Shown piece by piece: positions 1-32,541 of a stretch of 32,541 bases of DNA. Numbering within the stretch: position 1 is the first letter of the stretch; the number at the start of each line of letters is the position of its first letter. The DNA comes from a virus: the IMG/VR virus record IMGVR_UViG_3300031672_000641, positions 1 to 32,541 of that record, one strand, 5' to 3'. A program made the position numbers and the translations under genes. Below the pieces are notes generated by a model. It was not told where the DNA came from. It saw only the letters and a program-made list of their open reading frames with translations, and did no database searches.

Positions 1-2805
1 ATGTCAACCAATCCCTTTTCCTACCGAGAAGACCCGCCCGACAACCGGCCGATCCCCGAACAGGGCGAGCCCGTTCTGCCGCGCGGCGACGTGACCGCGG
101 CCGAAGGCCCCGACGCCCGCGCGCAAGCCGAAACCGGCGAGCCCCATCCCTACGGGCCCAACAACGAGCAACTGCCCGACGATCTTCGCGGCACGCTGCA
201 GGAACTGGTCCGGCAGATCGCGCAGGAATCCGACATCGCGCGGCGGCAGGAGATCCGGCGCGTGAAGCAGGCGCACTACTTCTGGCGCGGGTTGCACTAT
301 TTGTGGTGGAACGAGCGCGACCAGAACTGGCATCTGCCCTTCGAGCAGAAATTCACCGAACAAACTTCGATCGAGGACATGCCGCGCTACGAATTCGTCA
401 CCAACATTTATCAGGCGTTCGGGCAGTCGATCGTTTCGGTGCTGAGCCAATCGACACCGCACGTGCGCTTCCTGCCGAAATCGCCTTCGAGCGAGCTGGA
501 TCTGGCGACGTCCAAGGCGGCGACCGACATCGCCGATCTGGTCGAGCGCAACAACAATATGGAGCAGCGCCTGGCCGAAGAGGCTTTTCATCTGTGGGTG
601 GGCGGCAAGGTGGGCGCGTATGTGCGCTACGTGGTCGATGGCCAGGCCTTCGGCTGGCACCCGGAGCCGAAGATCGAGGCGCGCCAGAAACAGATTCGTC
701 CGGCGCGGCTGGTTTGCCCCGAATGCGGCGCCGAAACCCCGGAGGAATTGGTCAGGCGCGTGGCGCGGCGCGACGGGCTATCTTCAGGGGCTGAAGCCCC
801 TGATTCCACGCGGGCTTTTGTCGGGGCTGAAGCCCCGACCCCCGGAACCAATGAGGAAGCTGGAAAGATTTCCTCGACAGGACCCGAAACCCCATCAGGA
901 TTGCTCCCGCCCTCACTGAAGGGCGGCGCCCCGGCTGAGCCAGGGTTCGCAATGACAATAGATGGCTCACAGGCAGCGATGCCTGTGCCACCCGCTCCTC
1001 AGGGGCTAAAGCCCCGCAGAACCGGGGCGGCTGGCGGCACGGCTGAAGCCGTGCCCTCCGACCTGCTGTTTTGTCCCGAGTGCGGGGCGCTCCTCGAAAC
1101 GCAGCAATGGCTCCCGCCCGAAATGATCACCGTCCCCGAAGTGACCGGGACGCTCAACGTGCCCAACGGCCAGGAAGTCGTGACGATGGTGGGCGCGCTC
1201 GAACTGAAAACGCCGCCCTGGGCCAGCGAGCAGCGCGAGTATCCCTACCTGCAATGGAACATGGAAACGCATCTGGCGCGCCTGCGCGCCGCCTATCCGC
1301 ACGCGGCCGATAAGATCGGTCCGCCCGTCGTGCCCGACGGCTCGCAGCAGTACGAGCGCCTGGCGCGGCTCTCGCAATCGCAAGGCGGTCCGTTCACGCA
1401 GGGCGGCGACATCAACCAGAACTTGATTACCTACCAGCGCACCTGGATGCGGCCCTGGGCCTTCTACCTGGTTGCCGACAAGCAGAAACGCGAGCGCCTG
1501 ATCGAGCTCTTCCCCGAGGGCTGCTACGTCGCCTTCGCCGGCGACGCCTACCTCGAAAGCCGCAACGAATCGATGGACGACCACTGGCGCGTGATGCACG
1601 CACTGCCCGGTGACGGATCATCGACCGGCCGCCCGGCACTGGGCGATTCGCTGATTTCCGTCCAGGAACGCTTCAACACGCTGACCAATCTCCAGATGGA
1701 GACCTACGACTTCGGCGTGCCGCCGATCTACGTCGATCCGGAAGCGATCGACGTCGAAGCGACGCAATACCAGACCGCCGAACCCGGCGCCGTCTATCCC
1801 GCAAGACCCCGGCCCGGCATGCCACTGGGCGCCAGCTTCTTCACTCCCCCGCCCGCGCAGGTGCCTCCCGATCTGGTCGAGCACGCGCAGGAGCTGATGG
1901 GCCCGATCGCGCAGTTCCTCACCGGCGCGTTTCCGGCGCTCTTCGGCGGCTCGATGGAAGGGCAGAAAACGGCTTCGGGCTACGCGATGGCGCGCGATCA
2001 GGCGATGGGCCGCCTCGGCCTGGTGTGGCGGCGCATGCGGCAGTTTCAGGCCGATATGATGATGCTGGCGGTCGATTGCTTCCGCAAAAACCGCAGCACC
2101 GATGTGGAAATTCCCCTGATGGGCGCGGCGGCCGATTTCGAATCGAAATGGATTCGCCTGGCCGATTTGAAGGGCAACATCCTTTCGCGGCCCGAATCCG
2201 ACGATCAGTTCCCGACGCTCTGGAATCAGAAGCGCGGCGTGCTCTTGCAACTGATGAGCATGAAGGATCCGTCGATCGAGCAGACGCTCGCCATGCCGGA
2301 AAACCTGGCGCTGGTGAAGCAGCTTCTGGGGCTGCCCAATCTGCAGATTCCGGGCGAGGCGGCGCGGGCGAAGCAAATGCGCGAGATCGTCCTCCTGCTC
2401 GAATCGCAGCCCGTGGCGCAGATCGATCCCGCGACCGGGCAGACGATTTTCCTGCCGAGCCTGGTTCCCGACAAATTCGCCGACAACCACCAGGTGGAAC
2501 TGGAAACGGCGAAGCACTGGCTCACCTCCGACGCCGGGCAACTGGCCAAGGTGAACAATCCGGAAGGATGGGCGAACGTGCGCGCGCACGCCATGCTGCA
2601 CGAAGAGTTCATGAAAGAGCAGATGGCCGAGCAAAACGCGGCCGGCGCCGCGGCCAAGGCCGGCCCGGTTGCCAAGGCTCAGCCCGAAGAACCGCGGCCA
2701 TCGGAGTCGATCAACTTCAAGGATTTGCCGCCCGAAGGGCAGGCGCAGATGGCGGCGCAGGCGGGGATTCATTTGCCGCCGCAGGGCGGCGGGAAGTCGG
2801 ATTAG
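1..2805 (+). CDS. Phage portal protein (putative), zinc ribbon split by repeats
   Basis: A 934-aa protein resembling large portal proteins of short-tailed phages. Portals form the dodecameric ring at the capsid vertex through which DNA is packaged and ejected. Residues about 80-220 are helical and portal-like (YFWRGLHYLWWNERDQNW, then VTNIYQAFGQSIVSVLSQS). Residues about 500-760 resemble the portal stem and clip region. CPEC motifs at Cys239/Cys242 and Cys358/Cys361 would make one four-Cys zinc ribbon, but they are separated by about 115 residues, of which residues 261-352 are translated hairpin repeats. The C-terminus (870-934) is Ala/Gln/Pro-rich. The neighbours (scaffold-like, capsid) support the call. 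The window opens on the ATG, so no ribosome-binding site can be judged. The length exceeds typical P22-like portals (about 725 aa), partly because of the inserted repeats. Family assignment is by pattern only. Confidence 0.75.
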   Translation: MSTNPFSYREDPPDNRPIPEQGEPVLPRGDVTAAEGPDARAQAETGEPHPYGPNNEQLPDDLRGTLQELVRQIAQESDIARRQEIRRVKQAHYFWRGLHYLWWNERDQNWHLPFEQKFTEQTSIEDMPRYEFVTNIYQAFGQSIVSVLSQSTPHVRFLPKSPSSELDLATSKAATDIADLVERNNNMEQRLAEEAFHLWVGGKVGAYVRYVVDGQAFGWHPEPKIEARQKQIRPARLVCPECGAETPEELVRRVARRDGLSSGAEAPDSTRAFVGAEAPTPGTNEEAGKISSTGPETPSGLLPPSLKGGAPAEPGFAMTIDGSQAAMPVPPAPQGLKPRRTGAAGGTAEAVPSDLLFCPECGALLETQQWLPPEMITVPEVTGTLNVPNGQEVVTMVGALELKTPPWASEQREYPYLQWNMETHLARLRAAYPHAADKIGPPVVPDGSQQYERLARLSQSQGGPFTQGGDINQNLITYQRTWMRPWAFYLVADKQKRERLIELFPEGCYVAFAGDAYLESRNESMDDHWRVMHALPGDGSSTGRPALGDSLISVQERFNTLTNLQMETYDFGVPPIYVDPEAIDVEATQYQTAEPGAVYPARPRPGMPLGASFFTPPPAQVPPDLVEHAQELMGPIAQFLTGAFPALFGGSMEGQKTASGYAMARDQAMGRLGLVWRRMRQFQADMMMLAVDCFRKNRSTDVEIPLMGAAADFESKWIRLADLKGNILSRPESDDQFPTLWNQKRGVLLQLMSMKDPSIEQTLAMPENLALVKQLLGLPNLQIPGEAARAKQMREIVLLLESQPVAQIDPATGQTIFLPSLVPDKFADNHQVELETAKHWLTSDAGQLAKVNNPEGWANVRAHAMLHEEFMKEQMAEQNAAGAAAKAGPVAKAQPEEPRPSESINFKDLPPEGQAQMAAQAGIHLPPQGGGKSD
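781..1055. repeat. Stack of hairpin repeats inside the portal gene
   Basis: At least five near-palindromes follow one another in the portal coding sequence. They are TCAGGGGCTGAAGCCCCTGA at 784-803, TCGGGGCTGAAGCCCCGA at 821-838, a CACAGGCAGCGATGCCTGTG hairpin at 968-987, a CAGGGGCTAAAGCCCC hairpin near 1000-1015, and GGCACGGCTGAAGCCGTGCC at 1036-1055. A degenerate hairpin with a CGCAATGAC-like tail lies at 898-957. All are translated without a stop, giving peptides such as SGAEAP, VGAEAPTP and GTAEAVP. The same cores recur in intergenic DNA of this window. Confidence 0.9.
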
Positions 2806-3028
2806 GCGCTATTTCAACGCCGTCGCGGGAGTTTGCTTCAGGGGCTGAAGCCCCCCTCCTGCTGCGGCTTATTGTCGGAGCTGAAGCTCCGACCCCCGAA
2901 ACGCTGAAGCATGATGTGCCGGGCTAAAGCCCGACGCCACATCAACGCTGAAGCTTCGACCACCGAAGCCGGGATGCTCGCGCCACATCGCCCGGTCCTG
3001 GCGGCGCCGCGCCGACGCGCTACGCCGA

Positions 3029-3061
3029 GATTCCTCCCGCCTTCACCGAGGTTTCGGCGGG
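3029..3061 (+). repeat. Family E repeat (CTTCACCGAGGTTTCGG core), copy 1
   Basis: An intergenic copy of a 33-bp element beginning GATTCCTCCCGCC and ending TTTCGGCGGG. Two further copies lie inside genes: 9728-9760 on the plus strand and 28539-28570 on the minus strand. The element is a hairpin: the CCCGCC arm pairs with the GGCGGG arm. Confidence 0.8.
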
Positions 3062-3246
3062 CAAGCCCTGCCTCGGAGCGCCGGGGCGGTCGCAATGACA
3101 GCGCCTCAACGCCGGGCCGGGAACCTCGCAATGGCCACATTCAACGAAATTTGAGATTGGAAATTTGAGACCGGATAAACCAGGGCTCGAATTTCCGGTT
3201 CCACAGGTTTTCTTCCGGCGAATCGCCGACGAGGGGTCCGTGGCCT

Positions 3247-3298
3247 CGGTCCGATTCTGACAATCGGACCGCCCCGTATCCGTGCAGGCATCGGGGCG
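3247..3298 (-). repeat. Family D double-hairpin repeat, copy 1
   Basis: A 52-bp element of two adjacent hairpins. One has arms CGGTCCGATT and AATCGGACCG. The other is bounded by GCCCCG and CGGGGC. Relative to the other two copies (18896-18947 and 25923-25974) it lies in inverted orientation. This is the only intergenic copy. Confidence 0.85.
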
Positions 3299-3348
3299 CT
3301 AAAAAGCGGCAGGTGAAACGCCGAGTGGAGGCGGTCTTCTAATTCCGA

Positions 3349-3404
3349 TGTAGCGCCGCCCTTCAGGGCGGCACGATGTGCCGGGCTCAAACCCGGCGCT
3401 ACAT
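3349..3404. repeat. Paired TGTAGCGCC hairpins (family B)
   Basis: A GCCGCCC-stem element (3349-3373) is followed by an inverted CCGGG-stem element (3377-3404), with TGTAGCGC-type ends facing outward. The second element ends 31 bp before the scaffold-like start codon. An in-frame ATG inside it (3376) is unlikely to be the true start, because a ribosome-binding site precedes the ATG at 3436. Confidence 0.85.
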
Positions 3405-3435
3405 CCGGAGCGGAACACCACCAAGGGAGCAACTG

Positions 3436-4671
3436 ATGGCAACGGCATCGATTGCGCCGAGTGCGGGCGCGGAAACATCCACGGGGACAACAGCGGCGGC
3501 GTCGCCAACCGCCGGCTCGGCCCCGCTCACCGACGACCAGATCCTCGGAATCGGCAGTCCGGAGACCGGCGCCGGTGAGTTTTCAGGGGCTAAAGCCCCT
3601 GATCCTGCAGACGCAGATGTCGCGGCGGAAGCCGCGACCCCCGAAAGCGCGGACTCCAAAACCACCCGCGCCACCGACAACCAGCCGAACGACCCGACTG
3701 CAAACAAAGCCATCACGCCCGAAATTCGCGAATTCTTCAAGGCTCATCCGGAGGTTCGCGACGCCTGGTACCGCGCGCAGGAATTTTCCAAGCTCTTCCC
3801 GGATTTCAAGACGGCCGAGCTGGTAGCGAGCCAAATCGCGCAGTACGAGAACGCGTCCGAGCTCGCCGACGACCTCAAGGGCGTCGCCGACCTCAAAGCC
3901 ATCGACGGCATGTTCTATTCGGGCGATCCCTCGCAGCACGCCCAGATCGTCGAAAACCTCTTCCGCGACAACCCCGAGGCGTTCGGGATGCTGCTCGATT
4001 CGCTTCCCGAAACGCTCTTGCGGCTGGCCGGCGACGCTACCCGTCCCGACCTCGCCCAGAGGGCCCGCCAGCTCTACGACGCCTGGGCGCCGCAGACCGC
4101 CGACGCGAAACTGGCCCGGCTGCAAATGGCCGAGCGCCAGCTCGAAGAGCGCGCGCGGCAATCGCAAGCCGAACGCGCCGAGCGCTGGGTGGGAGAAGCG
4201 AACGAGCAGGTGGTTCGCGATTTCACCGGCGCCGTCGAGCAGACCGTCGAGCAGCTCGCCGGCAACGCCTATTCGGGCGAAGCCAAGCGCCTGCTGGTCG
4301 GCGAAATCTACCGGCGCGTCGATCAGAGCCTCGAAAACAATTCCGATCTGGTCGGCCACGTGGGCGCGCTCCTGCGCGGCGGCGCGGGCGATCCGAAGGT
4401 GCAGCGGCAAGTCGTTCGGCTCATATCCACACAGGCCAAGCGGATGATTCCGGCCGTCGCCGAAAAAGTGATCGGCGCGTTCGGACAAGCCTCGCTGGCC
4501 ACAACCGGGCAGAGGCAGCGGCGAGATGCGGCGGCCGCCGGCAGGGTCGACGTCACCGGCTCGTCCGGACTCGACGCGCGGGGCGTGAAGGCGACGACGC
4601 CGGCCGAGTTGCGGCAGGCGGGCAAGTACCGCCAACTCTCCGACGACGACATCCTCGACGGAAGGCTATAG
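3436..4671 (+). CDS. Scaffold-like capsid assembly protein (putative)
   Basis: A 411-aa, mostly helical, charged protein lying between portal and capsid genes, the usual place of a scaffolding protein that templates procapsid assembly. The start at 3436 is chosen because AAGGGAG sits 7-13 bp upstream; the longer ORF begins inside a repeat. The N-terminal 90 residues are Ala/Thr/Pro-rich and low in complexity, and contain translated repeats (SGAKAPD from 3583-3602 and AAEAATPE from 3619-3638). The conserved-looking core begins at ITPEIREFFKAHPEVRDAWY. A long helical, Gln/Glu/Arg-rich stretch lies at about residues 230-300. The C-terminus DDDILDGRL is duplicated downstream as DNA. Function is inferred from position and composition; no family motif was recognised. 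Confidence 0.6.
   Translation: MATASIAPSAGAETSTGTTAAASPTAGSAPLTDDQILGIGSPETGAGEFSGAKAPDPADADVAAEAATPESADSKTTRATDNQPNDPTANKAITPEIREFFKAHPEVRDAWYRAQEFSKLFPDFKTAELVASQIAQYENASELADDLKGVADLKAIDGMFYSGDPSQHAQIVENLFRDNPEAFGMLLDSLPETLLRLAGDATRPDLAQRARQLYDAWAPQTADAKLARLQMAERQLEERARQSQAERAERWVGEANEQVVRDFTGAVEQTVEQLAGNAYSGEAKRLLVGEIYRRVDQSLENNSDLVGHVGALLRGGAGDPKVQRQVVRLISTQAKRMIPAVAEKVIGAFGQASLATTGQRQRRDAAAAGRVDVTGSSGLDARGVKATTPAELRQAGKYRQLSDDDILDGRL
3583..3638. repeat. Two hairpin repeats inside the scaffold-like gene
   Basis: TCAGGGGCTAAAGCCCCTGA at 3583-3602 and GTCGCGGCGGAAGCCGCGAC at 3619-3638 followed by CCCCCGAAA. Both are translated in the same register as the repeats in the portal gene (G-A-x-A-P and A-A-E-A-A-T-P). 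Confidence 0.88.
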
Positions 4672-4897
4672 GACGTCACGCGTCAGGGCACGGCTTTAGT
4701 CGTGCCGTCCGCGCAGGCTGGGATCTCGGGCCTTTAGGCCCTGAGGGCATTCCCCCTCAGCGGCTAAAGCCGCTTGAAATCCGACCGTTTTGGCACGACT
4801 GAAGTCGTGCCCTGACGGGGTTGGCCCGCCGGCCGCAAGGCCGACGACGACATCCTCGACGGCAGGCTATAGGACGTCACGCGCCAGGGCACGGCTT
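4641..4897 (+). repeat. Direct duplication of the 3' end of the scaffold-like gene
   Basis: The 56 bp at 4641-4696 (last codons, TAG stop and start of a downstream hairpin) recur at 4842-4897, 201 bp further on, with only two mismatches seen by eye. Shared segments include GACGACGACATCCTCGACGG and AGGCTATAGGACGTCACGCG. Hairpin repeats occupy the space between. The second copy is not attached to an open gene. Confidence 0.9.
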
Positions 4898-5019
4898 CCG
4901 CCGCGCAGCCGCTACGAAGACTGCTCGCGTAAGTGCCGCCCTGAAGGGCGGCGCTACACGGCCCGCACTGATGCGGGCAAGGGCCGCCACCAAGCGGCGA
5001 GCCAAGGAGAAAAGACGAA
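4672..5019. repeat. Intergenic repeat cluster upstream of the capsid gene
   Basis: About 350 bp without a gene. It holds hairpins with cores GGCACGGCTTTAGTCGTGCC, AGCGGCTAAAGCCGCT, GGCACGACTGAAGTCGTGCC and GCCGGCCGCAAGGCC, the second copy of the 56-bp duplication, and a GCCGCCC-stem element at 4934-4958. Only the last 15-20 bp look like a normal leader: AAGGAG at 5004-5009 serves the capsid start at 5020. Confidence 0.85.
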
Positions 5020-6300
5020 ATGGCACAGATGGCAAACGCACAATCGGTTGCTTTGCAGCTCGAAAAGGTGCGCGACAAACTTCCCCTGCTGTACGAACGC
5101 GACGACATCCTGCTCACCATGATTCAGCAGCGCGGCGACGTCGAGCGCGTATCCAGCCGCAATATGCGGCTGCCGCTCCAGATCCGTCCCGGAGGCAAGG
5201 CCGGCATGGCCAACCTCGACGGCGGCGACCTCGGGCGCGGCTCGGGAACCACCTACGACGTGGCGCAAGTCACGCCGGTGTTCTTCCGCCACGCGGTCGA
5301 GATCACCAAGCTGATCGAGTACGCGACCAACGCGCCCGAGAAAGCGATCGAGAACGCCGCCAAGCGCGAAGTCAAAAACGGCATGGCGCAGTTCCGCTCC
5401 TTCCTCGACAAGGTGCTCCAGACCGCCGGCAACGGCGTGCTGGGCACGGTCAGCTCGATCCAGACCAGCGGCGTCAATCTGGTTGCCGGCGCGGCGGGCC
5501 AGGTGAACCTGGCGAACCCGCCCGGGGCGCAGCTCTTCTACTACAACCAGACGATCCAGTGGTACGACCCGACCCTGGCGACCAATCGCGGCTCGGCCAA
5601 CATTCTGCTGGTCGATCCCTTCAACAAGTTCGTTCAGGTGGATAACCTGCCGGCCGGCTACGCCGATGGCGACCTGCTGCTGCACGACGGCGTCAGCGGC
5701 GCCAGCCCGACCAGCCTGTTCGGCATCCCCTACCACCAGAACAACGCGACCACCGGCACGTGGCTCAACCTGAACCGGGCAACCTACCCGGTCGAGCTGG
5801 CCACGCCCTCCGTCAATGCCGGAAACGCCGCACTGGTTCCGCTGAACGTGCGCCTGGCGATCAACAAGGTGCGCAAGGCGTTGGGCTCGAACCAGCTCGG
5901 CAAGCTGATCGCCTACACATCGCTCGAACAGGAACACGCCTGGGAAGCCCTGGGCGTCGCGATCAGCGAAATCATCAAGGCGGGAGGCGCGTCGCAGGCG
6001 AACGACCTCGATCTGCTCTTCACCGGGCAGAAAACGATGGCCGGCGTCCCGATCAAGACCTCCATCAACGCCTCGGCGGCCCGGATCGACTTCATCGATT
6101 TGGGACACTGGGGCCGGGCCGTCATGCAGGACATCGACTTCTACGAGGTCGGCGGACAGACCGTCTTCCCGATCTACGGGGCGTCGGGCGGTCTGGCGGC
6201 AGCCTACATCTTTTACCTCATCACCGGTTTCCAGCTCTGGATGGATTCGCCGCGGTCGGGCGCCTACATCTACAACCTGGCCATCCCAACCGGGTACTAA
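5020..6300 (+). CDS. Major capsid protein (putative)
   Basis: A 426-aa protein with features of phage major capsid proteins. It has a helical N-terminal arm (VALQLEKVRDKLPLLYERDD), a beta-rich segment with the SRNMRLPLQIRPGG stretch, a long helix (APEKAIENAAKREVKNGM) and a C-terminal half of alternating strands ending TGYQ-like in IPTGY. It follows portal and scaffold-like genes and has a strong ribosome-binding site (AAGGAG, 10 bp before the ATG), as expected of the most abundant virion protein. A second ATG lies at 5029. It contains no inserted repeats, unlike its two upstream neighbours. The fold is probably HK97-like, but this is inferred from position and length. Confidence 0.78.
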   Translation: MAQMANAQSVALQLEKVRDKLPLLYERDDILLTMIQQRGDVERVSSRNMRLPLQIRPGGKAGMANLDGGDLGRGSGTTYDVAQVTPVFFRHAVEITKLIEYATNAPEKAIENAAKREVKNGMAQFRSFLDKVLQTAGNGVLGTVSSIQTSGVNLVAGAAGQVNLANPPGAQLFYYNQTIQWYDPTLATNRGSANILLVDPFNKFVQVDNLPAGYADGDLLLHDGVSGASPTSLFGIPYHQNNATTGTWLNLNRATYPVELATPSVNAGNAALVPLNVRLAINKVRKALGSNQLGKLIAYTSLEQEHAWEALGVAISEIIKAGGASQANDLDLLFTGQKTMAGVPIKTSINASAARIDFIDLGHWGRAVMQDIDFYEVGGQTVFPIYGASGGLAAAYIFYLITGFQLWMDSPRSGAYIYNLAIPTGY

Positions 6301-6311
6301 AGCGTGAACGC

Positions 6312-6389
6312 GTAGGGGCGTCCGCCTTCGGCGGCCGCCCCTACGAACACAATTTCAGCCGTGAGGGCGGGGACCAGCCCCGCCCCTAC
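6312..6389. repeat. Two family C hairpins downstream of the capsid gene
   Basis: A hairpin beginning GTAGGGGCG and ending CGCCCCTAC at 6312-6344, and one with core GGCGGGGACCAGCCCCGCC at 6365-6389, both ending in CCCCTAC. Related copies lie at 10483-10508, 15444-15464 and 23733-23757. Neither is followed by a T-run, so they are not classical terminators. Confidence 0.8.
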
Positions 6390-6414
6390 AAACAGATTCG
6401 CGCGTTGGCCGAGC

Positions 6415-6456
6415 GCGGCAGACGAAACGCGGCAGACGGAACGCCGCAGACGAAAC
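6415..6456 (+). repeat. Three 14-bp tandem repeats just before a start codon
   Basis: Three copies of GCGGCAGACGAAAC (the second with GGAAC, the third starting GCCG) run at 6415-6428, 6429-6442 and 6443-6456, ending one base before the ATG at 6458. No ribosome-binding site is recognisable in or after them. Confidence 0.9.
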
Positions 6457-6457
6457 A

Positions 6458-7048
6458 ATGATCCAGGTCCTCAGAGAAACGAAACAGACGCCGCCCGAGA
6501 TCGAGCGGCGCGTCACGCTGGCCGGCGGACGCAACCGCTTCGGCCAGCCGAATTTCCGCGTCGTTTGGGGATGGTCGCGCCTCGGGTGGATTGGCGGCAA
6601 ATGGGAAGACCACGACTCGGAGGGGCGGCTGATTCGCGAGGCCTTCGAGCTGCGCGAGGAGCCGAAATATTTTCCCCACGAACGCTGGCACGTCGAACGC
6701 TGGCTCGCTCCCGAATCCTACGGCTCGCCCCAGCAGTGGTACCGGCACACGATGGAAACGGCGGGCGGCGAGCAGGTTCCGGCCCTCGGACCGTACCCGA
6801 GCCTGGGCGATTGGGAACATTGCTTCACGATCCAGTCCCCGGCCGGGGAGTTTCTGCCGCTCGCGCCGGAGATCTGCGAACAGGTGGTGCGGCGGGTCGA
6901 ATACTCGCGCGCGCAACCCCGCGCCGCCGGCATGGCCGCGCTGCGCCGCCGCGAGGAGAAACGCGAAAAGGATTACGAGGATTTCGTGGACCGGATTCTG
7001 TGGGACGAGCCGCGATTCCACGCGCAGCCGTACGTGACGGTGGCCTAG
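6458..7048 (+). CDS. Unrecognised phage protein (196 aa)
   Basis: Not recognised. It has a Trp/Arg-rich N-terminal half (FRVVWGWSRLGWIGGKWEDH) and a helical, charged C-terminal third with a likely coiled coil (MAALRRREEKREKDYEDFVD). It lies between the capsid gene and a zinc-ribbon protein and reads in the same direction as the virion genes, so it may be a minor virion or assembly protein. The start is unusual: three 14-bp tandem repeats abut the ATG and no ribosome-binding site is visible. Good codon structure over the full length supports a real gene. Confidence 0.7.
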   Translation: MIQVLRETKQTPPEIERRVTLAGGRNRFGQPNFRVVWGWSRLGWIGGKWEDHDSEGRLIREAFELREEPKYFPHERWHVERWLAPESYGSPQQWYRHTMETAGGEQVPALGPYPSLGDWEHCFTIQSPAGEFLPLAPEICEQVVRRVEYSRAQPRAAGMAALRRREEKREKDYEDFVDRILWDEPRFHAQPYVTVA

Positions 7049-7094
7049 GCGCGCGCAGCGGCGCGCGGGCGGCAACGAACTTTTGGGAGGACAA

Positions 7095-7685
7095 ATGAGC
7101 GAACGAGCGGTGATCTGCAACGCCGGCGAGCAGGAATGGGTTCTGCCGCGCACCTACGGCGTCTATCGCATTCCCGCGCCCGCGCCGGGCGAGGATTGCG
7201 CGACGCTCCCGGTGAGCGACCGCATCGACGTCATCGACATGGGCGACGGGCGCCGGATCGAAGTTCCCATCCACGCGCGGAAAATCGCCGAGGATCTGGT
7301 TTCCGACCTGGGCGATTACGGCGTCTTCCTCGCCGCCGGCGACCAGGCGGCCCCGGAAGAGATCGAAGCGGCCCGCGAGCGCATGACGCAGGTCGCCAAG
7401 CGCCTGGTCTTCGAAGGCGATCAGGAATGGGCGCGCAGCCACAATTACCGCCTGCTCTCCGACCTGCATCGCCGCGCCGTCAAGAAGCTCGGCCTCGAAC
7501 GCGAATGGGCTTACAAGCCGGCGGCGATGGCCGAATGCCCGGTTTGCGGCGAAAAGGTGAAGCCGGCCGTCGCGGTCTGCCGCAGCTGCGGCGCGATTCT
7601 CGACCGCGCCAAGGCGAAACAGTTCGGCATCGTGCCGGGCGGCCAGACCGCGCCGCGCGGGCGCCAGCGCGCGCGCCACGCGTGA
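7095..7685 (+). CDS. Zinc-ribbon protein (196 aa), unrecognised
   Basis: The ATG at 7095 is preceded by GGGAGG, so it is preferred over an upstream TTG at 7083. The N-terminal two thirds are acidic and mixed alpha/beta with no motif I recognise. Near the C-terminus a four-Cys zinc ribbon is clear (CPVCGEK, then CRSCGAIL), followed by a basic Arg-rich tail (RGRQRARHA) that could touch nucleic acid. It is probably an accessory virion or assembly protein, judged from its place between capsid and adaptor-like genes. Confidence 0.7.
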   Translation: MSERAVICNAGEQEWVLPRTYGVYRIPAPAPGEDCATLPVSDRIDVIDMGDGRRIEVPIHARKIAEDLVSDLGDYGVFLAAGDQAAPEEIEAARERMTQVAKRLVFEGDQEWARSHNYRLLSDLHRRAVKKLGLEREWAYKPAAMAECPVCGEKVKPAVAVCRSCGAILDRAKAKQFGIVPGGQTAPRGRQRARHA

Positions 7686-7742
7686 TTGATTCGCGCGGAG
7701 GCGCGCCCCTGCCAACGCCGCGCGGAGGCGCGAATGTCGAAA

Positions 7743-7826
7743 TGTAGCGCCGGGCTTTAGCCCGGCATGGCGCGCCGGCCCGGTATCGCATGCCGGCGCC
7801 GTGCCGCTCTGAAGGGCGGCGCTACA
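7743..7826. repeat. Paired TGTAGCGCC hairpins (family B), outward facing
   Basis: A CCGGG-stem element at 7743-7768 and an inverted GCCGCCC-stem element at 7802-7826, with TGTAGCGCC ends outward and about 33 bp between them. They end 38 bp before the next start codon. Confidence 0.88.
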
Positions 7827-7864
7827 TTCCGAATTATGAATTTTCCCCACAAGGAGGACACACC

Positions 7865-8017
7865 ATGTTCGCATCGATTCTGCTGCTGGCTTTGAGCAAG
7901 GCCTCGGCCGCCGTGGCCGTGGCATTTTTCCTCGGCGTCGCCCTCGGTTACGCGTTCCGCGGCAAGGAGCATTCGGCGATCTCGGCTCTGGGCCAGGACA
8001 TCAAGAAGAAGCTGTAA
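7865..8017 (+). CDS. Small membrane protein (50 aa)
   Basis: A strong ribosome-binding site (AAGGAGG) lies 7-8 bp before the ATG. The protein is one hydrophobic helix (residues about 3-28, ILLLALSKASAAVAVAFFLG) followed by a short basic cytoplasmic tail (GQDIKKKL). It sits just upstream of another membrane protein. Either could belong to a holin-like or virion-membrane function; nothing in the sequence decides this. Confidence 0.7.
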   Translation: MFASILLLALSKASAAVAVAFFLGVALGYAFRGKEHSAISALGQDIKKKL

Positions 8018-8026
8018 AGAGCGCGC

Positions 8027-8308
8027 TTGCCGTTCCTGCAAAAAGCCGGCGCGTTCCTGGCCGAGGCGCTCTGCGATCTGCGGCCCGACGGCGGAGCCGG
8101 CAAACCCAGTTTCGCGCGGATTTCACTCGCCGTGCTGCTGGCCTTCTCGCTGGGCTGGGTGACCGCGCTCACCATCTGGCACCGGGCGCTGCCGGACATT
8201 TCCGGCGTCGTCGGCTTCGTCAGCGCGTGGGGCGGCCTGGTTTATATGCCCAGCAAATTCGTTTCCGCCTGGCAAAACCGCGGGGCCGGCAAGGACTTCA
8301 GGGGCTGA
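8027..8308 (+). CDS. Two-helix membrane protein (93 aa), stop codon inside a repeat
   Basis: The frame opens with a TTG at 8027, 9 bp after the previous stop; no clear ribosome-binding site is visible, so the start is uncertain. Hydrophobic segments lie at about residues 32-51 (ISLAVLLAFSLGWVTALTIW) and 58-76 (ISGVVGFVSAWGGLVYMP), a size and topology compatible with a class II holin or related small phage membrane protein. The last residues (DFRG) and the TGA stop come from a GGGGCTGAAGCCCC hairpin, so the native C-terminus has probably been replaced. Confidence 0.6.
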   Translation: MPFLQKAGAFLAEALCDLRPDGGAGKPSFARISLAVLLAFSLGWVTALTIWHRALPDISGVVGFVSAWGGLVYMPSKFVSAWQNRGAGKDFRG

Positions 8309-8352
8309 AGCCCCGAAGTCCAAGCAGTTTTTTGTCGGAGCTGAAGCTCCGA
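8293..8352. repeat. Two family A hairpins
   Basis: A 29-bp palindrome at 8293-8321 (outer arms GGACTTC and GAAGTCC around AGGGGCTGAAGCCCC) and TCGGAGCTGAAGCTCCGA at 8335-8352. The first provides the stop codon of the upstream gene. The same two-hairpin order, with the same TTGTCGGAGCTG start, occurs at 2838-2892. Confidence 0.9.
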
Positions 8353-8375
8353 CCCCCGACCAAGAGAGGCGCTAA

Positions 8376-9095
8376 ATGCCTGTTGTAGCCACAACACGAT
8401 ACGGGACCGCCGGCGACGTGCTGAACCTGGCGCGGTCGATGATGAACGACCCGAACGCGGTCCTGTGGACCGACGCCATCCTGTTCCCCCTGCTGAACGC
8501 GGCTTACCGCTCGCTGCAGGAGGAGCTGGCGATCAACGGCGTCTCGCTCATGCGGACCAGCGCCGACGTCGATTTGCCGCTCCTCACGCTGAACGGCACA
8601 ACGCTTGCGCCCAATCCGCCGCGCATCGCCGACGACACCAGCCCGCAGCTCCCGACCGACCTCGTCGTTCCCTACACGATCGAGGAACAGGCCACCGGCT
8701 CGGACGACCTCTTCATCCCCATGGAGCGGCTCACCGGCCCGCTGCCCAATTTCGAGCCGATGGGGTACCTGCGCATCTGGAAATGGGAAACCGACCAGAT
8801 CGAGCTGGTCGGCGCCACGCGGGCCATTACCGTTCGCATTCATTACGAGCGGGCCCTGGGCGCGCTCGCCGCCGAAAGCGATCCCGTCGAAATCCCTTAC
8901 GCCACCGCCTCGATCGCATACGAAGTGGCGGCCTTCGCTGCCAGAAGCCGCGGCGCGCGCGAACTGGCCATCGACATGGAACAGGCGGCCAGCATGACGC
9001 GGCAAAGAATCATCGAGCGCTACACGCGCGCCCAGCAGTTCAAGGCGCGCCGCAGACGGCCTTACGGCGAACATCGCCGCGTCGTCTATTTGTAA
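8376..9095 (+). CDS. Head-tail adaptor-like protein (putative)
   Basis: A 239-aa protein whose N-terminus (GTAGDVLNLARSMMNDPNAV, then WTDAILFPLLNAAYRSLQEE) follows the helical pattern of phage adaptor or connector proteins that bind below the portal. The middle is a beta-rich domain and the C-terminus a helical, very basic tail (RRRPYGEHRR). The ribosome-binding site GAGAGG is 7 bp before the ATG. Its place after capsid-region genes fits an adaptor role. The family name is inferred from pattern and order. Confidence 0.62.
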   Translation: MPVVATTRYGTAGDVLNLARSMMNDPNAVLWTDAILFPLLNAAYRSLQEELAINGVSLMRTSADVDLPLLTLNGTTLAPNPPRIADDTSPQLPTDLVVPYTIEEQATGSDDLFIPMERLTGPLPNFEPMGYLRIWKWETDQIELVGATRAITVRIHYERALGALAAESDPVEIPYATASIAYEVAAFAARSRGARELAIDMEQAASMTRQRIIERYTRAQQFKARRRRPYGEHRRVVYL

Positions 9096-9122
9096 GAGCG
9101 CGGAAAAACGCGGAGATTCCCA

Positions 9123-9150
9123 GGGCCGGCTGCGCCGGCCCGCAATGACA
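9123..9150 (+). repeat. Family F hairpin with CGCAATGACA tail
   Basis: GGGCCGGCTGCGCCGGCCC followed by CGCAATGACA. A longer copy lies at 10124-10159, and degenerate relatives in the portal gene (898-957) and near 20090-20140. The tail, rather than the stem sequence, is the conserved part. Confidence 0.75.
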
Positions 9151-9251
9151 ACGGCGCAGCGGTGGCACGCGCGTCTCGCCTGTGACGAGGCACCGGCAAG
9201 ATCCCGGGGCCAGGCAAACAACCTCGAAAAGTCGGAGGCGGAAAATTCACG

Positions 9252-9296
9252 ATGAGACAAATCCGATACATTCACTCGCGGCGGGATTCCCGCTAA
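9252..9296 (+). CDS. Possible 14-aa leader peptide
   Basis: An ATG with a good purine-rich site (GGAGGCGG, 9 bp upstream) opens a 14-codon frame, MRQIRYIHSRRDSR, that stops 5 bp before the ATG of the next gene. That next ATG has no ribosome-binding site of its own, so translation may be coupled through the leader. It could equally be chance. Confidence 0.3.
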   Translation: MRQIRYIHSRRDSR

Positions 9297-9301
9297 CGCA
9301 T

Positions 9302-9649
9302 ATGGCGAGACGAACGATTTGCCTGGTTGGACCTTCCTGGACCCGCTCGCGGGCCGTCGAACGCGATTGCGGCGGACGCGAGCACCGTCATATCGACGAA
9401 CGCGAGGCCCGCGCGCTCGTGCGGCGCGGCGAGGCGATCTGGCTCGCCGGCGGCATTCGGCGCGGCCGCCTGATGCCCGGCAGCATCTTGCAGGACAAGG
9501 TGGAACGGCAGCAGACGGTCAACCGGCTCTCGATCGAAGTCGGCGAGACGCACGCCATGATGATCTACCAAGGCAATCGCATCGCGGTCCAGATGCTCGA
9601 AGAGATCCGGCGCACCCCGGCGCACGTCGCCCCGAGGGTGCATGGCTGA
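9302..9649 (+). CDS. Unrecognised phage protein (115 aa)
   Basis: A 115-aa, Arg-rich protein starting MARRTICLVGPSW. The first half looks globular (ERDCGGREHRHIDEREARAL), and the second half is a predicted long helix (LQDKVERQQTVNRLSIEVGE). The ATG at 9302 is not preceded by a ribosome-binding site; an upstream 14-aa ORF may couple its translation. The 3' end overlaps the next gene by 8 bp. Function is unknown. A virion-assembly or packaging accessory role is possible from context only. Confidence 0.6.
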   Translation: MARRTICLVGPSWTRSRAVERDCGGREHRHIDEREARALVRRGEAIWLAGGIRRGRLMPGSILQDKVERQQTVNRLSIEVGETHAMMIYQGNRIAVQMLEEIRRTPAHVAPRVHG

Positions 9650-10109
9650 GCAAGCATCCTTCTTCGGGGCCGCGTGGCCCAGCGCCCCGCCGCTGCCGTT
9701 CCCGACGGACACCGAAAACCACGGAGAGATTCCTGCCGCCTTCACCGAAGTTTCGGCGGGCGGGAGCGCCCGCGCCGCGCAAAACGGCCTTCGGCCAGGC
9801 CCGGTGGCAAGCAAAGAAGCGGCGGCAAGCGAACCCGCGGCGGCAAGCGCGGCGGAAAAGCGGCGCGCCTACAACCGCGAATACATGCGGGCCTGGCGCC
9901 AGCGCAACCTCGAACACTACCGCGCCAAGAACCGCGAATATCAGCGCCGGACGGCCCGGCGGCGCAAGCTGCGCCGCATCGCGCAAGCCGCCGCGAACGC
10001 TCAGGCGCTGTGCGCGTTCGGCTGCGGGCGCCCGGCCACGCAGACGGCCGAACGGATCGACCCGCGCACCTGGAAACCGTACCGGGTTCCCTACTGCGGC
10101 CACTGCTGA
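9642..10109 (+). CDS. Basic HNH-like or zinc-binding phage protein (putative)
   Basis: A 155-aa protein overlapping the previous gene by 8 bp. Residues about 78-110 are a basic helix (NREYMRAWRQRNLEHYRAKN) of the kind that precedes HNH or zinc modules in small phage DNA-binding proteins. The C-terminus has CAFGC and a terminal YCGHC, enough Cys/His for one zinc site. No complete HNH catalytic triad can be made out. Residues about 29-41 (EIPAAFTEVSAGG) are translated family E repeat. The low-complexity Ala/Ser stretch after it also looks acquired. Confidence 0.6.
   Translation: MAEQASFFGAAWPSAPPLPFPTDTENHGEIPAAFTEVSAGGSARAAQNGLRPGPVASKEAAASEPAAASAAEKRRAYNREYMRAWRQRNLEHYRAKNREYQRRTARRRKLRRIAQAAANAQALCAFGCGRPATQTAERIDPRTWKPYRVPYCGHC
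9728..9760 (+). repeat. Family E repeat inside a gene, copy 2
   Basis: A 33-bp element with the GCCTTCACCGAAGTTTCGG core, read as IPAAFTEVSAG. This is the same frame and orientation in which the minus-strand copy in the initiator gene (28539-28570) is read. Confidence 0.85.
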
Positions 10110-10123
10110 CGGCCGAACGGCGG

Positions 10124-10159
10124 ATTGCTCGCCCCGGCTGCGCCGGGGCTCGCAATGAC
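10124..10159 (+). repeat. Family F hairpin, long copy
   Basis: ATTGCTC, then the palindrome GCCCCGGCTGCGCCGGGGC (10131-10149), then TCGCAATGAC. It fills most of the short gap before a tiny membrane-protein gene. Confidence 0.8.
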
Positions 10160-10198
10160 CAGCCTTGACTAGCCAGTCCGGATAGGAGGGCACACCCC

Positions 10199-10297
10199 AT
10201 GGAAATCATGTTTGCCGTCGCGGCATCGCTATTCTGGCTGCTCGCGCTGTTTGCCGGCGCCATCCTCGCCGCATGGCCGGCGTGGAGGGGGAAATAA
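10199..10297 (+). CDS. Tiny membrane protein (32 aa)
   Basis: An ATG preceded by ATAGGAGGGC opens a 32-codon frame that is nearly all one membrane helix (FAVAASLFWLLALFAGAILA) with a short basic end (WRGK). It stops 2 bp before the next ATG, and its last codons supply that gene's ribosome-binding site (GGAGGGGG). Spacing, ribosome-binding site and coupling support a real gene despite its size. Function is unknown. Confidence 0.6.
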   Translation: MEIMFAVAASLFWLLALFAGAILAAWPAWRGK

Positions 10298-10299
10298 CC

Positions 10300-10473
10300 A
10301 TGGCCGTGATCGTGAACTTGGGCGGCGAGCCTGCTCCTGCGCGCGCGACGAACCTCGATCCCGTCTCCGCGCCGCCCGTGCCGCCGCCCAAACCCTCCCG
10401 CTGGTGGATCTGGGTGATCGTGGCCGCCGCGCCCGCGATCGCCGCGGGCATCTGGCTCTGGCTGCGGTTTTGA
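10300..10473 (+). CDS. Small C-tail-anchored membrane protein (57 aa)
   Basis: It starts 2 bp after the preceding stop, with GGAGGGGG upstream. The N-terminal half is soluble and Pro/Ala-rich (SAPPVPPPKPSR). Residues 34-57 form one membrane helix rich in Trp (WWIWVIVAAAPAIAAGIWLW) reaching the C-terminus. With the preceding gene it makes a two-gene membrane unit just before the tail-spike-like gene. Confidence 0.62.
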   Translation: MAVIVNLGGEPAPARATNLDPVSAPPVPPPKPSRWWIWVIVAAAPAIAAGIWLWLRF

Positions 10474-10482
10474 GGCCCCGAT

Positions 10483-10508
10483 AGGGCGGGGACCAGCCCG
10501 CCCCTTAC
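10483..10508 (+). repeat. Family C hairpin
   Basis: GGGCGGGGACCAGCCCGCCC followed by CTTAC, about 10 bp after the stop of the small membrane-protein gene. The remainder of the gap to 10633 shows no gene. Confidence 0.8.
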
Positions 10509-10633
10509 AAACCCATCGCGCCAGGCGCAGATCGGATTTGAATGCGAATGGGAACGGAGTCATGCTCGGAAGGGCGCCGCGTCCATCGGCGGCTCTGAAG
10601 CGAAAGCGAGAGAGGGAACAAAGGAGATTTATC

Positions 10634-13222
10634 GTGCAATCGGAAGACAAAGTGATTTGTCCGGGACGCGCCGCGCGGCCCGGCCTGATGGGCTTGGCGT
10701 TCGCGCTGGCCTGCCTGCTGGCCGTGGGGGCGCGGGCGCAAGGCGTGCGGTACGACAATATCGTGCTCGGCCCGCGCGGAACGCCCGTCGCCGCGGCCCA
10801 GATCGCCGTCTGCACGGCGGCGGCCGTGCGCACCACCGCTCCCTGTTCGCCGCTCGCGCAGATCTACTCCGATCAGGCGCTCTCGCAGCCGCTGGCCAAC
10901 CCGTTCCAGGCCGATTCGCTCGGCAATTACGGCTTCTGGGCCCAGCCGGGCCACTACGTCGTCCAGCTTTACGGCACCGGGCTGACGACGCGGGCGATGG
11001 ACGTCTTTTTGGCCTGCGACCCGTCCAACTGCTCGATGACCTCGGCCACGTTTTCCTCGATCACCGCCGGCACCCTGAATCTGACCGGCTCGCTGACCGT
11101 CAACGGGCGCAGCGTCGCCACCGAGCCGGCGCCCAACGACGCCGTGCAGTACGTTTCGCCCAGCGGCAACGATTCGAGCGACGGCCTGAGCTGGGGCACG
11201 GCGAAGCAGACCATCTACGCCGCCTGGAACACGCTCTACGCCATCAACGGCGGCTCGCCCTCCTACGTCAACGGCAACGGGGGAACCATCTACGTCGCGG
11301 CGAACGCCTCTTGCGGCGGCCCCGTCGCCGGCCAGGGCTTATGGATCATGGGATCGAGCGACCCGAATTGGAATGGCGGCAGCGTGCCGACCGGCTGGGT
11401 GAAAGACATGCCGGTGCGCATCGTCGGCGTGGGCACCAATTCCTGGATCTCGAACGCGCCGGGACCGTCCGTCCTCGTGAACTGCGGCTCGGGCGCTTCG
11501 GCGAATCTGCCCTCGCTCTGGATTTCCGGCACCGGCGCCCCCAAGCAGTTCGACAATCTCGATTTCCAGGGAGCCAGCGGCGGCGCCTATCAATCCATGC
11601 GCATCGGCATCGACTCGAACGGCGTCTACAACACCAACAGCGGGGCCGTCGGCCTGACCTTCAACAACGACCAGTTCGACCCTTCCAGCAACGCCGGCGG
11701 CGGCCCGACCGTCGACATCGGCTCGAACGTCTTCAACATCTGGTTCAACAACGACATGATTCAGGCCGATACCGCCGCGCCGGGAGGAACCGACCAGCAT
11801 CAGGCGATGGTCATCAACGGCGGCGGCGGAAATTGCACGCAGCCGGGATTGATCTTCATCCGCAACATGCATCTGAACGCCGGAAACCTCAAGTACCACA
11901 CGGAGAGCTGCCAGAACGGCGGCTCCATCTACATCAACGGCCTGGTCACCGAGAATCAGAACGACGGGCACGGCGCGGTGGAACTGACCGAAGAGTCGCC
12001 CTACGGAATATATAGCATTCAAAACGTCATCGTCGCCGACGCGAACCCTTCCAGCCCGAGCGTGGAAGTCGATCAAGCTTCCCCCGGAACGCTTCAGAAC
12101 ACGGATGCGCTGCCCAGCGGCGGGAATCCATCAGCGCCAGGCTATATCAATGGCGGCGAGTCTGGCTACTATGGACCTAATGATGCCGAGGAACCGTCAG
12201 CGACAAGTAATTACGGCTTCCGGTATGGAAAGGTCTGGGGACAGAGCGATGCCGCCCGGCGGCTATTCGGTTTGACGGAAAGCCCCTGGCCTAATATTGC
12301 GCACTTCTTGCCGTCATCTTGGACGAACGCGACTGAGACGGCGGTTGTCGATCCAACCGGATCGACGTTTGCAGGACAATCTACTGGCTCGCCTTACTTC
12401 TACGATGCAACCGGGAGCTACGCCGCGGGCGACTTCATCATAGCCGGTGGCTGGTACCGGGTGCCCAGCAAGACGGGTATTTCCGGGTTGAATCCATTTG
12501 GGATCGCATTCTGGGGTGGCGGCGGCTGCCAGATGCAGCCACTCGATAAATCTTCCGCGCCGAACAATGGAGAGAGCTTCGGCCTGGAAAGTTACGCCGG
12601 GGATGGACAATGGACCTGGGCTTCGGCGGCTTTCGTCGTCACCACGGGCGGCGCTTCATGCGAGCTTAGGTTTCAGGCGAACATGCACAACGCCACGACG
12701 GGCTTAATATACTACGCGCCCGTCCTCGACCACATTCCGGCGACGGCGGTTGCGTCCTATAGCGAAGCCGCCGATTTGGCCATGACTCTCGCGCCGTATC
12801 CGAGCACGCTTTCCGGTCTCGCCGATTCGACCCTGCCCGGCCATCCGATCGCCTTCGGCGGCTCGGGCGACAGCTACCTGGCCACCATCGACCACTCCGC
12901 GCTCACCTCGAATCAGACCTATACTCTGCCCGCTTCGGGCGGCACGGTGGGCGTCGCCGTTGGCCAGGCCACGGTTTCAGGACCAACCGCGACGATCAGC
13001 GCCGGAGCGTGCGCGGCCACGGTCACTACGGCGGTCGCGGGCGTCACGACGGGCATGACGATTCTCGCGACGCCCAGCGCCGACCCGGCCGCGGCCGGCT
13101 ACAAGAGCCTGACCGTCTACTGGTTCCCGACGGCGGGAAACGTGAATCTGGAAGTCTGCAATCCTTCTTCTTCGAGCGTCACTCCCGGCGCGCTCGGCTT
13201 CAACGTCCGCGCGATCGAATAG
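10634..13222 (+). CDS. Beta-helix tail spike or fibre-like protein with secretion signal
   Basis: An 862-aa protein. The GTG at 10634 is preferred over an upstream TTG because AAGGAG lies 8-9 bp before it and because it opens directly into a Sec-type signal: hydrophobic core GLMGLAFALACLLAV and cleavage motif ARA-Q at residue 35. After about 80 residues of beta structure comes a parallel beta-helix-like region. It begins YVSPSGNDSSDGLSWGTAK, as in pectate-lyase-fold tailspikes and secreted polysaccharide-binding proteins, and continues with Gly/Asn-rich coils to about residue 490. Residues about 495-710 come from visibly lower-GC DNA. The C-terminus (SGPTATISAGACAATVT onward) resembles end domains of other phage fibres. 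It is likely a receptor-binding protein or depolymerase; no catalytic residues were identified. Confidence 0.68.
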   Translation: MQSEDKVICPGRAARPGLMGLAFALACLLAVGARAQGVRYDNIVLGPRGTPVAAAQIAVCTAAAVRTTAPCSPLAQIYSDQALSQPLANPFQADSLGNYGFWAQPGHYVVQLYGTGLTTRAMDVFLACDPSNCSMTSATFSSITAGTLNLTGSLTVNGRSVATEPAPNDAVQYVSPSGNDSSDGLSWGTAKQTIYAAWNTLYAINGGSPSYVNGNGGTIYVAANASCGGPVAGQGLWIMGSSDPNWNGGSVPTGWVKDMPVRIVGVGTNSWISNAPGPSVLVNCGSGASANLPSLWISGTGAPKQFDNLDFQGASGGAYQSMRIGIDSNGVYNTNSGAVGLTFNNDQFDPSSNAGGGPTVDIGSNVFNIWFNNDMIQADTAAPGGTDQHQAMVINGGGGNCTQPGLIFIRNMHLNAGNLKYHTESCQNGGSIYINGLVTENQNDGHGAVELTEESPYGIYSIQNVIVADANPSSPSVEVDQASPGTLQNTDALPSGGNPSAPGYINGGESGYYGPNDAEEPSATSNYGFRYGKVWGQSDAARRLFGLTESPWPNIAHFLPSSWTNATETAVVDPTGSTFAGQSTGSPYFYDATGSYAAGDFIIAGGWYRVPSKTGISGLNPFGIAFWGGGGCQMQPLDKSSAPNNGESFGLESYAGDGQWTWASAAFVVTTGGASCELRFQANMHNATTGLIYYAPVLDHIPATAVASYSEAADLAMTLAPYPSTLSGLADSTLPGHPIAFGGSGDSYLATIDHSALTSNQTYTLPASGGTVGVAVGQATVSGPTATISAGACAATVTTAVAGVTTGMTILATPSADPAAAGYKSLTVYWFPTAGNVNLEVCNPSSSSVTPGALGFNVRAIE

Positions 13223-13224
13223 CG

Positions 13225-13623
13225 GTGCCGCCCAAATGCAACAGCCCGGCAAAGCCGGGCGCGAAAAAATCGCGTCCCCTCGCCAAGGCGGCGACGGCCG
13301 GGAGCGCGTCCGGAAAAACCACGCTCGCCGAAGCCAGCCGCGACCGGCTCGCCAAGCCCGCGCTCGATCCGGCGCTGTGGAGCGAATTCGAAGAGGCGAC
13401 CGGCGAGCGCGTCGATCCCGCCAGCCCGCCAACCTGGGCGGAAATGATCGCGGCCAAGCAGGCGCGCCGCGCCGCCACCAGCGAGAACGGCACGCGCGAC
13501 GCCAAGGAACTGCGCGAAGCGGCCGAGGGATCGAAAAACGATTCGGCGCGCGTCGCGTTTCTGATCAGCCTCGACGGGCTGCCCGGAACCAACGCGGTGA
13601 CGGGCAAGAGTTCATCGTCCTGA
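13225..13623 (+). CDS. Possible terminase small subunit (132 aa)
   Basis: It starts with a GTG 2 bp after the tail-spike stop. The N-terminal 30 residues are Lys/Pro/Ala-rich and the rest is helical and charged (DPALWSEFEEATGERVDPAS, then EMIAAKQARRAATSENGTRD). It is two genes upstream of the terminase large subunit, where small terminase genes commonly lie. I cannot see the N-terminal helix-turn-helix typical of that family, so the assignment is positional. The open frame extends upstream inside the previous gene, but only the part after 13224 is credible. Confidence 0.45.
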   Translation: MPPKCNSPAKPGAKKSRPLAKAATAGSASGKTTLAEASRDRLAKPALDPALWSEFEEATGERVDPASPPTWAEMIAAKQARRAATSENGTRDAKELREAAEGSKNDSARVAFLISLDGLPGTNAVTGKSSSS

Positions 13624-13696
13624 GCAATTCCCGGACCGCGCCCCGGCCAACGGCGCCTCATAGATGCCCGCGCCACCCGGAAAAAAGAGGATACGC

Positions 13697-13924
13697 ATGA
13701 AGCATTGGATCCAAAACGCCGTCAAGCGCCCCGGCGCGCTCACGCGCAAGGCGCGCCGCCTGCGCGAGACGCCGATGCAGTTCGCCGAAACGCACGCCCA
13801 CGCGCCGGGCCTGGCGGGCCGCGAGGCCCGCTTCGCCCTGGTCGCCCAGGGCAAGCCCATACCACCGGCCAAACGGGCGGGCCGCCGCCTGGCGCTCTTG
13901 CCGCGCGCCGCCGCGAGGCGGTAG
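13697..13924 (+). CDS. Small basic phage protein of the WIxxAVKRPGAL type (75 aa)
   Basis: The ATG at 13697 follows AAAAGAGG. The N-terminus MKHWIQNAVKRPGALTRKA matches a pattern I associate with small basic proteins in many phage structural operons; their function is not established. The protein is very basic, with an Arg-rich C-terminus. Its TAG stop abuts the ATG of the terminase gene directly (13924/13925), implying coupled translation. An upstream in-frame ATG at 13664 has a poorer leader. Confidence 0.65.
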   Translation: MKHWIQNAVKRPGALTRKARRLRETPMQFAETHAHAPGLAGREARFALVAQGKPIPPAKRAGRRLALLPRAAARR

Positions 13925-15373
13925 ATGACGGCCCTATCCCCGCAGGTAAGGCTGCTCGCCGAGCTGTTCCAGCCGACGCCGAAGCAGCGGGAATTTCTCG
14001 AGGCCGTCGCCCAAAAGCGGTTCGTGCTCTACGGCGGCGCGATGGGCGGCGGAAAGAGCTACATCCTGCGCTGGTGGCTGCTGCTCTATTTGCTCCAGTT
14101 GCACGAAGCGGGCATCGACGGCGCCACCGCCGGCCTGTTCTGCGAGGATTATCCCGCGCTCGAGGACCGGCACATTCACCGCATCCTGGCCGAATTCCCG
14201 CCCGAGCTCGGCGAGCTGCGCCGCGGCGCGACGCGCGAGTTCCGCCTGCGGCCCGAACTGGGCGGCGGCCGCATCCTGCTGCGCAACCTGGACGACCCGT
14301 CGAAGTATCAATCGACCGAATTCGCCGCCATCGCCGTCGATGAGCTGACCAAGAACCAGCGGCGCACGTTCGATTTCCTGCGCACGCGCCTGCGCTGGCG
14401 CGGCGTCGCGCGGCCCCGATTCGCCGCGGCGACCAATCCCGGCGGCGCGGGGCACGGCTGGGTGAAGAAGCTGTGGATCGACCGCAAGTTTCCCCCGGAG
14501 CTGGCCCGGCTCGCCGGTGAGTTCGCCTTCGTTCCCGCGCGCGCCGGGGACAATCCGCACTTGACCGAAAGCTATTACGAGGATCTGAAAACGCTGCCGC
14601 CCGAGCTCTCGCGCGCCTACGCCGAGGGCGATTGGAACATTTTCGCCGGCCAGTTCTTCGACGTGTGGGACCCGGCGCGGCACCTGGTCCGCTCCGAAGA
14701 GATCGGGCTCGAGCCGTGGTGGCCGCGCTGGATCTCGATCGACTGGGGATTCGCGCACAATTCGGCCGTTTACTGGCACGCCTGGAACGGCCAGACCGTT
14801 TACACCTATCGCGAGCTGGTGGAAAACCGCCTGACGCCGCGCGAGCTGGCCTTCAAGATCGCCGAACGCTCCGAGGGCGAAAAAATCGAGGACGTCTACC
14901 TGAGCCACGACGCCTTCGCCCGCAAGACCGACGAGAAAACCGCGGCGCGGCAGATGGCCGAAATCTTTGCCGAACGCAAGCTGCCGCCGCCCAGGCCGTC
15001 CGACACCGACCGCAAGGGCGGCTGGATGCTCATGTATCAAATGCTGCGCGAGGACAAGTGGCTCGTCGCCGATAGCTGCCCGGCCCTGGCCGCCTGCATC
15101 CCCGCGATGGTGCGCGACGAACGCGACATCGAGGACGCCGCCAAAACCGAAGGCGACGATCCCGCCGACGCCGCCCGCTACGGCCTGAAGGGACGCTTCG
15201 GCCACGCCGTGAAATCGCGCCAGGAGCGTTTGGCCGAACACATCACCTCGCCCGACCCAACCGTGCGCGCCATTCAGGCGCAGAAGGCGAATGCCGAGCA
15301 AGCGCGCAGAGACGCGCCCGCCGCGGCGCGCCGTCCGCGCCACCGCTGGCTGCTCCCTTCGCAGCAACGGTAG
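13925..15373 (+). CDS. terL: Terminase large subunit
   Basis: A 482-aa packaging motor and nuclease. The ATPase domain has a Walker A-type loop GGAMGGGKS (residues 37-45), Walker B at about 134-140 (AAIAVDE, with Asp139 and Glu140) and a coupling motif TNPGG at 170-174. The RNase H-like nuclease domain shows acidic residues in place: Asp273 (ISIDWGF), Asp329 (LSHDAF) and an Asp pair near 412-415 (DPADAARYG). The protein cleaves concatemeric DNA and drives it through the portal. It begins immediately after the stop of the small basic gene. The C-terminus is basic. Length and motif order are normal for the family. Confidence 0.93.
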   Translation: MTALSPQVRLLAELFQPTPKQREFLEAVAQKRFVLYGGAMGGGKSYILRWWLLLYLLQLHEAGIDGATAGLFCEDYPALEDRHIHRILAEFPPELGELRRGATREFRLRPELGGGRILLRNLDDPSKYQSTEFAAIAVDELTKNQRRTFDFLRTRLRWRGVARPRFAAATNPGGAGHGWVKKLWIDRKFPPELARLAGEFAFVPARAGDNPHLTESYYEDLKTLPPELSRAYAEGDWNIFAGQFFDVWDPARHLVRSEEIGLEPWWPRWISIDWGFAHNSAVYWHAWNGQTVYTYRELVENRLTPRELAFKIAERSEGEKIEDVYLSHDAFARKTDEKTAARQMAEIFAERKLPPPRPSDTDRKGGWMLMYQMLREDKWLVADSCPALAACIPAMVRDERDIEDAAKTEGDDPADAARYGLKGRFGHAVKSRQERLAEHITSPDPTVRAIQAQKANAEQARRDAPAAARRPRHRWLLPSQQR

Positions 15374-15443
15374 GCCCGGCGGGCGTCTCGCCTGTGGCCG
15401 CGCCCACGCCAAACGCCAAAAGCGCAGCCTCACCCAATTTCCA

Positions 15444-15464
15444 GGCGGGGCAACCCCGCCCCTA
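15444..15464 (+). repeat. Short family C hairpin that borders a ribosome-binding site
   Basis: GGCGGGGCAACCCCGCC followed by CCTAG. The repeat's 3' edge runs directly into TAGGAG, which serves as the ribosome-binding site of the gene starting at 15475. Confidence 0.75.
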
Positions 15465-15474
15465 GGAGAAAACC

Positions 15475-15846
15475 ATGCCGAATTACAACGCGCAAGATCC
15501 GCCCAACTCGATCTACCCGGGCGTCGCCATTTACCTGTTCGACGCCGAAACGCCCACCCCGCCGCAGGCCAGCCAGCAGGTTGCCCTGGCCGGCGCCTAC
15601 GACGGCGCGGCGGGAACGCCGCAGGACGTTCGCGTGGACATCACCTACGCGTCGGCCCCGTCGGCCGTCTCGGTCGAGGTACAAACTTCGATCGACGACG
15701 CGGATGCGAACTACGTCACCGAATACACGTCGAGCAACACGGCCGGCGAGTCGGTGAAGCTGAGCGCGCTGAAGGCCAGGTTCCTCCGCGTCAAGCTTTC
15801 GAGCCAAACCGGCGGCGGAGCCATCACGGCGGAGGTGCTGCGCTAA
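15475..15846 (+). CDS. Small beta-rich virion-type protein (123 aa)
   Basis: TAGGAG lies 8 bp before the ATG. The protein looks all-beta (VRVDITYASAPSAVSVEVQT, then SVKLSALKARFLRVKLSSQT) with no Cys and few charged clusters, typical of decoration, fibre-base or small tail proteins. Its 3' end carries the ribosome-binding site (GGAGGTG) of the next gene, a propeller-type tail protein, and they are one base apart. It may be a partner of that fibre. Confidence 0.62.
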   Translation: MPNYNAQDPPNSIYPGVAIYLFDAETPTPPQASQQVALAGAYDGAAGTPQDVRVDITYASAPSAVSVEVQTSIDDADANYVTEYTSSNTAGESVKLSALKARFLRVKLSSQTGGGAITAEVLR

Positions 15847-15847
15847 C

Positions 15848-17590
15848 ATGACGCACCGGCGAAGCATCCCGATCCCGACGGCGCTCGCCATCGCCTGGGC
15901 GCTTTTCTCTCCGGCGGCGGCGCGCGCGCAACAATCCACCTACGTGCCGGGCACATCGTCCGCGGCGGCAACCAGCATCTCGATGCCCGGCGGCGCGACG
16001 CTCTCGGGCGCGGGCGGCGCGGCCACCCTGACCGCCAATCACAGCCTCAATCTCGACGCTGCGGGCGGCCTGCGCGTCGCCGGCAGACCGCTCGATTCCG
16101 TGCCCGCCGACATGCAGGAGTTTTCCACGCAGTCGAACGCGATTCTGAGCCCGGGCGCGAGCGGATTCGATCAGGGCTCGATCGACAGCGAGACCTGGAT
16201 CGAGGCCAACGGCCAGATTTACCTTTTCTATTGCGGCTGGAACGCGGGCGAAACGCAGGCGGAAATCGGCGTGGCCACCGGCCCGAACTTCCAATCGCTC
16301 ACCAAACAGGGCGTCGTATTAGCGCCGGGATCGGCCGGGGCCTGGGATAGCGGCTACGTCTGCGGCCCGCGAATCTTCCACCAGAACGGGACCTACTACC
16401 TGTTCTATTTCGGCGGCCAGGGAACCAGCTACGAAGCCGCGCCTTCCAGCATCGGCGTCGCCACATCGACCGATCTCGTGACCTGGACCAAGGCGAGCGT
16501 GAATCCGATCCTGACGCCCGGCACAACGGGAGCCTGGGACGCCAAACAGCTCTTCCGGCCATTCGCTTTTGAGTGGCAGGGCACCGACTACCTTTTCTAC
16601 AACGCCGCAAATGCCGCCGGCGAAGAGCAGATCGGCTACGCGACCGCCAGCAGCCCCACCGGCCCGTGGACGAAATACGCGTCGAATCCCGTCTTCAGCC
16701 CCACCGGCAGCGGGTGGGAATCCTCGCACGTCTTCGACCCGGAAATTTTCCGCTTCGCCGGCACCTGGGCCATGCTCTACAGCGGCTTCGGAACCGGACA
16801 GGGCATCGGCTGGGCCTTTTCCTCCGACCTCAATACGTGGACCCGATCCGCGCTCAATCCGCTTTACGTCGAGTACCAGGCAAGCGCCGTCAAGATGGAG
16901 GTGCATCTGCTGGGCAACCAATGGCTCGGCATTTTCGAGCAGACATCGCCCGGGATCTTCGTGGCCCAGGGGCTCCCCTATCCCTTCCGGTCCAGCCTTT
17001 ATTCGGCCGGGCAGGGCGCGGCGTCAAGCGCCCATCCCTGGTGGGTCACCGGCTCGGACGCCAGCAATAATTACAACTTCTCCGAGTGGGACGGAACGAA
17101 TTACACCTCGAAATTGATGGTTTCCGGCAACGGCCCCGTGCAGATGGGCGACAACGCCGCCGGGCTGATGAATACATCCGTTCCGATCTTTGAACTGTAC
17201 GAGCCGGGAACAAACGCCTACGAGCTGATCGGGCAGGCTTCCTCAAACAACCTGGTAATCGGATGGACGTACAACTCGAATGCCGCAAACGGTTTTGGAT
17301 TGATCGAAACCTACGCCAACTCGAACCCGCTCGTGCTCCAGTCGAGCGGCGGCAAGGTGGGCATCGGAGCGGCCACGACGCCCCAAACGACGCTCGATGT
17401 AACGGGAACCATACGGGCCAACCCAACGACGTTCGCTTCGCTTCCTTCGTGCAGCAGCACGATCGAAGGCGCCATGCGCTCGGTCACCGATTCCACGACG
17501 AACACCTGGGGCGCGAGCGTCGCCGGCGGCGGCGCGGACCACGTCCTCGCCTATTGCAACAGCGCGAACTGGACGGTGGCGGCAAAGTGA
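15848..17590 (+). CDS. Beta-propeller (GH43-like fold) tail fibre with secretion signal
   Basis: A 580-aa protein. It opens with a clear Sec signal: MTHRRS, core PTALAIAWALF and cleavage after ARA at residue 27. Residues about 98-370 contain four similar blades with the pattern L-x-PGxxGxWDxxxVxxPxIFxxxGTYYLFYxG (near 98, 157, 219 and 280), as in five-bladed glycosidase folds such as GH43 and GH130. The C-terminal third holds fibre-type repeats (SGGKVGIGAATTPQTTLDVT) and an end domain ending NSANWTVAAK. It is probably a capsule- or exopolysaccharide-binding or degrading tail protein. The three catalytic acids of GH43 could not be assigned with confidence, so enzymatic activity is unproven. 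Confidence 0.7.
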   Translation: MTHRRSIPIPTALAIAWALFSPAAARAQQSTYVPGTSSAAATSISMPGGATLSGAGGAATLTANHSLNLDAAGGLRVAGRPLDSVPADMQEFSTQSNAILSPGASGFDQGSIDSETWIEANGQIYLFYCGWNAGETQAEIGVATGPNFQSLTKQGVVLAPGSAGAWDSGYVCGPRIFHQNGTYYLFYFGGQGTSYEAAPSSIGVATSTDLVTWTKASVNPILTPGTTGAWDAKQLFRPFAFEWQGTDYLFYNAANAAGEEQIGYATASSPTGPWTKYASNPVFSPTGSGWESSHVFDPEIFRFAGTWAMLYSGFGTGQGIGWAFSSDLNTWTRSALNPLYVEYQASAVKMEVHLLGNQWLGIFEQTSPGIFVAQGLPYPFRSSLYSAGQGAASSAHPWWVTGSDASNNYNFSEWDGTNYTSKLMVSGNGPVQMGDNAAGLMNTSVPIFELYEPGTNAYELIGQASSNNLVIGWTYNSNAANGFGLIETYANSNPLVLQSSGGKVGIGAATTPQTTLDVTGTIRANPTTFASLPSCSSTIEGAMRSVTDSTTNTWGASVAGGGADHVLAYCNSANWTVAAK

Positions 17591-17595
17591 GCGCC

Positions 17596-17838
17596 ATGAA
17601 AAACGAGGAGCAATTCGCGCCGGCCGGGGCCCCGAGCGCCATGGCGCCGCTGCTCCCGCCCGGATGGGAGCTGGCCGATTGGAAGAAAAAGGGCGGCGTG
17701 CTGACCGTACTCGCCCGCCGCGCCGACGGCCTCGAAGCCAGCGTCGAAGTGGAAACCCTCCCGATGGCCTGCGAGCCGCACCCGATCTGCTGGCTGCGCC
17801 AGGTGCTCGACCTCAAGCTGCTCTGGGCGGCGTCGTGA
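17596..17838 (+). CDS. Unrecognised small phage protein (80 aa)
   Basis: The ATG is 6 bp after the previous stop; an in-frame GTG at 17587 overlaps that stop and is an alternative. The first part is Pro/Ala-rich and the rest a small mixed alpha/beta fold (GGVLTVLARRADGLEASVEV). The last bases GTGA also form the start of the next gene, so the two are translationally coupled. Function is unknown; its place behind the propeller fibre suggests a chaperone or small virion part. Confidence 0.6.
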   Translation: MKNEEQFAPAGAPSAMAPLLPPGWELADWKKKGGVLTVLARRADGLEASVEVETLPMACEPHPICWLRQVLDLKLLWAAS

Positions 17839-18116
17839 AGGCGCGCCTGGCCGATCGGCTGCGCGCTCTCCTCGCCCGCGTCGCGCCGCGCTGCATCGCG
17901 ATCGTCATTTTCGGCGACGGCAGCTTTCTGGCGGCGAAATTCTCCCGGCTCGAGCCGGCCCTGGCGCGGATCGAGATCGAAAGCGATTCCTCGCCCGGCG
18001 CGGGGCCTTCGACCTGCGAGCTCGTCGTCAATCTGGGCAGCGTGCGCATCTACCGGCACGTCGAACGCTTGGCTTACTCGCCGCGCCGGGTGACGAACCC
18101 GACTCACGTGAATTGA
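17835..18116 (+). CDS. Unrecognised small phage protein (93 aa)
   Basis: A GTG start overlapping the preceding TGA by 4 bp (GTGA). It is a compact alpha/beta protein with a basic N-terminal helix (KARLADRLRALLARVAPR) and a beta-rich core (CIAIVIFGDGSFLAAKF). No motif was recognised. It is the middle member of a run of short, tightly spaced genes between the propeller fibre and the GNAT-like gene. Confidence 0.6.
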   Translation: MKARLADRLRALLARVAPRCIAIVIFGDGSFLAAKFSRLEPALARIEIESDSSPGAGPSTCELVVNLGSVRIYRHVERLAYSPRRVTNPTHVN

Positions 18117-18145
18117 GAGCCGCTTCGCAGATGGGGGAACCACCG

Positions 18146-18520
18146 ATGAAGGAAAATCTTCGCGCCCTCTGGCGCTGGCTCTCGACCACGCGCCACACGG
18201 CCTGGCTCGAAGCCGAAGTCGAACGCCTGCGCGCCGAATGCGCCGAGGCGCGGCGGCAAAACTGGGCGCTCGTCAATTCGCTGGTGACCACCGCCGGCGC
18301 GCCGCTCCCGCAGGAGGTGCTGCGATCGGCGGCGGCGTCCCCGGGGTTCGCGGGGCAGGGCGCTCGCCCGGACAAAAGCCCCGGCGAAACAGGGGCTGCG
18401 GCCCCTGAAGCCCGCCGCTCGCAGCGAGGCCACAAAAGCTGGCATCAGACCGCGCGCGCGCTCGAAATCGAATCGGCCCGGGAATTTCGTTCCGGCGCCG
18501 CGCAATCCAAAGGAGCATGA
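18146..18520 (+). CDS. Small coiled-coil protein (124 aa) carrying a repeat
   Basis: The ATG at 18146 has GGGGGAA about 8 bp upstream. The N-terminal 60 residues form a likely coiled coil (AWLEAEVERLRAECAEARRQ). After residue about 65 the sequence turns to low complexity, including ETGAAAPEA translated from a hairpin at 18389-18408; this part looks like acquired repeat DNA. The gene ends in ATGA, overlapping a possible start of the next gene. Function is unknown. Confidence 0.58.
   Translation: MKENLRALWRWLSTTRHTAWLEAEVERLRAECAEARRQNWALVNSLVTTAGAPLPQEVLRSAAASPGFAGQGARPDKSPGETGAAAPEARRSQRGHKSWHQTARALEIESAREFRSGAAQSKGA
18389..18408 (+). repeat. Family A hairpin inside a gene
   Basis: ACAGGGGCTGCGGCCCCTGA, read as TGAAAPE. 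This is the same register as the hairpins in the portal and scaffold-like genes. Confidence 0.85.
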
Positions 18521-18522
18521 CC

Positions 18523-18993
18523 ATGGCATCCGAATCCAGTCTCGAAGACCGGGCCCCTTCCGGCCGGTTTTACATGAACAAACTTTTCGGCCGCGGCGTC
18601 GAACGCGCTCGCGCGCTCGACCGCGACGGCGAGAGCGGCAAGGCGCTCGGCACGGTGCGCCGCGTCACCATCGAGCCCCAATCGAACGGCAGCCACCGCG
18701 TCGTCGTCGAGCACTCGACGACCATCGAGCAAGGCGGCCGTCACGGCGCCGGCTCCGGCGCGGGAAAGGGCCAGATCGCCGAATCGCCGGTGAGCGAGCA
18801 TTCCTTCGCCGGCGCCGGCGACGCGCTGCGTTTCTTGAGCGACGTTTTGAGCAACCGCCCGCCCGCGCCGGCCGCGGGCAGCGGCGAATCCGGCCGCCCC
18901 GACGCCTTCGCGGATACGGGACGGTCCGCATCGTCAGGATCGGACCGCTTCCTCGACCAGATATTGGACGAACACGGCGCGAGCGGCGAATAA
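18523..18993 (+). CDS. Unrecognised phage protein (156 aa) carrying a family D repeat
   Basis: Two in-frame ATGs exist. The one at 18517 overlaps the previous stop but lies only 2 bp after AAGGAG. The one at 18523 has ideal spacing and is chosen. The N-terminal half contains FYMNKLFGRGVERARALDRD and a beta hairpin region (VRRVTIEPQSNGSHRVVVEH). Residues about 125-141 (RPDAFADTGRSASSGSD) are translated from the double-hairpin repeat at 18896-18947. The end (LDQILDEHGASGE) is acidic. No family was recognised; it may be a minor virion protein. Confidence 0.6.
   Translation: MASESSLEDRAPSGRFYMNKLFGRGVERARALDRDGESGKALGTVRRVTIEPQSNGSHRVVVEHSTTIEQGGRHGAGSGAGKGQIAESPVSEHSFAGAGDALRFLSDVLSNRPPAPAAGSGESGRPDAFADTGRSASSGSDRFLDQILDEHGASGE
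18896..18947 (+). repeat. Family D double-hairpin repeat inside a gene, copy 2
   Basis: The same element as 25923-25974, with several substitutions (GGGACGG instead of GGGGCGG), in the same strand orientation but translated in a different reading frame. Confidence 0.85.
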
Positions 18994-19000
18994 GAAAAAC

Positions 19001-19423
19001 ATGAAAATTCGCGAATACCGCAGCGAGGATCTGGACCGCGTGCGCCAAATGCACGCCCGGCAGGGATTCCGCTATCCGATGCCGGATATCGACGACTCCT
19101 CGTTCCTGGTGCGCACCGTGCTCGAGGACGAGTCCGGCGCGCCGGTGATGGCGGCGCTGGCGCGGCTGACTTCGGAAGTCTACCTTCTGGCCGATCCCGA
19201 AGCGGCCACGCCGCGCGAGCGCTTCCGCCGGTTCCTCGCGCTGCACGAAGCGGCCCGGCGCGAAGGCTGGCGGCGCGGTTTGGACGACGCGCACTGCTGG
19301 CTGCCGCCGCGGATCGCCAAGGGGTTTGGCCGGCGCCTGACGCGCCTGGGCTGGCGCGAGCCGGCCTGGAGCTGCTACTGGCTGCCGCTCGGCTCTTCCG
19401 GCGCCGAGTGGTCGGCAACGTAA
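19001..19423 (+). CDS. GNAT-like acetyltransferase-fold protein (140 aa)
   Basis: The N-terminus MKIREYRSEDLDRVRQMHAR has the first strand and helix of a GNAT domain (family that transfers acetyl from acetyl-CoA to amines). Middle strands (APVMAALARLTSEVYLLADP) follow. The usual acetyl-CoA loop (R/Q-x-x-G-x-G/A) is not clear, so it may be a degenerate or virion-specialised member. The WLPPRIAKGFGRRLTRLGW region at the end is distinctive. It begins 7 bp after the previous gene with a weak ribosome-binding site. GNAT-like proteins do occur in structural operons of short-tailed phages; substrate unknown. Confidence 0.62.
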   Translation: MKIREYRSEDLDRVRQMHARQGFRYPMPDIDDSSFLVRTVLEDESGAPVMAALARLTSEVYLLADPEAATPRERFRRFLALHEAARREGWRRGLDDAHCWLPPRIAKGFGRRLTRLGWREPAWSCYWLPLGSSGAEWSAT

Positions 19424-19440
19424 CGAAAAGCCCGGCGTTG

Positions 19441-19465
19441 TGCCGCCCTGAAGGGCGGCGCTACA
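19441..19465 (-). repeat. Single family B element (GCCGCCC stem)
   Basis: TGCCGCCCTGAAGGGCGGCG followed by CTACA. An unpaired copy 43 bp before the next start codon. Confidence 0.85.
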
Positions 19466-19507
19466 CGATACCCAAGCGCGATGTGAGAGGACACGGGGGG
19501 TTTGGCG

Positions 19508-20074
19508 ATGGCACGAGGGGAAGCGAAAGTTCAGCAGCAGGCGCAGCAACTCGGCGCGCAACAACAGGCGATGATCGCCCGGCAGATGGGCGCCGGTCAG
19601 GCCGCCGAGCCGGGCATCAGCTCGGGCTATAGCAGCCTGGCCAATTGGGGTTCGCCGCAAATCGAAAATCAGTACGAGCAACTGGCCATGCAGCCGGTCT
19701 CGACGGCGCTCGACGCCGCCAGCCAGCAGGCCGCCAGCCGCGTCTCGCGCACCCACAACGCGGCCGGCTTCGGCGCCGAAGAGGAAAATCTGGCCGGCCA
19801 GCGCGCCTCGCAGCTTGGCCAGGCGGCGCAGCGCGGCCAGCTCGCCTATCAGGATACGCAGCTCCAGAACCAGAAGACTGGATTGCAGGGGCTATCGAGC
19901 CTTTACGGCATCGATACGAATTTGCTCGGACGCATGCTCGGCCTGCCCACGCAGACGCTCGGCGTGCAGGCGCAAGCGGCGCGGCAGCCCGGCTTCTGGG
20001 GCTCGCTCAGCTCCTCGCTCGGAGGCGCGCTCGGCAAGGTGGGCGCAGGGGCAGCCGGGGCGCTGCTTCCCTAA
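19508..20074 (+). CDS. Gln/Ala-rich virion protein, possibly DNA-ejection type
   Basis: A 188-aa protein. The ATG at 19508 follows a GGGGGG tract; an in-frame TTG at 19502 is an alternative. It is helical and rich in Gln and Ala (EAKVQQQAQQLGAQQQAMIA) with a Gly/Ala-rich hydrophobic end (GGALGKVGAGAAGALL). The SSLYGIDTNLLGRMLGL segment resembles phage proteins encoded just before nozzle or internal virion proteins. Small Ala/Gln-rich ejection proteins insert into the host envelope in P22-like and T7-like phages. That role is inferred from composition and position only. Confidence 0.55.
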   Translation: MARGEAKVQQQAQQLGAQQQAMIARQMGAGQAAEPGISSGYSSLANWGSPQIENQYEQLAMQPVSTALDAASQQAASRVSRTHNAAGFGAEEENLAGQRASQLGQAAQRGQLAYQDTQLQNQKTGLQGLSSLYGIDTNLLGRMLGLPTQTLGVQAQAARQPGFWGSLSSSLGGALGKVGAGAAGALLP

Positions 20075-20162
20075 AGCGGCGCCCGGGCTTCACTCGCAAC
20101 GACAGGAAAAATGAGTCGCCTGGGCGACCAGGAATGACAGGCCGAGAGGACACATTCACCCG

Positions 20163-23114
20163 ATGAGTGGAGAAAGCTTCACACCGCAGCCGATCACGAT
20201 GTTCGGCGGATGGGTGCCCAACGCCGCGCCCGAGGGCCTTCCCGACGGCATGTCGTGGGACTGCCAGGACGTCGAGCTAATCGCGGGCGGCGTGCGCACG
20301 CGGCCCGGCCTTCTCGCCCAGTTCCCCACGCTCACCGGCGGCGCGTTTATCAACTATTTAAAAACGTTTCCGACCCTGGGCGGGATCGACCGCCTGCTCG
20401 CGCTCGATTCACGCGGCAATTTTTACAAGGAAAACCCCTCGGGCAGCCTCCAGATCGTCAGCTCCGCTCTGGCGGCCGGCTCGCTCGCCCGCTCCCAAAC
20501 GCAGTTCGGCCGCGAGTACCTGGCCGTGAGCGACGGCCAGGTGGGCGCCGATCTGCCGCGCCAGTTCGACGACACCAATTTCGACCGCGTCAGCCAGGCG
20601 GGCCCGGGCGCGGCGCCACAGGTGAGCGATTTCCAGGACCCCATTCAGTCGATCTCGCGCGCCTCGAACGTCGTCACCGCGAGCTGCCAGTACGCGCACA
20701 CGCTCGCCGCCGGCGACACCGTCACCATCCAGGGCGTCACCGGCTCGGCGACCGATTTCAACGGGACCTTCACCGTCGCCTCGGTTCTCGACGCCTCCCA
20801 ATTCACCTACGCGCAGACCGGCCCCGACGAACCCGGCAACTCGGTCGGCAGCTCCGCCGCGCCCGCCGGCAACGTCTCGGCCGGCACGCACCAGGTCTCG
20901 ATCAGCTTCGTCACCCGCCAGGGCTACTGGACCCGCCCCTCGCCGCCGGTCACCTGGACGGCCGCGGGAAACTTCAAGGCATTGCTCGAGGAAATCCCCA
21001 TGGGCCCCTCGAACGTCGTCGCGCGCCTGGTGATGTTCACCGCCGCCGGCCAGTCCGGCGCGCCGAGTTTTTACACCATCCCCCCCTCGAATACGCCCCA
21101 AACCTCGCCGACGGCCATGTACATTCCCGACAACACCACCACCGAGGCGATTTTCGATTTCTCCGACGTCGAGCTGCTCGCCGCGACGCCGTCCGGCTAC
21201 CTGTTCGATCTGGTCGAGCTGCCCGAACAGGCCGGCGTCATCGCCTATAGCAACCGGCTGTTCTGGTGGGGCGAGCGGAACGGATTCTGGAGCCAGAAGA
21301 ACGGCGTCTGGCTCAATCTGACCTTCGACGGCGGCTGGAACAATTTCTACGGCGTCGATCCGACCGTTCCTCTGGGCTGGACCGCCGACCCCGCCGAGGG
21401 CGCCGGCGGCAGCCGCGAATCGGCGACCGTGGCCTGGGGCGACGCCTACCGCATCACCGGCGACGGCCAGACCGCGATTCGCGGAAAAATCACGCAGCCG
21501 GCCGTCACCGACTGCAACGGAATCGCGCTCATCTCCCCGAACACCGAATATTCGGTGCGCGCGCGCGTGATGGCCTACGGCCTGGCCACCGGAACGCTGC
21601 ACGTGAATCTGGCTTCGGCTTCGACCGGCATGGTGACCGCGGGCCTGGCCGTCGCCGCCAGCGCCGCGCCCCAGGGCGCCTACGCCGAGTTCGTGGCCCA
21701 GCTCACCCCGCCCATTGGGTCCATACCATCCGATCTGGCTCTGCAAATCTATGCCGATGGGACTCCGACCCAGTCCGGCTACTTCCTCATCGACAACATC
21801 GAGATCTACGAAACCGATCTAGGAAACGGCGTTGGATCGATCCTGCGCTGCTCGCGCGTGAACGACCCGGAAAGCTACGACGGCGTGAATGGCCTGATGA
21901 CGGTTTCCCCGAACGACGGCCAGCGCATCACCAACGCCTTCGTGCTCCGCAACAATCTTTATATCGTCAAGGAGCGCTCCTTCTACGTCACCGCCGACGA
22001 CGGCGTCAACGAACCCGCGTTCTGGACCATCCAGCAGGTCAGCAACCGCGTCGGCACGCCTTCGATTCACGGCGTCGCCATGGGCGACGAAGCGGCCGTC
22101 ATCGCCGGCCAGGACGGCGTCTACGTTTTCGACGGCTCGCCCCCGCAAAAACTCTCGCAGGAGATCCATTCCGACCAGCGCCACCTAGGAATCGGGCCTG
22201 GACCGGTCTGGGACCAGGTGAACTGGGCTGCGGCCCAAACCCTTTGGGTCATTCTCGAAACCGACGTGAAGCGGCTGCTGGTGGGCGTGCCGATCGGCGC
22301 GGCCACGCAGCCGAACTGGACCCTGGCGATGCAGTTCTCCTACGGTTCGGCGTCGCTCGTGAACGTGACGCGCTTCATGCTGTTTCGCGACGCGCCGCTG
22401 GCGCGCGGCTGGGCCCCGTGGAGCATCGCCGCGAGTTGCGCCGCGCCGATTGCGCGCCCCGGCGGCGGCTTCCCGATCTTCCTCGGCTCGAACGACGGCT
22501 CGGGCAACATCTTCTCGCTGGCCGAGGGAACTTCGAGCGACAACGGCAAGGTGATTCCGGCCCGCTACGCCACCTATTTCGTTGACGGCTCCGATCTGGG
22601 CTCGCCCCCGGTGGGCCGCAAGCTGTTTGGCTACCTGCGCGCCAGGGCCGAGGGCCAAGGCACGCTGCTGGTCGCCGCGTTCCCGGCCGCCGATCGCGCC
22701 GTCGCGATCTCATCCATCGCCCGCGGCGGCAACCTGGCCACGGTAACCACCGCCGCGCCCCACGGCCTCTTCGCCCGGCAGCCGGTAGCGATCGAATGCG
22801 TGGCCGACGCCAGCTTCAACGGCCCGGCAACCATTTTCGGCGTTTTGAGCGCGACAGAATTCACCTACGCGAACCAGGGTCCGAATGCGGTATCGAGCGG
22901 CGGCGACGTGGTGCCGCTGCTAGGGACTAGACCGCTATCTAGTCCCGCCTCTAGTTCCGATGATCTGGAGCTTCCGATTAATGTTTCCGGTGAGCGCCTG
23001 TCGGCGCGTTTCGGAATCGCAGCCAATGGCAATCCGGGCGATTGGTTTTACCTCTCGGAGCGAATCGAGCTGTACCTGAAGATCGATCCCTGGTCGCCCT
23101 TCGGCAGCCCGTAG
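20163..23114 (+). CDS. Nozzle-like tail protein with inserted and duplicated domains
   Basis: A 983-aa protein. The backbone resembles beta-propeller tail-nozzle or stabilisation proteins (P22 gp10-like role). The N-terminus is FGGWVPNAAPEGLPDGMSW. A propeller block at about 590-690 holds TNAFVLRNNLYIVKERSFYV, then AVIAGQDGVYVFDGSPPQKL. A carbohydrate-binding-type jelly roll seems inserted at about 395-560, ending GYFLIDNIEIYE, as in CBM-like domains. A small beta domain occurs twice, at about 162-228 and 849-914, each with NG-T/P, ATEF- or ASQF-TYA. The start follows GAGAGG, about 15 bp upstream, rather far. It is the longest gene here. The protein probably closes the tail and may bind cell-surface glycans. 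Confidence 0.7.
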   Translation: MSGESFTPQPITMFGGWVPNAAPEGLPDGMSWDCQDVELIAGGVRTRPGLLAQFPTLTGGAFINYLKTFPTLGGIDRLLALDSRGNFYKENPSGSLQIVSSALAAGSLARSQTQFGREYLAVSDGQVGADLPRQFDDTNFDRVSQAGPGAAPQVSDFQDPIQSISRASNVVTASCQYAHTLAAGDTVTIQGVTGSATDFNGTFTVASVLDASQFTYAQTGPDEPGNSVGSSAAPAGNVSAGTHQVSISFVTRQGYWTRPSPPVTWTAAGNFKALLEEIPMGPSNVVARLVMFTAAGQSGAPSFYTIPPSNTPQTSPTAMYIPDNTTTEAIFDFSDVELLAATPSGYLFDLVELPEQAGVIAYSNRLFWWGERNGFWSQKNGVWLNLTFDGGWNNFYGVDPTVPLGWTADPAEGAGGSRESATVAWGDAYRITGDGQTAIRGKITQPAVTDCNGIALISPNTEYSVRARVMAYGLATGTLHVNLASASTGMVTAGLAVAASAAPQGAYAEFVAQLTPPIGSIPSDLALQIYADGTPTQSGYFLIDNIEIYETDLGNGVGSILRCSRVNDPESYDGVNGLMTVSPNDGQRITNAFVLRNNLYIVKERSFYVTADDGVNEPAFWTIQQVSNRVGTPSIHGVAMGDEAAVIAGQDGVYVFDGSPPQKLSQEIHSDQRHLGIGPGPVWDQVNWAAAQTLWVILETDVKRLLVGVPIGAATQPNWTLAMQFSYGSASLVNVTRFMLFRDAPLARGWAPWSIAASCAAPIARPGGGFPIFLGSNDGSGNIFSLAEGTSSDNGKVIPARYATYFVDGSDLGSPPVGRKLFGYLRARAEGQGTLLVAAFPAADRAVAISSIARGGNLATVTTAAPHGLFARQPVAIECVADASFNGPATIFGVLSATEFTYANQGPNAVSSGGDVVPLLGTRPLSSPASSSDDLELPINVSGERLSARFGIAANGNPGDWFYLSERIELYLKIDPWSPFGSP

Positions 23115-23149
23115 CCGCACAGCGGCACGGACAAGCAAACGATGCCGCA

Positions 23150-23265
23150 TGTAGCGCCGGGCTTTAGCCCGGCATTGTGCCGCTACAAGCGGAGCCATTG
23201 TGCCGCCCTGAAGGGCAGCGCTACAAAGACGGCTACAAAAGCCGCACACCGGCAAGATGCCGGTG
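23150..23265. repeat. Paired family B hairpins plus a CACCGGCAAGATGCCGGTG hairpin
   Basis: A CCGGG-stem element (23150-23175) and an inverted GCCGCCC-stem element (23201-23225) face outward, followed by a third hairpin at 23247-23265. The last hairpin ends only 5 bp before the transglycosylase ATG, displacing any normal ribosome-binding site. Confidence 0.88.
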
Positions 23266-23270
23266 CCGCC

Positions 23271-23714
23271 ATGATCGCACCCTCATCACTGATCGAATTG
23301 GCCCGCAAGCAGGCGCGCGCGGCCGGGCTCGAACCCGCCCTAGTCTCTGCGGTTTGCGAGCAGGAAAGCGCGTGGAATCCCTGGGCCATCCGCTACGAGC
23401 CGGAATTCTATTTGCATTACCTGCTGCCGCTGGCCGTCTCGGGCAAGCTGGGCGGCGCAACCGAAGCCCGCGCCCGCGCCTTCTCCTGGGGCCTGATGCA
23501 GGTGATGGGCGAAACCGCGCGCGAGCACGGCTACGGCGGACATCTGGCCGCGCTGTGCGATCCGGCGACCGGCGTCGAGATCGGCTGCCGCGTTCTGGCG
23601 GCCAAGCTCGCCGCCGCGCAAGGAGACGTCCGGCGCGCCCTGCTCGCCTGGAACGGCGGCGGCGACCCCGGCTATCCGGCCAGCGTGCTGGCCCGTATGC
23701 GCAAGTACGCGTAG
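23271..23714 (+). CDS. Lytic transglycosylase (SLT-type)
   Basis: A 147-aa soluble lytic transglycosylase domain that cleaves the MurNAc-GlcNAc bond of peptidoglycan. Glu32 in CEQESAWNPWAIRYE is the catalytic acid. FSWGLMQVMG (71-80) is the family's GLMQ motif, and ALLAWNGG (123-130) matches the A-Y/W-N-x-G motif. There is no signal peptide or membrane helix, so it needs the adjacent holin-like protein for export, or is a virion enzyme. The ATG at 23271 lacks a ribosome-binding site because repeats run up to it. The frame stays open to an ATG at 23142 inside repeat DNA, which I consider less likely. Confidence 0.85.
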   Translation: MIAPSSLIELARKQARAAGLEPALVSAVCEQESAWNPWAIRYEPEFYLHYLLPLAVSGKLGGATEARARAFSWGLMQVMGETAREHGYGGHLAALCDPATGVEIGCRVLAAKLAAAQGDVRRALLAWNGGGDPGYPASVLARMRKYA

Positions 23715-23732
23715 CGGCGGCCAACCCCGAAC

Positions 23733-23757
23733 GGGCGGCCACAAGGGCCGCCCCTAC
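23733..23757 (+). repeat. Family C hairpin
   Basis: GGGCGGCCACAAGGGCCGCC followed by CCTAC, in the short gap between transglycosylase and holin-like genes. Confidence 0.8.
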
Positions 23758-23792
23758 CAACGCCATCCACGACAAATCCATTGAGGGAGTTC

Positions 23793-24098
23793 ATGACCGT
23801 GGGTAATCAACTCATCTGGCAAATCGGAGCGGGAGGCCTGCTGGCGCTCCTGGTGCTGCGCGAAGTGTTCGCGTTCCTGCGCGAAAAGAGCCGCGCCATC
23901 GCGGCCGGCGACAAATCGATCGATTTCTGGCGCATGGAGATGCGTTCCGCCTTCGCCGAAAGCTTCGCCGTCACGCTGCGGCCGTTCCTCGAGGCGCAGA
24001 ACCAGCTCCTGCGTGAAATCCGCGACTCGGTCGGCACCGGCAACGTCGGTATCAGCGAGCTGGTGGTGAAAAACCGCGACAACCGGCGCAGCCGGTAG
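23793..24098 (+). CDS. Holin-like small membrane protein (101 aa)
   Basis: The ATG at 23793 follows TTGAGGGAG, so it is preferred over the TTG at 23781. One membrane helix (residues about 5-27, LIWQIGAGGLLALLVLREVF) is followed by a charged helical cytoplasmic part (SRAIAAGDKSIDFWRMEMRS, then LRPFLEAQNQLLREIRDS) and a basic end. It lies between a transglycosylase and a spanin-like gene, the normal place of a holin or its regulator. A single-helix pinholin-type or antiholin role is possible, but topology alone does not prove it. Confidence 0.55.
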   Translation: MTVGNQLIWQIGAGGLLALLVLREVFAFLREKSRAIAAGDKSIDFWRMEMRSAFAESFAVTLRPFLEAQNQLLREIRDSVGTGNVGISELVVKNRDNRRSR

Positions 24099-24114
24099 GA
24101 AGAGAGAGAAATTC

Positions 24115-24432
24115 ATGGCGCCACTGTTTGGTCCGCTGGCAAACGCCGGCGCGAGTAATCCGGCCGGTCTCTATGCCGCTCCGGCCTACGGCCCCGCGCC
24201 TTTGTATCCCGCCGCGGCGGCAAGCGCCGCGAGCCTGGCGCAAATCGCCAGGCGGCGCGGCCCGATCCTGCCCGCGCCGCCCCTGCGAGCCGCCAATCCC
24301 TTGGGCGACCCGTCGCCGGTCGGCGTGATTGGCTCGCAAATCACCCGGCCCGACCGCCTGTTCGGCCCCTTCGCATCGTTCGCTGTGGACGGTATGGGCG
24401 GCGCGGGCGGCGCGGGCCCATCGGGTTTGTAG
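24115..24432 (+). CDS. Ala/Pro/Gly-rich protein (105 aa), unrecognised
   Basis: AGAGAGAG lies before the ATG. It is low in complexity and Ala/Pro/Gly-rich (LYAAPAYGPAPLYPAAAASA), with a conserved-looking middle (LGDPSPVGVIGSQITRPDRL) and a GGAGGAGPSGL end. Composition is typical of small virion or linker proteins. There is no hydrophobic helix long enough for the membrane. The stop is followed at once by family B repeats. Confidence 0.55.
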   Translation: MAPLFGPLANAGASNPAGLYAAPAYGPAPLYPAAAASAASLAQIARRRGPILPAPPLRAANPLGDPSPVGVIGSQITRPDRLFGPFASFAVDGMGGAGGAGPSGL

Positions 24433-24438
24433 GAATCA

Positions 24439-24518
24439 TGCCGCCCTGAAGGTCGGCGCTACATCAAGCCGCCCAACGCGCAAACGCGTAAATGTAGCGC
24501 CGGGCTTTAGCCCGGCAT
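24439..24518. repeat. Paired family B hairpins, inward facing
   Basis: A GCCGCCC-stem element (24439-24464, reverse) and a CCGGG-stem element (24493-24518, forward), with TGTAGCGCC ends facing each other. As in the other pairs, one of each stem type is present. Confidence 0.88.
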
Positions 24519-24571
24519 TGGGAGCTGCGTTAGCAACACAAACTCGCACCAACTCAGAAGGGGGTTCCAGC

Positions 24572-24868
24572 ATGGCCACTCTTGAACTGCCCGCGACGCT
24601 AAATGCCCCGCGGCCCGCTTCCGCAGTTTCGTCCCCGGCTTTCGGGGCGGTCTGTTTCTTCCATCGCCATTGCGGCAACGCCGCCGACGTCGAGAAGCAG
24701 GGAAAAATGCTTTGCCGCCGCTGCGCCACCGCGATCCCGGCGGAGGAATTTCCGCTGCGCGCGCCCACGCGCGAGCCGCTCTACCGCTCGGCCGACGACC
24801 TGGTTCGCCAGCTCGGCATGGAACTGCCGTGCCCGCGCCGCCGCCCCGACCGCGCCGCCCAGGAATAG
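24572..24868 (+). CDS. Small zinc-binding protein (98 aa)
   Basis: The ATG at 24572 follows AGAAGGGGG; an open frame extends upstream through repeat DNA but has no start as good. A zinc site is likely from CFFHRHCGN and MLCRRCAT (residues about 29-54: Cys, His, Cys, then a Cys pair). The remainder is basic, with a Cys near the end (MELPCPRRRPDR). It ends 3 bp before the spanin-like gene. Small zinc proteins between lysis genes have no assigned function that I know of. Confidence 0.58.
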   Translation: MATLELPATLNAPRPASAVSSPAFGAVCFFHRHCGNAADVEKQGKMLCRRCATAIPAEEFPLRAPTREPLYRSADDLVRQLGMELPCPRRRPDRAAQE

Positions 24869-24871
24869 ATC

Positions 24872-25519
24872 ATGGCCTGGGACTGGAAACATACGATTTT
24901 CGCGGGCCTGGCCGTTGTGGGCATTGCCGGCGGCGGCATCGCCTTCCACTGCTGGAAAAGCACGCACGACGCCCTGCTCGGGGCCGAATCGACCGTGCAG
25001 CAGCAGCAGAAAGTCTTGAACCAGGACGCCCAAGCCGCCCGGCAGATCGCCGCCCAGGTAAAACAGCGCGACGCGCAAACCGCGCGCCGCATCGCCACCT
25101 TGCGCGCCCGCGCCGCCCAAGAGACAACGCCGAGCCAAATCGCCGCCTGGCTGCCCAAGCAGATCCTCACGCCGCAGCCGATTCACATTCAGCTTCCCAA
25201 ACCGACGCGGAAAAATCCCGCGCCGGCGGCCGTCGCCACGATTCCCCAGCCCGATCTTGCACCGCTGCGCGATTTCGTCACGGCGTGCCAGGCGTGCAGC
25301 ATTCGGCTCCACTCGGCCCAGCAGGATCTGGCCGCCAAGGACGCGCAGCTCAAGCTGGCCGGCGAGCGGCTATCGGCGGCCTTGAAGCAGCGCGATGCCG
25401 CGTTGCAAGCGGCTCGCGGCGGCGGCTTCTGGCGCCGCATGGGCACGGCCGTCAAATGGTTCGCGATCGGCGCCGGGACCGGCGCGGCGCTGCTGTGCGG
25501 CTCGGGCCACTGCCAATGA
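24872..25519 (+). CDS. Rz-like inner-membrane spanin (putative)
   Basis: A 215-aa protein. An N-terminal membrane helix (residues about 8-26, TIFAGLAVVGIAGGGIAF) is followed by a periplasmic coiled coil (STVQQQQKVLNQDAQAARQI and on to about 95), a Pro-rich linker (TPQPIHIQLPKPTRKNPAP) and a second coiled coil (AQQDLAAKDAQLKLAGERLS). A C-terminal Gly/Ala hydrophobic segment ends the protein. Spanins bridge inner and outer membranes after holin and endolysin action, which implies a diderm host. No separate outer-membrane lipoprotein partner was found, and the hydrophobic C-terminus could serve instead. Assignment rests on topology and position. Confidence 0.58.
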   Translation: MAWDWKHTIFAGLAVVGIAGGGIAFHCWKSTHDALLGAESTVQQQQKVLNQDAQAARQIAAQVKQRDAQTARRIATLRARAAQETTPSQIAAWLPKQILTPQPIHIQLPKPTRKNPAPAAVATIPQPDLAPLRDFVTACQACSIRLHSAQQDLAAKDAQLKLAGERLSAALKQRDAALQAARGGGFWRRMGTAVKWFAIGAGTGAALLCGSGHCQ

Positions 25520-25571
25520 TCGCGTGTGAACCCCATGCCTGCGGGCAAACCATGACTGCGAGTGAACGCGG

Positions 25572-26021
25572 ATGATTTACTTCGGCTGGATTCTTCTCTC
25601 CCTGGCGGCACTGACCTGCGCGCTGGCCATCCTGACGCGCCTGCTGGACCGCAAAAAGTCGATCGCGCAGTACGAGGCGGGCGCGGCGCGCGAAAGCTAC
25701 CCGCGCCGCGTGCTCGTGGCTTTCGACCAATTTTGCAATGTATTGGCCGGCGGCGATCCGGACGAAACCATCAGCGCCCGCGCGGCCCGGTGGGCGGCGC
25801 GCGGAAAGCGGGGATTCATCCTGTGGCGTCTGGTGGCGCGCGCCCTCGCCCGCTGGCTCGATTTCATCCAGCCCGGCCACGACGTGGGAGCACGGGCCGG
25901 GGATCTCGATCGCGCGGAAACCGCCCCGATGCCTTCACGGATACGGGGCGGTCCGTATTGTCAAAATCGGACCGTCGAGCGGCTCGAAGACGCATCGCTC
26001 GGACTCAAAGGAGACGACTAG
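25572..26021 (+). CDS. Lysis-region membrane protein (149 aa) ending in a family D repeat
   Basis: One N-terminal membrane helix (YFGWILLSLAALTCALAILT), then VAFDQFCNVLAGGDPDETIS and ARAARWAARGKRGFILWRLV. I associate the latter pattern (FDQxxNxxxGGxPDETISAR) with a family of small proteins encoded beside phage lysis genes; their role is unclear. From about residue 118 the sequence is translated family D repeat (APMPSRIRGGPYCQNRTV), so the end is acquired. No clear ribosome-binding site precedes the ATG. The stop abuts the next gene. Confidence 0.6.
   Translation: MIYFGWILLSLAALTCALAILTRLLDRKKSIAQYEAGAARESYPRRVLVAFDQFCNVLAGGDPDETISARAARWAARGKRGFILWRLVARALARWLDFIQPGHDVGARAGDLDRAETAPMPSRIRGGPYCQNRTVERLEDASLGLKGDD
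25923..25974 (+). repeat. Family D double-hairpin repeat inside a gene, copy 3
   Basis: The copy closest to the inferred consensus: GCCCCG...CGGGGC hairpin next to CGGTCCG...CGGACCG hairpin. It is read in a different frame from copy 2, and both frames are open. Confidence 0.87.
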
Positions 26022-27164
26022 GTGCTCGATACGGCCAGCCTCGGCTACCTCGCCATCGACGACCCGGTGCTCTACGACTGGCTGGGCTCGCTCACCGCTT
26101 CCTTCAACCAGCTCCAGCAACAGGTCGGCGTCGATACGGCCCCGGCGCCGCAAACCTCGGCCGCGCAGGCGCTCCCGGCTCCGGCGCCGCCCGCCTCGCT
26201 CGCCGCCACCGCCGCCCGCGGGACGTTCAACGTGACGGTTGCGCCCAGCCGCGGCGCCGCGCCTTCGGTCCAGTATTTCCTCGAATCGGCGAGCGATCCG
26301 ACGTTTCCCTCTTCGACGGTCGTCTACCCGCTCGGCCAGGCTCTTTCGCTCTCGCTGAACCTGGGCGACGCCACGCGCTACTTCCGCGCGCGCGCCAAAT
26401 ACCCCTCCTCGAACTATTCTCCCTACGCCTATCTCGGCACGGCGGCCAATCCCACCGCCGTCTCCGGGGGCCTGGCCAGCTCGAACGACATCCTGGCCAA
26501 CGCGCCGTCGAATGCCGTGAACAACGCCACCGCTGATTCCATAGACGCAGGGTCCAGTGCTACGGTCCGGGTCTACGGTCCGGGTGGCATTGGTAGTTCC
26601 TGGACCCAGGACTACGGCCAGGGCGCCCGCGCGTTTCCCGCCGGCACGATCACCGGCTTGGCTTACGCCACCACCTATTACATTGCCTGGGACACTGCGC
26701 GGCAGATGTTCGTCGCCGGCGCGAATCTTTCCGAGGTCATCTCCGACAGCTACGCCTTCGTTGGCAAGCTCACGACCGTCGCCTCGGGCGGGGTGGGCGG
26801 CAGCTCGGGCGGCGGCGGCGCGAGCTTCGGGCCCGGCGGCTGCACCGAGGTCGGCACGCCGCTCGAATTCCCAGGCGGCGCGACGGCGCGGGTGAAAATC
26901 GAGCCGTGCGGCGACTGGATCGAGATCGAGCTCGAATCGGGCCAGCGCCTGGCCATGGCTCGCGGCACGCTGGTTTCCGTCTTTCGCCGGGCCGAAGAGC
27001 TGCGCCCGGGCGAGCTGGTCGAAATCGGGCGCGAAGGCAGCGTCTCGGCCATCGCCAAGGCCGGCCGGAGCTGGCGGGCGTCGCAGAAAATGGTGGTAAG
27101 CGTGCGCCCGCAGGGCACCTATTGGGCGAACGGCATACGCGTCCACAACATGAAACTGCTGTAG
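26022..27164 (+). CDS. Tail protein with C-terminal Hint-like domain
   Basis: A 380-aa protein with a GTG start directly after the previous stop; AAGGAG is 8 bp upstream. The N-terminal helical part (DDPVLYDWLGSLTASFNQLQ) and Ala/Pro linker lead to beta-rich fibronectin-like regions (about 65-255). A Gly/Ser linker (SGGVGGSSGGGGASFGPGG) then precedes a domain starting CTEVGTPLEF at about 274 and ending YWANGIRVHN at about residue 375. Cys at the start, a beta-rich middle and a terminal His-Asn are hallmarks of Hint (intein/hedgehog) autoprocessing domains. It may cleave itself or crosslink the protein; activity is not shown. Probably a tail or fibre component. Confidence 0.6.
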   Translation: MLDTASLGYLAIDDPVLYDWLGSLTASFNQLQQQVGVDTAPAPQTSAAQALPAPAPPASLAATAARGTFNVTVAPSRGAAPSVQYFLESASDPTFPSSTVVYPLGQALSLSLNLGDATRYFRARAKYPSSNYSPYAYLGTAANPTAVSGGLASSNDILANAPSNAVNNATADSIDAGSSATVRVYGPGGIGSSWTQDYGQGARAFPAGTITGLAYATTYYIAWDTARQMFVAGANLSEVISDSYAFVGKLTTVASGGVGGSSGGGGASFGPGGCTEVGTPLEFPGGATARVKIEPCGDWIEIELESGQRLAMARGTLVSVFRRAEELRPGELVEIGREGSVSAIAKAGRSWRASQKMVVSVRPQGTYWANGIRVHNMKLL

Positions 27165-27203
27165 CGGCGCGTTCTGCGCCCTCCCGCCCGCGCGCCGGCG
27201 TCA

Positions 27204-27295
27204 TGCCGCCCTGAAGGGCGGCCCTACATCGCGCCAAACGCGCCCAGGCACGCATGCGCGCATGCCGAATGTAGCGCCGGGCTTTTGCCCGGCAT
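27204..27295. repeat. Paired family B hairpins, inward facing
   Basis: A GCCGCCC-stem element (27204-27229, reverse; GGCCCTACAT end is slightly mutated) and a CCGGG-stem element (27270-27295, forward, TTTT loop). Together they fill most of the gap between the tail gene and the next small gene. Confidence 0.87.
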
Positions 27296-27331
27296 CTTTA
27301 GCCCGGAATCGCACCGTCCAAAGAGGCAAAC

Positions 27332-27553
27332 ATGGCCAAGGAAATCGCCAGGAAATTCGATTCGGGCGCCGCCGCCGTCGTCGTCACCATCGAAGACGAG
27401 CTCGGCGCGCAGAGCGTCCATACCATCCACGTCCTGCGCCCGGACGGCACGGAAGAAGACGTCGCCGCCGTAGTCGCGCAGAAAATCGCCGAGGCCGCCG
27501 CGCGCGCCGCCAAGGTGAAAGCCGCCTTCCAAAAATCCGGCTGGCGCAGCTGA
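27332..27553 (+). CDS. Unrecognised small protein (73 aa)
   Basis: AAAGAGG precedes the ATG. It is a compact beta-then-alpha protein: GAAAVVVTIEDELGAQSVHT, then a long charged helix (VAAVVAQKIAEAAARAAKVK). No motif was recognised. It is the last plus-strand gene of the late block and ends 24 bp from the end of the convergent minus-strand early operon; no terminator hairpin fits in that space. Confidence 0.58.
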   Translation: MAKEIARKFDSGAAAVVVTIEDELGAQSVHTIHVLRPDGTEEDVAAVVAQKIAEAAARAAKVKAAFQKSGWRS

Positions 27554-27577
27554 ACTCGCACCGGGACGCGACAATCT

Positions 27578-28120
27578 TCACGTCATCACTCGGCGGTAGA
27601 AGCGCTCGACGCGCATCAGGCTTCGCGCCGTGATTCGCGTGCGATTCAGCTGCAGCGCCCGCGAATGATACCCGAGCCGCCGCGCGATCTCGGCTCGCGT
27701 GAAGCCCTCCTCGACCAGGCGCTCGATCATGCGCCAGGCGCGCCCGGCCGGGACCAGACGCGCGTCGTTCATCGCCGTCCGGCTCACCAGCAGAATCCGC
27801 CGCGCCGTGAGCGCGCGGATCCGCCGCCGCCGCCCGCTGCGAATGCGGTGCAAGAGCGACTGCGGCACGCCGGCAATGTCGGCGACCGTGCGCCGTCCCA
27901 CCCCGGCGCGGGAAAGCGCGAGCAGATGCTGGCGCGCGCGCCCGGCCGGAATCAGACCGTTCCAATCGCCGCTGCGGCGCGCCTGCAAACGCCGGCACTC
28001 GTAGCCCGCATTCGCCGCGCGGCACGGCAAACACCGGCACCCTCCCAGATACTTCACCCGCGTTCCGTGCGCCTTCGCCTCGGCCAGCACCGCGATCGGC
28101 TTCATGTGCGGCAAGCTCAT
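27578..28120 (-). CDS. Two-HTH DNA-binding protein with Cys cluster
   Basis: A 180-aa basic protein. The ATG at 28120 follows GGAAAGGAGC; upstream extension of the frame runs into repeat DNA. A Cys cluster GCRCLPCRAANAGYEC (Cys28, 30, 33, 42) precedes two similar helix-turn-helix units. One is at about 64-95 (ALSRAGVGRRTVADIAGVPQ), the other at about 127-160 (ERLVEEGFTRAEIARRLGYH). The layout of Cys-rich start plus two HTH units with Arg linkers is one I recognise from phage regulatory proteins, mainly actinophage; I know no assigned function. It is the last gene of the minus-strand early operon. Confidence 0.68.
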   Translation of the reverse strand: MSLPHMKPIAVLAEAKAHGTRVKYLGGCRCLPCRAANAGYECRRLQARRSGDWNGLIPAGRARQHLLALSRAGVGRRTVADIAGVPQSLLHRIRSGRRRRIRALTARRILLVSRTAMNDARLVPAGRAWRMIERLVEEGFTRAEIARRLGYHSRALQLNRTRITARSLMRVERFYRRVMT

Positions 28121-28174
28121 TTTTTCCGCTCCTTTCCGTCCCCCATTCACTCCCGCCACGCCACCCGCACCCCA

Positions 28175-28199
28175 TGTAGCGCCGCCCTTTAGGGCGGCA
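28175..28199 (+). repeat. Single family B element supplying a stop codon
   Basis: TGTAGCGCCGCCCTTTAGGG followed by CGGCA. Read on the minus strand, its CCC-TAA is the stop of the initiator gene, whose last residues WLPP come from repeat DNA and its immediate flank. Confidence 0.88.
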
Positions 28200-29169
28200 A
28201 CCATTGCCGCTCGCCCCGCCGCAACAACGCGCACTTCTGCCGCTCGAGCAGTTCCCGGCGCTTAACCACCCCCTCGCTCGGCAACGCTTTCGCGCCCATC
28301 ATTCGCCGCAGCCCCGCCAGAAGCTCGCCGTCTCGCCCGCCCAGATCGGCGCCCTCCCTCGAACTGTTCCCGTCATCCGCCAAAGCGCTCTCGTCCCCTG
28401 CCCCTCCCGCACGCGAAACGGCGCTTTCCTCGCGATGTTCACCGCCGCTCCCCGCGCCGTCGCCATCCCCGCGACTCCTTGCGCAAGCCGTAACGTTGTC
28501 ATTCCACCGAACCCCGTCCTGGCCGGGGAAACGCGCGCCGGCCGAAGCCTCGGCGAAGGCGGGAGGAATCTGCTTTTGGTTTTGGTTTTGGTTTTCAACA
28601 GCAGGTGGGGAGGGAGGGCTTGTCTTTGGCGGATTGGCGCGTTCCGGTAAATCTTCTAGAAAACCATAATTACTTTTCCCATAGCTTTCTGTAAAAGGCT
28701 TTCTATCTTCCTTATAGGAGCGGCCACTTCTGGCAGGGTTGGCCCTGCCGAATCTGGCAGGATTGACGCTGCCAATCTTGGCAGGGTTGGCTGTGGAAAC
28801 TGTGGAAATTGTGGAAATCCGGGAAGTCCCAGATGGCTGGCTGGGATGGAATTTCTTCGATTTGAAGACTTCGATCGCGAGGCCATGCCGCCCGCGCACG
28901 ACGACGTGGCGCGTCCGGATGTAGGGGCCCCGCAGCAGGTTCATCCAGCGGTAGATCGTGCGCAAGCCGACGCCCAGGTCGGCGGCAATCTCCTCGCAGC
29001 GAACCGGGCTGCCGCCCAGGACGCGCCCCACGCCCTCTTGCTCGGACGTCACGCGCCACAAAATCCAGTCGTAGAGCCACCGGGCGCTGCCTATCGCCTT
29101 GACGTGCTTGGGATCGAGCAGACCGGCGCGCGCCCCGATCGGCAGTTCCCTGCCCCGCGTTAAACTCAT
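28189..29169 (-). CDS. Putative replication initiator with embedded origin
   Basis: A 326-aa protein. Its ATG overlaps the stop of the zinc-ribbon gene (ATGA). Residues about 25-105 form a winged-HTH-like domain (RWLYDWILWRVTSEQEG, RCEEIAADLGVGLRTIYRWM, then a beta wing VVVRGRHGLAIEVFKSKKF) as in phage replisome organisers. Residues 118-126 are three IST/VST triplets and 127-150 three 8-residue repeats (ANPAKIGS, VNPARFGR, ANPARSGR). These are encoded by iteron-like DNA, followed by an AT-rich stretch encoding SYKEDRKPFTESYGK. Residues about 201-216 (IPPAFAEASAGARFPG) are translated family E repeat, and the stop is in another repeat. The C-terminal third is low-complexity Gly/Arg/Glu. No helicase gene is seen; the protein may recruit host DnaB. 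Confidence 0.65.
   Translation of the reverse strand: MSLTRGRELPIGARAGLLDPKHVKAIGSARWLYDWILWRVTSEQEGVGRVLGGSPVRCEEIAADLGVGLRTIYRWMNLLRGPYIRTRHVVVRGRHGLAIEVFKSKKFHPSQPSGTSRISTISTVSTANPAKIGSVNPARFGRANPARSGRSYKEDRKPFTESYGKSNYGFLEDLPERANPPKTSPPSPPAVENQNQNQKQIPPAFAEASAGARFPGQDGVRWNDNVTACARSRGDGDGAGSGGEHREESAVSRAGGAGDESALADDGNSSREGADLGGRDGELLAGLRRMMGAKALPSEGVVKRRELLERQKCALLRRGERQWLPP
28539..28570 (-). repeat. Family E repeat inside the initiator gene, copy 3
   Basis: On the minus strand it reads GATTCCTCCCGCCTTCGCCG and so on, giving IPPAFAEASAG. The frame equals that of copy 2 at 9728-9760. Confidence 0.83.
28648..28818. other. Candidate replication origin: iterons plus AT-rich tract
   Basis: Inside the initiator gene. 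Three 24-bp direct repeats sharing TGGCAGGGTTGGC-type starts lie at 28731-28754, 28755-28778 and 28779-28802 (the third diverges in its last third). They overlap three tandem 9-mers, TGTGGAAAC, TGTGGAAAT and TGTGGAAAT (28792-28818). On the minus strand the last two read ATTTCCACA, 7 of 9 to the DnaA box TTATCCACA. Beside them, 28648-28718 has 22 G/C in 71 bp (31%), far below the surroundings, as expected of an unwinding element. A (TTTTGG)n tract lies near 28574-28595. Confidence 0.6.
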
Positions 29170-29462
29170 CGCCGCGCCTCCCGCCTCGTACGCTCCGCCG
29201 CGCCGTGGGTGCTCGTATGTTTATGTCGGTTGCCGAAGGCCCCACCCAGTCCTTCATTCCGAGCCCCGGCCTCATCGGGGCGAGGAATCTCTCCGGTTGA
29301 TTTCCCCGGGATGGAAGACGCCGGGACAAGCGCCCCCTCGAGCGCCCGGAGATGCCCGCACGAATCGCATTCCAGCCACGACGCGCCCCATTCCCGTAAT
29401 CGCACGATTTGCCCGCCGCACCACCGGCACTTCTCTCCGGTCCGCCGCGGCAGGGCTGTCAT
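29166..29462 (-). CDS. Zinc-ribbon protein of the early operon (98 aa)
   Basis: The ATG at 29462 overlaps the stop of a 40-codon upstream ORF (ATGA), and its own stop overlaps the initiator ATG in the same way. Residues 11-33 form a four-Cys ribbon (CRWCGGQ, then CDSCGH). The C-terminal part is hydrophilic and basic (RNEGLGGAFGNRHKHTSTHG). It may bind DNA or partner with the initiator. A longer reading from a TTG at 29594 is possible but would mask the 40-codon ORF. Function is inferred only from the ribbon and its coupling. Confidence 0.62.
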   Translation of the reverse strand: MTALPRRTGEKCRWCGGQIVRLREWGASWLECDSCGHLRALEGALVPASSIPGKSTGEIPRPDEAGARNEGLGGAFGNRHKHTSTHGAAERTRREARR

Positions 29463-29581
29463 TTCCCCGGCCTCCGCTTTTTTACGCCCACCACTTCGAT
29501 GGAATTCCTGCCCGAACGGACAAGGAAACTGCGAGGCTTCCGGACCCGCCGGCGCCCCGTCGGCCGCCCATCCGAGCTCAC
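29459..29581 (-). CDS. Possible small basic protein (40 aa)
   Basis: A GTG at 29581 overlaps the stop of another short frame (GTGA), and its own TGA overlaps the ATG of the zinc-ribbon gene (ATGA). The product is strongly basic (GRPTGRRRVRKPRSFLVRSG) and ends EVVGVKKRRPGK. The sequence looks protein-like rather than random, and the overlaps on both sides favour a real gene. There is no independent ribosome-binding site. Confidence 0.4.
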   Translation of the reverse strand: MSSDGRPTGRRRVRKPRSFLVRSGRNSIEVVGVKKRRPGK

Positions 29582-29675
29582 GGTAAAGCAACAATCCAAT
29601 CGATCATCGCGGCCAAGAGCCTTGCCCACGGGCCCTCCCTGCTGGCCATGCCCATTTCAAATTCGCGAAAGCAGT

Positions 29676-29813
29676 TTACGGAATAGTTAATCCCCTCAAA
29701 ACGCGCCGTTTCCCCCGGCCTTTTTTCGACTGAGCGCCGCTTCCCGTCGCGCCGCCCGCAACGGCATCGGGCGGTTTCGAGCCGCCGCCCGATGCCGCTT
29801 TCCAAATCACCAT
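29676..29813 (-). CDS. Possible small protein (45 aa) containing a hairpin
   Basis: An ATG at 29813 opens a 45-codon frame (MVIWKAASGGGSKPPDAVAG, then a basic KKGRGKRRVLRGLTIP end). A 13-bp perfect inverted repeat at 29762-29797 lies within it. No good ribosome-binding site is present. It could be a tiny early gene, or untranslated leader whose open frame is chance. Confidence 0.28.
   Translation of the reverse strand: MVIWKAASGGGSKPPDAVAGGATGSGAQSKKGRGKRRVLRGLTIP
29762..29797. other. Strong hairpin in the early-operon leader
   Basis: Perfect 13-bp arms, CGGCATCGGGCGG (29762-29774) and CCGCCCGATGCCG (29785-29797), around a 10-base loop. Neither strand shows a following T-run, so a simple intrinsic terminator is unlikely. 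It does not belong to the dispersed repeat families seen elsewhere. An antitermination, attenuation or protein-binding role is possible. Confidence 0.75.
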
Positions 29814-29825
29814 CGCCACACGAAT

Positions 29826-29936
29826 TCACCGGGCCGCAACCGCCGCCGTCGCCCCGCGCCCCTTGTGCCGCCAGGTTGCTTGGTCCCTGCGCGCCTGCTC
29901 GCCGCCGGCCCAGATCGCCGCCTGGGCGCTGGCCAC
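29826..29936 (-). CDS. Possible small protein (36 aa)
   Basis: A GTG at 29936, just downstream of an AT-rich promoter-like segment, opens a short frame. The product (ASAQAAIWAGGEQARRDQAT, ending ATAAVAAR) has plausible protein composition. Two other frames are also open over part of this DNA, so the choice is uncertain. Confidence 0.27.
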   Translation of the reverse strand: MASAQAAIWAGGEQARRDQATWRHKGRGATAAVAAR

Positions 29937-29942
29937 ACATCA

Positions 29943-29990
29943 CAAGCGCTTTTTATATTTCGCTTCTTATTCGCCTGTGGTAGGATGAAT
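29943..29990. promoter_or_regulatory. AT-rich promoter-like segment
   Basis: A low-GC stretch between the excisionase-like gene and the tiny early ORFs. It holds an inverted repeat AAGCG (29944-29948) / CGCTT (29961-29965) around TTTTTATATTT. On the minus strand TATAAA is a possible -10; on the plus strand TAGGAT is another. No good -35 at the correct distance was found on either strand. Confidence 0.35.
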
Positions 29991-30102
29991 CGGTCTTCCC
30001 GTCAGGAGCCGGCCGCCGATGCCCGTCACGCACGATTTTCCCGTTTCCGTCCGGCGCATTGTCCCGCTTCCGCCTCTCGAGGCCCGGACGCAAAGCGCCG
30101 CT

Positions 30103-30450
30103 TCATCGGGCCGCCTCCGGTTGCTCGCCGGCCGCCCCGAGCCGTCGCATGTGCGCCGGGCGCCGCGTCCTTCCCGTCCCCGGATCCTTCGCGCCCCAGA
30201 CCTCGTAATGATTGCGGCGGCAAAACTGGTCGATCGACGAGCGCGGAATCCTCACCAGATTGCCAATCCGCAGATATCGCAATTCGCCGCGGGCGATCAG
30301 CACGCGCACCGTCGAGAGCGAGATGGAAAGCCGCCGCGCCGCCTCTTCGGCGCTGTAGAGATCCCGTTCGCCGGCCGCGCTTTTTTCGATCGCCTCGCGC
30401 AGCGCGGCCAGTTCCCGCCGCAGCGTATCCATCGATTCGGAAAGCGTCAT
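30103..30450 (-). CDS. Excisionase-like HTH DNA-binding protein
   Basis: A 115-aa protein. After an N-terminal coiled coil (SESMDTLRRELAALREAIEK) comes a MerR/excisionase-type winged HTH at about 30-80: LYSAEEAARRLSISLSTVRV, LIARGELRYLRIGNLVRIPR, SSIDQF. This is the classic sequence of the helix-turn-helix 17 family used by phage excisionases and regulators. It diverges from the repressor-like and integrase genes, with the shared control region at 30451-30619. Its TGA overlaps a possible 26-codon basic ORF (ATG at 30106), of uncertain reality. It probably bends DNA in excision or regulates the early operon. Confidence 0.78.
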   Translation of the reverse strand: MTLSESMDTLRRELAALREAIEKSAAGERDLYSAEEAARRLSISLSTVRVLIARGELRYLRIGNLVRIPRSSIDQFCRRNHYEVWGAKDPGTGRTRRPAHMRRLGAAGEQPEAAR

Positions 30451-30619
30451 GGGGCGCCCGCCTCGGGCCGGCCCGCGAGATTGCCAGCCGCTCCCCGCAC
30501 GGCGCGGGAAGCGGCTGGGGCCTGGATGTTGCGGAGGGAGGTAATTATGTTCACGTCGTTAACCATATGTACATTAGTAAATCTTGTCAAGTCCTATTTC
30601 CCACTGTTACGGTGCTGCC
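30451..30619. promoter_or_regulatory. Divergent control region between excisionase-like and RHH genes
   Basis: 169 bp without a gene, AT-rich in its middle. ATGTACAT at 30567-30574 is a perfect 8-bp palindrome inside a looser inverted region (TTAACC...TAGTAA, 30559-30580), a plausible operator. TTGTCA at 30584-30589 could be a plus-strand -35, but the matching -10 near 30606-30612 is poor. No ribosome-binding site precedes the plus-strand ATG at 30620, so that transcript may be leaderless or start further upstream. Confidence 0.45.
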
Positions 30620-31015
30620 ATGGGTGAAGCGAAGGTCAACGCAGGCGTGAAAATTCCTCCCGATCTCAAGGCGGCGCTCGAGCGCCAGGCCGCCCGCGAG
30701 GACAAAACGCTCAGCAAGCTCTGCGAAGTTCTGCTCTCATGGGCCTACCAGCAGCTGCAAATCGCCGGCAATTCTTTCTCCCTGAAAAGCTGGGAGGCGC
30801 AGCCGCCGCTCTCGGCGTCCGCGGTAGAGCCAACGGCCGCGGGAACTCGTTCCGGTACTTATCAACAGGTAACTACACAAGCAGAAGGCTTTGCCCGCGC
30901 GGCCCGCGGCATGGCAGAACGGCCCCACGAGGGGGGCCATGAGCAGCGTCTTGCAGTTTCCGAAAAAGACGCGGCGCGTCACTCAGGCCGACCTCGCCGA
31001 AGAGCGCATTCTTAG
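30620..31015 (+). CDS. Ribbon-helix-helix regulator (putative)
   Basis: A 131-aa protein. The N-terminal 45 residues fit a ribbon-helix-helix DNA-binding fold: strand KVNAGVKIPP, helix DLKAALERQAAREDK, turn TLSKL, helix CEVLLSWAYQQLQ. RHH proteins bind operators as dimers and often repress their own promoters. It is transcribed away from the excisionase-like gene, so it is a candidate repressor or switch protein of the phage. The C-terminal 70 residues are low in complexity and overlap the next gene by 77 bp. The ATG at 30620 is chosen to begin the fold; a TTG at 30584 is the longer option. Confidence 0.62.
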   Translation: MGEAKVNAGVKIPPDLKAALERQAAREDKTLSKLCEVLLSWAYQQLQIAGNSFSLKSWEAQPPLSASAVEPTAAGTRSGTYQQVTTQAEGFARAARGMAERPHEGGHEQRLAVSEKDAARHSGRPRRRAHS

Positions 31016-31142
31016 GAAGAAGGCAATCCTGTGGAGCCGATTGTGGAGGTTGAAGCGTCGTGAAATCAGGGAATGTCTGCTCCGAGGCGCGGAAGTTGAG
31101 GACGGTCCTTTGACGGCCGTGTTGGATGTAAGGATCGACTGA
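30939..31142 (+). CDS. Small basic helical protein (67 aa)
   Basis: GAGGGGGG precedes the ATG at 30939. The product starts MSSVLQFPKKTRRVTQADLA and is a basic helix throughout (LRKKAILWSRLWRLKRREIR), ending GPLTAVLDVRID. It overlaps the 3' end of the RHH gene in another frame; the overlap and strong ribosome-binding site suggest coupled expression. It could be a small regulator or a DNA-architectural factor for the neighbouring integrase. No family was recognised. Confidence 0.55.
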   Translation: MSSVLQFPKKTRRVTQADLAEERILRKKAILWSRLWRLKRREIRECLLRGAEVEDGPLTAVLDVRID

Positions 31143-31163
31143 TCGTGCCTGCGGCTCGATCAG
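31139..31163. other. Stem-loop at the end of the small basic gene
   Basis: Arms CTGATCG (31139-31145) and CGATCAG (31157-31163), with an inner GCC/GGC stem, spanning the TGA stop. No T-run follows. From here to the integrase start (31164-31407, about 245 bp) I see open frames in more than one register but nothing convincing, and no attachment-site repeat that can be identified without the other end. Confidence 0.6.
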
Positions 31164-31407
31164 CGAAAATGAACGGGTAGGAACTCGACGAAGACGGCCG
31201 CTTCATTTCGTTGGCCGGTCGACCTGTTGGCTTACGGAAATCCGGCGAAGCGGTTTTTGCCGGCGCCGGATTGCGCCCAGCAGGCGATGCCGTGGAGGTG
31301 TGTCGCGCCTTGCGGCGCGCGCCGCCTGTTTCCGCGCGCCCAGCGGCCGACCGGCCGGGAAGAGGCGGGCTCCCGCTGGGCCCGCGGACATCCGGATGAA
31401 AGCTTCC

Positions 31408-32541
31408 ATGGCGAGAAAAGTTCGCGGCATCTTCGAACGGCCCACGGGCTCGGGCGACTGGTGGATCCGTTATCACGATCAGCACGGCCGCGAGCATCGC
31501 GAGAAGGTCGGCCGCCGCAGCGCGGCAATCGCCGCCTATCAGAAGCGCAAGACCGAAATCCGCGAGTGCCGCTTTTTCCCCGAGCAGCTGCGCCATCGCG
31601 CTCGCATCAGCTTCAATCAGATCGCCGACGACGCGCTCCTCTACGCCGAACGCCATAAAGGCGAGCGCTCGGCGCGGGAAGACCGCTGGAAAATGACGCG
31701 GCTGCGCGCCTGGTTCGGCGACTGCCCGGCCGCCGATCTTCGGCCCGAGGAAATCGACTCGCGCTTGGCCGAACTGACCCGCCGCGGCCGCGCTCCCGCC
31801 ACCGTAAATCAATATCGCGCCCTGCTCAGCCTGACGTATTCGCTGGCCGTGCGCGCTGGCAAGGTAGCAGAAAATCCGCTTCGCCGCGTTCCGATCCGCC
31901 GCACGAACAACGCCCGCGTGCGCTTTCTGACCGCGCAGGAGGAGATGCAGTTGCGGAGCGCGATCCGGAGGCTCTGTCCGCATCGGGAGGCGGAAATCGA
32001 TCTGGCGTTGCATACCGGTATGCGGCGCGGCGAGCAGTACGGACTCCGCTGGCAGGATATCGATATCGAGCGCAGCCTGATCACGATCCCTCGCTCGAAG
32101 CATGGCGAGAAGCGGTGGTTGCCGATCAACTCGGCCGCGCGCCGTGCCCTGGATCTGCTCCGCGAGCAAGGCCACGGCCTGCGGGTATGCGGTCCGCGCG
32201 GCCGGCGCTGGTTCGATCGCGCGGTTCAAGCGGCGGGAATCCGCGATTTCCGCTATCATGACCTGCGGCACACGTTTGCTTCCCGCCTGGTCATGGCGGG
32301 GGTTGATCTGCGGACCGTGCAGGAGCTAATGGGTCACAAGACGCTGCTGATGACGCTGCGCTACGCACATCTGTCCGAGGCACACACTCGCGAGGCGATC
32401 GAGAAGCTCGCCGCGGGAGCGGGGCCTTTGGCTACCGGCACCAGAAGCGGCACCAGTGCCAGTCTCGCAGAACACCCCTCAGCCGTAACACCAATAAGTT
32501 CATCCATGTCCACAGGTATTCCGGGGTCGGCTAACCGGTAG
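31408..32541 (+). CDS. int: Tyrosine integrase (phage site-specific recombinase)
   Basis: A 377-aa recombinase that would catalyse integration and, with an excisionase, excision at att sites. An N-terminal arm domain (GIFERPTGSGDWWIRYHDQH) is followed by a SAM-like core-binding domain (RISFNQIADDALLYAERHKG, about 70-165) and a catalytic domain. Catalytic residues are Arg206 (TGMRRGE), a Lys in SKHGEKRW, His284-x-x-Arg287 (HDLRHTF), His310 (MGHK) and nucleophile Tyr319 (LRYAHL). The set is complete. The start at 31408 fits the family's usual MARKVRG opening; ATGs at 31396 and 31300 are in frame. The C-terminal 45 residues after the Tyr helix are low-complexity. The window ends on its stop. Confidence 0.93.
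   Translation: MARKVRGIFERPTGSGDWWIRYHDQHGREHREKVGRRSAAIAAYQKRKTEIRECRFFPEQLRHRARISFNQIADDALLYAERHKGERSAREDRWKMTRLRAWFGDCPAADLRPEEIDSRLAELTRRGRAPATVNQYRALLSLTYSLAVRAGKVAENPLRRVPIRRTNNARVRFLTAQEEMQLRSAIRRLCPHREAEIDLALHTGMRRGEQYGLRWQDIDIERSLITIPRSKHGEKRWLPINSAARRALDLLREQGHGLRVCGPRGRRWFDRAVQAAGIRDFRYHDLRHTFASRLVMAGVDLRTVQELMGHKTLLMTLRYAHLSEAHTREAIEKLAAGAGPLATGTRSGTSASLAEHPSAVTPISSSMSTGIPGSANR

Follow-up and report, generated by a model that had tools for sequence, protein, structure and literature searches.

Replication origins that lie inside the genes of their own initiators are known from the O gene of phage lambda (PMC7466680), from gene 38 of phage SPP1 (PMC6316719) and from RepA_N plasmids (PMC5703833); given these precedents, an earlier note on the DNA studied here overstated the case in calling the union of iterons and DnaA-like boxes within one coding block unusual. 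The window that we analyzed is the whole 32,541-base stretch of an IMG/VR virus record, linear, without host genome and possibly incomplete, so that a second origin could be missing from it. Our comparisons point with high probability to the gene at 28189-29169 on the minus strand as the replication initiator and to an internal block at 28649-28784 as the replication origin of this phage. Palindromes, DNA-level selection, helical phasing in relatives, protein–DNA covariation and an AT-rich tract are the observations in support. The lambda-type origin within an initiator gene, as the note had proposed it, is thus upheld on comparative grounds, i.e., by the layout found in relatives, by DNA-level selection across reading frames, by phasing and by covariation.

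The putative initiator comprises 326 amino acids, and the ATG start of its gene overlaps the stop codon of the upstream gene (29166-29594). Its N-terminus matches the profile of phrog_7498, annotated as "DnaD-like helicase loader", with an E-value of 8e-14 over residues 15-110 only; a whole-length match was not obtained, and the protein beyond these residues matches nothing. It is therefore assigned to phrog_7498, a family that has received little study, by its domain only, and one relative (L227) likewise matches in the N-terminal part alone. A winged-helix DNA-binding domain at residues 15-108 (28846-29127, minus strand) emerges from the profile match, the AlphaFold model and fold comparison, with pLDDT values mostly between 80 and 95 over residues 21-100. 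Profile match and model bear out the description of the gene as winged-HTH and initiator-like. The recognition helix is predicted at residues 69-79 (28933-28965, minus strand) from the model and from covariation with the iteron arm, and it includes R70 (codon 28960-28962) and R74 (codon 28948-28950), both on the minus strand. Scans of the initiator against Pfam and NCBIfam gave weak generic HTH matches or none, and a sequence search of solved structures yielded generic winged helices only. With Foldseek, strong matches in the PDB were lacking, and those to viral models, which include replisome organizers and one O protein, were all weak.

The C-terminal half of the protein (28189-28648, minus strand) is of low complexity, has no family match and partly consists of dispersed repeats. 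No helicase-loading domain was recognized in this half, which is degenerate. A repeat around GCCGCCCTTTAGGGCGGC occurs in six copies in the contig, at 28171-28200, 3345-3373, 4934-4961, 7802-7827, 19441-19465 and 24439-24464; the first of these forms the 3' end of the initiator gene, stop codon included. In the C-terminal coding half, another repeat (28494-28571) is 78% identical to 3028-3103. The initiator gene also holds 3.7 copies of TTTTGG at 28574-28595, which encode NQNQNQ and resemble a simple-sequence repeat; none like it was seen in the relatives' tracts inspected.

Between the parts that encode the winged helix and the C-terminal half lies a 24-bp tandem repeat in three copies, 28720-28743, 28744-28767 and 28768-28791, with 71-83% identity to the first. 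TRF reports it at 28729-28791 with a score of 87, the highest in the window, and no dinucleotide shuffle reproduced the repeat pair. The repeat had been described before at 28731-28802; it is present, in a shifted register, owing to which the third copy as first drawn covers only half a repeat. A palindrome is a better unit than this register, namely CTGCCA-N4-TGGCAG at three sites centred 24 bp apart. Iteron 1, CTGCCAATCTTGGCAG (28769-28784), is a perfect palindrome with a 4-bp centre. Iteron 2, CTGCCGAATCTGGCAG (28745-28760), and iteron 3, CGGCCACTTCTGGCAG (28721-28736), each carry one mismatch to CTGCCANNNNTGGCAG, the inner GCCA-N4-TGGC arms of iteron 3 being perfect when read on the minus strand. 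These are the only three iterons in the window, two of them imperfect. With the protein kept fixed and codons redrawn from the usage in other genes of the phage, 24-bp-periodic palindromicity at or above the observed value arose in 0.04% of 5000 synonymous recodings (P=0.0004); the DNA itself is therefore patterned, beyond what the protein dictates.

In the direction of the gene, three 9-mers come first, then the iterons and then an AT-rich tract. The tract, a candidate DNA unwinding element at 28649-28719, has 31% GC, in line with its first description, and no other 71 nt of the contig are as poor in GC. The second lowest GC stretch (30539-30609, 34%) lies between an HTH_17 gene and a ribbon-helix-helix-like gene and is possibly an early control region. 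The tandem 9-mers ATTTCCACA/GTTTCCACA, together written TTTCCACA, are found at 28792-28818 on the minus strand just as reported and are putative, possibly weak DnaA boxes. Cumulative GC skew, in which a switch had been suggested as a check, declines evenly, with no sharp turn at this locus, and reaches its minimum near 31 kb; it is uninformative in a partial linear contig.

Among annotated genes, the nearest relatives of the initiator are the one for gp42 in Geobacillus phage phiOH2 and comparable ones in Bacillus and Cytobacillus elements. Over about 110 residues, XkdB of PBSX and phiOH2 gp42 are 38-43% identical to the winged helix of the window. Genes in the relatives' neighborhood encode helicase loaders, DnaB, single-strand binding protein and recombination functions, and in Geobacillus and Cytobacillus elements the initiator relative directly precedes DnaC-like or other helicase-loader/DnaB genes. 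Our scan of cellular genome contigs reached nearly only Bacillota. In viral contigs, neither the full protein nor the N-terminus alone retrieved close relatives, and when only the DNA was searched, for three GCCA-N4-YGGC sites, four further members of the initiator family came up. This initiator is absent from the 27 terminase relatives of the window, one weak HTH match aside, which implies that replication modules are exchanged. L270 and L271 carry family initiators in phages with no helicase loader recognized beside the gene, and in L270 some 0.9 kb separate the initiator from the start of the terminase gene that follows; the two suggest that other initiator-only phages exist. In a search that covered few subscription journals, we found no literature on in-gene origins in the phrog_7498 family.

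About 60 relatives share a common layout in which the winged helix is followed by palindromes with a 4-bp centre and then by an AT-rich tract. The set comprises 63 non-redundant genes, window included. In roughly 200 nt past the domain, these genes hold 133 dyads (arm length 5 bp, centre 4 bp) versus 19 ± 4 under synonymous codon shuffling (maximum 30 in 200 shuffles), and their winged-helix-coding parts hold 9. In 40 genes one arm is present twice or more, and in 29 of these the copies stand in more than one reading frame. In L018, for example, one DNA word is read as DKNVHS, QKCPVS and WTEMSS. The distances between iterons (n=117) are most often 22, 32-33 and 42 bp, i.e., two, three and four helical turns, with a resultant of 0.76 at a period of 10.5 and a flat distribution modulo 3 (43/40/34). 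Past the last iteron of the relatives, GC content lies 19 and then 12 points below the gene mean in the first two 30-nt bins. The phiOH2 gp42 gene itself holds GTGCCA-N4-TGGCAC iterons and an AT-rich tract. Judged by these comparisons, the iteron DNA of the family is under selection at the DNA level across reading frames.

Protein and DNA moreover vary together. Among 101 domain columns, residues 70 and 74 show the strongest association with the arm; these columns were picked after viewing all of them, and kinship of the genes lowers the effective number. In 54 genes with at least three iteron copies, the first arm base is G in 47 of 47 with R or K at residue 70 and in none of the other 7, and bases 3-4 are CA in all 42 genes with R at residue 74 and in 0 of 12 otherwise. 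The two residues explain 100% of the arm entropy, compared to 82% and 67% for the best other column. On a tree built without the recognition-helix columns, and with the arm of L124 left out for its ambiguous register, each residue–arm pair shows six changes on either side, all six of which coincide for both pairs. That every change coincides can hardly be accounted for in another way, and we hence infer direct recognition. The window, with R70, R74 and a GCCA arm, fits the rule, as do the 12 other GCCA genes (13 in all). The iteron palindromes are very probably the binding sites of the initiator itself.

Relatives that keep the protein and lack the repeats, which the earlier note had named as evidence against an origin, do exist, partly with the array moved and partly with the array lost. 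L124 and L127 retain the domain and have no in-gene iterons; a palindrome array lies immediately upstream of the gene instead. It consists of GATAAAGCG-AAAA-CGCTTTATC palindromes, six in L124 and four in L127, some of them imperfect, plus an AT-rich stretch. At L124:3695-3896 the array is interleaved with three perfect DnaA boxes TTATCCACA, and at L127:3777-3893 it comes with one. PBSX-type xkdB genes (L010, L024, L037, L040, L109 and 33 similar ones) have the winged helix and the AT-rich tract with at most one iteron, so that two or more copies are found in 0 of 38 distinct PBSX-group genes versus 61 of 86 others. PBSX has been called a defective phage (PMC9836290), and the loss of its sites would fit sites that are needed only for replication, as in a decayed origin. 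A few of the 86 non-PBSX genes, L124 and L127 included, contain no relaxed copy (4 genes) or one (8 genes), and some of these may use other repeats. One such case is L264:4336-4470, and also L266, where the gene contains another repeat (24 bp in L264), GATGCACACGAACATGTGCAACCA and variants spaced 21-24 bp apart, ahead of an AT-rich tract in which AGACAATACAA recurs; neither the arms nor the recognition helix conform to the common types in these two.

From this we can outline how the block might work. The N-terminal winged helix would bind each of the three palindromic iterons, probably as a dimer; within the GCCA arm, the outer G would be read by R70 and the inner CA by R74. With about two helical turns from one iteron to the next, the bound proteins could form one array, which would then melt the adjoining AT-rich tract. 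There, the host replicative helicase would be loaded and theta replication would begin. The iteron repeats would at the same time encode a flexible linker of the initiator. Binding in vitro, dimerization, melting and the start of replication at the block are the steps that we infer in this model.

Other readings of the block have to be weighed against this. Repetitive DNA may arise as a by-product of a repetitive protein linker, by slippage of coding repeats and with no function of the DNA, and the iteron copies of the window do share one frame, recur at a period divisible by 3 and give rise to similar 8-mers in the protein. The synonymous-codon tests for the window (P=0.0004) and the family (133 versus 19) oppose this view, as does the way in which relatives hold one DNA word in several frames, with spacings that follow the helix and not the codons. 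The arms, in addition, covary with the recognition helix, and we therefore find a mere linker by-product hardly credible. The palindromes might also bind the protein for autoregulation or silencing, as operator sites beside a promoter in the AT-rich tract, with no origin involved. Winged helices are common in regulators, and the tract includes a promoter-like match (9/12) at 28695-28666 on the minus strand, one compared to 0.3 expected. However, the sites lie 400 nt within the gene and away from its promoter, an AT-rich tract directly past the last iteron is conserved, the relatives' neighbors are the replication and recombination genes named above, and the precedents of lambda, SPP1 and RepA_N are origins. 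Regulation in place of replication hence appears improbable, albeit less so than a linker by-product.

A further reading extends the origin model and does not exclude it. The TTTCCACA 9-mers would serve as DnaA boxes, and host DnaA, in place of a phage loader, would deliver the helicase. DnaA recruitment is conceivable because no helicase loader gene was recognized among the scanned genes of the window, a contig that may be incomplete. In its favor, three tandem 9-mers, each one mismatch from TTWTNCACA, stand directly beside the iterons, and perfect TTATCCACA boxes accompany the iterons of L124 and L127, three in the former and one in the latter. Against it, all three 9-mers deviate from the DnaA consensus at position 1, and single-mismatch boxes occur at chance level in the window (16 versus 12.2 ± 3.4 expected). 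DnaA-like boxes are not enriched in the tracts of relatives either (1.19 versus 1.50 per kb). In viral contigs, we found no second case of the 9-mers and iterons in such a gene; a search for two 9-mers plus the iteron pattern returned two matches, both located elsewhere. The DnaA-box reading of the 9-mers is thus weak, as a single mismatch is commonplace in this window and the 9-mers are not conserved. A loader-less composite origin within a coding sequence, with opening of the DNA at the iterons and recruitment of host DnaA by a tandem array of degenerate boxes in one reading frame with them, accordingly seems doubtful to us, if the least remote of these additional readings. Were it true, the phage would need neither a helicase loader nor a helicase of its own.

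The preferred reading, an initiator that acts on an origin within its own gene, would have consequences beyond this phage. Proteins of the family, now annotated as "DnaD-like helicase loader", "transcriptional regulator" or hypothetical, would become origin-binding initiators with a locatable origin. By the two-residue rule, binding sites would be predicted from protein sequence in phages far removed from one another, and the origins of many uncultured phages and prophages could thus become predictable. Since in-gene sites, upstream sites and site loss occur in one family, the coevolution of initiator and origin may be traceable.

Compared with the described systems, the locus resembles lambda O and ori-lambda (PMC7466680, PMC6022878; NC_001416) in its arrangement, with an N-terminal DNA-binding part, iterons in mid-gene and an AT-rich tract on the 3' side. 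Read in the same way, lambda O has iterons in frames 0, 2, 2 and 1, followed by 32% GC. The lambda O protein shows no profile match to the domain of the window (hhalign probability 0.2); the two are linked indirectly, by PHROG families matched by lambda O and by relatives, and we keep the window protein out of the lambda O family because a direct match fails. Lambda also has a separate loader, P, whereas none was recognized in the window. SPP1 gp38 and oriL (PMC6316719), likened here by description, are an origin-binding protein and its origin, with direct repeats and an AT-rich unwinding element in gene 38 itself; SPP1 differs by its loader gp39 and its helicase gp40. Within the family, phiOH2 gp42 matches phrog_7498 over its whole length, including the C-terminal part, and is followed by a DnaC-like gene, and PBSX XkdB shares the winged-helix family with the window, in genes that keep at most one site. 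RepA_N, a plasmid and not a phage system, offers a close parallel in pSK41 Rep (PMC5703833), in which an N-terminal winged helix is combined with Rep boxes in the middle of rep and the stretch encoded by the origin forms a linker. Rep has a further C-terminal domain, as fuller phrog_7498 members do, in contrast to the C-terminal half of the window protein with no recognizable domain. Our model aligns with the RepA_N structures 4pql, 4pt7 and 5kbj at Z 7.7-8.6 over 90-96 residues, a fold match that is not specific, since CRP-type winged helices reach the same level (Z 8-8.9 across some 70 residues), and a Pfam scan found no RepA_N domain in the window protein. The probable in-gene origin is of a known design, as in lambda, and the two-residue recognition rule is the new and testable part.
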